A stretch of 62,776 bases of DNA from a bacterium HR15 (GCA_002898555.1 BEHR01000019.1:1-62776), one strand, 5' to 3'; positions 1 to 62,776 are shown, counted from the first letter of the stretch. Program-made: numbers and translations. The notes: a model not told the origin generated them from the sequence alone.

Positions 1-261
1 AGGGCACATCCTGATGCCGTCTGCTTCCGGTGAGGTGTGAAGCCAGTCCCGAAAGGCGCGATAGAGCTTGGTGTCCACCTTACCCCCATTTTGTTCCTTC
101 ATCAGGGAGTATTTCACCGCGATTGCCCACAGGTTCGCACGGCAGCGCGCCTCCAAGGTTCGGTAGCGAATAATTTGGACGACCGGATAGGTGATGGCTG
201 CCAGTAAGGCGGTGATTGCCAGCACTACCAGCAGCTGCTTCAATGTCCATCCGCGTTGCAT
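1..261 (-). CDS. Pilin-like (pseudopilin-class) protein, 3' end outside window
   Basis: Open to the window edge; about 87 codons visible. The N-terminus reads MQRGWTLKQLLVVLAITALL, a short basic leader, a G/W processing-type junction and a long hydrophobic helix, as in type IV pilin-like proteins. The usual Glu at +5 after cleavage is a Gln here, so normal PilD processing or assembly is uncertain. After the helix comes a mostly polar region (RYRTLEARCRANLWAIAV). Two in-frame ATGs exist at 267 and 261; the AGAGGTG Shine-Dalgarno sits at good distance from 261, so I prefer that start. The upstream cysteine-rich gene stops at 269, only a few bases before, so the two are almost certainly co-translated. 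Family identification is good, exact role unknown. Confidence 0.65.
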   Translation of the reverse strand, partial: MQRGWTLKQLLVVLAITALLAAITYPVVQIIRYRTLEARCRANLWAIAVKYSLMKEQNGGKVDTKLYRAFRDWLHTSPEADGIRMCP

Positions 262-268
262 TTCCATC

Positions 269-757
269 TCACCTCTTTGTAGGGATAACGGGATGTCCGG
301 GTATCGGCACGGGGACAGGACTGGGAGAAGGACCACATGGATTACCCTGACAGTCCTCTCCTAAGGGAAGATATTCCGTTGTCACGTACACAAACTTGGG
401 TGAATCTGTTCCACAGGCATCACCTGCTGAGTTCCTGCAGGTATACTTCGCGCATACTTGGAAAGCTCTCACTCTATAGTTGCATTCGTTTGGTGGAACG
501 GAGGGGCATCCAGGTACATTGAAACGGCAAAGTACGCCCACATCCCACCGAACGGTGCCATCGCTTCGCCAAGTACAAGCCCTACCTCCGGCATTACCGC
601 ACAGTCCGCTGGGTGGTTGGTCATTACATCGACGTGGAACGCGTGGATCGCACGGGTCTGCCAAAACCGCTGGTATAACCAGCAGCGTCAGACCAGTCAA
701 AAGGCTTGTGAAGAAGCGATGCGCTTTATGCCTCTTCAATGGTTGAACCTGTTTCAT
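269..757 (-). CDS. Secreted cysteine-rich protein of unknown function
   Basis: About 162 residues from the preferred ATG at 757, which follows GGAGGAGG by 6 nt; an earlier ATG at 763 is too close to it. The N-terminus (MKQVQPLKRHKAHRF) is basic, followed by a hydrophobic stretch ending PAVLADP, a probable Sec signal peptide with cleavage after AVLA. The mature part has twelve Cys residues, an even number consistent with disulfides, and a Pro-rich tail (PSPSPVPVPIPGHPVIP). I recognise no family. Its stop overlaps the Shine-Dalgarno region of the downstream pilin-like gene, suggesting that both products act together at the cell surface, perhaps as a pilus-associated pair; this is inference. Confidence 0.6.
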   Translation of the reverse strand: MKQVQPLKRHKAHRFFTSLLTGLTLLVIPAVLADPCDPRVPRRCNDQPPSGLCGNAGGRACTWRSDGTVRWDVGVLCRFNVPGCPSVPPNECNYRVRAFQVCAKYTCRNSAGDACGTDSPKFVYVTTEYLPLGEDCQGNPCGPSPSPVPVPIPGHPVIPTKR

Positions 758-882
758 CTTCATCCTCCTCCACTGTTTTGGTCTGTTGGCAGGCGGGAGA
801 ACACCGCCATTCCCGCCTCCTCTGTCCAAAGTTTGACATCAATAGCAGTTTACCCCACCCCAAACAGCCTTTGCATAGGGAA

Positions 883-911
883 ATTGTACTAAAGGCACAA
901 ATTAGGAAAAA
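883..911 (-). promoter_or_regulatory. Possible promoter of the cysteine-rich/pilin-like operon
   Basis: Read on the minus strand, TTTTTC (911-906), a 17-nt spacer and TACAAT (888-883). It would give a leader of about 120 nt before the ATG at 757. The -35 is a weak match, so this is tentative. Confidence 0.3.
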
Positions 912-920
912 AGGACTACC

Positions 921-1006
921 CATAGGCAAATCTTCTCATACCTGCTCCCTTTTTATCCCCCATAACAGCCATTTACTCTTCAAAGGCATAGGAAAATCTT
1001 CTCATT
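921..1006. repeat. Pair of near-identical 20-bp direct repeats (possible operators)
   Basis: CATAGGCAAATCTTCTCATA at 921-940 recurs with few changes at 987-1006, 66 bp later; a weaker third relative is near 1013-1032. They lie in an AT-rich stretch (about 850-1060) upstream of the minus-strand operon starting at 757, the usual position for activator or repressor binding sites. No protein partner can be named. Confidence 0.5.
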
Positions 1007-1061
1007 GCTTCTGATGGGAAAATATTCCTAATCCTATCTTCCTATGGCGATAGGCGACTAA

Positions 1062-1273
1062 GAGACTGTTTTAAGAATGGTAGGGACAGGACGGTGCACC
1101 TGCTTGAAACTCACAGTGGAGGGCGAGCGTCCCCGCGAGCCGACATGCTTGACGAAGACAGTCCTGTCTTAGTGCGGCGTCGGTTGGAACGGCTCGGCGG
1201 GAGCCTCGCCCTCCAAAATGCCCCAGCGTGAATGCCTACCCATCTCCTTGAACTCCAGTTTTTAAACAGCCTC
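1062..1273. mobile_element. MITE-like element with terminal inverted repeats and TAA target duplication
   Basis: A 212-bp non-coding element. The left end GAGACTGTTTTAAGAATGG matches the reverse complement of the right end (GAGGCTGTTTAAAAACTGG) at 15 of 19 positions. A TAA flanks each side directly (1059-1061 and 1274-1276), as expected for a 3-bp target duplication. The interior carries the GC-rich 30-bp repeat seen elsewhere in the window. Truncated relatives lie at 46696-46853 (inverted) and 57479-57738. The GAG-start and TNA target resemble some IS5-family groups, so it may be moved in trans by such a transposase; none is present here. Confidence 0.65.
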
Positions 1274-1360
1274 TAAGCACGCACCCCCTGATTTGCCTAC
1301 ACCAAAAAGCAGGAGAGACCCAGAACAAGGCGAAAAGAGAGAATGAAGGAGGATAACGCT

Positions 1361-1704
1361 ATGTCTATAAAGCGCGTGAAGGTGCTGCTCTATTGTCAGG
1401 AGGAGGCGCTGCGCGGCTACTTGCAGCGGCTTTTGGAACGGTGTGATGAAATAGAGGTCGTGTTACCCCCCCCGCTGAACCTGTGGATGCGGAGGTGGTG
1501 GAGGAGAACTTTTTGACTCCTCTGGAGGTGAAGCGGTTGCAGATGCTGATCAAGCATGGGGGCAATCTGAAGAAGGCGGCGGAGGCGTCGTGTGTGAGCG
1601 TTCATACCTTTAAGAACGAGTTAGCGTGGATACGAGCAAAGTTAGGTGCGCGCACGACCTTGGAGGCGGTCATCTGGGCGTTTCAGAAGGGGGTGGTGCA
1701 GTGA
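1361..1704 (+). pseudogene. LuxR/NarL-type regulator with reduced receiver, frameshifted at a C8 tract
   Basis: An ATG at 1361 follows AAGGAGG (1346-1352) at good spacing and opens MSIKRVKVLLYCQEEALRGY, which resembles the first strand and helix of a response-regulator receiver. The frame closes soon after an eight-C run at 1466-1473. One extra C would join it in frame to EPVDAEVVEENFLTPLEVKR and a GerE-type helix-turn-helix (GNLKKAAEASCVSVHTFKNE) ending at 1704. The joined product would be about 115 residues, with only a stub of the receiver and no phosphoacceptor Asp visible. The homopolymer could be a sequencing error, a phase-variable switch or a real mutation. It precedes the HAD gene by 37 bp. 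Confidence 0.6.
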
Positions 1705-1723
1705 GACCCTCTACCGAGCAGGG

Positions 1724-1729
1724 TATAAT
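1724..1729 (+). promoter_or_regulatory. -10 box of the HAD phosphatase gene
   Basis: AGGGTATAAT with the hexamer ending 12 nt before the ATG at 1742 and no Shine-Dalgarno between, so the transcript would have a leader of only about 5 nt. No clear -35 is seen. Confidence 0.55.
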
Positions 1730-1741
1730 TTGGGCGCGACG

Positions 1742-2485
1742 ATGGAACGACTATCGGCAGTGCGTGCTATCCTGTTTGACCTCGATGGCACGCTGATCGA
1801 TACGGTGGAGCTGATTACACAGGCTTTGAACTATACCTATCGCAAGCATCTGGGCATCGAATTGCCCAAAGAGGAGTTGAGACGACTGATCGGGCTGCCG
1901 TTGAAGATGCAGATGCATTATCTGGACGAGCGCGTGGCACATCCGATAGATCACGAGGCGATGGAGGCAGACGAGATGGACTATTACGAAAGGCATCGCC
2001 ATCTGGAGCGCGTGTTGCCCGAGGTGGTGGATGCGGTGCGTGAAGCCCATCGGCGCGGCTACCGCACCGCGCTGGTCACCTCCAAGAACCGCAAAGAGCT
2101 TGCAAGCGTGCTACCGCGTCTGAATCTGGACTCGGTGGTGGAGGCGATTGTCTCGGCGGACGATTCGCCACGCCCCAAGCCCGCGCCCGATCCGGTGCTG
2201 ACCGCGCTGCAGCGCGTGCAAGTGCGCCCTGAAGCGGCAGTGTTTATTGGCGATACGGTGTTCGATATCGAATGTGGACGGGCAGCGGGTGTACAGGTGG
2301 GTGCAGTTGGCTGGGGAGCGCACCTGCCGCAAGACCTCCAGGCGGCGCAGCCCGATTACTATTTCGCAACGCCCGCCGATCTATTGAACTGGGTTCGACA
2401 ACTGCCCGAACGGAACAACGATGGCAAAGCGCAAGAAGACGATTTCACCCGAAGAACCAGCGACCACTCAGCCTATCGAGCTTGA
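1742..2485 (+). CDS. HAD-superfamily phosphatase (phosphoglycolate/pyrophosphatase type)
   Basis: 247 residues. Haloacid-dehalogenase motifs are all visible: motif I FDLDGTLIDT near the N-terminus with the nucleophilic Asp, motif II LVTSKN, motif III Lys in RPKPAPDP, and motif IV FIGDTVFDIECG. The alpha-helical cap between motifs I and II is of the subclass seen in Gph and PpaX. Such enzymes hydrolyse phosphoglycolate or pyrophosphate in the cytoplasm; the substrate cannot be decided here. I chose the ATG at 1742 because the family's hydrophobic strand follows at once and a -10 box lies just before it. The last 65 bp overlap the following GH42-like gene in another frame. Confidence 0.85.
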   Translation: MERLSAVRAILFDLDGTLIDTVELITQALNYTYRKHLGIELPKEELRRLIGLPLKMQMHYLDERVAHPIDHEAMEADEMDYYERHRHLERVLPEVVDAVREAHRRGYRTALVTSKNRKELASVLPRLNLDSVVEAIVSADDSPRPKPAPDPVLTALQRVQVRPEAAVFIGDTVFDIECGRAAGVQVGAVGWGAHLPQDLQAAQPDYYFATPADLLNWVRQLPERNNDGKAQEDDFTRRTSDHSAYRA

Positions 2486-5400
2486 ACCGACGGAGAAGCC
2501 GAAGCGCCGAAGAAAAAAGGCGGACACCGCCCCCGCGGTGGAACCGGTCGAGCAGGCTGTGATGGAGGAAGCTGCTCCAAAAACGCCTGAAGCGGAGCAG
2601 ACCCCTGTGCGATGGCGCGCCCGACGCCGTCGCAAGGACATCCCTCCCGAATCTCCAGCCGAAGCCGCTCCCGCCGAGCCGAGCTTGGAGGGTGAGCCTC
2701 CTGCCGCGCCGAGCTTGGAGGGCGAGGCTCCCGCCGCGCCGAAAAAGCCGAAAAGAGGGAAGAGGGCTTCATCGGCTGATGTGCAAACAGCAGGTGCTGC
2801 CCCCGTCGAAGAGGAACCTACTCGCAAGCGGCGCGCCCGCCGACGCAAGGCAGAACCCGAAGCTGTTCCGGAAGCTGTCGGGGAAATACCCACGCCTCAA
2901 GCGGAAGAAGCGGGCATCGTCGAGACAACGATACCTCCCGAAGAGAGCACGGACATATTAGAAGTGCCACCATTAGAGGTTACACTTCGCCACCCCATCG
3001 CGCGGGTGCACTTCCATCGGGGCATTCCCCAAATCACTTTTGGCGAGCGAGTGCTGCTTCCCCTCCTCTTTTTCGGCAATCCGCATACACCGGAAGCCGC
3101 CATGCGCGTCCATCAGCAAATGCAGCTTGCCAGCGAGGCAGGGGTCACCCTCTTCGCCCTGCTGATCGTACTCCCTGTCCGCGACACAGGGGCAATCGAG
3201 GCGTTCGATGCGGTTCGCTACTGGACAACCCTCGCCCGTGAAATAAACCCCGATGCGCTCTTGCTATGGCGGATTGTGCCTGTGCCGGTCGGCAACTGGC
3301 AAAAGGAGTTTCCAGAAGCCGTGATTCGCTTTGCCGACGGCACGGTGGGTGGGCCCTCCATCTGCGCCGATCGCTGGTGGGACATCGTGCAGCGGCAACT
3401 GACGGAGCTGGTGCGTCTGGTGGAGCAGGAGGGAGAGGGTGCCAGCACGCTTGGCTACCATCTGGACTGGGGCGAATGGTTCCTGCCCGAATCGGCTGGC
3501 TATGACATGAGCGATGCCGCGGTGCAAGCGTTCCGCGAATGGCTACGACGCCACTTTCGCAACGACACCGTGAGTCTGCGCGCCAGCTGGTTCAACGGCG
3601 AGATCAACTTTAGCACGGCGTCGATTCCGCCCTTTGTGCCCAGCGCGCCCCTTACCAAGCGCCAGTTCTATGACCCACGCCGTGAAGGGCGCTGGATCGA
3701 TTACCATCAGTTCCTTTCCGATGCGACCGCCCGACGCATCCTAAGCCTGGCGCGCGCCGTCAAAGAGGCATGCCACCGACGATGCCTTGTGGGCGCGTCC
3801 TATGGCTATGTGCTGGAGTGGCGCCATCCCTATTCCGGGCATCTGGCACTGAGCGCACTGCTGCAAAGCGAGGACATCGACTTTCTCTCTGCGCCCGTCT
3901 CCTATGCGGACCGCCTGCCGGGCGGCACGGGTGCCGTCCCTGTGCCCGTGGAATCGGTGCAACTGCATCACAAACTCTTCCTCGCCGAGGAGGACTACCG
4001 TGCCCCTTTTGGCAAAGTCATGCGATTCGACCAGCCAGCGACGGAGCATTCGCTGACACCAAGCACAGGCAGCGAGGAGGACTATAACCCACCCCTGCGC
4101 TCAGCAGAGGCTTTCGCACAAGTACAACGCCGCTCTCTGATGCAGGCACTCACGCATGGCTTTGGCGAAGTGTGGATGGATTTGTGGGGCGAAGGCTGGC
4201 TGATGCACCCAGCGGCCTGGGAGCAGATTGCCGAGTTCCAAAAAATGTGGGGTTTGCGCGAGCGCAAAATCTTTTCCTCTGTGGTACCCGTTGAGGTCGG
4301 AGAAAAAACGGTTCTCGGTCAAATGGAGCCTGACCTTGCCGTGCTGATCGATCCAACGAGCCTGAGCTATGTGCGGGTTGGCTCCCCCCTGATCCAGCAG
4401 GTGATTGTTCAGGCGAGGGAGGCTATCATGCGCGCGGGCATCTCCTATGGCTTCTACCTGCTGGACGATGTGTTGCGACGCGATTTCCCCCGCTCGCGCC
4501 TGGTGCTGTTTCTGAACGCATGGAACATCAAGCCGTCCATACGCGAAGCGATTCGGAGGCGATTACAACGCGATGGGCGTGTGCTTATCTGGCTCTACGC
4601 CGCCTCGCTGTTTGACAACCACCGACATGCCCTGGAGACCGCGCGCGAAGTGACAGGGCTTGCCCTTGCACTCCAGCCGTGGGCGAGCCCCCAAGGCTCC
4701 CAGATTGTAGACCCACTCCATCCTATTGTGCGCGAAATGAAAAGCGATAAGCTCGGCATCCAACAGCGCTGGGAACCATCCTTCTACGCGCTGGCGGGTG
4801 AGTGCCGAGTGATTGGCGAGTATATCGAGACGGGACTCCCCTCGCTAACTGTGGCGGAGTATGACCACTGGCGAGCGGTGTTCATTGGGGAGCGCACGCT
4901 GACGCCCGAACTGCTGCGCGGAATCGCCCGTTGGGCAGGCGTGCATGTATGGTGCGCGACCAACGATGTGGTGCAAGCGCGCCCGCCGCTGGTGCATATC
5001 CATGCGAGCAAGGGGGGCGAAAAGCCACTGAACTTGCCTGCACCCCTCTGGGTGTATGACCTGACCGAGGGCATCATGTCCGAAGAGGCAGTGCTTGAGC
5101 ATCGAATCGGTATGAACGAAGGGGAGAGTCGCCTGTTCTTAGTGGGTTCACGCGCCGCCATCGAAGCGTTGCTAACGGGCACGGACGAGGGAGAAGACCT
5201 GATCGCCCTGATAGAACCGACCGCTGCCCATAGCACGGAGCCATCTTGGAGCGCGCATCCCGATTTGCTGGACGAAGCGGCCATCGCACTGGTGCAGCCA
5301 TTGCCCATGTCAGGCGAGGCTCCCGCCGAGCCGAGATTGGAGGGTGAGGTTCCCGCTGAGCTGAGATTGGAGGGCGAGGCTCCCGCCGAGCCGAAAAGAA

Positions 5401-5537
5401 CCGCCAAACGCACCAAAAGAGCCAAGGGGCATGACAGACACACAGGTCTGCCCCTCTCAGCTCCACCTGCCACGGATGACCTGCTCCAAAGCATCCGCTG
5501 GCGCAAACAATCTGCTAAGGAAGACTCGAATCCATGA
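2421..5537 (+). CDS. Very large GH42-like (beta-galactosidase-fold) protein with basic tails
   Basis: 1038 residues. Residues 1 to about 190 are low-complexity and Lys/Arg/Pro/Ala-rich, partly built from the in-frame 30-bp repeat (EGEAPAAP). The body resembles GH42-type TIM-barrel glycosidases: a carboxylate-rich motif [36 protein letters not shown], then a Rossmann-like second domain ([20 protein letters not shown]) of the trimerisation type. The C-terminal 70 residues again contain EGEAPAEP repeats and a basic patch. No signal peptide is visible, so it would be cytoplasmic. It overlaps the HAD gene by 65 bp and ends 22 bp before hisF, suggesting an operon without obvious metabolic logic. 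Catalytic function is inferred from fold only. Confidence 0.65.
5331..5400 (+). repeat. In-frame 30-bp GC-rich repeats in the GH42-like gene
   Basis: Two to three tandem copies of a 30-bp unit (core GGAGGGCGAGGCTCCCGCC followed by GAGCCGA) encode EGEAPAEP in the reading frame; related copies at 2676-2743 encode LEGEPPAAP. The same unit lies intergenically and inside other genes of the window. Confidence 0.75.
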
Positions 5538-5559
5538 GGGCACCTCTTTAGGTGATTGT

Positions 5560-6318
5560 ATGCTGGCGAAACGGATTATCCCCTGTTTGGATGTGTGGAA
5601 TGGGCGCGTGGTCAAAGGCGTCCATTTTGTTCACCTGCGCGATGCTGGCGACCCAGTGGAACTTGCCGCCCTCTACGACCGTGAGGGAGCGGACGAGCTG
5701 GTCTTTCTGGACATCACAGCCAGCCATGAGCGACGCGCTCCCGTGTTCGAATTAGCCGCGCGAGTTGCCGAGCAGGTGTTCATCCCTTTCACCGTAGGAG
5801 GGGGGATTCGTACCTTGGACGACATCCGGGCGATTCTGAAAGCGGGCGCAGATAAAGTCAGCCTCAACACGGTCGCAGTGGAGAACCCTGCGCTGGTTGC
5901 GGAGGCGGCGGAGCGATTCGGCAGCCAGTGCATTGTGGTCGCCATCGATGCCCGCTGGAACAGGACACGCTATGAAGTCTACACCCATGGCGGGCGGCGT
6001 CCCACCGGGCTGGACGCGGTGGAATGGGCACGGGAAGCCGTGCGCCTCGGTGCGGGCGAAATCCTGCTGACCAGCATGGATCGCGATGGCACGCAGGCAG
6101 GCTATGACCTTGCGCTCACCCGCGCGGTCGCGGAGGCAGTGAATGTGCCCGTGATTGCTTCCGGAGGCGCAGGTAAGCCAGAACACTTGTACGACGCTCT
6201 GACCGAAGGCAAAGCGGCTGCCGCGCTGATTGCCTCTATCGTGCACGACGGCTACTACCGCCTGCGCACCCTGAAAGAGTATCTGCACGCCCGCGGCGTG
6301 CCAGTACGATTATGGTAG
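5560..6318 (+). CDS. hisF: Imidazole glycerol phosphate synthase cyclase subunit
   Basis: 252 residues, normal for HisF. It opens with the family signature [21 protein letters not shown], whose Asp is the first catalytic residue; the second, in the DGT loop, is in [25 protein letters not shown] and [13 protein letters not shown] are the phosphate-binding loops of the TIM barrel. It converts PRFAR plus ammonia (from HisH) to imidazole glycerol phosphate and AICAR in histidine synthesis. The ATG at 5560 is preceded by AGGTGA at about 5 nt; the longer frame upstream is non-homologous. No other his gene lies in the window; it sits after the GH42-like gene, probably in the same transcript. Confidence 0.95.
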
Positions 6319-6357
6319 AGTGCACCTGCATTCACAGCCAAGACCAGAAAATAAAAT

Positions 6358-6383
6358 GCTGCCCCTACCGCAGTAGGGGCAGC
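6358..6383 (-). terminator. Intrinsic terminator between hisF and the PEP-CTERM gene
   Basis: Perfect 11-bp stem GCTGCCCCTAC / GTAGGGGCAGC with a CGCA loop. On the minus strand it is followed by ATTTTATTTT, so it best terminates the PEP-CTERM gene; the two genes are convergent and it may serve both. Confidence 0.8.
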
Positions 6384-6410
6384 ACGAACAGGCAACCGTA
6401 AGGATTGCCC

Positions 6411-7085
6411 TTACTTCAGGCGTCGACGGCGTAGCAACAAGCCACCCAGCCCAACACCCAACGCCAGCAGACTGGCAGGCTCAGGCACCCAGTCCTGCTC
6501 CACCAGCAGCAAGGATGCGGTGTCTGTACCGGGAGCCGATGCACCATTCAAGGTGAGGGTATAGCTCTCGCTCACATTAAGCACGGTGAAGGTGCCACCC
6601 AGTGGTACAAACACATCGAGCAGGAAGCTGCCATCAGAACCGCCCATCCCAGAACCAGCGAAGCTGCCACTGGCATTATAGAGCACATTTCCAACAGCAT
6701 CGGTGACGGTCTTGGACCAGGCGACTTGTCCCCTACCCCATACGAAGCCGCTCACGATGAAGCGGAAGCCATTTAGCCCTTTACCAGAAAGGGTGTAAGA
6801 GGCGTTGAAGGAGCCTGTGGTAAAGGTTGTGCCATCACCCACCGTAATTGGTGGGTTGCTCAGCTGGGTCAGGAATGTAATGCTGGGTGGAGTTGCAAGA
6901 CCTGTCACACTCACTGGCGGTGTGTAGGTTGTGCCGTTGATGTTGACGGGCACCGTCACGCTCACACTGCCCGGGTTCAGCAATCCGGCGCTGGTTGTAA
7001 TATTCACATTCCAGCCGGATGCGAGCGCGCTCGACATGAGCGCTGCGCCTACCACGCTATTCCAGAACTTCTGCCAGCTCGTCAT
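6411..7085 (-). CDS. Secreted PEP-CTERM sorting-domain protein
   Basis: 224 residues. A signal peptide is visible at the N-terminus (cleavage probably after SSALA), the middle is a Gly/Thr/Val-rich beta-type domain, and the last 25 residues form a PEP-CTERM tripartite signal: VPEPAS, a hydrophobic LLALGVGLGGLLL helix and RRRRLK. Such tails are recognised by exosortase EpsH-type enzymes and released or anchored at the envelope. No exosortase lies in the window. The start is the ATG at 7085, preceded by AAAGGAG; a GTG directly before it is less likely. It has its own strong promoter at 7160-7188 and the terminator at 6358-6383, so it is monocistronic. Confidence 0.8.
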   Translation of the reverse strand: MTSWQKFWNSVVGAALMSSALASGWNVNITTSAGLLNPGSVSVTVPVNINGTTYTPPVSVTGLATPPSITFLTQLSNPPITVGDGTTFTTGSFNASYTLSGKGLNGFRFIVSGFVWGRGQVAWSKTVTDAVGNVLYNASGSFAGSGMGGSDGSFLLDVFVPLGGTFTVLNVSESYTLTLNGASAPGTDTASLLLVEQDWVPEPASLLALGVGLGGLLLRRRRLK

Positions 7086-7159
7086 CACATCACGCTCCTT
7101 TCCAGCGGCTGCGGGGAGGCAACCAAGTCAGGCGTCAGCATATTGCCACCCGCACCTCT

Positions 7160-7188
7160 ATTATAGCATATTTTCGCGCGTTTGTCAA
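7160..7188 (-). promoter_or_regulatory. Strong -35/-10 promoter of the PEP-CTERM gene
   Basis: On the minus strand TTGACA (7188-7183), a 17-nt spacer and TATAAT (7165-7160): both hexamers match consensus. The leader is about 70 nt and contains a Shine-Dalgarno. Confidence 0.85.
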
Positions 7189-7198
7189 GGGGTCAGGG

Positions 7199-7204
7199 TA
7201 AAAT
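7199..7204 (+). promoter_or_regulatory. Possible -10 box of queF
   Basis: AGGGTAAAAT with the hexamer ending 8 nt before the queF ATG at 7213; same near-leaderless geometry as other genes here. Confidence 0.4.
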
Positions 7205-7212
7205 TCTAACAT

Positions 7213-7638
7213 ATGAGCGTTTTGCAGGAGGATTTCTGGCTGCCACGATCGGGACCGATGCCGCGTCCGAAGAGCGTGGCGGAGGCGGTGGAAGTGTTGC
7301 GGCGCGAGGCGTTCCCCTCGCCAGGGGTCTCGCAAGTGCGCTTCCATGCCCGCGAGTTCACTTCCATCTGCCCGCGCTCCGGTCAGCCCGACTTCGGCGA
7401 GGTGATTATCGAGTACGCCCCCAATAAGCTCTGTCTGGAATCGAAATCGCTCAAGTTTTACCTCTGGGCATTTCGCGAGGAAGCGGGCTACGCCGAGGGG
7501 CTGGCAGCCCGCATCGCAGATGATCTCTATGAGGTGCTGCAGCCTCGTTGGGTGCGCGTGGTAGTGCGTCAGTACCCTCGTGGTGGCATCGAAATAGAAG
7601 CGGAGGCTCTGCGCCCATCTCAATCGGAAACGCTCTGA
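7213..7638 (+). CDS. queF: NADPH-dependent preQ0 reductase
   Basis: 141 residues, the size of the short unimodular QueF class. FTSICPRSGQPDFG carries the catalytic Cys that forms a thioimide with the nitrile of 7-cyano-7-deazaguanine; LCLESKSLKFYLWAFR is the QueF signature for NADPH and substrate binding. It reduces preQ0 to preQ1 in queuosine tRNA modification, in the cytoplasm. No other que gene is nearby, and it is flanked by an unrelated surface-protein gene and a secreted dehydrogenase, so it appears to be a single-gene unit with its own -10 box. Confidence 0.92.
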   Translation: MSVLQEDFWLPRSGPMPRPKSVAEAVEVLRREAFPSPGVSQVRFHAREFTSICPRSGQPDFGEVIIEYAPNKLCLESKSLKFYLWAFREEAGYAEGLAARIADDLYEVLQPRWVRVVVRQYPRGGIEIEAEALRPSQSETL

Positions 7639-7835
7639 CCCGTCAAGCCAGCCCGACATCGGGTGTTCGGAAATTCAAGGGGTGTACACAGGTCTGCCCC
7701 TCCATGTCGGGAGGCTCGCCCTCCAATCTTGAGGTTTTTCGTCTTGCCGAGAGGTTCGCCCTCTCCTCGCCCTCTGGGAGAAGGGTTGGGGGTGAGGGCT
7801 TTCGGCTCGCCCTTCATTTTGGGTTTTTCGGTTGC
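7639..7835. repeat. Intergenic cluster of interspersed GC-rich repeats
   Basis: Between queF and the sugar dehydrogenase. Holds an ACACAGGTCTGCCCC segment (also at 5440 in the GH42-like gene), a GGAGGCTCGCCCTCC unit and further GGTTCGCCCTC degenerate copies. No gene seen. Confidence 0.55.
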
Positions 7836-7847
7836 CACAACTTGGGT

Positions 7848-7853
7848 TATAAT
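7848..7853 (+). promoter_or_regulatory. -10 box of the sugar dehydrogenase gene (leaderless)
   Basis: GGTTATAAT ending 6 nt before the ATG at 7860, with no Shine-Dalgarno. A start site 7 nt downstream would be the A of the ATG itself. Confidence 0.6.
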
Positions 7854-7859
7854 AGAAGC

Positions 7860-9554
7860 ATGCGACAGACACGGACTCGTATCGGGCTTTTTCTGACGCT
7901 AATGATGGGCGCACTCAATGCGCAGACCTTGGTGGACCCCTCGCTTACCGTGGAAACCGTGATCGGCAGCGGGATTGTGCAACCCGTCGCGATCGAGTTC
8001 CTGCGCCCCGATGACCCGAGCCGCTTCTTTCTGATTGAGCGAACTACGGGGCGGGTCAAACTCGTGGAGAACGGTAATGTGGTGGGCACGGTGCTGGACC
8101 TCCCCGTGAACTATAACAGCGAACGCGGATTGCTGGGTATCGCTCTCCACCCCGACTTCGCAACGAATGGCTATGTCTATCTCTACTACTCCCTCTCCAG
8201 CACAGGCAGCGATAGCGGCACGCAGAGCGCGTGGCTGGATAATCGGGTAGAACGCTATACCTGGAACGGCAGCGCACTGGTAAACCCTGTGCTGATTGTT
8301 TCCTTTCCGCGCGATTCGTCGCAAGCAAATGGTCCCAATCATGATGGCGGTGTCATTCTGTTCGGACCCGATGGCAAGCTTTATGGCGTAACGGGCGATC
8401 TCAATCGTGGGCGGTTTAGTAACCCTCGCATCGAGCAGAACACCAGTAGCACGGCAGTCGCTGGGGTGGGCGGCATTTTCCGGCTCAATCCCGACGGTTC
8501 CATTCCGCCCGATAATCCCTTTATCGCTCATAGCGACCCGCGCATTCGGCGGCTGTGGGCGTACGGTATCCGCAACAGCTTCGGGCTCACTTTCGATGCG
8601 CTCACGGGCAAACTCTGGCTGACCGAGAACGGTCCCGATGTGTACGACGAGATTAATCTGGTGGAGCGGGGCTTCAACAGCGGCTGGCTGAAGATTATGG
8701 GGCCCGATGCGCGCGACGCGACTTACAACGAGAACGGCAACACGGCTTTCGACGCGAGCGACCTGGTGATGTTGCCGAATGCCTACTATGCGGACCCCAT
8801 CTTTTCATGGCTGACCCCTATCGGGGTGGCTGCGATAGGTTTCCTGTGCAGCGCACGGTTCGAGCCGGGCACGCGCGACCAGGTAGTGGTGGGTGAATCG
8901 AACAATGGTCAGCTCTACTTTTTCCAAATGAACGCGGCACGCGACGATCTCATTCTGACAGGTGCTTTAGCCGATCGGGTGGCGGACAGCTCCACAGAGC
9001 GTAATCTTTCACGCTGGGGCAGTGGTTGGGGTATTGTAACCGATTTCAAGATAGGTCCCGATGGCTATCTCTATCTCTGCTCGATCTTTGCGAACAGGGT
9101 CTATCGTATCCGTCCTGTTAATCCCCCTGAGATTCTCAACGGCAAGGCGCGGTTGGAGGGGCGACAGGGGCTGCCTCTGGGCGTGCCCCTTACCCTTAAA
9201 CTCTATAGCGGCAGCACGCTCGTCCAGACCATCACCACCGCGCTGGACGCTTACGGGCGTTTCTCGGAGCGCGTCGCTGCCCCGGGCAGCTATACCCTGA
9301 AGGCAAAAGCGGGCAGCTACCTCTCGGTCAGCATCCCAAATGTGTCCATCGCCTCCGGGGGCTTCGCCTATCGGGAGCTGGCGTTCACGGTAAACGGGGA
9401 TGTGAACGGTGACGATGTGATAGACGACGCGGACCTGCTCGCGGTGCTGTTCGCCTTCGGCAGTAGCGACCCCAGCGCGGATGTGAACAACGATGGCATG
9501 GTGGACGACGCGGACTTGCTGACGGTGCTATTCAACTTCGGTGCGGGCGGTTAA
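7860..9554 (+). CDS. Secreted PQQ-type sugar dehydrogenase with C-terminal dockerin repeats
   Basis: 564 residues. Signal peptide (MRQTRTRIGLFLTLMMG, cleaved near LNAQ), then a six-bladed propeller of the glucose/sorbosone dehydrogenase family: RGLLGIALHPDFATNGYVYL, PNHDGGVILFGPDGKLY with the catalytic His, RLWAYGIRNSFGLTFD and LWLTENGPDVYDEIN. After it comes a beta-sandwich segment (about 420-500), then two Ca-binding dockerin type I repeats at the C-terminus (GDVNGDDVIDDADLLAVLF and ADVNNDGMVDDADLLTVLF). The dehydrogenase acts outside the membrane on sugars. Dockerins normally bind cohesins; none is seen here. The start at 7860 gives the signal peptide and matches the -10 box. Confidence 0.85.
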   Translation: MRQTRTRIGLFLTLMMGALNAQTLVDPSLTVETVIGSGIVQPVAIEFLRPDDPSRFFLIERTTGRVKLVENGNVVGTVLDLPVNYNSERGLLGIALHPDFATNGYVYLYYSLSSTGSDSGTQSAWLDNRVERYTWNGSALVNPVLIVSFPRDSSQANGPNHDGGVILFGPDGKLYGVTGDLNRGRFSNPRIEQNTSSTAVAGVGGIFRLNPDGSIPPDNPFIAHSDPRIRRLWAYGIRNSFGLTFDALTGKLWLTENGPDVYDEINLVERGFNSGWLKIMGPDARDATYNENGNTAFDASDLVMLPNAYYADPIFSWLTPIGVAAIGFLCSARFEPGTRDQVVVGESNNGQLYFFQMNAARDDLILTGALADRVADSSTERNLSRWGSGWGIVTDFKIGPDGYLYLCSIFANRVYRIRPVNPPEILNGKARLEGRQGLPLGVPLTLKLYSGSTLVQTITTALDAYGRFSERVAAPGSYTLKAKAGSYLSVSIPNVSIASGGFAYRELAFTVNGDVNGDDVIDDADLLAVLFAFGSSDPSADVNNDGMVDDADLLTVLFNFGAGG

Positions 9555-9558
9555 AAAA

Positions 9559-9584
9559 GAGGGGAGCGGTTCGCCGCTCCTCTC
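9559..9584 (-). terminator. Intrinsic terminator between sugar dehydrogenase and Rrf2 genes
   Basis: Stem GAGGGGAGCGG / CCGCTCCTCTC with a TTCG tetraloop. Followed by TTTTTT on the minus strand, so it terminates the Rrf2 gene; it lies right after the dehydrogenase stop and may stop both convergent transcripts. Confidence 0.75.
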
Positions 9585-9639
9585 ACCCCCTTTCAAAAGA
9601 CGATCAAAACCGCGCTACCCCTCCCTTTCGCTGCGCACT

Positions 9640-9694
9640 GCTCCATCAGAAAGCCTGCTTTCTCCTTTCACTTAGAGCAAGCTTCCGATGGAGC
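9640..9694. repeat. Inverted repeat downstream of the Rrf2 gene
   Basis: Arms GCTCCATCAGAAAG (9640-9653) and CTTCCGATGGAGC (9682-9694) pair with one mismatch and one bulge around a 28-nt loop. No T-run. Could fold in the 3' end of the Rrf2 mRNA; role unknown. Confidence 0.4.
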
Positions 9695-9714
9695 ATGCAG
9701 CAACTTTTGTGCCA

Positions 9715-10170
9715 TTACCCTTTCAGCATCTCCAAAACGCGTAGCCAGGGCGGGTTCTGGGTAGCGATTTGATCCAATGTGACGGTGCGCAGGGCTTGTT
9801 CGGCATCCTCGCGCAGGGCTTGCCAGAGGTGATGCGCAGCGCACGGTGTCTCGGCTCGGCATGGCGCACGATGATCCAGCAGGCAGTGGTGCTTCTCGAT
9901 GGGCCCTTCGATTGCCATGAGAATATCATAGAAGCTAATCTGGTCGGCGGGTCGGGTCAGCGAGAAGCCGCGCTGCACGCCACGATGGGGGCGCACGATA
10001 CCCGCCCGGGTGAGCAAATCGAAAATCGTGTAGAGGAAATGCACCGAGATGCCCGTCTCCTCTGCCAGCTCCTTGACCGTGACGATTGCGCCTTCACCAC
10101 GCTGTGCCAAATGCGCCAGTGCCCGAATCGCGTATTCCGTTCGTGCCCCGAAATCCAGCAATCGTATCAT
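9715..10170 (-). CDS. Rrf2-family transcriptional regulator (IscR/NsrR type)
   Basis: 151 residues from the ATG at 10170, which has GAGGTG at 6 nt; a GTG nine bases upstream is the alternative. A winged helix-turn-helix fills the N-terminal half (ARTEYAIRALAHLAQRGEG, then TVKELAEETGISVHFLYTI). Three Cys residues in HHCLLDHRAPCRAETPCAAH match the spacing region that ligates a [2Fe-2S] or [4Fe-4S] cluster in IscR, NsrR and RsrR, so it probably senses iron-sulfur status, NO or redox. No target gene is evident next to it; the iscA gene lies 18 kb away. It is transcribed alone and ends at a terminator. Confidence 0.85.
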   Translation of the reverse strand: MIRLLDFGARTEYAIRALAHLAQRGEGAIVTVKELAEETGISVHFLYTIFDLLTRAGIVRPHRGVQRGFSLTRPADQISFYDILMAIEGPIEKHHCLLDHRAPCRAETPCAAHHLWQALREDAEQALRTVTLDQIATQNPPWLRVLEMLKG

Positions 10171-10240
10171 CTCATTCACCTCATTCGGTTAATTGCCTCA
10201 TGATACCCTAAGTGAGTCAACGAATGCAAGGGGGCGTCTG

Positions 10241-13200
10241 TTATTGAGGCAGTTGTTTCAGGAGCACTTCGATGGCTTTGTCCAGTTGGCGATCGCGCCC
10301 TGCTGCTAAGTCGTCGGGCATGTCCTCCACGCGGTAATCGGGTTGTGCTCCGTTGCCCTCTAAATTCATGTTTTTATCGATGGTGTACCAACCGCGTCCT
10401 GGGGTGCTGATACGGCTGCCATCCATCAGGGTACGCTGTCCTGTGCTGATGACTCCACCTGCGGTGGGCATGCCCACGAGCGGTCCGCGTTTGAGGGTTT
10501 TGATGGCGTGCGCGAAAATTTCCGCGTTGCTAAAGCTTGCCTCGTTGCACAGCACGGCAATCGGTTTTGTCCATTCGGGCAGTGGCAGGCGGTCATGCGG
10601 GTAGCCTGGTTTGCCGTTGCGCCCGACGGTATAGGCGTGGCGTGGTACATGCAGGATGGCGAGTAGATAATCTGCCGTGCGCCCACCGCCGTTGAAGCGC
10701 ACATCGATCACCAGCCCTTGCTTGCCGTAGGCGGCGGCATAGAGGTCGCGAATGAACTCGCGCAGGCTCTGCTCGCCCATCGCCTGAATATGCACATAGC
10801 CCAGCTTGCCGCCGCTTTTGCTCTCCACATAATGGCGATTGCGCTGCACCCAATCGCGATAGCGGGCGTTGTTGTACTCATTGATGGAAATCGGGCGCAG
10901 AGAGACGGTGCGTTCCTTGCCATCGGGTTGGCGGAGAAGCAGCTCCACGCGCTCGCCCACTTTGCCCTCCAGCAGTTGCCAGACATTGGTGGTCGCGGTC
11001 AGGCGTTGTCCGTCGATAGCAAGCACACGCTCGCCTGGCTGAAGGTTCACATCCTTGCGTGCTGCGGGCGTACCCGGAATAACGCGCTCGATGAGCAAGC
11101 CCTCGCCGTCACGACGGTTGCTCCACACCACACCCAGCATGCCAGTCGGGCGACCGCTTTCTGCCTCTTCACGCGGCAGGCTGAAGCTCACATGGGAGGA
11201 GCGCAACTCCCCCAGCAACATATAGACCACCGCTGTAAAATCCCTGTCGCTCTGGGCGTAGGGCAAGAAAGGGCGATACTTGGTGCGCATGGCGTTCCAG
11301 TTGACGCCGTGGAAATACGGGTCATAGAAGGTTTCGTTCAGGGTGCGCCACACAGCATCCAGCAGATAGGCGCGTTCCGCGTCGGTCTGAATGCGTATCT
11401 TGACTTCCGTGCTGGTCGCCTGGGGGCTGCCTCCCGCCGCAGAAATGCGTTGCAAGCGTCCTCGACTGAGAAAATAGAGGGTTTTTCCGTCGCTACTCCA
11501 GGTGATTTGGGAAGGAGCCAGACCACCTGTGGTAAGCCGTTTTTCGTCTGTACCATCCCACTTGATGGTGTAGAGGTCGGATTGCCCCTGATAGGCGGTA
11601 CGATAAGCGATGCGCTCGGCATCGGGTGAGATAACCGCTTCCTGCACGCCATCTGCATAGCGCGTCACGGGGCGGATGCGCAAATGGATGTCCTCAAAAT
11701 CGATTTGCACCGCTTTGGGTTTCGGCTCGGTGGAACCTCGCCCCCCATTTTGCTCGCTTTTCTCCTCTTTTTGGGGTGGGTCGTAGCGAGCATCCTCCTC
11801 GTCCTCGCGATCGGCGCGAGTCTTCTCGTCATCCTCTTTGCGCAAAAAGACGAAATAGATATTCGGGCTATCGGTATCTCGCTCGGACAGGAAGACCAGC
11901 GCGCGTCCATCCGCTGACCATGAGGGCGAGCTGTCGTTGCGTGGGTGGCGCGTGATGTTGACTGGCTCGCCTCCATCCACCGATATAATCCAGATGTCGG
12001 AGTTGTAATTCTCATCCTCTTGTTCATAAGCAAGCCAGCGACTATCGGGCGACCAGACGAACTCGCCCAAGTTCCAGTGTTTGACCAGCGTGCGCTCCTG
12101 CCGGGTCTGCAGGTCCATCACCACAAGGTCGCCTGCGCCGCGTCGGAAGGCGAGTTTTTTGCCGTCGGGCGAGACGCGCGGCGACGATTCGCTCTCTAAG
12201 GTCTGAGTGAGCCGCTCGGTTTTGAGCTTGCGGGCACGGCGCAGACGCGGCTCGTTGGGCTCGTCTGAGCTAACCCGATAAAGATCCATCTGGCCGTCAC
12301 GCTCCGAGGCGAACACCAGGCTGTCGGGCAGCCAGCTCAGCCCCGATTCGGGTTCGATTGTCTCGCTCAAGTTGCGCGTGATGCCACCATCGGGAAAACG
12401 GGTGATGAACACCTCGCCACGCACCACAAACGCCACTTCCTTCCCGTTGGGCGAAATGGCGTACTCTGAGAGGTTGCCCGAAAGAGTGCGCACCACCTCC
12501 GGAGTGCCCCGTGTATCACTCACGGGGATCGTCAGCGCAATCGGTTCTGGCTGCCCGTTGGGCAGCTCCAGCCGATAGATATTCATCCCTTGCTCAAAGG
12601 TGATTACTTTGCCGTTCGCGCTGATTTGCGGGAAGCGCACGCCGTCATCCTTGAAATGAGTCAGCGGTCGCACGCGTCGGGTGGCGATGTCCATCGCATA
12701 GAGGTTATAGGTGCCGTCGCGCTCCGACACAAAGTAGAGTGTGCGCCCATCGGCTGACCACATAGGGAAGGTATCTGGGGTGTCGGTCTCGGTCAGGCGG
12801 GTGAAACGATTTGTTTCCAGGTGGTGCAGCCACAGGTCGCCCGTCGCGCTGCCGCGATAGCCTTTGCGCCACCATGCGCTGTCGCGTCGCACAAACACCA
12901 CCTGCTTGCCATCGGGCGAGAGAGCAGCGGGCGTACCCTCCACATCGTGCAAGCGGTAAGGCGTGCCGCCTGCTAACCGCGCCACATAGGGCACAAACCG
13001 CACGCCATACGGCTCCCAATCCCGTTGCGACTCGAAAATCACCGCCTGACTGTCGGGTGTCCAGCCCAAAGCGCGATCCCGTCCCGAAAACCATGTGAGC
13101 CGCTGAACATGCCCTGTGTCCAGATGCAGCACGAACACATCATCGTTGCCGAAACGGTCGGAGGTGAAGGCAATTTTTTTGCCGTCGGGCGACCAGACGG

Positions 13201-13417
13201 GTGCAAAGTCATAGCCCTCATGGACAGTGAGCCGTTGCGCCAGCCCGCCGGTGATAGGCGCCAGCCACAGATCCCCCTGATAAGAAAAGACCACGCGCGT
13301 ACCATCGGGCGAGGGCGCAGGATAACGCGCGAACTGAATAGGGGTCTGAGCCAATCCGAGCAAGGGCGCAAAGAAAAGCAGTCCCATCATCCACCATCCA
13401 TGTCTGTACATCATCAT
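10241..13417 (-). CDS. Tricorn-like S41 peptidase with WD40/TolB-type propellers and PDZ
   Basis: 1058 residues. Signal peptide at the N-terminus (ending LLGLAQ), then two beta-propeller segments built of TolB/PD40 repeats ([39 protein letters not shown] and more) to about residue 660, interrupted by a charged linker near 530-580. A PDZ domain follows (about 740-840: [12 protein letters not shown]), then an S41 tail-specific protease core with [18 protein letters not shown] and the nucleophile Ser in [11 protein letters not shown] near residue 960. The family degrades peptides in the periplasm or on the surface. Three consecutive ATGs follow GGAGG; the third (13411) has the best spacing. The first overlaps the stop of the truncated DUF488 gene. 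Confidence 0.88.
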
Positions 13418-13841
13418 CCTCCCAACCGCTTCGATTCGTTCCCAAGGGCTTTGTGCGAGGCACCGAGTTCAAATTCTTCAAATAAGGAGGCGGTCTGCTT
13501 TGTGAGCCGCTCCGATTCACTTAGCAAACTGCCGTTAGCGCGAATATGCAGCACATCGATCCCCCGTGCTTTCAGTAAATATTGCGCAATCAGTTTGGCG
13601 CGGTGGCAATCGTTGGGATCCTCTTCGGAACACATTAATGCGACACGGGCATAGGGCAGCTCCAGCAATTGCTGCAGAGCGTTCTGGAAAAACGGTTTCT
13701 GCACCACGCGCTCGTATAGCACCTGTCCCGTCTCGGCATAGCAGGCGCGGTCCTCGGGAAAACCACCCAAGCTATCTCCGCAAAAATGGTACTCGATACC
13801 ACCCGATCTCAGCCAAGAGGTCAGCGATTCGCGCCCGAAAT
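13414..13841 (-). pseudogene. DUF488 protein truncated at a CRISPR repeat
   Basis: About 143 codons of a DUF488-family protein. The C-terminal signature MCSEEDPNDCHRAKLIAQYL with the conserved CHR is intact, as is SLTSWLRSGGIEYHF...LGG. Complete family members start with a YTIGHS-type strand and a DVR motif about 40 residues earlier; here this part is absent. The frame upstream of HFGRES runs straight into the CRISPR repeat at 13842-13871 and meets a stop within it; only a TTG inside the repeat could serve as start. So the gene has lost its 5' end precisely at the repeat boundary. Function of DUF488 proteins is not well defined. The gene stop overlaps the ATG of the tricorn-like gene. Confidence 0.7.
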
Positions 13842-13935
13842 GCTTCAATCCCTCACAGGTAGGCTAAAAACTCCCATGCAAACGCAGCAGTTCAAGAAAC
13901 CGCTCGTTTCAATCCCTCACAGGTAGGCTAAAAAC
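13842..13935 (-). CRISPR. Two-repeat CRISPR mini-array 1
   Basis: Two 30-bp repeats at 13842-13871 and 13906-13935 (plus-strand start GTTTCAATCCCTC, end TAGGCTAAAAAC; the first has C for T at position 2) separated by a 34-bp unique spacer. In the crRNA sense (minus strand) the repeat ends GGATTGAAAC, the typical handle of type I-B and III repeats such as those of Clostridium thermocellum. The conserved leader lies at 13936-14072. No cas gene is in the window, so it would depend on Cas proteins encoded elsewhere. Confidence 0.75.
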
Positions 13936-14072
13936 CACCCCCTACACGGGGGTCAGCCATCCCGCTGAGTAAGGGCGAATAATGATTCGCCCCTAAAAGC
14001 CCAATTGTCAAGGTGCATACGCTTTGCCCGTTGGCGACTATACTCTACCCTATCGATGACAACAAAGTCAAG
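13936..14072 (-). promoter_or_regulatory. CRISPR leader copy 1
   Basis: About 135 bp upstream (minus sense) of mini-array 1, conserved at 16992-17128. It holds on the minus strand TTGACT, 18 nt, TAGAGT as a promoter facing the repeats, an internal TTGACAATT segment, the palindrome at 13973-13993, and a CCCCC/GGGGG hairpin touching the first repeat. Confidence 0.6.
13973..13993. repeat. Palindrome GGGCGAAT-AATG-ATTCGCCC
   Basis: Short interspersed palindrome inside leader copy 1; other copies at 14180-14197 and 17031-17050. Function unknown, REP-like. Confidence 0.6.
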
Positions 14073-14076
14073 GGGC

Positions 14077-14149
14077 GAAATTTTTTCTCCGACCCCGCGC
14101 GGCAAAATTTTCTTTTCCGACCCAGACGGGTACCCCGGAGAAAAATTTC
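14077..14149. repeat. AT-armed palindromic repeat (GAAATTTTTTCTCCG family)
   Basis: Arms GAAATTTTTTCTCCG and CGGAGAAAAATTTC enclose an inner copy (CAAAATTTTCTTTTCCGACCC) and GGGTACCCCGG. Other copies at 20437-20470, 23948-23985, 39849-39899, 43471-43543 and 57423-57462. Confidence 0.65.
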
Positions 14150-14179
14150 GGCCGTCGATCTGGTAGTGATTTGAGTAAT

Positions 14180-14197
14180 GGCGAATAATGATTCGCC
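14180..14197. repeat. Palindrome copy GGCGAATAATGATTCGCC
   Basis: Second copy of the short palindrome found in the CRISPR leader, here upstream of the methyltransferase gene. Confidence 0.55.
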
Positions 14198-14276
14198 CCT
14201 AAGGGCAAAAAGTCGGCGATCGACGACAAGAGGGTTGTTGTCATAGCGCTCCAACACAGGGGCGTGCCAGGGTGGG

Positions 14277-14282
14277 TATACT
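14277..14282 (+). promoter_or_regulatory. -10 box of the restriction-modification operon
   Basis: TGGGTATACT, hexamer ending 9 nt before the methyltransferase ATG at 14292; no Shine-Dalgarno between, hence a near-leaderless transcript. Confidence 0.5.
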
Positions 14283-14291
14283 TTCGGTAGT

Positions 14292-15185
14292 ATGCTGCGG
14301 TCTGATGAGGCGCAACTTGCGCCGTTTCTGAATCGGATTGTACATGGCGACTGTCGCGAGGTGTTGAAACAGTTGCCCGATGAGAGTATCGATCTCATCA
14401 TTACCTCGCCGCCCTATGCCGATCAGCGGAAAGATGTATACGGTGGCATTCACCCTGATCAATATGTCGAATGGTTTCTGCCTATTAGCGCTGAGTTGAA
14501 ACGCGTCCTGAAACGCACAGGGTCATTTATTCTGAACATTAAGGAGCGTGTGGTGAATGGCGAACGCCATACCTATGTGCTGGAGCTAATCATCGAAATG
14601 CGCAAGCAGGGCTGGCTCTGGACCGAGGAATATATCTGGCATAAAAAGAACTGCTATCCCGGCAAGTGGCCCAATCGCTTCCGCGACGCCTGGGAACGAT
14701 TGCTGCATTTCACAAAGCAGCGACAGTTCAAAATGTTTCAGGAGGCGGTGATGGTGCCGATGGGCAGATGGCGACATGGGCGCCTTAAGAAATTGGGTGA
14801 GAATGATCTCTACCGGTTTAACTCGCGGGCAGGCAGTGGTTTTGGCAAGCGTGTGGCAAATTGGCTTGGACGCGAGTATGCTTACCCAACGAATGTTCTC
14901 CATATGGCGACCGAGTGCTACAACCGCTATCATGCGGCTACTTTTCCCGTCGACCTTCCCGCATGGTTCATCAAGCTGTTCACTGAGCCAGGGGATGTGG
15001 TGCTAGATCCCTTTATGGGCTCAGGCACTACGGCAGTGGCTTGTGTGCGACTTGACCGCCGATATATCGGCATCGAAATTATGGAGGAATATGTCCGCTT
15101 GGCTGAAGAGCGCATCGCTAAGGAACAGCCTGAGCCGAATCTCTATACCTTTGCAGAAAGCAGGGAAACTTATGAATCCAAATGA
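14292..15185 (+). CDS. Site-specific DNA methyltransferase, beta class (m4C-type motif)
   Basis: 297 residues. Motif order is beta class: the catalytic motif IV LIITSPPYADQ lies near residue 40 and the AdoMet-binding motif I DVVLDPFMGSGTTAVAC near residue 245. A Ser before PPY (SPPY rather than NPPY or DPPY) is typical of N4-cytosine methyltransferases, so m4C is the likelier product, though m6A cannot be excluded. The target-recognition region between is unassigned. The gene overlaps the restriction endonuclease gene by 14 bp and together with the kinase-like gene forms an operon. It protects host DNA against the partner nuclease. Confidence 0.88.
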   Translation: MLRSDEAQLAPFLNRIVHGDCREVLKQLPDESIDLIITSPPYADQRKDVYGGIHPDQYVEWFLPISAELKRVLKRTGSFILNIKERVVNGERHTYVLELIIEMRKQGWLWTEEYIWHKKNCYPGKWPNRFRDAWERLLHFTKQRQFKMFQEAVMVPMGRWRHGRLKKLGENDLYRFNSRAGSGFGKRVANWLGREYAYPTNVLHMATECYNRYHAATFPVDLPAWFIKLFTEPGDVVLDPFMGSGTTAVACVRLDRRYIGIEIMEEYVRLAEERIAKEQPEPNLYTFAESRETYESK

Positions 15186-15933
15186 TTTGGAACAGCTGAT
15201 AAGGTCCTGTATAGATGAATTCTATCGTAGGCGAATTGAAAATCTATCGAAACTGCGCCTGCATGAAGTTCTAAGGCGTAGAAACCCCTATTTACTACGC
15301 GCGGTCGGATTTCGTACAGCCGTCGAATTAGCAGAATATCTCCTCCGTCTCCACACCCAAGCTTCGGATGAGACTATCTTTGGCGATGCCTTTGTAGAAC
15401 CTATTGTGCTGGCAGTTAGTCAAGGGAAAAAGTCCTCTGCTAAGGGGATTGACATCGAAATCGAAACAGAGACTGCTTACAAGGCTGTTGCTGTTAAATC
15501 GGGTCCAAATGTTTTTAACTCCAGTCAAGTCGCACGCATGAATGACGAATTCCAAGAACTACAAAATCGCCTACGCCAGCATCTACAACGGCTGGGCAAA
15601 CAATTTGACCCCATCCTTGGCTGCTCATACGGCAGGCGTAACAGCCCGCCCACTAAGCGGCGTCACTATCGTCTCGTCGCTGGACAAGCATTTTGGCACG
15701 AATTGACAGGGGATACAAACTTTTACCTTAAACTCATCCATTTGATGCGAAATTATCCCGAACAATATCGCTATCAATATGAAGAGGAGTGGGCAAAGGC
15801 TATAAACCGTTTTACACGCGCGCTCTTGAACGATTTTGCCACGGAAGACGGAAGGCTCAACTGGGAGAAAATTGTGGAATTCAATTCGGCATGGACTAAT
15901 AACACCATTGAGGAGGCAATTGTCGATGAATAA
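15172..15933 (+). CDS. Type II restriction endonuclease, PmeII-like family
   Basis: 253 residues from the ATG at 15172, which lies inside the 3' end of the methyltransferase gene. It resembles PmeII-family type II endonucleases along its length: IENLSKLRLHEVLRRRNPYL, ETIFGDAFVEPIV, KGIDIEIETETAYKAVAVKS, GCSYGR and FNSAW. The segment IDIEIE...AVAVKSG fits a PD-(D/E)XK-type active site (acidic pair then Val-x-Val-Lys). It cleaves unmodified DNA at a site I cannot predict. Sequence composition is more AT-rich than neighbours, consistent with horizontal transfer. Its stop overlaps the start of the next gene (ATGAATAA). Confidence 0.75.
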   Translation: MNPNDLEQLIRSCIDEFYRRRIENLSKLRLHEVLRRRNPYLLRAVGFRTAVELAEYLLRLHTQASDETIFGDAFVEPIVLAVSQGKKSSAKGIDIEIETETAYKAVAVKSGPNVFNSSQVARMNDEFQELQNRLRQHLQRLGKQFDPILGCSYGRRNSPPTKRRHYRLVAGQAFWHELTGDTNFYLKLIHLMRNYPEQYRYQYEEEWAKAINRFTRALLNDFATEDGRLNWEKIVEFNSAWTNNTIEEAIVDE

Positions 15934-16834
15934 AGTGATTGTTGGCTTGGAGGGAGGTGGGACGAAGACGGGCTGTGCCGTATTAGATGAGCGGGGCACG
16001 CTGCTTGCGTATGCCGAGGGGGGTCCCGCCAATCTGAACTTTGTCAGCGAGGCGGTGCAGCGCGAATCGTTCGAAACCGCCATCGAAGGGGCACTTCAAG
16101 GAATCGAGGCGCCCGTGCTGGCGCTGGGCTATACTGTGGCAGGATCCCGCGCTAACTGGGACTGGGTGTTGCAACGGCTGGGTAATCCCGTCGCCATCCC
16201 TGTCGAAGAACCGCGTATGGCGTTCGTCAGCACAGGAAGCCTCTATGCGCATGGCATCGCCGTCGTCGCCGGCACAGGTTCTATTCTTGCTGCCTTCAAG
16301 GCTGACCAGCTGGTGCGTGTCGTTGGGGGATGGGGGTCGCTGTTGGGAGATGAGGGCAGTGCCTATGATGTAGCCATCCAAGCCTTGCGTGCCGCGGCTC
16401 GCGCCTGGGATGGGCGCGATTCGGAGACCAAACTTGTCCAAGCCGCCCTACGCTACTTCAAGGTGCGCCAATTGGACGAACTGATCCCGCTTTTCTATCA
16501 GCAGGGTGTACCCCGCCATCAGGTAGCAGGCTTTGCGCAGAAAGTGGTTCGGCTCGCTGAACAAGGCGACCGAAAAGCGCAAGCCATCGTGGTCACCAGC
16601 GCGTTCATTCTTGCCCATGACGCGATTGCGTGTGCGCGGGGGCTGTTTCAGCCCGAGGATGCGTTTCGCGTCGCGATCACGGGCGGCATGTTCCGTGGAC
16701 GCACCCTTTTCCGCAAAACCTTTGAGGTGTGCTTCCTCGAAGCCTTTCCCCATGCGAACCTGCGCACACCCCTAATGCAGCCCGCCGTCGCGGTGGCAAA
16801 AATCGCATGGCAGCGTGTGAAGGGAAAAAGGTGA
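15926..16834 (+). CDS. BadF/BadG/BcrA/BcrD ATPase-family kinase (N-acetylglucosamine kinase-like)
   Basis: 302 residues. ASKHA-fold phosphate loops are visible: VGLEGGGTKTGCAVLD at the N-terminus (phosphate 1), IAVVAGTGSILAAF (phosphate 2), GGWGSLLGDEGSAYDV and AITGGMFRG (adenosine motif). This pattern is shared by eukaryotic-type N-acetylglucosamine kinases and the BadF ATPase family; the sugar kinase reading is preferred because there are no iron-sulfur Cys ligands of the benzoyl-CoA reductase type. Its ATG at 15926 overlaps the restriction enzyme stop, and GAGGAGG lies 11 nt upstream, so it is co-transcribed with the restriction system, an odd pairing that may be historical rather than functional. 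Confidence 0.8.
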   Translation: MNKVIVGLEGGGTKTGCAVLDERGTLLAYAEGGPANLNFVSEAVQRESFETAIEGALQGIEAPVLALGYTVAGSRANWDWVLQRLGNPVAIPVEEPRMAFVSTGSLYAHGIAVVAGTGSILAAFKADQLVRVVGGWGSLLGDEGSAYDVAIQALRAAARAWDGRDSETKLVQAALRYFKVRQLDELIPLFYQQGVPRHQVAGFAQKVVRLAEQGDRKAQAIVVTSAFILAHDAIACARGLFQPEDAFRVAITGGMFRGRTLFRKTFEVCFLEAFPHANLRTPLMQPAVAVAKIAWQRVKGKR

Positions 16835-16836
16835 GC

Positions 16837-16893
16837 CTACTTCCTGCGCTCCAGCTTCACATGCCCATCTGCATAGAGAACAACAATCGCCTC
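16837..16893 (-). pseudogene. 3' remnant of a pilin gene abutting a CRISPR repeat
   Basis: Nineteen codons on the minus strand read EAIVVLYADGHVKLERRK and a TAG stop. The ADGHVK ending is the C-terminal hallmark of DUF1559-type pilins, as in the FADGHAKGY of the pilin at 57790. The frame begins exactly at the border of the CRISPR repeat at 16894, so the rest of the gene is missing. Confidence 0.5.
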
Positions 16894-16991
16894 GTTTTAA
16901 TCCCTCACAGGTAGGCTAAAAACTAACGGGATATAAAAGAGTTGCCCGCGCCAGCTACGATGTTTCAATCCCTCGCAGGTAGGCTAAAAAC
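16894..16991 (-). CRISPR. Two-repeat CRISPR mini-array 2
   Basis: Repeats at 16894-16923 (T for C at position 5) and 16962-16991 (G for A at position 14) with a 38-bp spacer unrelated to that of mini-array 1. Same 30-bp repeat family and same orientation; leader copy at 16992-17128. Outermost repeat (16894) is joined to a pilin-gene remnant. Confidence 0.75.
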
Positions 16992-17128
16992 CGACCCCCA
17001 CACGGGGGTCAACCATCCCGCTGAAGTAAGGACGAATAATTATTCGCCCCTAAAAGCCCGATTGTCAAGGTGCACACGCTTTGCCCGTTGGCGACTATAC
17101 TATACCCTGTCAGTGGCAGCGAAGTCAA
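16992..17128 (-). promoter_or_regulatory. CRISPR leader copy 2 with promoter
   Basis: On the minus strand TTGACT (17128-17123), 18-nt spacer, TATAGT (17104-17099), pointing at mini-array 2 about 110 nt away. GACCCCC/GGGGGTC (16993-17010) forms a hairpin touching the first repeat. Highly similar to 13936-14072. Confidence 0.65.
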
Positions 17129-17206
17129 GCGTCGTTCGGGTGGCGATTTGAACTCAAAGGCAAAAAACTGTTCGCCACCTCCTATTCGTCATTGGCCATT
17201 CGCCAC

Positions 17207-18190
17207 TCATAGTTTCACCCGCATCTCATAGAGTACCCGGGCTTTGTCGTCGGGTAGGTCACGGTGGTGCTTGTGGAGGATGCGTACAACCGCTTCGTCA
17301 GGTTCACCGATGAGAGGCACTCGGATCACGCGCCGCTCACCAGGCTGCAAGCGGGTATCGGAGCCGTCGATGGCGACATTATCTGCCAGCAGCTCCTGTT
17401 TTTTGCCGACTTCCGCGCCTGCTTTCAACAGACGCACATCGACGATAGCGACCACCTGCTCTGGACCTGTGGGAAAGGTGTGTCCTACCCATATACTTTC
17501 CAGCTTGACCTGCAGGGCGTCGTCTTTGCGTTCGGCTTCGACCTTGACGCCTTTTTGGAACATTTCGGGGGTTGCACCCTCGAACTTATGCACCCGCGCC
17601 TTGCGCACAGGCAGCCCCGACGGGGCAACGGCAATCGGTCGCTCCACAACAGGCATATGGCAGTTGATGCAGCCGCGCGGGTCTTTTGCCCACTGGGTTT
17701 GCTTGAAGGAGTCGTAAGTGCCGAACACCTCGTGGCAGGTGCCACACATCTCGTGCGTGCCGAACTTCTCGTTTTTCACGATAGGACCGGGATGATCTTC
17801 TGGCTGTGTGCCCAAAGTGCCGTGATAGCTGCCGTTCGCGTCGCGGTGGCAACTCATGCAGTCGATGCCGTGCTCACGCATCTCGCTGCGCAGGTCGGGA
17901 TGCTCTCCGAAACCTTTGACCAAGAGGGGTTCGGGCGCGTGGCAAGGCAGGCACATCTTAATAGAGCGGTTGTTTGTGGACATCGCGAAGGTTTCGCTGA
18001 CCCATGCTTGCGCGTGGCGTGACTGTGCCCAGTCCAGTGCTTCCTGACGATGGCATACCTCGCACTGCCCACGCACTTTGGGCAGCGCAGGGTTCTCCTG
18101 CGGTTTCTCCTGCGGGTAGCGTGCGGATAGCCCCACACAACCCATTAGCGCAATGCACGAAATGCCCCATCCCCATCTCGTTTTCATCAT
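17207..18190 (-). CDS. Pentahaem c-type cytochrome lipoprotein
   Basis: About 327 residues. Five CXXCH haem-binding motifs are visible: CEVCH, CLPCH, CMSCH, CGTCH and CINCH, all in the N-terminal two thirds. The N-terminus MMKTRWGWGISCIALMGCVG has a basic start, hydrophobic core and a lipobox (LMGC), so the mature protein should be lipid-anchored on the periplasmic or outer face. The C-terminal third is a beta-rich domain without haem motifs (WVGHTFPTGPEQVVAIVDVR), as in multihaem cytochromes of the c554 group. It would carry electrons; the partner is not in the window. Two adjacent ATGs (18190, 18187) can start it. It is divergent from the SteA-like gene. Confidence 0.85.
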   Translation of the reverse strand: MMKTRWGWGISCIALMGCVGLSARYPQEKPQENPALPKVRGQCEVCHRQEALDWAQSRHAQAWVSETFAMSTNNRSIKMCLPCHAPEPLLVKGFGEHPDLRSEMREHGIDCMSCHRDANGSYHGTLGTQPEDHPGPIVKNEKFGTHEMCGTCHEVFGTYDSFKQTQWAKDPRGCINCHMPVVERPIAVAPSGLPVRKARVHKFEGATPEMFQKGVKVEAERKDDALQVKLESIWVGHTFPTGPEQVVAIVDVRLLKAGAEVGKKQELLADNVAIDGSDTRLQPGERRVIRVPLIGEPDEAVVRILHKHHRDLPDDKARVLYEMRVKL

Positions 18191-18236
18191 GGTTATGAAT
18201 TACGCAAGGCACCAGTCGATTCCTGCCATTTGCTGG

Positions 18237-18242
18237 TATACT
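18237..18242 (+). promoter_or_regulatory. -10 box of the SteA-like gene
   Basis: CTGGTATACT, hexamer ending 15 nt before the ATG at 18258, giving a leader of about 8 nt. Confidence 0.5.
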
Positions 18243-18257
18243 GATATTGAGCCACCT

Positions 18258-19421
18258 ATGAAAATTTTTGCAGCGGACAAAGCGGTGGTGGCACTTGCGG
18301 AGATTAGCGGGCGCGTTCGCATCGATAAGCGCACGAAGCGGCTGGTGCAGCGTCTGCGCAAAGGCGAAATCGCTGTGATTGCGCATCGCGATATTGATGT
18401 GTTGGCTGCACGGGCGTTGATCGAGCGTTCCCCTCGCGCCGTGATAAACGCTGACTGCTCCTTCACAGGCAGGTTCCCAACCTATGGCGCATTGATGCTG
18501 CTTCAGGCAGGCATTCCCATTCTGGACAATGTGGGGCGCGACTTTTTTGAGGCGGTCGCGGAGGGTCAGCAGGTGCGCATCGTCGGCAGCCGTGTGATAG
18601 CCGAGAATGGTTTGGAGGCGCAAGGCGTGTGGCTCCAGTTAGAGACTTTGCGGCACGAGATTGAAGCGGCACGCAACCGGCTGAGCGCGGAGCTGCAGGC
18701 GTTCGCCACGAACACACTTGCCTATATGCAACGGGAGTGGCCACTGCTGTTGGAGCCGTTGCCCATGCCGCGCTTACGCACGCACCTGCGCGGCAAACAG
18801 GTGGTCGTGGTGGTGCGCGGACCGAACTATGAACGCGATTTGGATGCGTTACGCGTCTACCTGCGCGAGGTGCGCCCAGTGATCATCGCGGTGGATGGCG
18901 CTGCCGATGCCCTCTTACAGCGCGGACTGAAACCCCACATCATTATTGGGGATATGGATAGTGTGTCGGAGCGGTCCCTGCGCTGTGGTGCGGAGCTGGT
19001 CGCGCACGGCTATGTGGACCCTGACCGCCCCTCGCCCGGCTGGGAGCGATGTCAGCAATTGGGGCTGGAGGCGCACCTGCTGCGTGCCCCCGGCACCAGT
19101 GAGGATGTCGCCATGCTGCTTGCTTACGAATCGGATGCCGAGTTGATTGTGGCAGTGGGCAGCCATTTCAGCTTGGAGGAGTTTCTGGAGAAGGGGCGGG
19201 CGGGCATGGCGTCCACACTGCTTACTCGATTAAAGGTCGGCTCGCGCTTGGTGGATGCCAAAGGGGTCAGCCGTCTGTTCCAGTATCGGCGTTCGATGGG
19301 TGAGCTGACATGGCTCTTTCTGGCAGCCTTGGCACCGATTGTGGTCGCAATTGCCCTCTCGCCCACCGGACGCTTCCTGCTCAAACTCGTGCGCACCTGG
19401 TGGCGCGTTTGGTTCGGATAG
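18258..19421 (+). CDS. SteA-like protein (putative cytokinetic ring protein)
   Basis: 387 residues. The N-terminal half carries RLRKGEIAVIAHRDIDVLAARALIE and RAVINADCSFTGRFPTYGALMLL, as in SteA of Corynebacterium. The middle (VVVVVRGPNYERDLDALRVYLREV, then AVDGAADALLQRGLKPHIIIGDMDSVS) is a thiamin-pyrophosphokinase-like fold with the DGAAD and GDMDS motifs. The C-terminus has a single transmembrane helix (LTWLFLAALAPIVVAIAL) followed by a basic tail. SteA acts with SteB at the division ring in actinobacteria; no SteB is seen next door. The ATG at 18258 gives the family start. The next gene begins 29 bp after the stop with its own -10 box. Confidence 0.8.
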   Translation: MKIFAADKAVVALAEISGRVRIDKRTKRLVQRLRKGEIAVIAHRDIDVLAARALIERSPRAVINADCSFTGRFPTYGALMLLQAGIPILDNVGRDFFEAVAEGQQVRIVGSRVIAENGLEAQGVWLQLETLRHEIEAARNRLSAELQAFATNTLAYMQREWPLLLEPLPMPRLRTHLRGKQVVVVVRGPNYERDLDALRVYLREVRPVIIAVDGAADALLQRGLKPHIIIGDMDSVSERSLRCGAELVAHGYVDPDRPSPGWERCQQLGLEAHLLRAPGTSEDVAMLLAYESDAELIVAVGSHFSLEEFLEKGRAGMASTLLTRLKVGSRLVDAKGVSRLFQYRRSMGELTWLFLAALAPIVVAIALSPTGRFLLKLVRTWWRVWFG

Positions 19422-19435
19422 GAGCAGATTTAGGA

Positions 19436-19441
19436 TATAAT
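19436..19441 (+). promoter_or_regulatory. -10 box of the acyl-CoA dehydrogenase gene
   Basis: AGGATATAAT, hexamer ending 9 nt before the ATG at 19451, followed by a T-run rather than a Shine-Dalgarno. Confidence 0.5.
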
Positions 19442-19450
19442 TTTTTTGAG

Positions 19451-21118
19451 ATGAACAGCGCAACGGAGCGATTGACGCACAGCGGCGCATTCCTGGAAGG
19501 GACACCAGAAACGATTTTCACACCGGAGCAGTTCACTGCGGAAGATCGCCTGATGGCAGAGGCAACTGAGCGATTTATACGCGAGCAGGTGATGCCGCTC
19601 GTATCGCGCCTTGAATCGGGCGAGAAAGGCTTGATGCGCGCCTTGCTCCAACAGGCAGCACAGTTGGGGTTGCTGGGCATCGATGTACCGTCCGAATATG
19701 GCGGGCTGGGTCTTCCCAAAACCACCTCCGCCCTGATCACCGAAAAGACCGCCTTGCAGCCATCCTTTGCCGTCTCGCACGCTGTGCATACCAGCGTGGG
19801 CAGCTTACCGCTGCTCTTATTCGGCACACGCGAGCAGACGGAACGCTATTTGCCGCGCCTAACGGCGGGCGAATGGATTGGTGCCTACGCGCTCACCGAG
19901 CCAGAAGCGGGTTCCGACGCGCTGGCAGCGCGCACACGCGCCCGACGCGAGGGCGGCACCTATTATCTAACGGGGAATAAAATCTGGATTACGAACGCGG
20001 GTTTTGCCGACCTGTTCGTGACCTTCGCGAAGGTGGATGGTACGCGTTTCACCGCTTTTTTGGTGGAGCGCAGTGCGCCCGGCTTGCTGGTGGAGCGTGA
20101 GGAGCATAAGCTTGGCTTACACGGCTCCTCTACCTGTCGCATCGTGCTGCAGGAGACGCCCGTGCCCATCGCCAACCGTTTGGGCGACGAGGGGCAGGGC
20201 GCGTATGTTGCCCTCTATACGCTGAATATCGGGCGATTTAAGATTGGCGCGGCGGCGGTCGGGCTGGGCAAAGAGGCATGGCGACTCGGCTACGAGTATG
20301 CCCACGAGCGCAGGCAGTTTGGGCGACCCATCGCCGAGTTCGATCTGGTCTGGCGCAAGTTGGCATGGGGGCGCACGCTGCTCTTTGTGTGCGAGAGCGC
20401 GCTTTATCGGCTGGCGGGTGATCTGGAAGCAACCTTCAAAATTTTGCCGACTGGGTCAGAGAAAAATTTGGGTAGCACGCCCGAAAATGACCCCCAAAGC
20501 CGCTGGCGCTATGCCGCTGCCAGCTTCGCCGCCGAATGCGCCCTCATCAAAGTGGCAGCGACCGAAATGCTGGATCAGGTGATCGATGATGCGCTGCAGA
20601 TTCACGGCGGCTACGGCTTTTCAGAGGAATATCCCATCGCCCGTCTCTACCGAGACGCGCGAGTAAACCGCATTTATGAAGGTACGAACGAAATCAACCG
20701 TCTGAATCTGGTGGAGCGGTTGCTCTATATGCGCCGGCGGGGGCTGTGGACTCCTGTTATGGAGGGCGAGGCTCCCACCGAGCCGAACGAGCCCATCATG
20801 GAAACCCTTGCATCCTTGCGCCATCTTGCGAGCAAGGCAACGATTGCATTGGAGGAGGTTCAAGAGTTGCCGCAGGCATTGATAGAGCCTCTATCGGACG
20901 CGCTGATCGCGCTCTATCTGCTCGATTCGGCATTCGTGCGCGCCCACATGACAGGCGACCCGTTCCAGCATGCCGCACTGGCGCTCTACCACGAGCATGT
21001 GCGCCGTCACCTAACGGGCTGGCAAGTTGACCTAAGCCCGCTTACAGGCGAGACGCCCATACCCCTCACTCCACAACCACTGGCGCCGCTTTATGAAAGG
21101 GTCTGGCGGTCTCTCTAA
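19451..21118 (+). CDS. Acyl-CoA dehydrogenase (very-long-chain type architecture)
   Basis: 555 residues, longer than the usual 380 because of a C-terminal extension like that of VLCAD-type enzymes. Family signatures: AYALTEPEAGSDALAARTRA (FAD and substrate binding), ITNAGFADLFVTFAKV, HERRQFGRPIAEF, QIHGGYGFSEEYPIARLYRDARV and IYEGTNEINR. It catalyses alpha-beta dehydrogenation of acyl-CoA in fatty acid oxidation, passing electrons to ETF. Two stretches look foreign: KILPTGSEKNLGSTPENDPQ at about 330-350 is encoded by the AT-armed palindrome, and MEGEAPTEP at about 437 by the 30-bp repeat; both lie between helices where an insert may be tolerated. Its 3' end overlaps the convergent phenylalanine hydroxylase gene by 4 bp. 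Confidence 0.92.
   Translation: MNSATERLTHSGAFLEGTPETIFTPEQFTAEDRLMAEATERFIREQVMPLVSRLESGEKGLMRALLQQAAQLGLLGIDVPSEYGGLGLPKTTSALITEKTALQPSFAVSHAVHTSVGSLPLLLFGTREQTERYLPRLTAGEWIGAYALTEPEAGSDALAARTRARREGGTYYLTGNKIWITNAGFADLFVTFAKVDGTRFTAFLVERSAPGLLVEREEHKLGLHGSSTCRIVLQETPVPIANRLGDEGQGAYVALYTLNIGRFKIGAAAVGLGKEAWRLGYEYAHERRQFGRPIAEFDLVWRKLAWGRTLLFVCESALYRLAGDLEATFKILPTGSEKNLGSTPENDPQSRWRYAAASFAAECALIKVAATEMLDQVIDDALQIHGGYGFSEEYPIARLYRDARVNRIYEGTNEINRLNLVERLLYMRRRGLWTPVMEGEAPTEPNEPIMETLASLRHLASKATIALEEVQELPQALIEPLSDALIALYLLDSAFVRAHMTGDPFQHAALALYHEHVRRHLTGWQVDLSPLTGETPIPLTPQPLAPLYERVWRSL
20437..20470 (+). repeat. Palindromic repeat inside the acyl-CoA dehydrogenase coding region
   Basis: CAAAATTTTGCC...GGGTCAGAGAAAAATTT matches one arm pair of the interspersed AT-armed palindrome. 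It stays in frame and encodes FKILPTGSEKN. Confidence 0.6.
20759..20790 (+). repeat. In-frame copy of the 30-bp GC-rich repeat
   Basis: Single unit GGAGGGCGAGGCTCCCACCG within the acyl-CoA dehydrogenase gene, encoding EGEAPTEPNE between the core enzyme and the C-terminal helical extension. Confidence 0.65.
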
Positions 21119-22047
21119 TCCAGCGATGCCTCCAGGAAGCTCTTGATGTCCTCCTCGCTCATCGTCGGCTCGCCCGGCGCCACATTGTTCAGCTTGCCCT
21201 CCAGCATCCAGCGCTCCAGCTGGTCCACCAAGTCGAACAGATGGTCAAACGAGTCGACAATAAAGAGCAGGGGCTGATAGTGGTGAATCTCGAAGTGCTG
21301 ATTGATGACCCACTCCAGCTGGATGGGATAGCGCTGCACCTCGGGCGATTCGATGGCATGCGCGATCTCACCGTAGGAGCTGAGCAGACCGCTGCCATAC
21401 ACCTTCAGCTCGCCGTTTTTGCCGCGCATCAGCCCGAATTCAATCGTGAACCAGAAGAAACGCGCCAACGCACGGAAGATGCTCACCAATCGCTGGAGTT
21501 GCAGCTGTTCGTCTTTAATCTCGCGCACCAGTCGCGCTGCGGTATGCGCCGCCTCGCCAAAGCGTACCAGTGTGTCGGCAAAGCGCGGATCGGTATGCAT
21601 CGGCACATGCCCTGCAATATCGTGGAAGATGTCTGGCTCCGGGATATAATCCAGCGAGTCGAGGCTGCGCACGGTGATAGTGGTGGGAAACTCCCGATGG
21701 CGCAGACAATCGAAGAAAATATAGGCGGGCACATAGCCCGTCACCGCCTTCGCCTTGAACCCCGTGAGCGGTGCAAGGAACCGATTCACCTCTTCCAGAC
21801 GAGGCACCCGATGCGGGTCAAGGCACAGCTTGGAGACGCCTTCCAGAAACTTTTCAGTCGCATAACGCTGCCAGCGTTCCTGAATGCGGGCGTAAAGCTG
21901 TCGCCATGCTTCGTGGTTCTCCTCCGAATAGAGTTCGTAGGGTTGCTCGATATAGAGTTCACCCTTGCTCCGCGCGACTTCGATAAAGGGGGCTTTAGTG
22001 GTCGTTAGCCCCATGCCCGGGTAAAACTGCGTTTCGGTTGGCGCCAT
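21115..22047 (-). CDS. phhA: Phenylalanine-4-hydroxylase
   Basis: 310 residues, a monomeric bacterial-type aromatic amino acid hydroxylase. The iron ligands are visible: two His in EPDIFHDIAGHVPMH and the Glu in RFFWFTIEFGLM; YGSGLLSSYGEI is another family motif. It converts Phe to Tyr using tetrahydropterin and O2 in the cytoplasm. The ATG at 22047 is preceded by GGAGGTG at about 8 nt. No pterin dehydratase (PhhB) is next to it. It is divergent from the Uma2 gene and convergent with the acyl-CoA dehydrogenase gene, overlapping its end by 4 bp. Confidence 0.93.
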   Translation of the reverse strand: MAPTETQFYPGMGLTTTKAPFIEVARSKGELYIEQPYELYSEENHEAWRQLYARIQERWQRYATEKFLEGVSKLCLDPHRVPRLEEVNRFLAPLTGFKAKAVTGYVPAYIFFDCLRHREFPTTITVRSLDSLDYIPEPDIFHDIAGHVPMHTDPRFADTLVRFGEAAHTAARLVREIKDEQLQLQRLVSIFRALARFFWFTIEFGLMRGKNGELKVYGSGLLSSYGEIAHAIESPEVQRYPIQLEWVINQHFEIHHYQPLLFIVDSFDHLFDLVDQLERWMLEGKLNNVAPGEPTMSEEDIKSFLEASLD

Positions 22048-22090
22048 TGCGTATGCACCTCCATCGCCCTAAGGATACCTGACCATGGGG

Positions 22091-22096
22091 TATAGT
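22091..22096 (+). promoter_or_regulatory. -10 box of the Uma2-type gene
   Basis: GGGGTATAGT, hexamer ending 17 nt before the ATG at 22114; AAGGGTGAG between could act as a Shine-Dalgarno. Confidence 0.45.
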
Positions 22097-22113
22097 ATGC
22101 AAGGGTGAGACCG

Positions 22114-22740
22114 ATGGAACAAGCCATTCAACCGACGAAAGCCTTGCCAGAGGGTGAAATCACCTTCGAGGAGTTTCTTGCCTGGGGTGACGAAGACACG
22201 CACGCCGAGTGGGTGCAAAGGAAGGTGATACCGAAGATGCCGGCATCTGTTCAACATCAGGAGGTCAACAGCTTTTTGCACATGCTTGTTGGAGGCTGGG
22301 TCAATTTCCACGGGAGTGGACGAGCCTTTCATCCACCCCTTCTCGTTTGCTTGATACTACCAAATGGCGATGTGGTCGCACGCGAGCCAGACCTGATTGT
22401 GGTGCTGAATGAGCATCTCGAGCGGCTCAAGGAACAGTATTTGGAAGGTGCGCCCGATCTGGTGGTGGAGATTGTCAGCCCCAATCAGCGCGCCCGCGAT
22501 CGGGGCGAGAAGTTCTATGAATATGAAGCCGCCGGCGTGCCTGAATACTGGATCATCGACCCCGATCGTCAGCATGCCGAGTTCGCCCAGTTAGATGAGC
22601 AGGGCGTCTATCAGGTCGTCTTCAGTGGCTCCAAAGGCGTCTACCACAGCAAGGTGCTGAGTGGCTTCTGGCTGCAGGTTGAGTGGCTTTGGCAGCGCCC
22701 ACCGCTTTGGGAAATCTTCAAGGCGTGGGGGCTGATGTAG
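22114..22740 (+). CDS. Uma2-family (DUF820) putative endonuclease
   Basis: 208 residues. Typical Uma2 features: TFEEFLAWGDEDTHAEWVQRKV at the N-terminus, then a PD-(D/E)XK core with REPDLIVVL, GAPDLVVEIVSP and RDRGEKFYEYEAAGVPEYWIIDP. The acidic residues in PDL and EIVSP and the Lys in GEKFYEYE fit the nuclease site. The family is abundant in cyanobacteria and some other phyla; biological role is unknown. An in-frame GTG at 22105 is an alternative start. It ends 2 bp before the convergent SLBB gene. Confidence 0.88.
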   Translation: MEQAIQPTKALPEGEITFEEFLAWGDEDTHAEWVQRKVIPKMPASVQHQEVNSFLHMLVGGWVNFHGSGRAFHPPLLVCLILPNGDVVAREPDLIVVLNEHLERLKEQYLEGAPDLVVEIVSPNQRARDRGEKFYEYEAAGVPEYWIIDPDRQHAEFAQLDEQGVYQVVFSGSKGVYHSKVLSGFWLQVEWLWQRPPLWEIFKAWGLM

Positions 22741-22741
22741 C

Positions 22742-23887
22742 CTATCGCCTCGCCACCAGGAAGTAGATGCTCAACAGCAGCCAGACAATCCGCAACGGTT
22801 CCTCCAGCGACCCACTCCGTCGGCGTGGCATCGGCACATCGATGGTGTCGCCTGCCTGAAGCGTCTCATCGGCGCGTGTGCCCTGCGCCACCTGCAGCAA
22901 GTTGACAACAATGCGCTGGGTCTTCTTACCGCTGGGTCGCTGAATTGTCACGCGCTCCAGTTTTGCTTCGGGCAGCGGCCCGCCTGCCGCCTCGATGGCT
23001 TGCGTGAGTGTCATGCCCTCCACATAATTAATCAACCCTGGTCGGCGCACACCACCCCGAATCAGGATGAACTGGCGCACGGCGCGATAGGGCACGGTAA
23101 TCTGGTCGCCCGGCTGCAGCGGGATGTCTCCCTGCAGCGTGGTGAGGTTGATGGTCTGCGTGGTGGCGGTGTCGGCGCGTTTGAGCGTGATCTGGGTCGT
23201 GTCGGCTTCGGGCAGTGTGCCGCCTGCCTTGCCGATGGCTCCGAGCAGGGTTAGTCCCTGCTCGTAAGGCACGACACCGGGCTTCTGCACGGCACCCAGC
23301 ACCATCACATTCCGCCCCCCCGGCTGCAACGGCACGAAGATGCGGTCGCCCGGTTGCAGTTCGGGGTTCTCGTTCTGGTCGCCTTCCTGTTGAAACCGCA
23401 GGAAATTGATTGTGCGTATCGTGCCATCTAATCGTTCCAATCGGATCGCGCTCAGGTCTGCAACGCTGCTCGGGTCCGCCTCGCGCAGGGCGTCAGAGAG
23501 TCGCCAGCCAGGTTGAAGGGGGAACTCGCCTGCCTTGCGCACTGCGCCCCCAACGCTCACCTTCTGTTGCGACCGCTCGACAATCTCGACCTTCACCTGG
23601 GGGTTGCGAAGGAAGTCGCCTTCGCGCAGGCGGCGGGCAATCTCCTCCGCCAACTCCTTCGGGGTCAGCCCGGCTGCCTTAATGACACCAATCAACGGCA
23701 TCGGCAGGTTCCCCCAATCATCCACTTGATAGACACGCGAAAGCGAGGCATCCTGTTGAACGGTGATTTTGAGCGAGTCGCCGGGCAGAATTTTCTGCTC
23801 CTGTCCTTCGGCTATGCTCAGGGCAAGAGTTAACCACACCGCCATCGGCATCAGCCACCACGCGTCCCGCTTCAAAATGGCTTGCAT
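22742..23887 (-). CDS. Polysaccharide export protein with SLBB domains
   Basis: About 381 residues from the ATG at 23887, which has AGGTG at 6 nt; ATGs at 23917 and 23992 extend it, but the outermost extension is encoded by a repeat. Signal peptide MQAILKRDAWWLMPM..ALSIAEGQ, then the Wza-type export domain (ILPGDSLKITVQQDASLSRVYQV, WGNLPMPLIGVIKAAGLTPKEL), and three SLBB beta-grasp repeats (VGGAVRKAGEF, VLGAVQKPGVV, IRGGVRRPGLI). A hydrophobic helix and VARR end the protein. It likely forms part of an envelope polysaccharide exporter; no glycosyltransferase or Wzc kinase is nearby. It follows alaS closely on the same strand. Confidence 0.87.
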   Translation of the reverse strand: MQAILKRDAWWLMPMAVWLTLALSIAEGQEQKILPGDSLKITVQQDASLSRVYQVDDWGNLPMPLIGVIKAAGLTPKELAEEIARRLREGDFLRNPQVKVEIVERSQQKVSVGGAVRKAGEFPLQPGWRLSDALREADPSSVADLSAIRLERLDGTIRTINFLRFQQEGDQNENPELQPGDRIFVPLQPGGRNVMVLGAVQKPGVVPYEQGLTLLGAIGKAGGTLPEADTTQITLKRADTATTQTINLTTLQGDIPLQPGDQITVPYRAVRQFILIRGGVRRPGLINYVEGMTLTQAIEAAGGPLPEAKLERVTIQRPSGKKTQRIVVNLLQVAQGTRADETLQAGDTIDVPMPRRRSGSLEEPLRIVWLLLSIYFLVARR

Positions 23888-23947
23888 GGTCTGCACCTGC
23901 TCTGAAGGATACCTCATTTCTTCAGCGCGTTCACGATTTCCGTGACG

Positions 23948-23985
23948 ACGGGGGTACCCGATCGGGTCGGAGAAGAAAATTTTAT
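23948..23985. repeat. Half copy of the AT-armed palindrome between alaS and the SLBB gene
   Basis: GGGGTACCCGATCGGGTCGG followed by AGAAGAAAATTTT. It touches the alaS stop and could extend the SLBB reading frame with a non-homologous MTDKIFFSDPIGYP. Confidence 0.55.
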
Positions 23986-26639
23986 CTGTCATTCATCTGT
24001 TGTCTTATCAGTTCGGGCAGGGTTTGGAGAGCGGTGGATAGTTTGTCGGGCTGGTTGCCGCCTGCCTGCGCGAAGTCGGGCTTGCCGCCGCCTGAACCGC
24101 CCACCTGTTGTGCCAGTGCCCGCGCCAGATTGCCCGCGTGCAAGCCTTTCTGCACCCATTCAGGCGCGACTTTAACCACCAACACCGCCTTGCTGTTCTG
24201 CGCTGCGCCGAGCGCGACCACACCTGCCCCCTTCTGGATGAGCCGATCCGCCAACGCTCCAAGCGACTTGCCATCCGCGCCTGCGACCACTTGGGCAACG
24301 ACAGGTATGCCCTCCACTTCCACTGGGGTCATCTCGCCCACTGCCTGCGCGATGGCGCTCTGCTTGACGCGTTCCAGCTCCGCCTGTAGCTCTTTCAGGT
24401 GGCGTGTTAGCCGTTCAACGGCGAGGGGCAATTCCGGTACGGGCGCTTGCAGCCTTTCTGCGGCTTCGCGAACGGCGCGTTCTCGTTCACGCAGCCAGGC
24501 ATATAGCCCGCGCCCTGTAAGCGCCTCGATACGGCGCACGCCCGCCGCCACGCTACCCTCATGCACAATCTTGAACAGACCCGCCTCGATGGTATTGTTC
24601 AGATGCGTGCCGCCGCACAGCTCCAGCGAGAAGCCTGGGATCTCCACCATGCGCACCCGGTCGCCGTATTTCTCGCCGAAGAGCATCATCGCGCCACGCC
24701 GTCGCGCCTCCTCGATGGGCACTTCGGGATAGACCCGCACCTCCAGTTCCTCCAAAATCTTTTCGTTGACCAGCGATTCGATGCGTTCCAGCTCCTCGGG
24801 GGTGAGAGCGCGTGGATGGGTGAAGTCGAAGCGCAGTCGGTCGGGCGCGACGAGCGAGCCTGCCTGCACCACATGGGGACCCAGCACCGTGCGCAGCGCG
24901 GCATGCAGCAGATGGGTGGCGGTGTGGTTGCGTCGAATATCGAGCCGCCGTTGAGCGGGCACGCGGGCATACACTTTTTGCCCGATCGTCAGTTCCCCGT
25001 GCAGGATGCGGGCATGGTGGAAATGGAAGTCGCCCGCTTTTTGCGTGTCCAGCACTTCCGCTTTGCCCTCGTTCCACTCCAAGGTGCCTGTGTCGCCCAC
25101 CTGACCGCCTGCTTCGGCATAGAACGGGGTGACATCGAGCACGATCTCCACCGTTTCTCCCTCGCAAGCAGCAGGCACCAGATTGCCCTCTTTGACCAGT
25201 CCGACAACCATCGCCTCGGTTTCGAGGGTGTCATAGCCAACGAATCGGGTGGGCTGGGTGCGTTGTGCCAGTTCCGCGAGAGCGGCGCCCGTTTGCACAA
25301 AGAGTTTTTCGGAGATGCCGCTGGCTTCACGGGCGCGGCGACGCTGCTCCTCCAACGCGCGTCGGAAACCTTCGATATCCACCTCTATCCCGCGTTCCGC
25401 CGCGATTTCCTGCGTCAGCTCCAGCGGGAAGCCGTAGGTGTCATAGAGAGTGAAGGCGCGCTCGCCCGGCAGAGCAGCGCCTGTCGGGAGTGTCTGAAGC
25501 ATCTCTTCCAAGCGGGCAAGCCCCGTTTGAAGAGTTTGGCGGAAGCGCTCCTCTTCGAAGCGCAGTGTGCTTTCGATATACGCCTGTCGCTGGACGATTT
25601 CGGGATATTGGTCGCCCAGCGCGTCGATAACAGCAGGCACAAGGTCCGCAAGAAACGGTTTTTCGAGGCGCAGGATGCGCGCTCCACGGGTGATGGCACG
25701 CCGGATAAGCCGCCGCAACACATAGCCGCGCCCCTCATTTTGGGGAATCACCCCGTCAGCAATGCTGAAGGTCGCCGCACGCATGTGATCGGCAATCAAG
25801 CGGATGGCAGTGTCGCTTACCTCATCGGCCTTATAGGCAATCCCCGCCAGCGATTCGATGCGGCGAAGGATAGGCAGGAAGACATCGGTCTCATAGGGGC
25901 TTTCCAGCTCCATCAGCACCGCTGCCGTGCGCTCCAGCCCCATCCCCGTATCGATGTTCTTTTTCGGCAATGGGATGAGCTTCGGTCTGCCGTTCTCTTC
26001 GGTGCGCTCGTACTGCATAAAGACAAGGTTCCAGATTTCGAGCCAGCGTCCGCAGTCGCAGGCGGGACCACACTCAGGATTGGTGCAACCTGTATCGCGC
26101 CTTGTGTCATAGAAAATTTCAGAGCAGGGTCCGCACGGACCGTTGGGACCCTCGCTGATGGCGTTCGCGGGCCAGAAGTTGGTCTTTTCACCCAGTCGCC
26201 AGATGCGTTTCGCTTCGATACCCACCTCACGGTGCCAGATATCGAACGCCTCGTCATCCTCTTGGAACACGGTGAATTGCAAGCGGTCGGGGTCTACTTG
26301 GAGCCGCTCGGTCAGGAACTCCCATGCCCACAAGATAGCTTCGCGCTTGAAGTAGTCGCCAAAGCTGAAGTTGCCGAGCATTTCAAAGAAGGTGAGGTGT
26401 GAGAGGTCGCCCACCGAGTCGATATCGGTGGTGCGCAGGCATTTCTGGACTGTGGTGACGCGCGGCGCGGGCGGCTGCGCGGTGCCCAGAAAGTAGGGCT
26501 TGAACTGCACCATGCCGGCGCTGGTGAAAAGTAATGACGGATCCTTCGGGACGAGGCTATCGGAAGGCAGCAGCAGATGCCCCTTCTCCTGAAAGAATTC
26601 CAGGAAAACCCGCCGAAGTGCGCGTGCATTCCAACTCAT
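23982..26639 (-). CDS. alaS: Alanyl-tRNA synthetase
   Basis: 885 residues, full length. The class II core opens with ALRRVFLEFFQEKGHLLLPS; motif 2 region ends in NFWPANAISEGPNGPCGPCSEIFYD, and KNIDTGMGLERTAAVL is motif 3. The editing domain has the zinc residues in RRNHTATHLLHAALR and ELCGGTHL. The C-Ala domain follows (RLIQKGAGVVALGAAQ, GGSGGGKPDFAQAGG). It charges tRNA-Ala and hydrolyses misacylated Ser or Gly. Its ATG overlaps the stop of the broken Rpn-type gene (ATGA), so it may be co-transcribed from the iscA side. Confidence 0.97.
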   Translation of the reverse strand: MSWNARALRRVFLEFFQEKGHLLLPSDSLVPKDPSLLFTSAGMVQFKPYFLGTAQPPAPRVTTVQKCLRTTDIDSVGDLSHLTFFEMLGNFSFGDYFKREAILWAWEFLTERLQVDPDRLQFTVFQEDDEAFDIWHREVGIEAKRIWRLGEKTNFWPANAISEGPNGPCGPCSEIFYDTRRDTGCTNPECGPACDCGRWLEIWNLVFMQYERTEENGRPKLIPLPKKNIDTGMGLERTAAVLMELESPYETDVFLPILRRIESLAGIAYKADEVSDTAIRLIADHMRAATFSIADGVIPQNEGRGYVLRRLIRRAITRGARILRLEKPFLADLVPAVIDALGDQYPEIVQRQAYIESTLRFEEERFRQTLQTGLARLEEMLQTLPTGAALPGERAFTLYDTYGFPLELTQEIAAERGIEVDIEGFRRALEEQRRRAREASGISEKLFVQTGAALAELAQRTQPTRFVGYDTLETEAMVVGLVKEGNLVPAACEGETVEIVLDVTPFYAEAGGQVGDTGTLEWNEGKAEVLDTQKAGDFHFHHARILHGELTIGQKVYARVPAQRRLDIRRNHTATHLLHAALRTVLGPHVVQAGSLVAPDRLRFDFTHPRALTPEELERIESLVNEKILEELEVRVYPEVPIEEARRRGAMMLFGEKYGDRVRMVEIPGFSLELCGGTHLNNTIEAGLFKIVHEGSVAAGVRRIEALTGRGLYAWLRERERAVREAAERLQAPVPELPLAVERLTRHLKELQAELERVKQSAIAQAVGEMTPVEVEGIPVVAQVVAGADGKSLGALADRLIQKGAGVVALGAAQNSKAVLVVKVAPEWVQKGLHAGNLARALAQQVGGSGGGKPDFAQAGGNQPDKLSTALQTLPELIRQQMNDR

Positions 26640-27608
26640 GGTTGATCGACCTGCCTTGCTGCCTCATCCTGATCCTGAAGTTGCTGGGTGAAAGCATCGA
26701 GGCTCTCGGCATGCGAGGCAAATTGGTACAGCGCACGCAGAAGGTCAGGATTATCAATTAATTTGATTCTGGCTTCGATTTCCGGCGTAAGGGAGCCGAA
26801 ACGCGCTTCAAGGAGCAGCAACAGTCCTTGCTGCAGCCCTTTTTCGATGCCTTGCAGCACACCGCGCTCGATGGCAAACTTTTCGAGGCTGGTGAGCGGC
26901 CACTCCGATTGCTGCTCTGCCTCGTGTATCACCTGCTGGACCAACTCCTCATAGTTTTTCGGCAGCGCCATGATGAAATCCACCACCTTGTATAGTGTGA
27001 TGATCTCGTCATGAGTATACCCACGCGCGCAGTTCACGCAGCAGGGCGATTTTCTCACGGGCGAGTAGTTCGAGGTTACCACGGGCGCGTAGCGCCCGTA
27101 GATGCGCTCGTATAACCAGCGCCATCGCGCTTGGATGGGCTGCTAATATCTGTTCATCTAAGTCAAGCAACTTTACTGTCGGGAATTCGAAGGAAAGGCG
27201 GCACCCTGCTAACTCATTCCGGTAGACACCCGGCCTCCAGTTCGGATCGGCATCGGCGAGCACTGCAAGGCTCACAATGTTCTCCGTTTTGTAATAATCA
27301 TAGAGCCGGTAGTAATAGGTAAACATCCGTTGGTCAAACAGTGGCTTTGGCTGAGCCTGAACCTCCATGTGCAGAAACACCGCGCCCGGGATGCCATCAA
27401 TGAAGAAAACCTCCGCCAGCAGGTCAACATGGCGCTTGCCGGTCTGTGCTTCAGGCACGATGCGCAGTAGCTCCGTATTGCGAAAGACAACGGGCTTTTC
27501 CCAGTCAATCAGATCATGAACTTGCGGGAAAAGCAGTTGCAACGCATCCTTGAAAAAGGCAGTGAGCGCGAGTTTCCAGCCGCTGTCAAAATGCGCCTCT
27601 TCGCCCAT
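26636..27608 (-). pseudogene. Rpn-family (PD-(D/E)XK) nuclease, frameshifted
   Basis: Two adjacent frames form one gene. The first (27608 to 27009) carries the nuclease core: HVDLLAEVFFIDG, VFLHMEVQAQPKPLFDQRMF and YYYRLYDYYKTENIVSLAVL, with Asp, Glu-x-Gln active-site residues, ending LLRELRAWVYS. The second continues RGYTHDEIITLYKVVDFIMA to 26636 with a helical C-terminal tail. One more CG dinucleotide in the CGCGCG tract at 27024-27029 would rejoin them. Complete relatives are annotated as recombination-promoting nuclease or putative transposase. The tail ends on the ATG of alaS. Sequencing error is possible. Confidence 0.65.
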
Positions 27609-27641
27609 TCGCTAACGATCGCCTCTATGCGAGGAGCAGAG

Positions 27642-28028
27642 CTACTCATTATAGCAGCCACAGCCGCTGCAGCCGCAGCCCGGCACGCCCTCCGCGCCTT
27701 CCGCCTGGAAGGAGGAGCCGCAGCCACAGGTGGCGATGGCGTTCGGGTTGTCGATTCTAAAGCCACCACCCAGCATGTCCTCCACATAATCGATGGAGGA
27801 GCCATCCATATACTGGATGCTCAGGTTGTCCACATAGATGCGCACGCCATGCGACTCAAAAATCAGGTCATCTTCCTCCGGCTCCGCATCATCAATTGCC
27901 ATCTGGTACTGAAGCCCGCTGCAGCCTCCGCCTGCCACCCATACTCGCAAGCTGGCGTTCGGGATGCCTTGCTCCTCCAGTAATGCCTTAATCTCCTGCG
28001 CTGCACGCTCGGTAAGAGTAATTGCCAT
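27642..28028 (-). CDS. HesB/IscA-family iron-sulfur carrier with Cys-rich tail
   Basis: 128 residues from the ATG at 28028, with GGAGG about 10 nt upstream. Conserved ligands are present: GGGCSGLQYQM and ATCGCGSSF. The domain (ITLTERAAQEIKALL, IYVDNLSIQYMDGSSIDYVE) is a standard A-type carrier that passes Fe-S clusters to apoproteins. Unusually, the C-terminus continues with GCGCSGCGCYNE, five more Cys in a short tail that could bind additional metal. Related to ErpA and IscA; the exact subtype is not resolved. The Rpn-type gene follows 33 bp downstream. Confidence 0.88.
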   Translation of the reverse strand: MAITLTERAAQEIKALLEEQGIPNASLRVWVAGGGCSGLQYQMAIDDAEPEEDDLIFESHGVRIYVDNLSIQYMDGSSIDYVEDMLGGGFRIDNPNAIATCGCGSSFQAEGAEGVPGCGCSGCGCYNE

Positions 28029-28048
28029 CGTTTTCAACCTCCAGTGGG

Positions 28049-28054
28049 ATTATA
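28049..28054 (-). promoter_or_regulatory. -10 box upstream of the IscA-type gene
   Basis: On the minus strand CGGGTATAAT, 20 nt before the ATG at 28028, with a Shine-Dalgarno between. Confidence 0.5.
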
Positions 28055-28177
28055 CCCGATAATTGCAGGACCCTCATTCCCGCATTTCTGCGGTGTGAAT
28101 CGCGGGGTCGCATATGGAAAAAACCTCTGTAGACGCCTTATAGGGCGTCCGATACTCTACACAGGAGGCGTGAAACG

Positions 28178-28612
28178 ATGCGACGAGCGAAGGGCTTTAC
28201 GCTGATCGAGATGCTCGCGGTGCTGGTGATTTTGGTGACCCTGGCTGCGATCGTCATTCCGCGTTTTATTAACGCGGGCACCCGCAGCCGTGAAGCCGCC
28301 CTACGGCAGACATTGGCGGAAGTGCGCAACGCTATCTCCATCTTCCGCAACGACACAGGCTACTATCCGCAGACGCTTGACGATCTCATTCGCCCGAAAA
28401 GCAACCCGCCAACGCAGGGCTACAATCGATGGGGTCAGCTCCAGCCCATCGACCCGAATGATTATCACGGTCCCTATCTGGACAAGTTGCCCATCTGTCC
28501 TATCTCGAAGCAACCATTCCAGTACTATCGCAACGCCCAGACAGGTGCTTGGGATGTGCGTAGTCCGTCCACTGGACGCGCTGAAGATGGAACCCGATAT
28601 AACACCTGGTAA
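28178..28612 (+). CDS. GspG-like major pseudopilin
   Basis: 144 residues. Prepilin leader MRRAKG with cleavage before FTLIEMLAVLVILVTLAAIV, Glu at +5 present. The globular part has ALRQTLAEVRNAISIFRNDTGYYPQTLDDLI and GPYLDKLPICPISKQPFQYY, the pattern of type II secretion GspG with its Ca-binding loop region (here less conserved). AGGAGG at 5-6 nt precedes the ATG. First of four consecutive genes for pilin-class proteins in the order GspG, GspI-like, GspJ-like and GspK/PilX-like, so they likely build one pseudopilus or type IV pilus tip. No secretion ATPase is in the window. Confidence 0.88.
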   Translation: MRRAKGFTLIEMLAVLVILVTLAAIVIPRFINAGTRSREAALRQTLAEVRNAISIFRNDTGYYPQTLDDLIRPKSNPPTQGYNRWGQLQPIDPNDYHGPYLDKLPICPISKQPFQYYRNAQTGAWDVRSPSTGRAEDGTRYNTW

Positions 28613-28649
28613 GCACAAACTGGTTCCAAGTGCAGCCAAGGTGCTTGCT

Positions 28650-29057
28650 ATGTGGAGCGTGCCGCGTCGCCAGCAGGGCATAAGCCTTGTGGAAGTGCTC
28701 ATCGCGGTGGTGGTCATCGCGGTGGGACTGCTGGCGATTGCAGGCACGCTGGGCTGGGTCAGTCGCTCTGGTGCAAAGATGCGCTATCAGAAGATCGCAT
28801 TCACGCTTGCCGAGAGCGAGCTGGCAAAGCTGGAAGCCGACCCAGACCTGCCTTCCACGCCCACCACTCGCTTTATCAATGTGGGGCGACCGGTGAGCGA
28901 TCTGCCTAAAGGCGCCCAGATGATTATCTATTCCGAACCGTATCCGACGCCGACAGAGCGGCGCCTGAGACGGGTGCGCATCGAGGTGCGCTGGGGCGCG
29001 CCGAACGATCCCCTGAGCGGGCGCATCGTGCGAGAACGACTCATCTGCTTGAGGTGA
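28650..29057 (+). CDS. PilV/GspI-like minor pseudopilin
   Basis: 135 residues. Start at 28650 is chosen because the leader MWSVPRRQQG precedes the prepilin helix ISLVEVLIAVVVIAVGLLAI, with Glu at +5. The helix continues into KIAFTLAESELAKLEA, typical of GspI/PilV minor pilins. The globular part is short and beta-type (RRVRIEVRWGAPNDPL). The stop overlaps the region of the next start (GGTGAAGAGGATG), so translation is coupled. Confidence 0.82.
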   Translation: MWSVPRRQQGISLVEVLIAVVVIAVGLLAIAGTLGWVSRSGAKMRYQKIAFTLAESELAKLEADPDLPSTPTTRFINVGRPVSDLPKGAQMIIYSEPYPTPTERRLRRVRIEVRWGAPNDPLSGRIVRERLICLR

Positions 29058-29062
29058 AGAGG

Positions 29063-29671
29063 ATGCGCTGCCAGAGAGGTTTGACCCTGATGGAAGCCCT
29101 GATCGCACTTGCCGTCGCAGGAGTGCTGATAGCAACCCTGCTGATGGTCTATGTGCAGGGCACGCGCGGTTTCGCCCACCTGCAAACGCAGGCACTGACC
29201 GAGCGCGTCGTGGAAACCGCACTGATGGAAATCGAAAGCGCGTGCCGGCAGGCAATGTTTGCCGAGGTGAAAAACGGCAGGCTGATCCTGACCTTTCCCC
29301 AGGATAAAGATGCCTATGGCAAGCCAGTACCCATCAAGAAAAAGGAAGTGCCCACCTATCGCGCGGGGGAGCGAATAATCTACTATCTCTCGGACACATC
29401 GGGCGCGCTCAATCGGAGGGGCACGATTCTCTGGCGCGGCCTAATAGCCAACAACGGCTCTGTTCAGCCCGATCCGGCATGGAGTTTGCTGGGCAACACG
29501 GGGCAGGGACGCATCATGCCCGTTATGGAGTTTACGCCCAGCGTGCAGATTGGCTCTGCCGGGATTGTGGTGACGCTTACGGTGCGCTCAACGATTCAGA
29601 CAGGGGGAGATCAATATGAGACGAGACGAACACGCACCTTTCTGGTACAGAACGCAAACGCATGGCGATAA
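29063..29671 (+). CDS. PilW/GspJ-like minor pseudopilin
   Basis: 202 residues from the ATG at 29063 (GAGGTG at 6 nt; a GTG at 29054 is the alternative). Leader MRCQRG, then LTLMEALIALAVAGVLIATL with Glu at +5, and a helix running to VVETALMEIESACRQAM. The beta-rich C-terminal part (GERIIYYLSDTSGALNRRGTILW) matches the GspJ/PilW group. The following gene starts inside this one, 56 bp before its end. Confidence 0.82.
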   Translation: MRCQRGLTLMEALIALAVAGVLIATLLMVYVQGTRGFAHLQTQALTERVVETALMEIESACRQAMFAEVKNGRLILTFPQDKDAYGKPVPIKKKEVPTYRAGERIIYYLSDTSGALNRRGTILWRGLIANNGSVQPDPAWSLLGNTGQGRIMPVMEFTPSVQIGSAGIVVTLTVRSTIQTGGDQYETRRTRTFLVQNANAWR

Positions 29672-30779
29672 GCAAGTTATCCGTCCTGTAGGGCGGGCAA
29701 GGCTTCTACGAAGCCCCAAATCTCGGCAGCGGGGTAGCACCTACGCCATCGCGCTGATTGTGCTGCTCGTGCTGGGCACTCTCGCCACAATGCTTGGCTG
29801 GAGCGCCTTAATGCAAACCCAACATGCCCAGCGCAAGGAGACCCAGTTGCGCCTCGATTCGCTGCTCCAAAGCGGCGTGACCTATGCACGCTGGGCACGC
29901 TGCTATCAGGGACGCAACCTACCGTTCACTTTCACGCTGAACCTGAGCGAGGGGCGTGTGAACGGGCGTGTCGATGCCGACAGCCGATACGGCGATAACG
30001 CGATGAAGATTCAGGTCACCGCCACCTACAAAGATGAGACCCGTTCGATAACGCGCATTGTGGACGGCTCCCAGAAAGCCCGCAGCACAACCGAGTTCGC
30101 CCTCTTTCTAAATGAGGATCTCGACATCGGCTCAGGCAAGAAACTCAGCTTAGAAGGCGACCTGCACGCCAATAATAACATCCAAATACAGCCGGGCGGA
30201 GTTCTAATTGTGGATGGCGCGGTTAGCTCCAGTCGCCAAGTTATCGGCACAGTAACAGCCATGCGCTATAAGGAGCAATGGGGGCGCCTCGTGCCGAATG
30301 ACCTGCCAACACTTGGTGAGCTGCGCGCCCAAGCAACCCAGCTGATTGCAGGCAATCAGACCTTGCCCTTCGGGCTGTCTTTAGCCAACGATTCGGTGTA
30401 CTATGTGCAGGGCAATCTCCAGTTGCAAGGTTCGCTGCGCGGCTGCGCAATTGTGGTTGTGGAAGGTAACCTGGAGTTCACGGGCGACACGAACTATACC
30501 GACCCCGATTCGCTCTATGTGTTTTTTGCACAGGGCAATATCAAGGTGCCTGCGGGACGGCGGGTGGTTGGTCTGCTCATCAGTCTGGACGGCAATGTGG
30601 AATTAGAGGATAGGGCACAGGTGGTAGGAGGCATCATCATTTTGGACGGCGATCTACAACTGCAAGGCGAGGCAACACTGAAGCATGACCCTCGCGTCAA
30701 CGCCGACCTGTTCCGAGAATTAACGGGGATGTCGGAAACTATAGGACTTACGCCGGTGATGGCTATTCCAGTGCCTTAA
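29616..30779 (+). CDS. PilX/GspK-like membrane protein with beta-helical repeat domain
   Basis: 387 residues. The ATG at 29616 follows GGGGAG; it overlaps the preceding gene in another frame. A basic N-terminus leads to one hydrophobic segment (GSTYAIALIVLLVLGTLATMLG) of the PilX/GspK class, then a helix with LDSLLQSGVTYARWA. From about residue 155 a polymer-forming, bactofilin-like right-handed repeat pattern appears: LEGDLHANNNIQIQPGG, VVVEGNLEFTGDTNY, LISLDGNVELEDRAQ, IIILDGDLQLQGEA. This second domain is unusual in a pseudopilin operon and suggests a filament cap or surface scaffold. Exact family unknown. Confidence 0.65.
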   Translation: MRRDEHAPFWYRTQTHGDKQVIRPVGRARLLRSPKSRQRGSTYAIALIVLLVLGTLATMLGWSALMQTQHAQRKETQLRLDSLLQSGVTYARWARCYQGRNLPFTFTLNLSEGRVNGRVDADSRYGDNAMKIQVTATYKDETRSITRIVDGSQKARSTTEFALFLNEDLDIGSGKKLSLEGDLHANNNIQIQPGGVLIVDGAVSSSRQVIGTVTAMRYKEQWGRLVPNDLPTLGELRAQATQLIAGNQTLPFGLSLANDSVYYVQGNLQLQGSLRGCAIVVVEGNLEFTGDTNYTDPDSLYVFFAQGNIKVPAGRRVVGLLISLDGNVELEDRAQVVGGIIILDGDLQLQGEATLKHDPRVNADLFRELTGMSETIGLTPVMAIPVP

Positions 30780-30790
30780 CGAGGTTGACC

Positions 30791-32410
30791 ATGGAGCGAG
30801 TACTGAATGGCGGATGGCGAACGGGTTTCTTGACGCTGCTTCTTCTCTGGGCGGGCGTTGCCACACGCTCGCCTCTGCTCATGGGGGCTGCAGGCGTGCT
30901 CTTTTTGGTTGGGCTGGTTCAGCGTGTCCGACCTGTCGGACAGTTCAGACAGGTGGAGGCGATGCTTTCTCTGGGGGTGTGCGCCGCGCTTGCCTTGTCG
31001 CCGGAGCCATCGCGCACCTGGTGGGTCGCATGCGCCTTTGGTCTCATAGCAGGTTGGGTTGGTGGAACCCCGCTCTGGCGATGGCTGGGTGTCGCGGGCG
31101 CGCTCGCCGGGATGGGATTGCCCCTTTTAGACGGCTCGGCAGGAGCCTCGCCCTCCAATTTCGGCTCGGCAGGAGCCTCGCCCTCCATTCTGCTGCTGGG
31201 GTTTGCCGAATATCTCCTGCGCACGGGGGTGCTGGCAGCAGGAGCCTATCTGAGCTGGCGGTCAATAAACCAGAGCGAGAAATCCCAGCCTCAACAAGGG
31301 GTTGAGCCTGTGCCCTTGGAAAATCTGTCTCATCCGCGCTTCCTGCCTCAGCGGCTGAACCTCTACTTACAGCAACATCTGGCGCGGGCGCAGGCGGAAG
31401 GCGCGGTGCTTTACTTGTATGATTTACGCGCTGGGGCACTGGATGCGGTGTTGCGTTTGGGCGCGTTGCCCGACCTTATCAAGCAGCGGGCGCGTGTGCC
31501 GATGGGCGATGGCATGGTGGGCGTCTGTGCCGCCACAAGCAAGCCATTGGCGTTCCTGTCTCTGCTCAAACCGCCCGCTGACCTGCCGCGCAATGTGGCG
31601 TGGGAAGGTGCGCCCAGCCTCTGTGTGCCCCTGTTTGACCCTGTTAGCCCCAGCGGACGCCCGCTCGGCGTGCTGCAGCTGGTCGGCAGTCAGCTGAGCA
31701 TGGAGACATTGCCAATGGCGCAGGCGCTGGCGAGCCGCATCGCCGAAGCCCTCGCAACGGTGCGCCAGCGCGAAGCGGAACAACTGGCAAACTTCCAAAA
31801 GCTCAGCGCCATCGTGGCACAGGTGGAAGAGCAAAGCCCACACACGCGTGGGCACTCCCACCGCGTGGCTGCGCTCTGCGACCTCCTGGCAGAGGAGCTG
31901 GGGCTGGAGCCGGAGGTGCGTGAGAAACTGCGCATCGCCGCGCTCTTTCATGATATAGGCAAAACGCGCGTGCCGCCCGAAATCTTGAACAAAGAAGGCG
32001 CACTGACGGACGAGGAGAAACTCCTCATACGGCGGTACCCCGTTCACAGTGTGGAAATCTGCAGCGGCATGGGCTTCGATGAGGATGTGCTGTTTCTCAT
32101 TCGCCATCATGGGGAGCGGCTGGATGGGTCAGGCTATCCGGATGGATTGGATGCCACACGCCAACCGCTCGCGCTGCGCATCTTGGAGGTTGCCGATGTG
32201 TTCGACACGATGGCGTGTACGCGCGCCTATCGCGATGCACTCAGCACGGAGGAACGGCTGCGTGAACTCTCTCGGTTGGCAGGCACAAAATTGGATATTC
32301 TGGTGATCGAGACACTGCGTCGCGCCCATCTGCAAGGACGACTGGAACCCATTTACAACGAGCTGCTGCGTAACCCACTTGGGCAAGAGCCGAGCCTGTT
32401 AGCTGCATGA
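30791..32410 (+). CDS. Membrane GAF/HD-GYP protein (cyclic-di-GMP phosphodiesterase type)
   Basis: 539 residues. The ATG at 30791 has GAGG at 6 nt. Residues 1-150 contain about four hydrophobic segments; between two of them lies [18 protein letters not shown], encoded by two 30-bp repeats. A GAF-like domain follows (about 180-330: VPMGDGMVGVCAATSKPLAF). The HD-GYP domain is complete: HTRGHSHRVAALCDLL, ALFHDIGKTRVPPEILNK, FLIRHHGERLDGSGYPDG, ILEVADVFDTMA. Such proteins degrade c-di-GMP and regulate pili, adhesion or motility. It lies 11 bp after the pseudopilin genes, so control of that machinery is plausible. Confidence 0.88.
   Translation: MERVLNGGWRTGFLTLLLLWAGVATRSPLLMGAAGVLFLVGLVQRVRPVGQFRQVEAMLSLGVCAALALSPEPSRTWWVACAFGLIAGWVGGTPLWRWLGVAGALAGMGLPLLDGSAGASPSNFGSAGASPSILLLGFAEYLLRTGVLAAGAYLSWRSINQSEKSQPQQGVEPVPLENLSHPRFLPQRLNLYLQQHLARAQAEGAVLYLYDLRAGALDAVLRLGALPDLIKQRARVPMGDGMVGVCAATSKPLAFLSLLKPPADLPRNVAWEGAPSLCVPLFDPVSPSGRPLGVLQLVGSQLSMETLPMAQALASRIAEALATVRQREAEQLANFQKLSAIVAQVEEQSPHTRGHSHRVAALCDLLAEELGLEPEVREKLRIAALFHDIGKTRVPPEILNKEGALTDEEKLLIRRYPVHSVEICSGMGFDEDVLFLIRHHGERLDGSGYPDGLDATRQPLALRILEVADVFDTMACTRAYRDALSTEERLRELSRLAGTKLDILVIETLRRAHLQGRLEPIYNELLRNPLGQEPSLLAA
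31134..31193 (+). repeat. In-frame 30-bp repeats in the HD-GYP gene
   Basis: Two tandem units in the opposite sense to those of the GH42-like gene (GGCTCGGCAGGAGCCTCGCC then CTCC), encoding [10 protein letters not shown]. Confidence 0.7.
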
Positions 32411-32418
32411 GGGAACGC

Positions 32419-33816
32419 TCACTTCCCGATACAGAAGTCACGGAAGATGCGGTTGACCAGTTCTTCGTCCACCGTTTCGCCCGTGATGGTGCCGAGCGCA
32501 AGCCATGCTGCGCGCAGATCCACGGCAATAATGTCGGGCGGTAAGGCGGAGTGAGTTGCTTGCAACGCACTTATCAGGTGCTGACGCGCTTCCTCCACCG
32601 CCTGCACATGTCGCTGATGGGTCAGCATCAGGCTCTCCTCACCCACGCCACTCAAGTTCACCGCTTGCAAAATCGCCTCGCAGAGCGTGGGCAACCCTTC
32701 GCCCGTGAGGGCAGAGACGCGCACCATAGCGCTGTCTAATGCAGGGAGCGGGGTGCTTTCAGGTACAAGGTCTGCTTTGTTCCACACATAGAGGCGCGGT
32801 TTCTCCGCAGGCAACATGGCAAGCAATACCCGATCCGCATGGGTCAATCCCTCGCCCAGATCCATCACCACAAGCAGCAGGTCGGCATGCTCTATCGCGC
32901 GGCGCGTGCGCTCGATGCCTAACTGCTCCACCGGGTCGGGGTTCTCGCGCAGCCCGGCGGTATCCAGCACAACAATCGGCACCCCCTGGATTTGGAACGC
33001 CTCTTCGATCAGGTCGCGCGTGGTGCCCGGAATAGGCGTGACGATGGCGCGTTCCTCACCCAGCAGCGCGTTCAGCAGGGACGATTTGCCCACATTGGGT
33101 CGCCCGACAATCGCTATGCGCACCCCCTCGCGCAGCAGTCTGCCCGCCTGCGCTCGCTGGAGCAGTCCCGTCAGCCTGTCAATCAGCTCCTCAAGCCGCT
33201 GGGCGAACGCTTCCCGATCCAGCTCGCCGATCTCTTCCGCGAAGTCGATGGTCGCCTCCACCTCTGCCAGCAGAGCGAGCAGCCCCTCGTTGAGCTGGCG
33301 CACGGTTCGAGAAAGAACGCCTTCGTGCAGGTAGAGCGCGGCGCGGAGCTGGCTCTCGGTGCGGGCACGCACAAGATCCGCCACCGCCTCCGCCTGTGCC
33401 AGATCAAGCTTGCCATTCAGAAAGGCGCGCTGCGTAAACTCACCCGGCTGTGCAGGGCGCGCACCCTCCTGCCAAATCAGCTTCAGCACACGCTGCAACA
33501 GGAAAGGGCTGCCATGACAGCTGAACTCGACCACATCCTCGCCCGTGTAACTATGTGGGGCGCGAAAGGTTAGCAGCAAGGCGCGATCCAGCACCTCGCC
33601 CGTCTGCGGGTCACGAATCGCACCGAAGTAGATGCGGTGGCTTTCGAAGACAGTCTTCCCCGGCGGATTCCCCCAAGGCGCGTTGCGTGCCCGCTGAAAG
33701 ATTCGCGCGGCAATCGGGAACGCGAGCGGACCACTCACCCGAATAATGCCTATGCCACCTTCGCCCGGTGGCGTCGCCACCGCAGCAATCGTGTCGCCGG
33801 TGCCGATTCGCATCAT
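32419..33816 (-). CDS. mnmE: tRNA modification GTPase MnmE
   Basis: 465 residues from 33816 (an ATG at 33813 is equal). The N-terminal folate-binding domain starts GDTIAAVATPPGEGGIGIIRVSG with QPGEFTQRAFLNGKLDLAQAEAV. The inserted G domain has IVGRPNVGKSSLLN (P-loop), TPIPGTTRDLIEE, LDTAGLRE and NKAD. The C-terminal residues FRDFCIGK supply the conserved Cys-x-Gly-Lys. With MnmG it modifies wobble uridines. A longer frame upstream is non-homologous. It faces the M28 peptidase gene head to head and ends 8 bp from the HD-GYP stop. Confidence 0.96.
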   Translation of the reverse strand: MMRIGTGDTIAAVATPPGEGGIGIIRVSGPLAFPIAARIFQRARNAPWGNPPGKTVFESHRIYFGAIRDPQTGEVLDRALLLTFRAPHSYTGEDVVEFSCHGSPFLLQRVLKLIWQEGARPAQPGEFTQRAFLNGKLDLAQAEAVADLVRARTESQLRAALYLHEGVLSRTVRQLNEGLLALLAEVEATIDFAEEIGELDREAFAQRLEELIDRLTGLLQRAQAGRLLREGVRIAIVGRPNVGKSSLLNALLGEERAIVTPIPGTTRDLIEEAFQIQGVPIVVLDTAGLRENPDPVEQLGIERTRRAIEHADLLLVVMDLGEGLTHADRVLLAMLPAEKPRLYVWNKADLVPESTPLPALDSAMVRVSALTGEGLPTLCEAILQAVNLSGVGEESLMLTHQRHVQAVEEARQHLISALQATHSALPPDIIAVDLRAAWLALGTITGETVDEELVNRIFRDFCIGK

Positions 33817-33858
33817 GGCCTTTTTTACCTCATGGAGGCGGGCAAGAGGCGCATGCGG

Positions 33859-33864
33859 TATAAT
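33859..33864 (+). promoter_or_regulatory. -10 box of the M28 peptidase gene
   Basis: GCGGTATAAT, hexamer ending 10 nt before the ATG at 33875, inside the upstream part of the divergent mnmE region. No Shine-Dalgarno. Confidence 0.55.
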
Positions 33865-33874
33865 CCCCGTTGCT

Positions 33875-35653
33875 ATGCGCAAGGTCAGCTGGTGGCTTGG
33901 ATGGGGTTTGCTACTCGCGCTTGCGACGGCTGATACCAACGCCTCGATCAGCAATCTGCAGGCGCATGTGCGCTATCTCGCATCGCCCGAACTGGAGGGG
34001 CGCCTCGCCATCGCGCCCGGTGCCCACAAGGCAGCGGACTATATCGCCCGCCTGTTCCAAGAATATGGGTTGGAGCCAAAAGGTACAAACGGCTACTTTC
34101 AGGATTTCGAGATGACCATCGGTTTCCAACCTACGAAGGAAACCTGGCTAACATTGCGACCGCGCCGCGGACGCGCTTGGCGCGCGCCGTCCGATGCGAT
34201 TCGCCCTGTCAATCTCACGGCGGACGCGAAGGCATCGGGTGAAGTGGTCTTTGTGGGCTACGGCATCTCTGCACCTGAACAGGGCTATGATGAGTATGCG
34301 GGCGTCGATGTAAAGGGCAAAATTGTCGCCTTTTTGCGCGGTGTGCCCGACTGGGGCGAAGACAACCCACTTCCCCGAGCGGCGACCAGCCTGAGTCAGC
34401 GGGTGCGCACCGCCGCCGAGAAGGGCGCGACGGGGGTGCTGATTCTCAACACGCCCAGTAACGACCGCTTGCTCCCACTTGGCAGCCGTGGGCGGATGAT
34501 GAACCCCGTTGAAATCCCGGTGTTGAACCTGAATCTCTCCGTGGCCAACCGACTGCTCCAGCCCGCTCGCCTGAAGGTGGCGGATGCCATCGAAAAAATA
34601 AAGACCGCCCGCCAGCCCATCAGCCAGCCTATTCCGAACCTGCGTGTAGAGATGTCCGCCGGCATCGAGCCGCGTAAAGGAATCGCCCGCAATGTGATTG
34701 GCTTCCTGCCTGGCAGCGATCCGACCAAGCGCGAGGAGATTATCGTCATCGGAGCGCACTACGACCATATCGGTTTCGGCGAGGTCGGCTCGCTCGCCCC
34801 AGAGGCGGGCGACATCCATCACGGCGCAGATGATAATGCCTCAGGCACAGCGGGACTGCTGGAGCTGGCGCGTATGCTTTCGACAGACCGCGACAAATTG
34901 TCGCGCAGTATCCTCTTTATTGCCTTTTCGGGCGAAGAGGAAGGGCTGGTCGGCTCTGCGTATTTCGTGCGCAATCCCGCCGTGCCCATCGAGAAGATTG
35001 TGGCGATGCTCAATCTGGATATGATTGGGCGCATGACCAACGACCGCCTCTCAGTGAGCGGTATCGGCAGCTCGCCCCAGTGGGAAGAAATCGTGAAAGC
35101 CGCCAACAGCGAGGGACTGAGTTTGACTCTCAGCCAGAGCGCGACAGGTGGCAGCGACCACACCTCCTTCTTCCTGCGCAATATCCCCGTGCTGTTCTTC
35201 TTCACCGGCATGCACCCCGATTACCATCGCCCGTCCGACACTTGGGAGAAGATTAACTACGAGGGTCAGGTGAAGGTGGTGCAGATGGTCTATCGGGTGG
35301 CGACCGCCTTAGCGCAGCGTGAAGCACGCATCACCTTCAGCCGCCCGCAACAACAGCAGGCGGGGCAGCCCGCGCGTCGTGGAGGGCGAGTGCGGCTCGG
35401 TATTATCCCAGACTACACGGTGGAGGACAACAAGGGCGTGCTGCTACAAGGTGTGTCGCCCGGTTCACCCGCCGAGAAAGCGGGGCTAAAAGCTGGCGAC
35501 CGCATCGTTGCCATTAATGGCAAGCGCGTGGAGAATATCGAGCAGATGATGTCGCTCTATGCCGAACTGGAGCCGGGCAAACCTGCTGAACTGACCATCT
35601 TGCGCGATGGACAGGAAATCAAAGTGCAGGTTGTGCCTGCTGGCGATTCATGA
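33875..35653 (+). CDS. Secreted M28-family zinc aminopeptidase with PA and PDZ domains
   Basis: 592 residues. Signal peptide (MRKVSWWLGWGLLLALATAD). A PA-type insert spans about 130-260 (GYDEYAGVDVKGKIVAFLRG, AAEKGATGVLILNTP). The M28 core has its metal ligands in IGAHYDHIGF, HHGADDNASGTAGLLELA, AFSGEEEGLVGSAYF and LNLDMIGR, with the last His in MHPDYHRPSDTWEKI. A PDZ domain closes the protein (VLLQGVSPGSPAEKAGLKAGDRIVAINGK). It would trim peptides outside the cytoplasm, complementing the tricorn-like protease. Its last 6 bp overlap the convergent mutS gene. Confidence 0.92.
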   Translation: MRKVSWWLGWGLLLALATADTNASISNLQAHVRYLASPELEGRLAIAPGAHKAADYIARLFQEYGLEPKGTNGYFQDFEMTIGFQPTKETWLTLRPRRGRAWRAPSDAIRPVNLTADAKASGEVVFVGYGISAPEQGYDEYAGVDVKGKIVAFLRGVPDWGEDNPLPRAATSLSQRVRTAAEKGATGVLILNTPSNDRLLPLGSRGRMMNPVEIPVLNLNLSVANRLLQPARLKVADAIEKIKTARQPISQPIPNLRVEMSAGIEPRKGIARNVIGFLPGSDPTKREEIIVIGAHYDHIGFGEVGSLAPEAGDIHHGADDNASGTAGLLELARMLSTDRDKLSRSILFIAFSGEEEGLVGSAYFVRNPAVPIEKIVAMLNLDMIGRMTNDRLSVSGIGSSPQWEEIVKAANSEGLSLTLSQSATGGSDHTSFFLRNIPVLFFFTGMHPDYHRPSDTWEKINYEGQVKVVQMVYRVATALAQREARITFSRPQQQQAGQPARRGGRVRLGIIPDYTVEDNKGVLLQGVSPGSPAEKAGLKAGDRIVAINGKRVENIEQMMSLYAELEPGKPAELTILRDGQEIKVQVVPAGDS

Positions 35654-38296
35654 GCGACCTTTGCCCCAGCGCCGCTTCCATTCGTCCAGCTTCATCAGGG
35701 CTTCCACAGGGGTTAGCGTGGCAGGGTCTAACTGGCGCAGCTCCTCAATAAGCGGATGCTCCTCCGCTTCGAACAGGGTGAGCTGAATCCTCTTCGTGCG
35801 GATGGCAGGTGTCTCTTCGGAGGGCGGAGCCAACGACGCCTGCACGCCGCGCCGCTCAAACTCGCGCAGGATCTGCTCAGCTCGCTCAATCACTTCGGGG
35901 GGCACGCCCGCCATCCGCGCCACATGAATCCCGTAGCTCCGATCGGTGCCGCCGGGCAGCACTTTATGCAGCCAGATGATGCGGTCGCCCTGTTCCTTGA
36001 CCGCCACACGGAAGTTCGCTACCCCCTCCAGCCGATTCGCCAACTCGTTCAGATAATGATAATGCGTGGCGAACAGCACCTTGCAGCCAATCGCGTGCAG
36101 ATACTCGGCAACTGCCCACGCGATCGCCAGCCCGTCATAAGTGCTGGTGCCGCGCCCAATCTCGTCCAGGATCACCAGGCTGCGCGGGCTGGCGTTGTTC
36201 AGGATATTGGCGGTCTCCAGCATCTCCACCATAAAAGTGGATTGCCCTGTTGCCAGCTCGTCGCGCGCCCCCACGCGCGTAAAGATGCGATCCACCAGCC
36301 CAATCTCTGCCCTATCCGCCGGCACAAAGCTCCCAATATGCGCCATCAGCGTGATGAGGGCATTCTGGCGTATGAAAGTGCTCTTGCCCGACATATTAGG
36401 TCCAGTCAAAATGATTAATCTCTGATTCTTATTGAGTTCGCAATCGTTGGGCACGAAGGGATTCTCGCTATAGCGCTCCACCACCGGATGGCGACCGCCG
36501 AGAATGAGCAGGCGGTCCTCCGCGTCGACTACCGGGCGCGTGTAGTGATGGCGGACGGCGTTCTCCGCGAAGGCGCATAGCACATCGAGTTCCGCCAGCG
36601 CACGCGCCAACGATTGGATAGCGGGAGCGTTTCGTGCCACCTCATCGCGCACCCGAACGAACAACTCATACTCCAGCGCATTAATGCGCTCCTCTGCGCC
36701 CAACAGGATAGCCTCCTGCTCCTTCAGCGCGGGTGTGATGAACCGTTCCGCCTGCGTGGTGGTCTGCTTGCGGATGTAGTCGGAGGGCACCTTGTTCAAG
36801 TGGGGCTTGGACACCTCGATATAGTAGCCGAACACGGCATTATAGCCCACTTTTAGGCTGGGGATGCCTGTGCGTCGTCGCTCCTCCGCCTCCAGCTGCG
36901 CGATCCAGTTCCGTCCTTCGGTACGCACTTGGCGCAGGCGGTCAAGTTCAGGGTCGAAGCCGTCGCGAATGATGCCGCCAGTTTGCAGATTCGTGGGCGG
37001 GTCGTCCACCAGGGCGCGCTCCAACAAAGCGCGTAGCTCCTCCATCGGCATAAGCCGTGGTGCCAGACCTTGCAGCAGGGCAGCAGGTGTTTCTATCGCA
37101 TCAAGCAGGCCCTGCAGCTCGGCATATAGCGCGGGCAGTTCCTGCAGCGAGCTGCGCAGGGCGACCAGATCGCGGGCATTCGCCGTGCCCGTGCTGGCGC
37201 GCGCAATCAATCGCTCTAAGTCCGCTATGCGACGCAACTTCTCCCGCAGCGCGTCCCGATGCAGGTTGTGCCGCGTCAGCGTGTCCACCGCGTCGAGCCG
37301 TGCATTAATCGCCTCTACATTCAGCAACGGCTCGTCCAGCCAGCGTTTGAGCAGGCGCGCGCCCATCGGCGTGCAGGTGGAATCCAGCACCGAGAGCAGC
37401 GTGTAGCGGCGCGAGCCATCCATCAGGTTCTGTGTGAGTTCCAGATGGCGACGCGCCACCGCGTCCAGATACATGAACCGCTCCACCGAATAAGTTGCCA
37501 GGGTGCGGATGTGCTGGAGCGCGTGAAACTGGTTTTGCTGCAAGTAGCGTAGCACCGCGGCAGCGGCATCCAGCCCGCGCGTGTACTCCTCGCAGCCGAA
37601 GCCGCGCAGCGTCTCCACACCGAAGTGGTTCAACAGGACCTGGCGCGCATCGCGTCCCACCAGCTCGCTCAACTGAATCGGCGTAATCGTCGCGCTGGTC
37701 TGCTCGCGCAGCGTCTGAATGAGTTCGGTCTGATCTTCAGGCACTAAAATCTCGGCAGGCTCCAGCCGAAAAATTTCGTCCAGCAGCTTTTCGAATCGGT
37801 GCTCGCCCCCGATTTCGGTGGTGAGAAATTCGCCCGTGGACACATCGACCACACCTAACCCGTGAACGGGGTCGCCAATCACGGCGGCAACCAGATAGTT
37901 GTTGGCGGTTGCTTGGAGCATCGAGTCTTCCACGACAGTGCCGGGCGTCAGGATGCGCGTCACGCGCCGCTTGACCAGCCCTTTCGCAAGTTTGGGGTCT
38001 TCCACCTGGTCGCAGATGGCGACCCGATAGCCTTTTTGAACGAGGCGGGCGAAATAACGCTCGTAAGAATGAATAGGCACGCCCGCCATCGGGATGCGCC
38101 CGTTCGTGCCATCCTCACGCCCAGTCAGCACAATCTCCAGTTCGCGAGCGACCAGTTCCGCGTCGGGACCGTAAAACTCGTAAAAGTCGCCCACCTGCAT
38201 CGCCAGCAACACTTCGGGATGCTGCGCCTTAACCCGGAAGTATTGCTGCAAGATAGGCGTCTGAGGCTTGAAGGTCTGCCAATCAATGGCTGCCAT
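35648..38296 (-). CDS. mutS: DNA mismatch repair protein MutS
   Basis: 882 residues. The mismatch-reading FYE motif is in GDFYEFYG (Phe38, Glu40). Connector, lever and clamp domains follow; the ATPase has GPNMSGKSTFIRQ (Walker A), FMVEMLETANILNNA (signature region), LVILDEIGRGTSTYDG (Walker B) and ATHYHYLNELA. The C-terminal tail ends in a helical segment EELRQLDPATLTPVEALMKL, the dimerisation helix pair. It recognises mismatches and recruits MutL (not in the window). A -10 box 11 nt before the ATG suggests a near-leaderless transcript. Confidence 0.97.
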   Translation of the reverse strand: MAAIDWQTFKPQTPILQQYFRVKAQHPEVLLAMQVGDFYEFYGPDAELVARELEIVLTGREDGTNGRIPMAGVPIHSYERYFARLVQKGYRVAICDQVEDPKLAKGLVKRRVTRILTPGTVVEDSMLQATANNYLVAAVIGDPVHGLGVVDVSTGEFLTTEIGGEHRFEKLLDEIFRLEPAEILVPEDQTELIQTLREQTSATITPIQLSELVGRDARQVLLNHFGVETLRGFGCEEYTRGLDAAAAVLRYLQQNQFHALQHIRTLATYSVERFMYLDAVARRHLELTQNLMDGSRRYTLLSVLDSTCTPMGARLLKRWLDEPLLNVEAINARLDAVDTLTRHNLHRDALREKLRRIADLERLIARASTGTANARDLVALRSSLQELPALYAELQGLLDAIETPAALLQGLAPRLMPMEELRALLERALVDDPPTNLQTGGIIRDGFDPELDRLRQVRTEGRNWIAQLEAEERRRTGIPSLKVGYNAVFGYYIEVSKPHLNKVPSDYIRKQTTTQAERFITPALKEQEAILLGAEERINALEYELFVRVRDEVARNAPAIQSLARALAELDVLCAFAENAVRHHYTRPVVDAEDRLLILGGRHPVVERYSENPFVPNDCELNKNQRLIILTGPNMSGKSTFIRQNALITLMAHIGSFVPADRAEIGLVDRIFTRVGARDELATGQSTFMVEMLETANILNNASPRSLVILDEIGRGTSTYDGLAIAWAVAEYLHAIGCKVLFATHYHYLNELANRLEGVANFRVAVKEQGDRIIWLHKVLPGGTDRSYGIHVARMAGVPPEVIERAEQILREFERRGVQASLAPPSEETPAIRTKRIQLTLFEAEEHPLIEELRQLDPATLTPVEALMKLDEWKRRWGKGRS

Positions 38297-38307
38297 ATTA
38301 CTAAAGG

Positions 38308-38313
38308 ATTATA
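38308..38313 (-). promoter_or_regulatory. -10 box of mutS
   Basis: On the minus strand GGGGTATAAT, hexamer ending 11 nt before the ATG at 38296; no Shine-Dalgarno. Confidence 0.55.
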
Positions 38314-38319
38314 CCCCGC

Positions 38320-39825
38320 CTAATCACCTTTGTCGAAAAGGGTGCGAATGCGGTAAACGCTTGGCGACGCCTCACGCACGGCTCCCTCGGAAAATTCCCC
38401 GTTATAGGCGTCCCGCAAAAGCGCATGAAGCCCTGCTGTAATAACCGATTCGACATCCTTCATCCTGACTGCTTGCCTGAGAATTTCGCGCTGGGCATCC
38501 GACATATCCAGATAGGGAAAGGTCTCTATGAGCGCCTTCGCTTGCGACAAGCCCAAATACTTGCGGGTGTACGCGCTGTCCGAGTATTTATAAGTGGTCA
38601 TGAATTCACTGTCCGTTATTTCGCGAAAGTGTTCCAGTAGCAAGTTGAAGTAGTCTTTCAATAGCAGAACATCTTCGTGAGGCAGCGTGGGTTCCAGAAA
38701 TATCTGGATCGGGTGGGTGCGATAAGGCGCACTGGAAACCATGATGCCATCGGCTCCAAAAACTTCTGGAATGAGATAAAGCCCCGCGCGCCCATCCATC
38801 GTGCCCGTGTCCAGCGTGCGCACAAAGAGCGGATTGGCGCGTACCCGGTTGAAAAGCGTTTCATCAACATAAACAAGATGCTGGCAGTACTCCTTGCCCG
38901 TAAACCCATTTGCATCAACGATTCTGAGCGGGAACTCACCTGGATGCGCATCCACCGTCTCGCGATAGAGATAGTATCCGACTTTCAGCGGTCGCTTGGC
39001 ACGATAGCGAACCGTGAACTCCTCGAACTCGCTGCCCGCCCGATAATGCGAGGACGGGGAGAGAGAATAGCAACGACGACGGGGGTTATGAGCGATCTTC
39101 AAACCCTCAAACCGCTGAGGTTCACGCACGGGTCGCTCCTTGCGCTCAAAAAAGCACAGCACCACATGGACACCTGTATATTCAAACAGCTCCCTTTCAA
39201 ACACGATGGCTTTCTGGATCCTATAGAAAGGGAGAAAATCGTCTCTGATCTTGTTCGCGTTAGAAAAGCCAAACAAAAAATTGGACGGGATGATGTATGC
39301 CATGCGGGGAATGCCATGCCTCAGGTCGTTGATAAGCGCAATCTGATAAAGGTCTTGATAACCTTCATTAACCCCCTCAAAGTATCTCAAGTAAGGTTGG
39401 GTTTCTGGATGCTTCACAATGTAGCCCAAATAAAGATAGGGTGGGTTCGTGATGTGATAGACCGGCAAAGTGGAATTCAGAATCTCCGTTGGGTAATGGG
39501 CAAGCGTATCTTGCTGTCGGATATTTTGTCGTGCAAGCAGTTCTGGAACACCCATCTGAATCGCTCGTTGAACACAACATTCGACCATTTCAGGTTGGAT
39601 ATCATACATGAAGATATGTTCGCGGAAGAAGTCCGCACGCTCAGGGGGCGGAACCAGCTCCAGCAAAGGGAGGATCAGGTCGCCTTTGCCAGCAAAGAGG
39701 TCTACCCAGCGATACTGGGTGCGTAAAGGGGCAATTTCTGGCAGGATGTAGTCGTGGAATAATTGCGCGGGAGTTAAATGCTCCCCTAAGGCTCGTCGCC
39801 GTTTGCGCTCCACCGAAATTGCCAT
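38320..39825 (-). CDS. Orphan adenine-specific DNA methyltransferase-like protein
   Basis: 501 residues. The AdoMet motif I is YRWVDLFAGKGDLILPLLEL near residue 40, and the catalytic motif IV YHITNPPYLYLGYI near residue 130, an NPPY of N6-adenine methyltransferases with gamma-type motif order; IPSNFLFGF and FERELFEYTGVHVVLCFFER match later motifs. The C-terminal 250 residues may recognise DNA and have no nuclease motif I can see. No restriction gene is adjacent, so it is either an orphan epigenetic methyltransferase or part of a split system. A -10 box lies 7 nt before its ATG. Confidence 0.72.
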   Translation of the reverse strand: MAISVERKRRRALGEHLTPAQLFHDYILPEIAPLRTQYRWVDLFAGKGDLILPLLELVPPPERADFFREHIFMYDIQPEMVECCVQRAIQMGVPELLARQNIRQQDTLAHYPTEILNSTLPVYHITNPPYLYLGYIVKHPETQPYLRYFEGVNEGYQDLYQIALINDLRHGIPRMAYIIPSNFLFGFSNANKIRDDFLPFYRIQKAIVFERELFEYTGVHVVLCFFERKERPVREPQRFEGLKIAHNPRRRCYSLSPSSHYRAGSEFEEFTVRYRAKRPLKVGYYLYRETVDAHPGEFPLRIVDANGFTGKEYCQHLVYVDETLFNRVRANPLFVRTLDTGTMDGRAGLYLIPEVFGADGIMVSSAPYRTHPIQIFLEPTLPHEDVLLLKDYFNLLLEHFREITDSEFMTTYKYSDSAYTRKYLGLSQAKALIETFPYLDMSDAQREILRQAVRMKDVESVITAGLHALLRDAYNGEFSEGAVREASPSVYRIRTLFDKGD

Positions 39826-39832
39826 CAGCAGC

Positions 39833-39838
39833 AGTATA
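39833..39838 (-). promoter_or_regulatory. -10 box of the orphan methyltransferase gene
   Basis: On the minus strand CGGGTATACT, hexamer ending 7 nt before the ATG at 39825: leaderless geometry. Confidence 0.55.
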
Positions 39839-39848
39839 CCCGACCTGT

Positions 39849-39899
39849 GAAATTTTTTCTCTGGGGTACTCAGCGAAGCTGGGTCAGAGAAAAAATTTC
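39849..39899. repeat. Perfect-armed copy of the AT-armed palindrome
   Basis: Fifteen-base arms GAAATTTTTTCTCTG and CAGAGAAAAAATTTC match exactly around a GGGGTACTC...GCTGGGT centre. It separates two divergent near-leaderless genes and ends just before the adenosyltransferase -10 box. Confidence 0.75.
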
Positions 39900-39906
39900 A
39901 GGAGGG

Positions 39907-39912
39907 TACACT
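39907..39912 (+). promoter_or_regulatory. -10 box of the cobalamin adenosyltransferase gene
   Basis: GAGGGTACACT, hexamer ending 6 nt before the ATG at 39919: a start site at or next to the ATG. Confidence 0.5.
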
Positions 39913-39918
39913 TCTGCC

Positions 39919-40470
39919 ATGCGGATTTACACGCGAACAGGCGACACGGGCGAGACGGGGCTGATTGGTGGGCAGCGTGTGCCCAAAGACGATGTGCGCG
40001 TGGAGGCTTACGGCACGCTCGATGAGCTGAACGCTGCGCTCGGATTGGCGCGTTGCTACATTCCGCATGAGGATTTGAACGCGTTGCTGGAGCGTATCCA
40101 GAGCCAGCTTTTTGATATTGGGGCGGAGCTGGCGTTGCCGCCCGAACGCGCTGCCCAGTTCGCCTCGGTGGGTCAAGCGGAGGTGCAGGCACTGGAAACC
40201 GCCATCGACCAGTTGGAGCAGGAGCTGGAGCCGTTGCGCCAGTTCATTTTGCCGGGCGGCACCCTCGCCGCTGCTGCGCTCCATTTGGCACGCACCATCT
40301 GCCGCCGTGCGGAACGGCGTGTGGTCACCCTCAGCCACCACAGCTCCGTAAGTGGCGGGATTATCCAATATCTCAATCGGTTGGGCGACCTTCTGTTCGT
40401 GATGGCGCGGGTCGCCAACCATCGGGCAGGTGTGTCCGATGTGCCATGGAAACGCACCCAACCCGGCTAA
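39919..40470 (+). CDS. ATP:cob(I)alamin adenosyltransferase, PduO type
   Basis: 183 residues. The N-terminus RIYTRTGDTGETGLIGGQRV is the ATP-binding signature of PduO-type enzymes; AYGTLDELNAALGLAR and AAALHLARTICRRAERRVV plus YLNRLGDLLFVMARVAN are the remaining family motifs of the five-helix bundle trimer. It attaches the adenosyl group to cob(I)alamin, supplying coenzyme B12. No B12-dependent enzyme is adjacent. The ATG at 39919 directly precedes the family's conserved start; longer frames upstream are repeat-derived. It converges on galT 42 bp downstream. Confidence 0.93.
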   Translation: MRIYTRTGDTGETGLIGGQRVPKDDVRVEAYGTLDELNAALGLARCYIPHEDLNALLERIQSQLFDIGAELALPPERAAQFASVGQAEVQALETAIDQLEQELEPLRQFILPGGTLAAAALHLARTICRRAERRVVTLSHHSSVSGGIIQYLNRLGDLLFVMARVANHRAGVSDVPWKRTQPG

Positions 40471-40512
40471 CACTCACTGCTGAAGTGAGCAGGTGGGCAT
40501 CGCCCATGATGC

Positions 40513-41496
40513 TCAGCGTCCGCTTTCCAGAGCCACCGCGCGCAGTTCGGCAGCGGTCTGTTCGGGCAGAGTATCGTTGATAAAGACGCCTGCACCCGAT
40601 TCGGAGCCTGCCAGATATTTGAGCTTGTCGGGCGCGCGGTAGGGCGGATAGAACTCGATATGAAAATGCCATTCGGGGTGCGGCTTCCCGTCGCTGGGGC
40701 GCGGATGCTGCGCCATCACATACGGCATCGAGAAGTGCCACAAGCCGTCATATCGTTGCAAGACCCGCTTGAGCAGGTGCGCCAGCGTCTCTATTTCGCG
40801 CTCGGTCAGATCCAACAGGTCGCGCCGATGCGCCTTCGGCAGCAGCCACACCTCATAGGGATAACGCGCAAAAAAGGGCACCAGCGCGATCCAGTCGCCA
40901 TTCTCGTCCACCAGCCGTCGCCCGTCGGCTCGCTCAAACGCAAGCATCTCACACAGCAGGCAGCGTCCCCTCCGGCGCAGGTAGCGACGCTGAGCGCGCA
41001 GCTCGCGTTCGATCGTAGGTGGGATGAAGGGATAGGCGTAGATTTGCCCATGTGGATGGCTCAGCGTCACGCCAATTTCGCGCCCCTTGTTCTCAAAGAT
41101 GAACACATACTGCACCTCCGGACGCGCCGCGAGTGCCTGATACCGGTCGCGCCAGACATAGATGAGCTGTTCGATGCGGGCAATTGGCAACTCGGTCAGA
41201 GTGGCGTGATGGTCAGGCGTGTAAAGCACTACTTCACACACCCCCTCCGAGGGGCGCACGGACGAGAAGGGCGTTGCTGCCACCGCTGGCTCAGGCGGCT
41301 CGCGCAACAACGACGGAAATTTATTTTCGAACACCACGATTTCATAATCGGGTTCAGGCACTTCGGTCGGTGGCTTGCCCGGGCGTGTCGGGCAGAGCGG
41401 GCAATACTCCGGCGGCGGATGAAAGGTACGCTCCTGCCGGTGCGTCGCCGTGATGACCCATTCCTCCAGCAATGGATGCCAACGCAGCTCAGACAT
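40513..41496 (-). CDS. galT: UDP-glucose-hexose-1-phosphate uridylyltransferase
   Basis: 327 residues. Starts SELRWHPLLEEWVITATHRQ, as in GalT. The zinc-type Cys pair is present (YCPLCPTRPG), the nucleophile His lies in GVTLSHPHGQIYAYPF, and the C-terminal half has WHFHIEFYPPYR. It swaps UMP between UDP-glucose and galactose-1-phosphate in the Leloir pathway. It is the last gene of a minus-strand operon SIS, arsC-like, rdgB, galT; its start overlaps rdgB by 8 bp. No galK or galE is in the window. Confidence 0.93.
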   Translation of the reverse strand: MSELRWHPLLEEWVITATHRQERTFHPPPEYCPLCPTRPGKPPTEVPEPDYEIVVFENKFPSLLREPPEPAVAATPFSSVRPSEGVCEVVLYTPDHHATLTELPIARIEQLIYVWRDRYQALAARPEVQYVFIFENKGREIGVTLSHPHGQIYAYPFIPPTIERELRAQRRYLRRRGRCLLCEMLAFERADGRRLVDENGDWIALVPFFARYPYEVWLLPKAHRRDLLDLTEREIETLAHLLKRVLQRYDGLWHFSMPYVMAQHPRPSDGKPHPEWHFHIEFYPPYRAPDKLKYLAGSESGAGVFINDTLPEQTAAELRAVALESGR

Positions 41497-42130
41497 GGCG
41501 TTGCAAGCGTGCCTGCACTATTGTGCGCAGTTGGGGAATAGCCTGGCGCATCACCTTGGCGCGATGGCTGATTCGATTCTTGAACTCTGGGGGCAGCTCG
41601 GCGACGGTGCAGCCCAGTGCAGGGAGGTAGAAAATCGGGTCATAGCCGAAGCCGTGCTGTCCGCGCGGGGCATGCGCAATCCGCCCCTCCAAAGTGTCCT
41701 CAAAAGTGTAGAGGTCGCCTTCAGGGGTGGCGATGGCGACCGCGCAGCGGAACCGCGCCGTGCGACGCTCGTCAGGCACTGCCCTCAGCCGTTCCAGCAA
41801 GAGACCCATCTTAACCGAGAAAGGCGTCTGCTCGCCCGCGAATCGGCGCGAATGCAAGCCCGGTTGACCATTAAGCGCGTCGATTTCCAAGCCGGCATCG
41901 TCTGCCAGCGCGATCTCCCCAGTGAATTCGGCACATGCCCGCGCTTTGATGGCGGCGTTCTCCTTGTAGGTTGTGGCATACTCGTCGGGCAACGGCGCGT
42001 TCGGATAATCGCTCAACAAGCCTATCTCAACGGGTAGGTCACACAGCCCTTCAGTTAGCAATTGCCAGATTTCGCGCGATTTGGCGCGATTATGGCTGGC
42101 AATCACCACGCGCACAGGTTTAGCAGCCAT
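41489..42130 (-). CDS. rdgB: XTP/dITP diphosphatase (HAM1/RdgB)
   Basis: 213 residues. Family signatures: VVIASHNRAKSREIWQLL at the N-terminus, ALADDAGLEIDALNGQPG, HSRRFAGEQ, HGFGYDPIFYLP and the terminal SHRAKVMRQAI. It hydrolyses non-canonical purine nucleoside triphosphates such as dITP and XTP to keep them out of DNA. Overlaps the arsC-like gene by 11 bp upstream and galT by 8 bp downstream, so translation in this operon is tightly coupled. Confidence 0.95.
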   Translation of the reverse strand: MAAKPVRVVIASHNRAKSREIWQLLTEGLCDLPVEIGLLSDYPNAPLPDEYATTYKENAAIKARACAEFTGEIALADDAGLEIDALNGQPGLHSRRFAGEQTPFSVKMGLLLERLRAVPDERRTARFRCAVAIATPEGDLYTFEDTLEGRIAHAPRGQHGFGYDPIFYLPALGCTVAELPPEFKNRISHRAKVMRQAIPQLRTIVQARLQRHV

Positions 42131-42536
42131 CCTCCTCCATCAGCAGACGGTTCACCAGGGCTTTAACCCGCTCGCCGATGAGGTCGCGTATGCGGCGGAA
42201 CTCCTCCATTGGCAGCCCCACAGGGTCGGGAATGTTCCAGTGTTCGCGCACGCCGAGAAAGGTCGCCGGGCAAAGCGCATCGGTGTTCGCATCGCACAGG
42301 CTGACCACTGCATCGAACTCCTCGACATCGAACTCGGCGATCGACTTGGGTTCATGGTGCGAGATATCGATGCCGATTTCGCGCATCGCTTCGATGGCGA
42401 GCGGATGCACGCGCGCGGCGGGCATCGTACCTGCACTGTAGGCAATCACCTGACCTTTGCCGAGCGCGTTTGCGAAGCCCTCCGCCATCTGACTCCGACA
42501 CGAATTGCCCACACAGACAAAAAGCACTTGCTTCAT
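42120..42536 (-). CDS. arsC: Arsenate reductase of the low-molecular-weight phosphatase type
   Basis: 138 residues. The P-loop VLFVCVGNSCRSQMAEGFAN carries the nucleophile Cys and Arg of the CX5R site, and SAGTMPAARVHPLAIEAM plus the later VSLCDANTDALCPA supply the two Cys of the thioredoxin-coupled triple-Cys relay. WNIPDPVGLPMEEFRRIRD is the general acid region. These features point to arsenate reduction rather than protein tyrosine dephosphorylation. The ATG at 42536 is preferred over the GTG at 42539, which adjoins the stop of the SIS gene. No ars pump or ArsR is nearby. Confidence 0.85.
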   Translation of the reverse strand: MKQVLFVCVGNSCRSQMAEGFANALGKGQVIAYSAGTMPAARVHPLAIEAMREIGIDISHHEPKSIAEFDVEEFDAVVSLCDANTDALCPATFLGVREHWNIPDPVGLPMEEFRRIRDLIGERVKALVNRLLMEEDGC

Positions 42537-42538
42537 CA

Positions 42539-43285
42539 CTAATAGCCCTTTTTTTTGTAGCGTTCAATGCTCCGTTTATAGCGTTCCTGCCCATCAGGGC
42601 GATTGATGCTGGCGAAGATGGTGGGAGGCTTGCCTGCCTGTACCATCTGTTCGATGATACCCGCTACCACCGCCCAGAGCGCAGCCGCGGCACCAATCCC
42701 CGACGCGGGACAAAACGGCTCCTCCAGCCCCTCTATCCACATCATGGCATCTCCGTAGGGCGCAGCGTTGTCTATGACTAAATCGGCAACCTCGAACAAT
42801 CGCTTGCCCGATGTATGCTCCGATTCAAGGCGCGAGGAGTAATCGAGAGCCGTCAGCGCGATGGTGAAGAGTCCCCGCTCACGCGCCTGAATCGCCAGCT
42901 CGACGGGAAAGGGTGTCTTGCCCGATACACTGCCGATAATCAGCACATCCCCAGGGGCGACGCGACTCCGATCCAGTGCAGCGTGTACAATCGCCCGTAC
43001 CGTTTCAGGGGTCGTCCGCCCACCAATGCCCTGCCCCTCACGATAGGGGTTCGGATTCTGTACCTGCAGGTCGAAGCTGAAGGATGTAAAGGCTGCCAGT
43101 CCGCCCGCGCGATTGATCAGCTCGCGTGAGACGAGATGACCCGTATCGTACACATGGATGACCCCACCGTTCAGCAAACAGCGGGCGCATTGCTCCGCCG
43201 CCTGTTCAATCGCGCCAAGAGATCGCCGCTCCAGCTCCTGCAGTTGTTGGTGCAGCCGTTCGAAATAGGCTTTGGGCAACCGCAT
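42539..43285 (-). CDS. SIS-domain sugar-phosphate isomerase-like protein
   Basis: 248 residues from the ATG at 43285; the frame extends upstream but that part is encoded by interspersed repeats (RFFFRLARGSPSRHSHTPP) and is probably not translated. SIS signature: GGVIHVYDTGHLVSRELINRAGG, then GDVLIIGSVSGKTPFPVELAIQA and ALDYSSRLESEHTSGKRLFEVADLVID. Such UPF0309-type proteins bind phosphosugars; substrate unknown. First gene of the operon leading to arsC, rdgB and galT. A TAAACT -10-like box is 10 nt before the start. Confidence 0.83.
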   Translation of the reverse strand: MRLPKAYFERLHQQLQELERRSLGAIEQAAEQCARCLLNGGVIHVYDTGHLVSRELINRAGGLAAFTSFSFDLQVQNPNPYREGQGIGGRTTPETVRAIVHAALDRSRVAPGDVLIIGSVSGKTPFPVELAIQARERGLFTIALTALDYSSRLESEHTSGKRLFEVADLVIDNAAPYGDAMMWIEGLEEPFCPASGIGAAAALWAVVAGIIEQMVQAGKPPTIFASINRPDGQERYKRSIERYKKKGY

Positions 43286-43295
43286 CTCGGCAAAG

Positions 43296-43301
43296 AGTTT
43301 A
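43296..43301 (-). promoter_or_regulatory. -10 box of the SIS-arsC-rdgB-galT operon
   Basis: On the minus strand GGGGTAAACT, hexamer ending 10 nt before the ATG at 43285. Confidence 0.45.
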
Positions 43302-43319
43302 CCCCGCGATGGTGCATGC

Positions 43320-43600
43320 GGGGGTGTATGGGAGTGTCTGGAGGGCGAGCCCCTGGCGAGTCGAAAAAAAAAGCGTGTAGGGGCAGACCCCTGTGTCTGC
43401 CCAAAACCCTTTTCCTGCCCACACAAGGTTGCGAGATGGGGTGTAAAGGCGCACCTGTGTGTGCACCCTTAAAGTTTTTTCTCCGGGGTACCCTATAGGG
43501 TCGGAAAAGAAAATTTTGCATGTGGGTCGGAGGAAAAAATTTTGGTAGTGGGTTGGAGGGCGAGCCTCCTGGCGAGCCGAATGCCCTCACCCCCAACCCC
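43320..43600. repeat. Intergenic cluster of interspersed repeats
   Basis: Contains a degenerate 30-bp unit (GGAGGGCGAGCCCCTGGCG, 43340s), a GGGGCAGAC/GTCTGCCC hairpin (43381-43402), AT-armed palindrome arms at 43471-43517 and 43524-43543, and a second GGAGGGCGAGCC unit near 43555. No gene is seen between 43302 and the thioredoxin promoter. Confidence 0.6.
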
Positions 43601-43665
43601 TCTTCCAGAGGACGATGGGAGTGGTGGGCGGTTTGTAGATGGGTGCGGGGCACGCTTGCCCTGAC

Positions 43666-43694
43666 TTGCTTTCGCTGACATCGCATGGTATAAT
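43666..43694 (+). promoter_or_regulatory. Promoter of the thioredoxin-like gene
   Basis: TTGCTT, 17-nt spacer and TATAAT (43689-43694). The leader is about 65 nt and contains GGAGGG before the ATG at 43768, unlike the short-leader genes. Confidence 0.65.
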
Positions 43695-43767
43695 AAAAGG
43701 GTAAGTGGTGAGGAGCAGGGGGTGGATCGATGCCCCTCGCTACTCGCTGCAACGGAGGGTCGGCACA

Positions 43768-44280
43768 ATGAAAAAGTGGGTTTTGCCAGGGCTATTGTTT
43801 GGTGTTGCACTCCTGCTGCTTTTTGTGTCGCCTGCAGGAGCGCAGTTGAGAGTGCGTCAGAAGCTGCCTGAAACGACCTTGACCGACCTGAAAGGGAACG
43901 AGGTCAAGCTGGGTGGCAAACAGGATAAGGTGTACCTCATCGACTTCTGGGCGACCTGGTGCGGTCCCTGCCGCGCGGCAATCCCCTTCCTGCAAGAGCT
44001 GCATGATAAGTACGCCAAGCGCGGACTGGTTGTGGTGGGTGTTGCGCTCGATTCCGGTTCCGAAGCGGAGGTGCGCTCCTTCGTGGAACACAACGAGATG
44101 ACCTACACGATCTGCGTGCCCAAGAATGAGTCGGAAATCAAGCGCAAATATCGCATCGCGGGCTATCCCACGATGTATATCGTGGATAAGAAGGGTGTCA
44201 TCCGCTACGCCGGGCTTGGCTACTCCGAAGAGGAAGAGGAAACGGTGCTGAAGGTGATCGCCGACGCGCTGGCGGAATAG
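43768..44280 (+). CDS. Secreted TlpA/ResA-like thioredoxin
   Basis: 170 residues. Signal peptide or anchor MKKWVLPGLLFGVALLLLFV (cleavage likely after AGAQ), then an AhpC/TSA-type thioredoxin fold: LPETTLTDLKGNEVKL, FWATWCGPCRAAIPFLQELH with the CXXC active site, and YRIAGYPTMYIVDKKG with the cis-Pro. It reduces disulfides outside the cytoplasm, perhaps for cytochrome c maturation, consistent with the multihaem cytochrome in the window. GGAGGG precedes the ATG by about 9 nt. The ABC exporter gene starts 6 bp after its stop. Confidence 0.9.
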   Translation: MKKWVLPGLLFGVALLLLFVSPAGAQLRVRQKLPETTLTDLKGNEVKLGGKQDKVYLIDFWATWCGPCRAAIPFLQELHDKYAKRGLVVVGVALDSGSEAEVRSFVEHNEMTYTICVPKNESEIKRKYRIAGYPTMYIVDKKGVIRYAGLGYSEEEEETVLKVIADALAE

Positions 44281-44286
44281 AAGCGC

Positions 44287-46656
44287 ATGATGGACGATGG
44301 GGATAGACGGCTGCCTGAGCCAGTCGCAGAAGTGGTTCAGCAGTGGCTGGGTCCATCGGCAGCCATTGAGTTTGGTTTCGCGTCTGACCTAACGCCAGAA
44401 GGGCGTTTCGGGGAGACATGGCTGGTGCTGGCGTACCCCTCCGAGCCACCGCTCGGCTCTTTGGAGGGTGCGCTGTTATTTGTTATTGGCGTCCAGCGTT
44501 CCCTCCTGGCCAACAGCACCAGTGCGCGTTTGCCCTGGCTGCGTCGTGACCGATCGTCCGACGAACTTTTTGCTCCCGCACGATACCGCTCCAAATACGG
44601 GCTGGGCGAAGAGGATCTCCGCGCGAATGTTTATCTTGCCCTGCCACTGAACCAGATCGAGTCGGTGCGTCTGACCCAGTTGGTGGGTGCGTCCGCGCTG
44701 GAAGCGGTGCTGCACGATGGGCGTATTATCGAACTATTGCGGTTCAGCAGCGGGCTGTCCAATCTGTTTGGGCAGGTCAAATTGCGACTGGACGCGCTGC
44801 TAAACCATGAGGAACCACCACCCATCGAACGCGGGCAGGCGGTGTGTGAGAAGTGCGGACGCCCTATCCCCGAAGACTCGATTTCGTGCCCTGCGTGCCG
44901 TTCGCAGAAACAGGTGCTGCTGCGTCTGATGACCCTGGTACGCCCCTACTGGCGCTATATGGCGTTGGCAAGCGTGCTGGCGATGCTCAGCGCCGCGGTG
45001 GAGCTTGCCCCACCCTATCTGACCAAGGTGCTTATCGACGAGGTGCTGGTGCCGCGTGCGAATGCGCACCTGTTTCTGTGGCTGCTGTTGGGGCTGGTGG
45101 GGCTGCGCCTGTTCGGCACAAGCATCAACATCGCGCGCGGACGGCTCAATGCCTGGCTGGGCAGCCGAATCGCCTTCGAACTGCGCTCCAAACTCTATCA
45201 GCATCTGCAATGGCTCTCGCTGAGCTACTTTGACCGTCGTCAGACAGGCTCCATCATGAGCCGTGTGACGCGCGACACCGACGCCCTCTATGACTTTCTG
45301 GTGAACAGCGCGCCCACCATCACGCTCAACTTGCTAATGGTAATAGGCATCGGTACGGTGATGGTGCTGATGGACTGGCAGTTGAGCCTGCTGGTGTTGG
45401 TGCCCGCGCCGTTGATTGTGATGCTTTCGCGCTATGCATGGCATCGCGTGATACGCATCTGGCGACGGCACTGGCATCGCTGGTCGCGCCTTACGGCGCA
45501 CCTGGGCGGCACACTCTCAGGTATTCGCGAGGTGAAAGCCTTTACGCAAGAGGAGCGCGAGATCAACACCTTCAATCGCCGCAACTTCGAAATCGCCGAA
45601 TCGGGGGAGATGGCAGGCAAAATCAACGCCAGTGTGTTCCCGCTTATCTCCTTTCTGGTAATGTCCAGCTCGTTCGTCATCTGGTATGTGGGTGGGCGTG
45701 GTGTGTTGAGTGGCACTTTTGAGCTGGGTACCCTCGTTGCCTTCCTGTCTTATATTGGCATGCTGTTCGGACCACTCAGCATCATCACCAACATCATGGA
45801 TTGGGCGTCCCGTACCGTCACTGCGGCCGAACGGGTGTTCGAACTGCTCGACACCGAGCCGGAAGTGCGTGACCGACCCGATGCGAAGCCACTGCCCGAA
45901 GTGAAAGGCGAGATTATCTTTGAGGATGTCACCTTCGGCTATGAGAAGCATCATCCCGTGCTGCACGATATTAATCTGCACATTCGCCCGGGCGAGATGA
46001 TAGGGTTGGTGGGTCCGTCGGGTGCGGGCAAAAGCACACTGATTAATCTGGTGTGCCGTTTTTACGATCCCACGCGCGGGCGCATCTTGATCGATGGGCA
46101 TGACCTGCGCGAAGTGCGTATGCAGGACTTGCGTCGGCATATCGGTGTGGTGCTCCAAGACACTTTTCTCTTTCCCGGCACCATCCGCGAGAACATCGCC
46201 TATGCTCGCCCCGATGCGACGCAGGAGGAAATCATCGCAGCGGCTAAAGCGGCGAACGCGCACGATTTCATCATGCGCTTCCCCGACGGCTACGACACCT
46301 GGGTGGGCGAGCGAGGGCATCGACTCTCCGGCGGTGAACGCCAACGCATCGCAATTGCGCGCGCCATCCTGCGTAACCCCGCCATCCTGATCCTGGACGA
46401 GGCGACTGCTTCCGTGGATACGGAAACCGAACGGCTGATCCAGGAGGCGCTGGAACGACTGGTGCAGAACCGCACCACCATCGCGATTGCACATCGTCTC
46501 TCCACCTTGCGCAACGCCGACCGCATCGTGGTGCTGGAGCGCGGGCGAATCGTTGAAATCGGCACCCATGACGAGCTGATGGAGAAGGGTGGTGTCTACC
46601 ACCGCCTCGTCACTATGCAGATGGAACTGAGCAAGTCACGGCTGTTTGTTGGGTGA
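44287..46656 (+). CDS. ABC exporter with N-terminal sensor-like domain and zinc ribbon
   Basis: 789 residues. Residues 1-180 are an extra domain with a PH-like ending (LPLNQIESVRLTQLVGASAL, EAVLHDGRIIELLRF), then a zinc ribbon (CEKCGRPIPEDSISCPACRS). The exporter core follows: six transmembrane helices (about 220-490, starting LMTLVRPYWRYMALASVLAM) and an ATPase with GLVGPSGAGKSTLINLVCRF, Q-loop LQDTF, signature HRLSGGERQRIAIARA, Walker B LILDEAT and the switch His in AIAHRLST. As a half-transporter it should dimerise and export a lipid, peptide or drug. The zinc ribbon could regulate it. Co-transcribed with the thioredoxin-like gene. Confidence 0.9.
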   Translation: MMDDGDRRLPEPVAEVVQQWLGPSAAIEFGFASDLTPEGRFGETWLVLAYPSEPPLGSLEGALLFVIGVQRSLLANSTSARLPWLRRDRSSDELFAPARYRSKYGLGEEDLRANVYLALPLNQIESVRLTQLVGASALEAVLHDGRIIELLRFSSGLSNLFGQVKLRLDALLNHEEPPPIERGQAVCEKCGRPIPEDSISCPACRSQKQVLLRLMTLVRPYWRYMALASVLAMLSAAVELAPPYLTKVLIDEVLVPRANAHLFLWLLLGLVGLRLFGTSINIARGRLNAWLGSRIAFELRSKLYQHLQWLSLSYFDRRQTGSIMSRVTRDTDALYDFLVNSAPTITLNLLMVIGIGTVMVLMDWQLSLLVLVPAPLIVMLSRYAWHRVIRIWRRHWHRWSRLTAHLGGTLSGIREVKAFTQEEREINTFNRRNFEIAESGEMAGKINASVFPLISFLVMSSSFVIWYVGGRGVLSGTFELGTLVAFLSYIGMLFGPLSIITNIMDWASRTVTAAERVFELLDTEPEVRDRPDAKPLPEVKGEIIFEDVTFGYEKHHPVLHDINLHIRPGEMIGLVGPSGAGKSTLINLVCRFYDPTRGRILIDGHDLREVRMQDLRRHIGVVLQDTFLFPGTIRENIAYARPDATQEEIIAAAKAANAHDFIMRFPDGYDTWVGERGHRLSGGERQRIAIARAILRNPAILILDEATASVDTETERLIQEALERLVQNRTTIAIAHRLSTLRNADRIVVLERGRIVEIGTHDELMEKGGVYHRLVTMQMELSKSRLFVG

Positions 46657-46695
46657 TAATCAACCTGAAATAAATGAAAGTGTATCTGCTTACCT

Positions 46696-46853
46696 GAACT
46701 GTTTAAAAACTGGAGGTCAAGGAGATGGGCAGGCATTCACGCTTGGGCATTTTGGAGGGCGAGGCTCCCGCCGAGCCGAATCTGGAGGGCGAGGCTCCCG
46801 CCGAGCCGTTCCAACCAACGCCGTGCTGGGACAGGACTGTCTTAGTCACGCAT
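46696..46853. mobile_element. Truncated inverted copy of the MITE-like element
   Basis: Begins GAACTGTTTAAAAACTGGAG, matching the reverse complement of the right end of the element at 1062-1273, and continues through two 30-bp units to GACTGTCTTAGTCACG. The other terminal repeat is missing. Confidence 0.6.
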
Positions 46854-46861
46854 CCTCCCCC

Positions 46862-46891
46862 TTGACAAAGATGCATCGAATGGGGTATAAT
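46862..46891 (+). promoter_or_regulatory. Consensus promoter of the metalloprotease gene
   Basis: TTGACA (46862-46867), 18-nt spacer, TATAAT (46886-46891) preceded by GGGG. The leader of about 37 nt includes GGAGG at 46924-46928 and a possible GCTATAAAAAGC hairpin. Confidence 0.8.
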
Positions 46892-46934
46892 AGGAACGCT
46901 ATAAAAAGCGAGGAACCGACGACGGAGGTGTATG

Positions 46935-49115
46935 ATGGTTGATCAGGCAATAGCAAAACAGAAGCGAAACCTCACGACTCGCTCTAATTCAGCGGGGGGG
47001 CGATGTATAGCGACTGTCCTAACAATCCTACTCCCCGTGCTGCTTTGCGCTCAACCTGAACCTTCGGACAGTCCAACCCAAACAGCCCCAAGCTCTACTT
47101 CGAGTATTTCCACCTCACAGGATTACGGGCGCCTTTTAGGGGGTGTTCCGAAAACAAGCCTCACGGTTTGCGCCCCTGTCGGTTCATACGCTGTGACGCT
47201 TTTCACTAACCTGCTGGGTGGTTCGGGCGAGACCTATTTAATCAATCCGGGGCAGAGCCTAACCTTATCCGATATCGAGCGTTCCTTCTGGGCTGTCAAG
47301 GGCACAACTTATTCCACTTCACCCGTTCGCTTCAACCTAATCGGGCAAACACGCTTTGAACTCAAGTACCGCAACACTCTGCCCACCGCGTTGCAATCGA
47401 TCTACTATCCCAACCAGCCCTCTGTCTCCGTTGAACTCCCGTATTTAGCCTTTGTGCAACAGGTCTCTTATGGCAGGTTAGCATTATCTTCGGGTAATTG
47501 GACGGTCAACATCGATGTGCGCACACGATTGTGCCATAGCGCGACGGACGCGACCATCAGCCCTAATTGTGCGGGGATCACAGGGCAAGAGGGGTGTGCT
47601 GATCTTGTGGGGCAGTTGCAAGTTGCCCGCAACTCCAGCAACCCGGGCGCCAATTGTGGGTCGGGCGCTTGCTGATGGTTTGACCCACCCGCCAGCTATT
47701 ATGGGGAGAACTATCGTCGCTCTTGGCGAGCAGGTACGCTTTCGCTGACCTTCAATTGGAACGATACGGAAGGCACGGGCAACATACAAACATCTCCCAG
47801 CGGAGGCACCGTGGAAGGAGTTCAGGTAAGTCTTAGTCCCGCGCCAAACGACTATTTCCGTCTCAGTGCCACCAGCGAGGTCTTCAAAGGGCTTATCGTA
47901 ATGCGTAAGCGGGCTTTTCTGGACGGGAGCAAAAGTTTGGATCCCTTAGGCTTTCCCGAATTGGGCGAGAATGAGCTGGTGTTTCGAGAAACCCCGACGG
48001 GCGTGACGCTACAGACCGCGGTCAGCGCGTGGATGGTTGCCTCGCCTCCAGAGTCCTTCTTGCTGCGCATTCCCAATCCCGACGGGAGCGAAACCGTGAT
48101 TAGCGATGTTGTGGAGTGGTATGCCTCTCGGCTTTTCTGGCGCAGCCGCATCCCCTTTAGTTTCTTCGACTGGCATTATGGCTATGACCGTTTTGGGGGT
48201 CAATCGGGCAACATTTTTATTTGGGAGAGGGCGCGCTACTCTGCACCTCTTCTGCCTGATTATAATCCGAATTCCTCCACCAACCTGCTTGGGGCTCAGG
48301 TGATGGAGATGGTGTTTCGCGAGCGTTCGGGCTCGCCTGCAGTGGTGGTTGGGCGTGCACGCTATGAGGTCTTTTTCCCTGCAACGGGGTCGCGTCATCC
48401 ATCAGGTGCTGTTAGCGAGCCTGCCGGATTGACCATTCCCAACTGGTTCTATTACTACTGGCGTGCGATGGGCAGTCCTGCCGTGGTGTTTACTAACCAG
48501 AACCCATTTCCGTTTGGTAATGTAGCAGGCTTTTACATAACAGGGCGCCCACATGTCTATGTGCGTAATCATACAGCGAACTACACCACTCGCGATCGCC
48601 CTCTGTTTGCTATTCGTCAAGGGCAGTGCCCACAAAATGTGCCTGCGAATGTGGTGAAGGCTGTGGATACAATCACCGTGCGTGGGATTCATGCATTTGC
48701 TTGGACTGTCTATCACGAGTTTGGGCACAAGTGGAGTTATGAAACCACGGTACAAGTCGCTCCCGGCGTCTATACACGCATCTATTATCCACCTGCTGCG
48801 TTTGACAGTGATGGAGACAATTTAGCCGATGCATGGGAAGCCCGGAACGGACTTTGCCCCTATACGGCGCATACTACAAATGCATATCCACAGTATCAGT
48901 TTAACGATTTGCCTTCGGATCCCGAAGTCGTTGCAGATGTGCTCGCTTATGGGAGTTTACTAAATAACATCGATCTTTGGAAGCATGATTGGTCAGACCA
49001 AGGTTTACGGTACGGCAACCCCATAGAGCGGTTTACTGCTTTTCCGTGGCGCTACAACAGCACGGGCAGGAACACATCTGCCCATTCCGACCTACTAACA
49101 GGGTGGAACCCCTAA
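46935..49115 (+). pseudogene. Secreted zinc metalloprotease interrupted by an in-frame TGA
   Basis: One frame from the ATG at 46935 (GGAGG at 6 nt) to 49115, about 726 codons, broken only by TGA at 47673-47675 in ...GSGAC-TGA-WFDPPASYY. Signal peptide ends near VLLCAQPEPS. The region before the TGA is beta-rich without motif; after it come IFIWERARYSAPLLPD, then the zinc site AWTVYHEFGHKWSY (HEXXH) and DSDGDNLADAWEARNG, a Ca-binding thrombospondin type 3-like motif. The C-terminal 35 residues (YGNPIERFTAFPWRYNSTGR and on) recur downstream as gene remnants. TGG to TGA mutation, sequencing error or recoding are all possible. Family beyond zincin not recognised. Confidence 0.65.
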
Positions 49116-49133
49116 CGAAGGAGGATAGTAACC

Positions 49134-50312
49134 ATGCAAACGAGAAAAATGAGGATGTTTGCGCTCATGCTCACTGCAGGGCTGGCAACTCTTGCCACTG
49201 CGGTCGCGCAACAGACTGCACCTGCCCAAACCAATAACACGGCACGGCTCACCTCGTGGATCCAAAGCCTCGACATCGACCAACTTGACCCGAACCAGGA
49301 AGCCAATCTTGCTAAAATCTACCTGATGCTCCGCTGTGAGGATATTCCTGCCGCCCGACGACTGGAGTATGCCCGACGCTATCTGCGCGGCGACTATAAG
49401 TACGCTCGTCCCATCGCCCGAAAACCTGAAGAGATACGCACGGAACTCTACTGGTGCGTTGTAAGTGCTGCTACAGTCGTTTTGGGCAAGCTCAACGACA
49501 CGGCGTCCATTCCGCTGCTTGAAGAGAAACTGAAGCAGTGGGAGACCGAGCGCGAGAAACCTTTGGAGGAGCGCACGATGGTCGCCTTTAACCCTGTGAA
49601 GGCACAGGCGGTGCTGGCGCGACTGAAAGCGGTGCGCGCAATCCCTGAGGTCAAGACGGCTGAGGATTTACTGCGTCGTTTGGACTATATGTTGCGCACA
49701 ATCGGTTTTGAAGGGTCTCGGCAAGCGTTTCTGCGGGCGTTAGAGCGCGAAGTCAAGGCGACAGAGGGTATCGTAGATGGCGGCGGACCGGGTATCTACG
49801 AGGAAATCCTTATGCAATATGGGCAGATGGTTTTGGAGGCAGGGTGGCAAGGGATTGATATAGAGCCTGCCTGTAGTTGGGTGAGTCTGAACTTAGGGGA
49901 GCGTCCTTGGCGTCCTGTACGGGAGGTTTTTGCGGTGTATGTGCAGTTGGCGAAAGTGCCTCGCGCTAAGGTGGCGCAGTGGATCGTGGAGGACGCGCTG
50001 CGTTGGCAGCGGCTGACACCACGCGAGGAATGCTACTTGCAGGTTTTGGCGGATCAGGGCGTTTCGGTGGTGTCGTTGGTGTGGGAGAAGTTGGAGTGGG
50101 CGGCGCGTCATCGGGATCAGGTTCAAGGTACTGGGATGGGCTTGGTGGGTTTACTGAAGGTGTTGGTGACAGTTGGTGGCGAGCAAGCCTTGCCTGTGAT
50201 AGAGCCGTTCACTCACGATGAGCATGAGTGGGTGCGGCATTACGCCTGCCAAGCGAAGGAGTACATCCAGCAAGGGAAGGTGTTTAGTTTCGGTGGTGGC
50301 CCTAATTTTTGA
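49134..50312 (+). CDS. Secreted helical-repeat paralog 1 of the tandem array
   Basis: 392 residues. Signal peptide MQTRKMRMFALMLTAGLATL ending near AVAQQ. The conserved family start is TSWIQSLDIDQLDPNQEANL, then KIYLMLRCEDIPAARRLEYA; the body looks alpha-helical, with HEAT-like pairs (SIPLLEEKLKQWE, AVLARLKAVRAIPEV) and a C-terminal ALPVIEPFTHDEHEWVRHYA. I recognise no database family. AAGGAGG lies 9 nt before the ATG. It starts 18 bp after the metalloprotease stop, so they share a transcript. Nearly identical to paralog 5 over most of its length. A structural or inhibitory role toward the protease is conceivable, not shown. Confidence 0.72.
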   Translation: MQTRKMRMFALMLTAGLATLATAVAQQTAPAQTNNTARLTSWIQSLDIDQLDPNQEANLAKIYLMLRCEDIPAARRLEYARRYLRGDYKYARPIARKPEEIRTELYWCVVSAATVVLGKLNDTASIPLLEEKLKQWETEREKPLEERTMVAFNPVKAQAVLARLKAVRAIPEVKTAEDLLRRLDYMLRTIGFEGSRQAFLRALEREVKATEGIVDGGGPGIYEEILMQYGQMVLEAGWQGIDIEPACSWVSLNLGERPWRPVREVFAVYVQLAKVPRAKVAQWIVEDALRWQRLTPREECYLQVLADQGVSVVSLVWEKLEWAARHRDQVQGTGMGLVGLLKVLVTVGGEQALPVIEPFTHDEHEWVRHYACQAKEYIQQGKVFSFGGGPNF

Positions 50313-51438
50313 AGGCTTCTGGCTTGTTAGCGTGCTGACGGTGATGGCTCAGCCTGCGGTGGGAGAGCCACAGAGGGTACTATCTGCCCCCACGGCGTGG
50401 CTGCACAGGCTTGACATCGATCAGTTAGACCCGAAGCAGAAGGAAAACTTACCTAAGATTACGCTCCTGCTTCGGAGCGAGGATATCCCCAGAACACGAC
50501 GGCTGGAGTACGCGCGAAGATACCTTCGCGGCGAGTGTAAGTTTCCCATTACAACACTAACGCACGATCCATCCGTGGACGGCAACTACCGATATGTGCT
50601 GAATGCAGCGATCTCGGCTATCGGGCGATTGGATGATACCGAGTCGATAGCCCTGTTGGAGACGAAATTGGCGCAGTGGGAGGAGGAGCAGCAGAAGCCC
50701 CCTCACGAGCAACGCGGGGTAATCCCAAACACGCTCGCGGCGCGTGTGGTGCTGGCACGCCTAAAAGCGGTGCGTGAGGTGCCCACGGTCAAATCCTCAG
50801 CGGATCTAATCAATCGCTTGGAAACTATGGTGCGGTATGCGGGTTTTGAAGGTTCTGTGGATAAGTGGCTGCTTGAGTTGAAGAAGGAAATCCACTTCAC
50901 TTATCGGGCAGCCGATCTGGGCGCAGGCATCCATGAGAGGATCCTTTGGCAGTACATGCAAATGCTCTTGGCATCTGGCTGGCAGGGAATCGACATCACA
51001 GCCGCGGCTCAGATCATCCAGTTTGGCTCCGAACCGATTTATACCGTTCCCCGCGAGCGTTTTGAAACCGTAGTGCAGCTGGCTAAAATGCCGCGCGAAC
51101 AGGTAGTTCGGCATATTGTGGAGGAATCACTGCAGTGGAAAGTGCTCAGCAATGTCGAGGAGATTAAGGCGCAGGTTTTATTAGACATGGGCACATCTGT
51201 AGTGCCACTGGTGTGGGAGAAGATTGCCTGGGCGCTGCAACATCGGGATAAAGTCCAAGGCACAGGAATGGGCTTGATCGCGCTGCAGGAGGTTCTGGTC
51301 ACGCTTGCAGGCGAGCACGCCTTGCCTGTGATAGAGCCGTTCACTCACGACGAGAACGAGTGGGTACGGCATTACGCCTGCCAAGCTAAGGAGTATATCC
51401 AACAGGGGAAAGTGTTTCTGTTTGCCCCTTACTTCTGA
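50293..51438 (+). CDS. Secreted helical-repeat paralog 2, fused closely behind paralog 1
   Basis: About 381 residues if started at the GTG at 50293 (50296 equal). Unlike the others there is no spacer: the start lies inside the 3' end of paralog 1, with GGAAGGTG upstream, so a deletion probably removed the original leader. A hydrophobic stretch (VVALIFEGFWLVSVLTVMAQ) can act as signal peptide. The family motif TAWLHRLDIDQLDPKQKENL follows, then TLLLRSEDIPRTRRLEYARR. C-terminus ALPVIEPFTHDENEWVRHYA. Divergent from paralog 1, closer to paralog 3 in places. Start assignment is uncertain. Confidence 0.6.
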   Translation: MVALIFEGFWLVSVLTVMAQPAVGEPQRVLSAPTAWLHRLDIDQLDPKQKENLPKITLLLRSEDIPRTRRLEYARRYLRGECKFPITTLTHDPSVDGNYRYVLNAAISAIGRLDDTESIALLETKLAQWEEEQQKPPHEQRGVIPNTLAARVVLARLKAVREVPTVKSSADLINRLETMVRYAGFEGSVDKWLLELKKEIHFTYRAADLGAGIHERILWQYMQMLLASGWQGIDITAAAQIIQFGSEPIYTVPRERFETVVQLAKMPREQVVRHIVEESLQWKVLSNVEEIKAQVLLDMGTSVVPLVWEKIAWALQHRDKVQGTGMGLIALQEVLVTLAGEHALPVIEPFTHDENEWVRHYACQAKEYIQQGKVFLFAPYF

Positions 51439-51464
51439 TCACGGGTATTCTCCCTTGCGCTCCG

Positions 51465-51581
51465 GAGGGCTTAGAGTACGGCAATCCACGGGAGCGGCTT
51501 ACTGCTTTTCCGTGGCGCTACAACAGCACGGGCAGGAACACATCTGCCCATTCCGACCTACTAACAGGGTGGAACCCCTAA
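51465..51581 (+). pseudogene. Metalloprotease 3' remnant upstream of paralog 3
   Basis: In frame it reads EGLEYGNPRERLTAFPWRYN and continues through STGRNTSAHSDLLTGWNP to a stop, matching the last 35 residues of the metalloprotease at 46935-49115 with a few changes. There is no start or protease body. Confidence 0.7.
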
Positions 51582-51599
51582 CGAAGGAGGTTGATGACT

Positions 51600-52751
51600 A
51601 TGCGAACGCTATACAGAATGATGGCAATAACCGCTTGCTGGGCAAGCGTAGTACTAATGCAGGCGCAGTCAGCAGACTCGGTACAGACATCCAGTGCAGC
51701 TGTTCCTACAGCTTGGATTGCTCAACTGGACATAGATCAAATTGACCCACGTAAACAGGAGAACCTTCCCAAGATTACCCTACTCTTGCGAAGTTGGGAT
51801 ATACCTCGTTCAAAGCGGTTGGAATACGCGCGGCGTTATCTACGCGGCGAGTATAAGTTCCACACGCTCAACCCAGAGCCTCCGCTGCACGATAACTATT
51901 GGTACGTTCTCAACGAGGCTGTTGAAGCTCTTGGCCGGTTGAACGATGTGGAATCGATTCCTTGGCTGGAAGAAAAGCTTGCTCTCTGGGAGGCAGAGGC
52001 GAAGAAACCTGATCCAGAAAGAGCCATGGTTGTTCCTAGCTTGCCCCGTGCTCGGGCCGTTCTTGCGCGGCTCAAAGCAGTACGCGATGTGCCTCAAGTC
52101 AAGAATGCTACGGACCTCATTCGCCGGTTTGAACGCATGCTCCACCATGTAGGTTTCGTCGGCAATCTCAGCGACTGGCATCGTGAGTTGCGAAAGGAGT
52201 TTGAGGAAGCAGACAAATGCGACCACTGCGGTCCAGGTGTGCAGTATGCGATCCTGTTGCAGTACGGTCAGATGTTAATGGAGGCAGGCTGGAGAGGAGT
52301 GGATATTACCGCTGCCAGCAAGATTATTCAACTTGACTCTAAGGTTGGCTGGGAAGGTGGTGTAAAGAAAACCTTCGAAGTATATGTACAGCTCGCAAAG
52401 ATACCACTTGACAAGTTGGCACAGCATATCGTAGATGAGGCGGTGCACTGGCAAGTGTATAGCGACGGGGAGGCTCCCAAAGCTCAGGTGCTGGCCGATA
52501 TGGGTGTCACGGTACTGCCGATTGTTTGGGAAAAGTTGAAGTGGGCTGGGCAAAACCGCGACCAGCTCAAAGGCTCTGGCGTCGGCAGGGGCGTTTTGCT
52601 GGAGATACTGGTGACGGTAGGGGGAGAGCAGGCGCTGCCTCTGATTGAACCATTCCTGAACGACGAGAACGAGTGGGTGCGGCATTACGCCTGTCGGGCG
52701 AAGGAGTACATCCAACAGGGGAAAGTGTTTCTGTTTGCCCCTTACTTCTGA
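51600..52751 (+). CDS. Secreted helical-repeat paralog 3
   Basis: 383 residues from the ATG at 51600, 9 nt after AAGGAGG as in paralog 1; an ATG at 51594 is too close. Signal peptide MRTLYRMMAITACWASVVLM ending near QAQS. Family motifs: TAWIAQLDIDQIDPRKQENL, KITLLLRSWDIPRSKRLEYA, SIPWLEEKLALWEAEAKKP and C-terminal ALPLIEPFLNDENEWVRHYA. A CDHCGPG segment is peculiar to this copy. Downstream lies another metalloprotease remnant. Confidence 0.7.
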   Translation: MRTLYRMMAITACWASVVLMQAQSADSVQTSSAAVPTAWIAQLDIDQIDPRKQENLPKITLLLRSWDIPRSKRLEYARRYLRGEYKFHTLNPEPPLHDNYWYVLNEAVEALGRLNDVESIPWLEEKLALWEAEAKKPDPERAMVVPSLPRARAVLARLKAVRDVPQVKNATDLIRRFERMLHHVGFVGNLSDWHRELRKEFEEADKCDHCGPGVQYAILLQYGQMLMEAGWRGVDITAASKIIQLDSKVGWEGGVKKTFEVYVQLAKIPLDKLAQHIVDEAVHWQVYSDGEAPKAQVLADMGVTVLPIVWEKLKWAGQNRDQLKGSGVGRGVLLEILVTVGGEQALPLIEPFLNDENEWVRHYACRAKEYIQQGKVFLFAPYF

Positions 52752-52777
52752 TCACGGGTATTCTCCCCTGCGCTCCG

Positions 52778-52879
52778 GAGGGCTTAGAGTACGGCAATCC
52801 ACGGGAGCGGCTTACTGCTTTTCCGTGGCATTATAACAGCACGGGCAGGAACACATCTGCCCATTCCGACCTACTAACG
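52778..52879 (+). pseudogene. Second metalloprotease 3' remnant, upstream of paralog 4
   Basis: Reads EGLEYGNPRERLTAFPWHYN then STGRNTSAHSDLLT and diverges before the usual GWNP end. The preceding 27 bp after the paralog 3 stop are nearly identical to those after paralog 2. Confidence 0.65.
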
Positions 52880-52939
52880 GATCTATCACGACCATACGGT
52901 TGCCAGTAGTACCAACTAAGAGATAGGAGGCTGATGAAC

Positions 52940-54109
52940 ATGCGACAGACACAGCTGCAGAAGTGGCTCGTGAGCAGTATTGCCTTAATGAGCTGCTGGC
53001 TATTGATGGAAGCACAGCAGACCAGCGAGACTTCCCAGCCAGAAACCCAGCCACGCCAGATCACCTCCCAAGCCCTGCGGTTTGCCAAACAGGTCGAGCA
53101 GCTGAACCCAAACGATGTCCACGATCTCTACAAGATCTTCGTGGTTTTACGCTGCCAAGATGTGCCTTTAGCACAGCGGAAGGAATTGGCTCTACGCATT
53201 CTTACCGGGGCTTACCCCAATAAACCCGACTTCCGATGGATCGACAGTGGGAAGCAAGCGGGGCTAATCGAAGCAGCCTTAGTCGCACTATCTCACATGC
53301 ATATAGACGATCCGTCCGTCCTACCCACTCTGGAAGAGTATCTGCCCAAATGGGAACGGATTGCTCGATGGGAGCAGACGGACCTCGCGCTTAGGGAACC
53401 GTTGCCAGATGAACTCAAACGCTTGGCGGAGCGAGTGTCTCCCAATTTAACATTACTGAAAGCCATCATTATTCGCCTTAAGGCTGTGCAGGCGGTACCT
53501 GAGGTGAAATCGGCGACTGACTTAGAGCGGCGGCTGGAGGTGATGCTAAAAGAAGCTAAGCTGAGCCGTTCGGAGCTCAAGCAGGGATATGAGGAATTTT
53601 GGGAAGCCATTAAACAAGATAAGCACATCACGGCAAAATCCAGATTTGTCTTTTATCTGGTCGGGGAATATGGGCGAATGCTGTTTCACTATGCCAAGCG
53701 CGGCATGGATGTCCAAGCTGCCTATCAGGATCTGGACATCAAAGGATTGCAGGGCTATGCAAAGTTTGGTGCAACAGCACGTGACTCTGCTCAGTTGATC
53801 GACCAGTTGATACAAGCACAAGGTGATGATCGGACAACTGGGCAACTGCTCGTTGATGAAGGAATTCGCGTTGTACCGCTAATTATGCAGCGATTGGAGA
53901 CCATCAAAGATGACCGGAGTCAGATTTCATCCACAGGGATGGGCGTGGTAGTCCTGTTGGAGGTGTTGGCAACACTGGCGGGAGAGTCCGCGCTGCCGTG
54001 GATAGAACCATTTACGCAAGATGAGCGGGTGTGGCTCTGTCACTATGCACGCATGGCGAAAGAATGGATAGAGCAAGGTAAAGTTTATGGGTTCAACTCG
54101 TCCTTATAG
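52940..54109 (+). CDS. Secreted helical-repeat paralog 4, the most divergent
   Basis: 389 residues from the ATG at 52940 (TAGGAGG at 9 nt). Signal peptide MRQTQLQKWLVSSIALMSCW ending near MEAQQ. The family core is recognisable but diverged: ALRFAKQVEQLNPNDVHDLY, KIFVVLRCQDVPLAQRKELA, IIIRLKAVQAVPEVKSATDL, GMGVVVLLEVLATLAGESAL, PWIEPFTQDERVWLCHYARM. A longer acidic insert lies near 130-160. Conservation concentrates in the N-terminal motif and the C-terminal helix pair. Confidence 0.68.
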   Translation: MRQTQLQKWLVSSIALMSCWLLMEAQQTSETSQPETQPRQITSQALRFAKQVEQLNPNDVHDLYKIFVVLRCQDVPLAQRKELALRILTGAYPNKPDFRWIDSGKQAGLIEAALVALSHMHIDDPSVLPTLEEYLPKWERIARWEQTDLALREPLPDELKRLAERVSPNLTLLKAIIIRLKAVQAVPEVKSATDLERRLEVMLKEAKLSRSELKQGYEEFWEAIKQDKHITAKSRFVFYLVGEYGRMLFHYAKRGMDVQAAYQDLDIKGLQGYAKFGATARDSAQLIDQLIQAQGDDRTTGQLLVDEGIRVVPLIMQRLETIKDDRSQISSTGMGVVVLLEVLATLAGESALPWIEPFTQDERVWLCHYARMAKEWIEQGKVYGFNSSL

Positions 54110-54149
54110 CCCTTCGTGGTGGAACCCCTAACGAAGGAGGTTGATGACT

Positions 54150-55322
54150 ATGCGAATAACGATGATGATCGCTATGACGCTCACTGCAGGGCTGGCAACT
54201 CTCGCCACAACGCCTGCACAACAAACGGCACCTGAACCAACTAACAACACGGCAAAGCCCACCTCCTGGATCCAAAGCCTCGACATCGACCAACTTGACC
54301 CGAACCAGGAAGCCAATCTTGCCAAAATCGACCTAATGCTCCGCTGTGAGGATATTCCTGCTGCCCGAAGACTGGAGTATGCCCGACGCTATCTGCGCGG
54401 CGACTATAAGTACGCTCGTCCCGTTGCCCGAAAGCCTGAAGAGATACGCACGGAACTCTACTGGTGCGTTGTAAGGGATGCTACGGTCGTTTTGGGCAAG
54501 CTCAACGACACGGCGTCCATTCCGCTGCTTGAAGAGAAACTGAAGCAGTGGGAGACCGAGCGCGAGAAACCTTTGGAAGAGCGCACGATGGTCGCCTTTG
54601 ACCCTGTGAAGGCACAGGCGGTGCTGGCGCGACTGAAAGCGGTGCGCGCAATCCCTGAGGTCAAGACGGCTGAGGATTTACTGCGTCGTTTGGACTATAT
54701 GTTGCGCACAATCGGTTTTGAAGGGTCTCGGCAAGCGTTTCTGCGGGCGTTAGAGCGCGAAGTCAAGGCGACAGAGGGTATCGTAGATGGCGGCGGACCG
54801 GGTATCTACGAGGAAATCCTTATGCAATATGGGCAGATGGTTTTGGAGGCAGGGTGGCAAGGGATTGATATAGAGCCTGCCTGTAGTTGGGTGAGTCTGA
54901 ACTTAGGGGAGCGTCCTTGGCGTCCTGTACGGGAGGTTTTTGCGGTGTATGTGCAGTTGGCGAAAGTGCCTCGCGCTAAGGTGGCGCAGTGGATCGTGGA
55001 GGACGCGCTGCGTTGGCAGCGGCTGACACCACGCGAGGAATGCTACTTGCAGGTTTTGGCGGATCAGGGCGTTTCGGTGGTGTCGTTGGTGTGGGAGAAG
55101 TTGGAGTGGGCGGCGCGTCATCGGGATCAGGTTCAAGGTACTGGGATGGGCTTGGTGGGTTTACTGAAGGTGTTGGTGACAGTTGGTGGCGAGCAAGCCT
55201 TGCCTGTGATAGAGCCGTTCACTCACGATGAGCATGAGTGGGTGCGGCATTACGCCTGCCAAGCGAAGGAGTACATCCAGCAAGGGAAGGTGTTTAGTTT
55301 CGGTGGTGGCCCTAATTTTTGA
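54150..55322 (+). CDS. Secreted helical-repeat paralog 5, recent duplicate of paralog 1
   Basis: 390 residues from the ATG at 54150, 9 nt after AAGGAGG. Signal peptide MRITMMIAMTLTAGLATLAT ending near PAQQ. From the motif TSWIQSLDIDQLDPNQEANL onward it matches paralog 1 almost base for base; differences are few and clustered before about 54600, and the later 700 bp look identical. The near identity extends past the stop into the first 100 bp of paralog 2. So this is a recent tandem duplication or gene conversion. Confidence 0.72.
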   Translation: MRITMMIAMTLTAGLATLATTPAQQTAPEPTNNTAKPTSWIQSLDIDQLDPNQEANLAKIDLMLRCEDIPAARRLEYARRYLRGDYKYARPVARKPEEIRTELYWCVVRDATVVLGKLNDTASIPLLEEKLKQWETEREKPLEERTMVAFDPVKAQAVLARLKAVRAIPEVKTAEDLLRRLDYMLRTIGFEGSRQAFLRALEREVKATEGIVDGGGPGIYEEILMQYGQMVLEAGWQGIDIEPACSWVSLNLGERPWRPVREVFAVYVQLAKVPRAKVAQWIVEDALRWQRLTPREECYLQVLADQGVSVVSLVWEKLEWAARHRDQVQGTGMGLVGLLKVLVTVGGEQALPVIEPFTHDEHEWVRHYACQAKEYIQQGKVFSFGGGPNF

Positions 55323-55449
55323 AGGCTTCTGGCTTGTTAGCGTGCTGACGGTGATGGCTCAGCCTGCGGTGGGAGAGCCACAGAGGGTACTATCTGCCCC
55401 CACGGCGTGGCTGCATAGGCTGAGGGTGTTCGAAAAATCGGTGGTGTAG
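55323..55449 (+). pseudogene. 5' remnant of a paralog 2 copy
   Basis: Carries the duplicated EGFWLVSVLTVMAQPAVGEP and TAWLHRL of paralog 2, then breaks off into unrelated sequence (RVFEKSVV, stop). It marks the right end of the duplicated unit, near 55421. Confidence 0.75.
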
Positions 55450-55553
55450 GGAATAGAGGGCGCATGCGCTGGTGTGCCCCTACACCCCATCCCGCAGCCT
55501 TGTATGGGTGACCTGTCGGGTCGCCCCTACCACGCTCGATTGGCATTTAGACG
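55450..55553. repeat. Short palindromic intergenic sequences between the array and uvrC
   Basis: Holds GGTGTGCCCCTACACCCC and GGGTGACCTGTCGGGTCGCC type palindromes, REP-like. No gene seen. Confidence 0.45.
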
Positions 55554-57380
55554 CTATCCTCGCAAATAGTCCAGCACCTGTTGGGCGAGTTTGCGCGTCA
55601 TGGTTGGCACGGATGCCAACTCTTCGACACTTGCCTCGCGAATGCGGTCGATGGAGCCGAACAGACGCAGCAACATCTTTTTGCGGCGGGGTCCGATGCC
55701 GGGGATTTCGTCCAGCGGGGAGCGAACCGCGCGCTCCTCGCGCAGCTTGCGGTGGTAGCTCAAGGCGAAACGGTGCGCTTCGTCCCGCACGCGCTGTAGC
55801 AAATGCAGCGCCTTGCTGTGGCGGGGTAGTTCCAGCGGTTCCTCCTGCTCGGGCAGGATGACCAGCTCCTGCTTTTTTGCCAGTCCTACGGCGGGGATTT
55901 CGAAGCCGAGGGCGTGCATCGCCTCCCGCGCTGCGTTCAGCTGACCGCGCCCTCCGTCGATCAGTATCAAATCGGGGAGCGTGCGCCACTTCTCGTCGCC
56001 CTCTAATGCTTCGCGCAAGCGGCGGGTAATCACCTCGCGCATCATCGCGTAATCGTCCGGCGTCTCGGGATGCCACCGAATGCGGAACCGCCGATAGTCC
56101 GATTTTTTCGGCTGCCCACCTTCAAACACCACCATACTGCCGACAGGGGCAACACCTTGAATGTTGGAGATGTCATACGCCTCGATGCGGTGGGGCATCA
56201 CAGGCAGGTTCAGCGCGTCCTGAAGCTCCAGCAGCGCGTTCTCCAGCCAGTCCGCTTTGTGCTCCATCTCCATGCGCAGGCTCTGTAAAGCAAGCTCGGC
56301 ATTTTGCGCAGCCAGTTCCAGCAGTTGGGCATCCTCGCCACGATGGGGCACGCGAATCTGCACGACACCGTGCCCCCGCTTCTGGCGCAACCACTGGGTG
56401 ATTATCTGCGCTTCGTCCACCTCATAGGGGAGCAAGATGCGTTCAGGCACTTCGGGCGCATCCTGATAATATTGCTTCAGGAATTCGCTCATGAGAACGC
56501 GAGGGTTCTCCTCGGTGCCCTCGCTCAAGAAGAAGTGGCGTTGTCCGAGCAGTTTGCCCCCGCGAATAAAGAACATCTGCACACATGCGCCGCGCTCGTC
56601 CTTGACCAGCGCAATGACATCCTCGTCGATGCCCTCCGGATGAACGACCCGCTGACGCTGCAGCACCTCCTGTAAGGCGCGGATCTGGTCGCGGATTTTG
56701 GCGGCGCGTTCAAACTCCAGCGCGTTGGCAGCGGCTTCCATCTGGGTGGTGAGCTGCCGAATGAGATGGTCGCCTTTGCCCTCCAGAAAGAGGGCGACCT
56801 GTTGCACGATTTTTCGGTACTCGTCAGGGTCTGATAGCCCGGCACAGGGCGCGAGGCAGCGTCCCATATGATAGTAGAGGCATGGTCGCTGCACCGCCTC
56901 GCCCGACCAGACCTTGCCACAAGGAATCAGGGGGAAGGTGCGGTGCAGCAGCTGATGCGTGCTCCATACCGCGCCGGAGTTGGCGAACGGACCGAAGTAG
57001 CGGTTGCCATCCTGGCGCACGCGGCGCGTCACCAACAGGCGCGGAAACTTTTCACGAACAGTCAGACACAAATAAGGATACGACTTGTCATCCCGCATCA
57101 GCACATTGTAGGGTGGGCGATATTTTTTAATGAGATTGCATTCCAGAATCAGGGCTTCCAGTTCGCTGTGGGTGACAATCCATTCCAGGTCGGCGATTTT
57201 GCGCACCATGCGGGCGGTTTTGGGCGTGTGTTGAGCCGATGGCTGAAAATAGGAGCGCACCCGCTGGCGCAGGTTAACGGCTTTGCCCACATAGAGCACC
57301 GCCCCTTGCGCATCTTTGAAGAGGTAGCACCCAGGCTGCTTCGGCAGGGTCTTGAGTTTAGTCTGGAGATGAGCCGACAT
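55554..57380 (-). CDS. uvrC: Excinuclease ABC subunit C
   Basis: 608 residues. GIY-YIG nuclease domain at the start: LPKQPGCYLFKDAQGAVLYV then GKAVNLRQRVRSYF. UVR motif region ANALEFERAAKIRDQIRALQ; the RNase H-like C-terminal nuclease has YDISNIQGVAPVGSMVVFEG and LILIDGGRGQLNAA; two helix-hairpin-helix motifs end the protein (IPGIGPRRKKMLLRLFGS, then EELASVPTM). It makes the dual incisions in nucleotide excision repair with UvrAB. A TACACT box is 10 nt before the ATG. Confidence 0.97.
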   Translation of the reverse strand: MSAHLQTKLKTLPKQPGCYLFKDAQGAVLYVGKAVNLRQRVRSYFQPSAQHTPKTARMVRKIADLEWIVTHSELEALILECNLIKKYRPPYNVLMRDDKSYPYLCLTVREKFPRLLVTRRVRQDGNRYFGPFANSGAVWSTHQLLHRTFPLIPCGKVWSGEAVQRPCLYYHMGRCLAPCAGLSDPDEYRKIVQQVALFLEGKGDHLIRQLTTQMEAAANALEFERAAKIRDQIRALQEVLQRQRVVHPEGIDEDVIALVKDERGACVQMFFIRGGKLLGQRHFFLSEGTEENPRVLMSEFLKQYYQDAPEVPERILLPYEVDEAQIITQWLRQKRGHGVVQIRVPHRGEDAQLLELAAQNAELALQSLRMEMEHKADWLENALLELQDALNLPVMPHRIEAYDISNIQGVAPVGSMVVFEGGQPKKSDYRRFRIRWHPETPDDYAMMREVITRRLREALEGDEKWRTLPDLILIDGGRGQLNAAREAMHALGFEIPAVGLAKKQELVILPEQEEPLELPRHSKALHLLQRVRDEAHRFALSYHRKLREERAVRSPLDEIPGIGPRRKKMLLRLFGSIDRIREASVEELASVPTMTRKLAQQVLDYLRG

Positions 57381-57390
57381 GGCGAATGAT

Positions 57391-57396
57391 AGTGTA
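57391..57396 (-). promoter_or_regulatory. -10 box of uvrC
   Basis: On the minus strand CGGGTACACT, hexamer ending 10 nt before the ATG at 57380; no Shine-Dalgarno. Confidence 0.5.
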
Positions 57397-57422
57397 CCCG
57401 ATTAGAGGAACCTTCTCCGCTG

Positions 57423-57462
57423 CAATTTTTTTTTCTCTGACCCCGCTGCGGGCAAAATTTTC
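57423..57462. repeat. Copy of the AT-armed palindrome
   Basis: CAATTTTTTTTTCTCTGACCCC then GGGCAAAATTTTCTTCCC; imperfect. Directly precedes a MITE-like copy. Confidence 0.55.
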
Positions 57463-57478
57463 TTCCCTAACCCACTCA

Positions 57479-57738
57479 GAGACTGCCTAAGAATGGCAGG
57501 AACAGGCTGGTGCATCTGCCCGAAACTCACACCGGAGGGCGAGCGTCCCCGCGAGCCGACATGCGTGACTCACACTGGAGGGCGAGCGTCCCCGCGAGCC
57601 GACATGCGTGACGAAGACAGGCCTGACCCAGCACGGCGTCGGTTGGAACGGCTCGGCAGGAGCCTCGCCCTCCAGATTCGGCTCGGCGGGAGCCTCGCCC
57701 TCCAGATTCGGCGCGGCAGGAGCCTCGCCCTCCAAAAT
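57479..57738. mobile_element. Degenerate copy of the MITE-like element with expanded 30-bp units
   Basis: Left end GAGACTGCCTAAGAATGGCA matches the element at 1062. The interior has a duplicated GGAGGGCGAGCGTCCCCGCG segment and three GGCTCGGCAGGAGCCTCGCC units in tandem. The right terminal repeat is absent. It ends some 50 bp before the pilin gene. Confidence 0.6.
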
Positions 57739-57777
57739 GCCCAAGCATGCTCTCAACCTCAGCAGGGCAAGATGGGC

Positions 57778-57783
57778 TATAAT
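57778..57783 (+). promoter_or_regulatory. -10 box of the DUF1559-type pilin gene (leaderless)
   Basis: GGGCTATAAT, hexamer ending 6 nt before the ATG at 57790, no Shine-Dalgarno. Confidence 0.6.
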
Positions 57784-57789
57784 ATACCC

Positions 57790-58548
57790 ATGCGATTCCG
57801 ACATGGCTTTACCTTGATCGAGCTGCTCATTGTGATTGCGATTATCGCAATCCTGGCAGCGATTCTATTTCCCGTGTTTGCACAGGCGCGTGAGCGTGCG
57901 CGTCAGGCTGCCTGCTTATCGAATGCGCGTCAACTGGCGATGGCGGTGCAAACCTATCTGCAAGACCATGACGAAGCGTTTCCCCCTTCCACCAACTACG
58001 ATGTGCCTGTGGAGGTGCCTGAGCGCATTTGGACGCGGCTCATTCAGCCCTATGTGAAGGACACCAACATCTTTACCTGTCCCAGCGCGTCGCGCACGGG
58101 CTTTCCCACCGACTGGTCGCAGCGCGGCATCGGCTCCATCGGTTATACCACCGCGACGGCGTATGACCCGTTGCAAGTCGAGGGCTTTGCCACACCTGCC
58201 GTGCTGCCCCAGATAGAGGAGCCAGCACGCACACCCCTGTTTGGGGATACAGCGAGTGGACCGACCGCCGAGAAGTATCGAGGCTATGTATTTGACCCCT
58301 ATAATGGCGAACCGAACCCACGCGATGCACGACTTGGCACCCCTCTCGTCGCCGATCGCGACCTGGTGCGCGAGCTGAATCAACTGCCTCCTGCCCGTCT
58401 GAAACCGCTTTATGCTCGCCACTTCGCCACGGGCAACAATCGCGGGATAGCGACCCTGATTTTCGCCGACGGACACGCGAAAGGCTACTCGGCAGCGTCT
58501 ATTCTGGCGCAGGATCGCGGCGCGAATCTGCTCTGGCGATTCAGGTAG
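57790..58548 (+). CDS. DUF1559-type pilin-like protein with H-X9-DG-like end
   Basis: 252 residues. Leader MRFRHG and prepilin helix [20 protein letters not shown] with Glu at +5, then [20 protein letters not shown] and [20 protein letters not shown], the hallmark of the large pilin families of Armatimonadota and Planctomycetota. Near the C-terminus [18 protein letters not shown] gives the ADGH motif. These proteins are presumed surface or pseudopilus subunits; their exact work is unknown. The ATG at 57790 gives a correct leader and follows a -10 box by 6 nt. Single gene; the next gene has its own box. Confidence 0.9.
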
Positions 58549-58551
58549 AAT
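58546..58551 (+). promoter_or_regulatory. -10 box of the SDR gene overlapping the pilin stop
   Basis: AGGTAGAAT, in which TAG is also the stop codon of the pilin gene; hexamer ends 7 nt before the ATG at 58559. Confidence 0.4.
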
Positions 58552-58558
58552 CGGCACG

Positions 58559-59281
58559 ATGGTGCGGTTCGATTTCTCCGGTAAGGTGGTGCTCATTACC
58601 GGGGCGACGGGAGCATTGGGGCGCGTGGTCGCTCGCCAGTTCTATGAGGCGGGCGCCACCCTTGCCCTCACCAGTACAAATGAACAGAAGATACATCAAC
58701 TCTTTGCCGACCTTGCGCTGAACCCAGACCATTTGCTGCTTGGCGGAATGGATCTTTCCGAACCCCAACAGGCAGAGGCGGTGGCACAACAAACGGCACA
58801 ACGGTTCGGACACATCGATATTCTGGTCAACACGGTGGGGGGCTACCGAGGCGGCACCCCTGTGCATCGGACCTCGATAGAAGCGTGGGATTCTATGTTG
58901 ACCCTCAACGCGCGTATTGCGTTCTGTATCTCCCGCGCGGTGATCCCGGTGATGCTGCAGGCAGGCGAAGGGAAGATAGTGCATGTTGCGGGATGTGCGG
59001 GGCTATCGGGTGCGGCAGGGATTGCTGCCTACTCTGCTGCCAAGAGTGCGGTGATTCGGCTTACCGAATCGCTGGCTGCCGAACTGAAGGAGCATTCCAT
59101 TAATGTGAACTGCGTGCTGCCCAGCACCATAGATACCCCTGCGAATCGTGCCGCGATGCCAGATGCCGATTTCAGTCGCTGGGTCGCACCGGAGGCAATC
59201 GGCGAAGTGATTATGTTCCTCTGCTCGCCCGCAGCGCGCGCCCTGCACGGCGTGGCAATCCCCGTCTGCGGATTGGGCTGA
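58559..59281 (+). CDS. Short-chain dehydrogenase/reductase with altered catalytic Ser
   Basis: 240 residues. Rossmann motif VVLITGATGALGRVVARQFY (TGxxxGxG-like), NTVGG in place of NNAG, and active-site YSAAK. The position that normally carries the catalytic Ser (in ISSxAG-type motifs) reads HVAGCAG, a Gly. Tyr and Lys are intact, so activity may be altered but not necessarily lost; some SDR subgroups lack this Ser. Substrate unknown. It uses NAD(H) or NADP(H), undecided since no acidic residue is obvious at the end of the second strand. Starts 10 bp after the pilin stop. Confidence 0.85.
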   Translation: MVRFDFSGKVVLITGATGALGRVVARQFYEAGATLALTSTNEQKIHQLFADLALNPDHLLLGGMDLSEPQQAEAVAQQTAQRFGHIDILVNTVGGYRGGTPVHRTSIEAWDSMLTLNARIAFCISRAVIPVMLQAGEGKIVHVAGCAGLSGAAGIAAYSAAKSAVIRLTESLAAELKEHSINVNCVLPSTIDTPANRAAMPDADFSRWVAPEAIGEVIMFLCSPAARALHGVAIPVCGLG

Positions 59282-59353
59282 GAAAAGCTTGCAAGCGGAG
59301 GGTGATCCTGGTAGCTTCTACTTGCGATTTACCGAACGATGAGGGAATGTGTG

Positions 59354-60370
59354 ATGAGATGGGTTTCATTGGGCGTGGGATGGGGGCTGCTCTTGCTTAG
59401 CGGTTGTGCCCCCCTGCAGCGAGTTGACTCGCTCCCTGCAATGGCTCCGCCACCTGACACGGTGGTATTCACCTTAGAGCATTTGACCGTCGACTGCCAG
59501 GGGCTTCAGGATATGGACCCTGCTCAGTTTACGGTGCAGTGTGCCGATCCGAAAGTGCAGGTGGTCGTCACGGCGGTCAAGCGTTCGCGCTGTCCGCGTC
59601 CACAGAGTGTCCGTACCCCGCTGAGCGTGGTGCTGGCGATGGATCAGTCGGCGTCGCTTTTTGGCGGCACGGGTTCCGACCCTGGCAAGCAGCGGTTCCC
59701 CGCTGCCCAGAGCTTTGTGGCGCGCCTGCCTGCCGATACACGGCTCGCTCTCTGCTGCTTCGCCTCGCTCAACCCCATGCAATACAGCGATTATGATTTG
59801 CTTGTGCCGTTGGGTGAGGGCAACCGAGATACGGTGCTGCAGGAATTGCAACGGTTGCAGAATGAGGGTCCCAGCATGCACGGCACACCACTCTGGAACA
59901 CATTGCTCGCACAACTCAGCGATTTAGCGCAGGAACCGGCGGGGCGCGAACGCTGGCTTGTTTGCTTCACCGATGGGAAGAACGAGGTTCCCACCCATGT
60001 CTACAGCCACAGCGATGCCGAGGTGGAGCAGGCGGCACTGCGCACGCGAACGCGCCTGTTCTTTGTATTCCTGGGCGACGAACGAACCATTCCTGGCTAT
60101 TCAATGGTGCGGACGACGCTGCAGCGATTAGCCGACACGACGGGTGGCACGCTGGTCACGGTGCAAGAGGCAGGCGATCTACAAGCAGCCTTTGAGGAGG
60201 TGATTGGGAGCGCGGAGTACGCGCCCTGCTATCTGCTCCAGTGCGCTTTGAAGCGGGCGGGCGGTTTGCGGCAAGGCGAGAAGGTTCGACTGATGGTGCG
60301 CGGGGGCAAATCGGGTGTTGAGCGCGCTTTCGAACTGCGGGTTGGTGAACCCAAGGCGCGGCGTTTATAG
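59354..60370 (+). CDS. VWA-domain lipoprotein
   Basis: 338 residues from the ATG at 59354 (GAGGG about 8 nt upstream); an ATG at 59339 gives five more residues. Lipoprotein signal MRWVSLGVGWGLLLLSGCAP with lipobox LSGC. The von Willebrand A domain has the MIDAS motif LAMDQSASLFG (DXSXS), LALCCFASLNP, THR-position HGTPLWNTLLA and WLVCFTDGKNE (Asp), so metal-dependent ligand binding is likely. Several extra Cys pairs are present (VDCQG, QCADP, SRCPRP). An outer-surface adhesion or assembly role is plausible. No partner MoxR ATPase is present. Confidence 0.82.
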   Translation: MRWVSLGVGWGLLLLSGCAPLQRVDSLPAMAPPPDTVVFTLEHLTVDCQGLQDMDPAQFTVQCADPKVQVVVTAVKRSRCPRPQSVRTPLSVVLAMDQSASLFGGTGSDPGKQRFPAAQSFVARLPADTRLALCCFASLNPMQYSDYDLLVPLGEGNRDTVLQELQRLQNEGPSMHGTPLWNTLLAQLSDLAQEPAGRERWLVCFTDGKNEVPTHVYSHSDAEVEQAALRTRTRLFFVFLGDERTIPGYSMVRTTLQRLADTTGGTLVTVQEAGDLQAAFEEVIGSAEYAPCYLLQCALKRAGGLRQGEKVRLMVRGGKSGVERAFELRVGEPKARRL

Positions 60371-60480
60371 GGCGAGTAGTTAGTGAGTAGTAGGGGCACG
60401 ACATCGCTGTGCCCCGCTTGCCGTTTGCCGCTCATCACTCACCACTCACCACCTGCCACTCACCATTCGCCATTCGCTCA
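60371..60480. repeat. Low-complexity ACTCACC/ATTCGCC repeats
   Basis: Tandem-like CATCACTCACCACTCACCAC and CACTCACCATTCGCCATTCG sequences just after the VWA gene and reaching into the 3' end of nuoN, where they encode ERMANGEWQVVSGE, a likely non-native tail. Short relatives occur at about 17180 and 62080. Confidence 0.5.
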
Positions 60481-61922
60481 ACGGCTTGACGGCTCGATTC
60501 GGCAAGTGGGCGAGGCGCAATCCCCAGCCCGATCAGTCCGATCAGGCAAATCAATAGGCAAACTACCATCGGCGCGGGAACACTCCAGCGAGCAGCAGGT
60601 GCTTCAAGGGCGTCGGCATAGAGGCTGAAAGTCAGGCGCAGGTAGTAAGCGGCACCCACCACACTGGTCAGCGCCAGCACAATTGCGAGCAAGGTCTGAC
60701 CACCTTCCAGCGCGCCCAAAAACAGATACCATTTGCCCCAGAAGCCCGCGGTGGGCGGGATGCCCGCTAAAGAGAGCATCAAGATTGCCATCGCGAACGC
60801 GGCGAACGGCTGACGACGCGCCAGCCCGCGCAGGGCATCCACTGTGGTGGCATCGCCTGCCCGCGCCATCAGCGATAACACGCCGAACGCGCCCACCGTC
60901 ATCAGCGCATAGGCAACGAGATAGAACAGCACGCCCGTGAGTGAGGTCATGTTCATGCTGACCAGCCCGACGGCAAGGTAGCCCGCGTGCCCAACACTGG
61001 AGTACGCCAGCATCCGCTTCGCATCCCGCTGAATCAACGCCACCAGATTGCCCACCAACATCGACAGCAGCGCGATCGCCCACATAATAGGCGACCAGAG
61101 GTCCAGCATCGGCATCGCCGCGCTCAACAGGCGGAGCAGCACGCCGAACGCCGCCACTTTGGAAACGGCTGCCATATACGCCGTCGCGACGGTCGGTGCG
61201 CCCTGATACACATCCGGCGTCCACATATGGAACGGTGCGAGCGCGGCTTTGAACCCCAACCCCACCAGCATCAGCGCAAGACTGGCAACCAGCAGCGCAT
61301 TGGTCATTTTGCCTGGCATGCTGGCGACCCAGCTCGCGCTGATGACGCGCATGTCGACGCTGCCCTGTGCCCCATAAAGCAGCGCAATCCCGTACAGAAA
61401 GAAGGCAGAGGCGAACGCACCCAGCAGGAAATATTTCAGCGCAGCTTCCTCCGAACGCACCTCCGCCCGCGCCAGCCCCGTCAGCACATAGAGCGAAAGC
61501 GACAACACCTCCAACCCCAAAAAGACCACCATCAGGTTCGTGCTGCTAATCATCAACATCGCGCCCGCCGTTGCGAACAACAGCAGAGGATAGAACTCAC
61601 CATACCGCATGTTGCGGGCGCGTAGATAATCGTCCGCGAACAGCAGCACCAGCCCGCTGGAGACCAGAATTGCTAAATTCAGCAGCACTGCGATGTTGTC
61701 GCTCAGCGCGGTCTCTGCCCATGTGACGAGGCTGGCACCCCACAGCGCGAGCTGGAAGTAGCCCGCCAATCCCAATCCCAACAAGCCGACGAGCATCAGG
61801 GGCGTGTGTTGCCCTCGGGGCAAGAACAGTTCCAGTATCAGCACCAGCAACGCGGCACCAACCACCGTTAGCACCGGCAGCAGCGCGCTCCATTCCACCT
61901 GCGGTATGTTCAGGGCTTCCAT
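60435..61922 (-). CDS. nuoN: NADH-quinone oxidoreductase subunit N
   Basis: 495 residues from the ATG at 61922. Fourteen or so hydrophobic helices; antiporter-type motifs LEVLSLSLYVLTGLARAEVR SEEA region, KYFLLGAFASAFFLYGIAL, GLGFKAALAPFHMWTPDVYQ, RMLAYSSVGHAGYLAVG and LSLAGIPPTAGFWGKWYLF, with the conserved Glu, Lys and His residues of the proton channel. Part of the membrane arm of complex I. Other nuo genes would lie elsewhere; nuoN is usually last in the operon, but here a -10 box precedes it by 11 nt. The final 15 residues come from repeat sequence. Confidence 0.95.
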   Translation of the reverse strand: MEALNIPQVEWSALLPVLTVVGAALLVLILELFLPRGQHTPLMLVGLLGLGLAGYFQLALWGASLVTWAETALSDNIAVLLNLAILVSSGLVLLFADDYLRARNMRYGEFYPLLLFATAGAMLMISSTNLMVVFLGLEVLSLSLYVLTGLARAEVRSEEAALKYFLLGAFASAFFLYGIALLYGAQGSVDMRVISASWVASMPGKMTNALLVASLALMLVGLGFKAALAPFHMWTPDVYQGAPTVATAYMAAVSKVAAFGVLLRLLSAAMPMLDLWSPIMWAIALLSMLVGNLVALIQRDAKRMLAYSSVGHAGYLAVGLVSMNMTSLTGVLFYLVAYALMTVGAFGVLSLMARAGDATTVDALRGLARRQPFAAFAMAILMLSLAGIPPTAGFWGKWYLFLGALEGGQTLLAIVLALTSVVGAAYYLRLTFSLYADALEAPAARWSVPAPMVVCLLICLIGLIGLGIAPRPLAESSRQAVERMANGEWQVVSGE

Positions 61923-61933
61923 GCGCAACAAAC

Positions 61934-61939
61934 AGTATA
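61934..61939 (-). promoter_or_regulatory. -10 box of nuoN
   Basis: On the minus strand GTGGTATACT, hexamer ending 11 nt before the ATG at 61922; no Shine-Dalgarno. Confidence 0.5.
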
Positions 61940-61944
61940 CCACC

Positions 61945-62090
61945 TGGCGTGTAGAGGCAGATCTCCATGTCTGTCTAAAGACCCCTTCAACTCTCTACTC
62001 GCTACTTACCCCTATTGGAGGGCGAGCCTCCTGGCGAGCCGAAATAACCACGGCTCGGCAGGCAGCCCCGCACTCCACTCACTACTCGCT
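61945..62090. repeat. Intergenic repeats between nuoN and the dockerin gene
   Basis: Contains GTAGAGGCAGATCTCCATGT with TCTGTC, a degenerate 30-bp unit GGAGGGCGAGCCTCCTGGCG (62018-62042) and ACTCACTACTCGCTCC. No gene seen. Confidence 0.5.
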
Positions 62091-62092
62091 CC

Positions 62093-62497
62093 TCAACACC
62101 CGCTGCCGAAGTTGAACAGCACCAGCAGCAAATCGGCGTCGTCTACCAGGCTGTCGCAGTTCACATCGGCCGGGTTGAACCCCGTCGCGCCGAAGTTGAA
62201 CAGCACCTGCAGCAGGTCGGCGTCGTCCACACAGCCGTTGCCGTCCACATCCCCATTCGTGGGCACGCAGGACGGCGCGAACCAGAAGCCCCCCGTGAGG
62301 GTAAACGCGCCCCCCGTGAGCGTGTTGCTCGCATCAGGCTGTCCGATGGTAGCGCCGAGGTTGAAAGTGCCTCCTGTGGCGAAAGTAATCCCGCCGCCGT
62401 CAATCGTCCACCAGCTCAGGTCGTAGCCGCCACCTGTTTGGGCGACGCCGACGGCAAGTAGCAGCGTCATCATCAGGTTGATCAGCATCGGTCTCAT
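62093..62497 (-). CDS. Secreted protein with C-terminal dockerin repeats
   Basis: 134 residues from the ATG at 62497, with AAGGAGG 7 nt upstream. Signal peptide MRPMLINLMMTLLLAVGVAQ. The middle (YDLSWWTIDGGGITFATGGT, FNLGATIGQPDASNTLTGGA) is a beta-type segment common in secreted proteins of Armatimonadota and Planctomycetota. Two dockerin type I repeats end it: GDVDGNGCVDDADLLQVLFN and ADVNCDSLVDDADLLLVLFN, with Ca-binding Asp positions. The same DADLLxVLFNFG pattern ends the sugar dehydrogenase. The ATG overlaps the upstream gene's stop (ATGA). Confidence 0.85.
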   Translation of the reverse strand: MRPMLINLMMTLLLAVGVAQTGGGYDLSWWTIDGGGITFATGGTFNLGATIGQPDASNTLTGGAFTLTGGFWFAPSCVPTNGDVDGNGCVDDADLLQVLFNFGATGFNPADVNCDSLVDDADLLLVLFNFGSGC

Positions 62498-62776
62498 CGT
62501 TTGGCCTCCTTCGCTTGCTGTCGTGCTTGTCGGTCTTGAATGGACTTCAGACGGGCTTCCCACGCCTGCGCAGGGTCAGTGCCGCCAAGCAAGACCTCAT
62601 CCCAAGGACGGTACACCCGAAAGTCGCGATGCTCCTTGCGCACCGCTTTCACTTCCCAGTCGAACCCGTAGTTGCCACGCCCGTTGAGCAGTTCCACCAC
62701 CTCGATGCCGTTCAGGCTAACCTGCACGGCAGCCAAGCCTTTCGATTCGGCAGAGCGTGGCGTGAGTTGGACGGTC
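62494..62776 (-). CDS. Partial gene at the right edge, unrecognised
   Basis: The frame is open to the window end, showing the last 93 residues: TVQLTPRSAESKGLAAVQVS, then LNGIEVVELLNGRGNYGFDW, FRVYRPWDEVLLGGTDPAQA and a charged helical end KSIQDRQARQQAKEAKR. The 5' part lies beyond the window; a TTG at 62736 could be misread as a start but the frame continues upstream without a stop. No family recognised. The stop overlaps the ATG of the dockerin gene, so translation is coupled and the two products probably belong to one surface-protein operon. Confidence 0.55.
   Translation of the reverse strand, partial: TVQLTPRSAESKGLAAVQVSLNGIEVVELLNGRGNYGFDWEVKAVRKEHRDFRVYRPWDEVLLGGTDPAQAWEARLKSIQDRQARQQAKEAKR

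What the first reader, a model, noticed from the sequence alone, without database searches (positions are those of the whole stretch)
46935..55449. Tandem array of five secreted helical paralogs behind an HEFGH metalloprotease: candidate undescribed system
Five genes (49134, 50293, 51600, 52940, 54150) encode about 380-390-residue proteins with signal peptides, the N-terminal motif LDIDQLDP-x-x-E-N-L, a KI-x-LLLR-x-DIP helix and a C-terminal IEPF-x-DE-x-W-x-x-HYA helix. They start 18 bp after a secreted zinc protease and share its transcription unit and Shine-Dalgarno context. Copies range from near identical to highly diverged, which is typical of arrays under diversifying pressure such as inhibitors, immunity-type proteins or surface antigens. 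I recognise no family. A protease-plus-inhibitor or toxin-plus-immunity arrangement is one reading; simple copy-number expansion of a structural protein is another.
Basis: partly seen in the sequence, partly recalled or inferred. Interest (0 to 1): 0.78.

Follow-up and report, generated by a model that had tools for sequence, protein, structure and literature searches.

The report
Exported protease with HEAT-repeat partner genes
In a group of little-known hot-spring and groundwater bacteria, a gene for an exported protein-cutting enzyme is followed by a gene for an exported helical "HEAT" protein; the enzyme's cutting half is swapped and often broken while the HEAT genes survive, so the HEAT protein is most likely the antidote that protects the cell from its own enzyme, although no activity has been tested.

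Summary
The five paralogs are real and lie where stated. They are HEAT-type alpha-solenoids with signal-peptide-like N-termini, not an unrecognisable fold. (1) The peptidase next to them is broken here by an in-frame TGA; intact copies exist in relatives. (2) Tails of further peptidase genes lie upstream of paralogs 3 and 4, so the array grew from a peptidase-plus-HEAT unit. (3) The pair recurs across the phylum, HEAT directly downstream; every intact peptidase followed by enough sequence has one. HEAT genes stay open beside broken peptidases at six loci; the reverse was not seen. (4) Peptidase paralogs within a genome share an N-terminal part (60-99% identity) and switch abruptly to a strongly diverged HExxH domain (33-47%) followed by a different HEAT gene; one locus carries an N-truncated spare catalytic cassette with its own HEAT gene. 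This is the layout of polymorphic effector/immunity loci. The module also crossed genera recently (dS 0.018 against 1.45 for uvrC). HEAT genes evolve under purifying, not diversifying, selection. Best reading: exported metallopeptidase plus exported HEAT self-protection protein; blocking is inferred.

The parts
46754..46807 (+). two units of a 24-bp dispersed repeat at the left border (50 exact copies in this genome, none in G009 or G011)
46862..46891 (+). perfect sigma-70-type promoter match (TTGACA-18-TATAAT), conserved in G009 and G011; homology to the relatives begins here
46932..47675 (+). N-terminal part of the exported metallopeptidase (signal-peptide-like start), ended by an in-frame TGA at 47673-47675
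   Evidence: intact copies exist in L029 and L034
47811..49115 (+). remaining open frame of the peptidase with the HExxH catalytic domain (HEFGH at 48714-48728)
49134..50312 (+). P1, exported HEAT-repeat protein; 99% nt identical to its counterpart in genus g4 (G009)
50293..51438 (+). P2, exported HEAT-repeat protein; GTG start overlapping the end of P1 by 20 nt
51462..51578 (+). remnant of a peptidase C-terminus (39 codons), immediately upstream of P3
51600..52751 (+). P3, exported HEAT-repeat protein (HEAT_2 above the gathering score; modelled as an alpha-solenoid)
52775..52882 (+). remnant of a peptidase C-terminus (36 codons), upstream of P4
52940..54109 (+). P4, exported HEAT-repeat protein of a different, older subtype that groups with G009c and G017
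54118..54156 (+). 39-bp leader identical to 51568-51606 (peptidase stop and Shine-Dalgarno), upstream of and into the start of P5
54150..55322 (+). P5, exported HEAT-repeat protein; its last 719 nt are identical to P1 (gene conversion or recent duplication)
55323..55421 (+). 99-bp remnant of the 5' end of a P2-like HEAT gene
55422..55435 (+). end of a dispersed repeat, GAGGGTGTTCGAAA (58 exact copies in this genome, 23 in G009, 28 in G011, often as inverted pairs), exactly at the right border

Best explanation
The locus is a worn and expanded copy of a two-gene export module. Gene 1 encodes an exported protein with a lineage-specific N-terminal part and a C-terminal HExxH metallopeptidase domain. 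Gene 2, directly downstream, encodes an exported HEAT-repeat solenoid. Proposed mechanism: both are exported through the Sec route; the HEAT solenoid wraps around and blocks the catalytic domain of its own peptidase (and of near relatives) outside the cytoplasm, so the producer is protected while the peptidase acts on other cells or external targets. The catalytic domain and its HEAT gene are exchanged as cassettes by recombination. In this genome the peptidase has been disabled and five HEAT genes are kept, as expected of protection genes retained against peptidases of relatives. Shown here by computation: pair conservation, gene order, signal-peptide-like starts, HExxH conservation, HEAT fold, cassette switching, inter-genus transfer, broken peptidase, purifying selection. 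Inferred: that the HEAT protein binds and blocks the peptidase; that the target is another cell.
For: Linkage: peptidase and HEAT profiles hit the same loci in four families of the phylum (f1, f7, f17, f24), HEAT directly downstream on the same strand with short gaps or overlaps. All ten intact or nearly intact peptidases with sequence downstream have one, and two distant homologues also have a HEAT-type neighbour. Only seven open frames of this genome match HEAT_2, so this is not chance. Cassette switching: C1a/C1b N-part 99%, catalytic part 43%, HEAT 32%; G009a/G009c 89/47/33%; G204_85/G204_192 60/33/35%. In the C1 locus a 416-bp block just upstream of the junction is duplicated in front of an N-truncated second catalytic cassette with its own HEAT gene. 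Asymmetric loss: HEAT open beside interrupted or deleted peptidases at six loci (window, L098, L099, L100, L102, L103), reverse never; tails of lost peptidases sit in front of surviving HEAT genes here, between the two HEAT genes of G122, and downstream of HEAT in G009. Transfer: catalytic domain + P1 + most of P2 nearly identical to another genus (dS 0.018 for P1) while uvrC has dS 1.45 and Mfd 60% aa identity; the G009 contig carries that genus's own mfd. HEAT genes under purifying selection. Precedents: exported ankyrin solenoid Bd3460 blocks the endopeptidase encoded just upstream (PMC4686830); HEAT repeats are a listed immunity class and HExxH peptidases a listed toxin class in polymorphic toxins (PMC3482391).
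Against: No binding or inhibition was tested, and no complex could be modelled. HEAT subtypes do not track catalytic-domain subtypes at long range: G003 carries C1b- and C1c-type HEAT genes, yet its catalytic domain is equally far from C1a and C1b (40% and 39%), and catalytic-domain/HEAT distances correlate weakly (Spearman 0.32, no better than N-part/HEAT). The asymmetric loss could partly reflect the peptidase gene being about 1.8 times longer (0.64^6 is about 0.07), and four of the six loci are in one genome. All catalytic domains are one family rather than unrelated toxins, and no known delivery domain was found.
Confidence: 0.5

Rival explanations
1. The HEAT protein is a positive partner: a separate activator or substrate clamp for the peptidase, as the HEAT-like activator domain is for clostridial collagenase or the helical domain IV for M1 aminopeptidases, but on its own chain. 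Swapping of catalytic domain plus HEAT gene would then change substrate range.
For: Obligate adjacency. Among the weak structural matches are collagenase G (VIA Z 6.9, 104 residues, rmsd 4.6) and the helical domains of M1 peptidases (Foldseek E 0.27-1.4).
Against: Those matches are at the level any helical repeat gives (the tool's own note). An activator has no reason to outlive its enzyme, yet HEAT genes stay open next to broken or deleted peptidases and accumulate (five here).
Confidence: 0.22
2. The HEAT protein is a folding, export or surface-docking partner of the peptidase without a blocking role, for example a periplasmic chaperone or an anchor on the cell surface.
For: Export signals on both and translational proximity.
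Against: Does not explain the multiplication and survival of HEAT genes after peptidase loss; nothing points to a surface anchor.
Confidence: 0.14
3. Copy-number expansion of an exported structural or scavenging protein; the peptidase is only a chromosomal neighbour carried along.
For: In the window alone the peptidase is broken and HEAT genes expanded.
Against: The same two genes in the same order recur in four families with homologues only about 35% identical.
Confidence: 0.08
4. Part of the array is an assembly artefact: near-identical P1/P5 blocks joined wrongly in a metagenome-assembled genome, and the TGA a sequencing error.
For: P5's 3' half and 100 bp downstream are identical to P1/P2; no reads are available.
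Against: P5's 5' half differs at 41 sites and has its own leader; P1-P2 with the upstream peptidase is reproduced on an independent contig of another genome (L029); interruptions at other positions occur in other loci.
Confidence: 0.06

Closest known systems
Bd3459/Bd3460 of Bdellovibrio (exported peptidase and exported ankyrin self-protection protein; PMC4686830)
   Same: peptidase gene followed by the gene of an exported alpha-helical repeat protein; both exported; repeat protein of a kind made for protein-protein contacts
   Different: ankyrin rather than HEAT repeats; serine DD-endopeptidase rather than HExxH metallopeptidase; no cassette switching or arrays described there; inhibition shown there, only inferred here
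MafB/MafI polymorphic toxins of Neisseria (PMC4287609)
   Same: signal peptide, conserved N-terminal part, variable C-terminal active domain, partner gene downstream, spare C-terminal cassettes with their own partner gene in the locus
   Different: no DUF1020 or other known delivery domain; the variable domain is always the same peptidase family; the partner has an export signal
Tox-MPTase and Imm-HEAT classes of polymorphic toxin systems (Zhang et al. 2012, PMC3482391)
   Same: HExxH metallopeptidases as C-terminal toxins; HEAT repeats as immunity proteins
   Different: there HEAT immunity goes with a REase-type nuclease toxin and the MPTase toxins have no listed partner; no Pfam or NCBIfam model recognises this peptidase
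Clostridial collagenase G (M9) activator domain and M1 aminopeptidase domain IV
   Same: helical-repeat body next to an HExxH catalytic domain
   Different: fused in one chain there, separate genes here; fold similarity no better than generic for helical repeats
Orphan immunity arrays (AID clusters, SAIDI-1; PMC7400221)
   Same: several intact partner genes kept without an intact cognate effector
   Different: those are T6SS/CDI immunity genes; here all copies are one HEAT family and function is inferred

Membership tests
HEAT-repeat proteins | tandem helix-turn-helix repeats matching HEAT models | tested here: met
   P3 28.9 bits against cut-off 27.7, the other paralogs below it and P4 none; relatives up to 70.8 bits; alphaRep at E 1e-17
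HEAT-repeat proteins | alpha-solenoid fold | tested here: met
   AlphaFold2 pLDDT 84.4, pTM 0.83, all helical; best structural matches are HEAT/ARM proteins
Zincin-type metallopeptidases | HExxH zinc-binding motif | tested here: met
   H, E, H invariant in 13 aligned homologues; one distant homologue, L108, has HExxE instead
Zincin-type metallopeptidases | third metal ligand and zincin fold | tested here: inconclusive
   a conserved D-x-[EDQ] stretch about 66 residues downstream is a candidate; structure model failed at pLDDT 37
Polymorphic toxin/immunity systems | conserved N-terminal part with switched C-terminal active domain | tested here: met
   three within-genome pairs
Polymorphic toxin/immunity systems | standalone C-terminal cassettes with partner gene | tested here: met
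   C1b cassette with 416-bp homology block
Polymorphic toxin/immunity systems | recognised delivery module (RHS, filamentous haemagglutinin, PAAR, WXG/LXG, MafB-N) | tested here: not met
   no Pfam match at all in four full-length peptidases
Polymorphic toxin/immunity systems | effector harms cells lacking the partner, partner protects | not testable with these tools
   needs expression experiments
Bd3460-type self-protection proteins | exported ankyrin-repeat protein | tested here: not met
   HEAT, not ankyrin, models match
M9 collagenases / M1 aminopeptidases | helical-repeat domain fused to the peptidase | tested here: not met
   separate genes in every locus
Known anti-phage defence systems | match to a PADLOC model | tested here: not met
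   only marginal hits at E 0.002-0.004 to repeat regions

The most novel reading that the evidence does not exclude
An undescribed family of exported metallopeptidase effectors with dedicated exported HEAT-solenoid immunity proteins that switch catalytic cassettes by recombination and move between genera, in Armatimonadota; the window shows a genome that has lost the effector at this locus and kept a stack of antidotes.
Probability: 0.4. Interest if true: 0.75.

Novelty: new variant of a known kind. Interest (0 to 1): 0.55.

Why it matters
If true, it adds an exported, protease-based antagonism or self-protection module to a phylum with few cultured members, pairs a metallopeptidase family unknown to Pfam and NCBIfam with a ready-made natural binder, and gives several independent matched and mismatched enzyme/partner pairs (window/G009, C1a/C1b, G204) on which specificity can be tested directly. 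Even if the HEAT protein turns out to be an activator, a separate-chain HEAT partner of a peptidase would be an unusual arrangement.

Tried and rejected
Reading the paralogs as an unknown fold: rejected. Diversifying selection: gene-wide dN/dS 0.12-0.43 wherever estimable; only a gene-wide counting method was used, so site-level selection is not excluded. Programmed read-through of the peptidase stop: interruptions in three loci differ in codon and position (TGA, TAG, TAG), so ordinary breakage. Phage or plasmid origin: no match in plasmids, phages or viral contigs, nor in PHROGs. Known defence system: none. Structure of the peptidase domain: prediction failed, so no fold search was made with it. 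The collection scan used a single motif, so absence elsewhere is not shown. Correlation of catalytic-domain and HEAT distances gave no clear support for one-to-one matching at long range. Literature: no paper in the searched library joins these terms for Armatimonadota.

Full report
WHAT IS IN THE WINDOW. The window is contig C19 of a 3.04-Mb, 72-contig genome that I place in the order Fimbriimonadales, because its family relative G003 is 'Fimbriimonadales bacterium KatS3mg018'. A perfect sigma-70-type promoter match (46862-46891, 12 of 12 bases) is followed by a peptidase gene and five HEAT-type genes, all on the plus strand. The only plus-strand terminator-like site lies inside P3, so one transcription unit is plausible. 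P2 starts at a GTG that overlaps the end of P1 by 20 nt; P1, P3, P4 and P5 each have a Shine-Dalgarno-like GGAGG.

THE PARALOGS. P1 to P5 are 381-392 aa, each with a hydrophobic signal-peptide-like start. They are HEAT-repeat proteins: P3 passes Pfam's HEAT_2 score, its paralogs lie below it, and relatives in other families score higher. A profile of the family finds the alphaRep HEAT scaffolds at E 1e-17. AlphaFold2 gives a confident all-helical solenoid (pLDDT 84, pTM 0.83). Structural matches are generic HEAT/ARM proteins.

THE PEPTIDASE. The upstream gene is interrupted by a TGA at 47673-47675; the catalytic half with HEFGH remains open. Intact copies exist in G009 and G011. No Pfam or NCBIfam model recognises the catalytic domain and no solved structure matches its sequence. 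Across 13 homologues the H, E and H of HExxH are invariant, as are two aspartates and a glutamate of a calcium-site-like D-x-D-x-D stretch, a later D, and a D-W pair. It is therefore called a metallopeptidase by motif only; its fold could not be predicted.

HOW THE ARRAY GREW. Peptidase tails of 36-39 codons lie in front of P3 and P4, and a shared 39-bp leader in front of P5. P5 differs from P1 only in its first 451 nt and is then identical to it for 719 nt, continuing into a 99-bp remnant of a P2 gene. That remnant ends exactly where a dispersed repeat begins (GAGGGTGTTCGAAA at 55422; 58 copies in this genome, 23 in G009, 28 in G011, often as inverted pairs). The same repeat end lies a few bases upstream of the module's promoter in G009 and G011. 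P4 belongs to an older subtype shared with G009c and G017. The array is thus a mosaic of old subtypes plus one recent copy, not in-place diversification. Gene-wide dN/dS is 0.12-0.43 wherever it can be estimated.

THE UNIT IS A PAIR, AND IT RECURS IN THE PHYLUM. Profiles searched in 291 genomes of the phylum found strong hits for both genes in the same few genomes, in four families, including Abditibacteriales SKYG70, Armatimonadetes SKYB58 and a groundwater Armatimonadetes genome (names). At each such locus the HEAT gene is directly downstream of the peptidase on the same strand. Sporadic presence in related genomes fits gain and loss. HEAT-type genes are rare in this genome (seven open frames match HEAT_2), so the pairing is not chance. 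Two strong HEAT genes have no peptidase trace next to them (G204:C368, G017:C248); G008 is cut by the contig end, and G064 and G070 are cut or degraded.

CASSETTE SWITCHING. Within one genome, peptidase paralogs are alike in the N-terminal part and then change abruptly: C1a/C1b 99% then 43%; G009a/G009c 89% then 47%; G204_85/G204_192 60% then 33%, with HEAT partners 32-35% alike. In the second locus of the window's own genome (G000:C1, L036) the order is full peptidase, HEAT, N-truncated peptidase cassette, HEAT, HEAT. The truncated cassette begins with 416 bp nearly identical (97%) to the full gene just upstream of the junction. Spare C-terminal cassettes with homology before the junction are the hallmark of polymorphic effector loci such as MafB (PMC4287609).

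TRANSFER BETWEEN GENERA. The module of the window and that of G009, a different genus, are 96% identical overall, and nearly identical over most of 48.35-51.05 kb, which covers the catalytic domain, P1 and most of P2. dS is 0.018 for P1, against 1.45 for uvrC. Binning error is unlikely: the G009 contig carries an mfd gene 95% identical (protein) to that of its sister G011 and only 60% to that of the window's genome.

ASYMMETRIC LOSS. Interrupted peptidases with an open HEAT gene next to them occur at six loci: the window, four in G204 (L098, L099, L100, L102) and G122 (L103). Stops differ in codon and place. G122 also keeps a peptidase tail between its two HEAT genes. No intact peptidase next to a broken HEAT gene was found; where both are broken (L033, L107) the module is simply decaying. 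The count is small and the peptidase gene is longer, so this is suggestive, not proof.

MECHANISM. Most likely the HEAT protein is the exported self-protection partner of the exported metallopeptidase, binding its catalytic domain outside the cytoplasm. This explains pairing, export of both, cassette exchange of catalytic domain with HEAT gene, and retention of HEAT genes after peptidase loss. The best functional precedent is Bd3460, an exported ankyrin solenoid encoded just downstream of the peptidase that it sterically blocks (PMC4686830). HEAT repeats as immunity proteins and HExxH peptidases as toxins are both listed classes of polymorphic toxin systems, but not with each other (PMC3482391). 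The main rival, an activator or clamp, cannot be excluded. It is not filed as a polymorphic toxin because no known delivery module was found and toxicity is untested. Evidence against simple one-to-one matching: HEAT subtypes do not track catalytic subtypes at long range.

VERDICT. Function is inferred.

Noticed in passing
46754-46807, 1191-1214, 5369-5392, 57680-57703: A 24-bp repeat (GGAGGGCGAGGCTCCCGCCGAGCC, read as GGEAPAEP-like) occurs 50 times exactly in this genome and never in G009 or G011.
   Followed up: partly
55422-55435: End of a dispersed repeat with copies often in inverted pairs 126-230 bp apart (MITE-like), some about 1 kb apart (insertion-sequence-like); 58 copies in this genome, 23 in G009, 28 in G011, none in G003.
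   Followed up: partly
L036:5861-12559 (G000:C1:25860-32558): Second peptidase/HEAT locus of the same genome with a spare catalytic cassette; a decayed version lies in G011 (L107).
   Followed up: yes
L119:3-4316: A Spirochaetales surface-type protein of over 1400 aa ends in the same NWFYYY...HExxH...DWAxxG domain but has no HEAT neighbour.
   Followed up: no
L108:209-3718 and L109:2-2757: Distant pairs: a dockerin-bearing peptidase homologue with HExxE in place of HExxH followed by a strong HEAT gene, and a FlgD_ig-bearing one followed by a HEAT_2 gene.
   Followed up: partly
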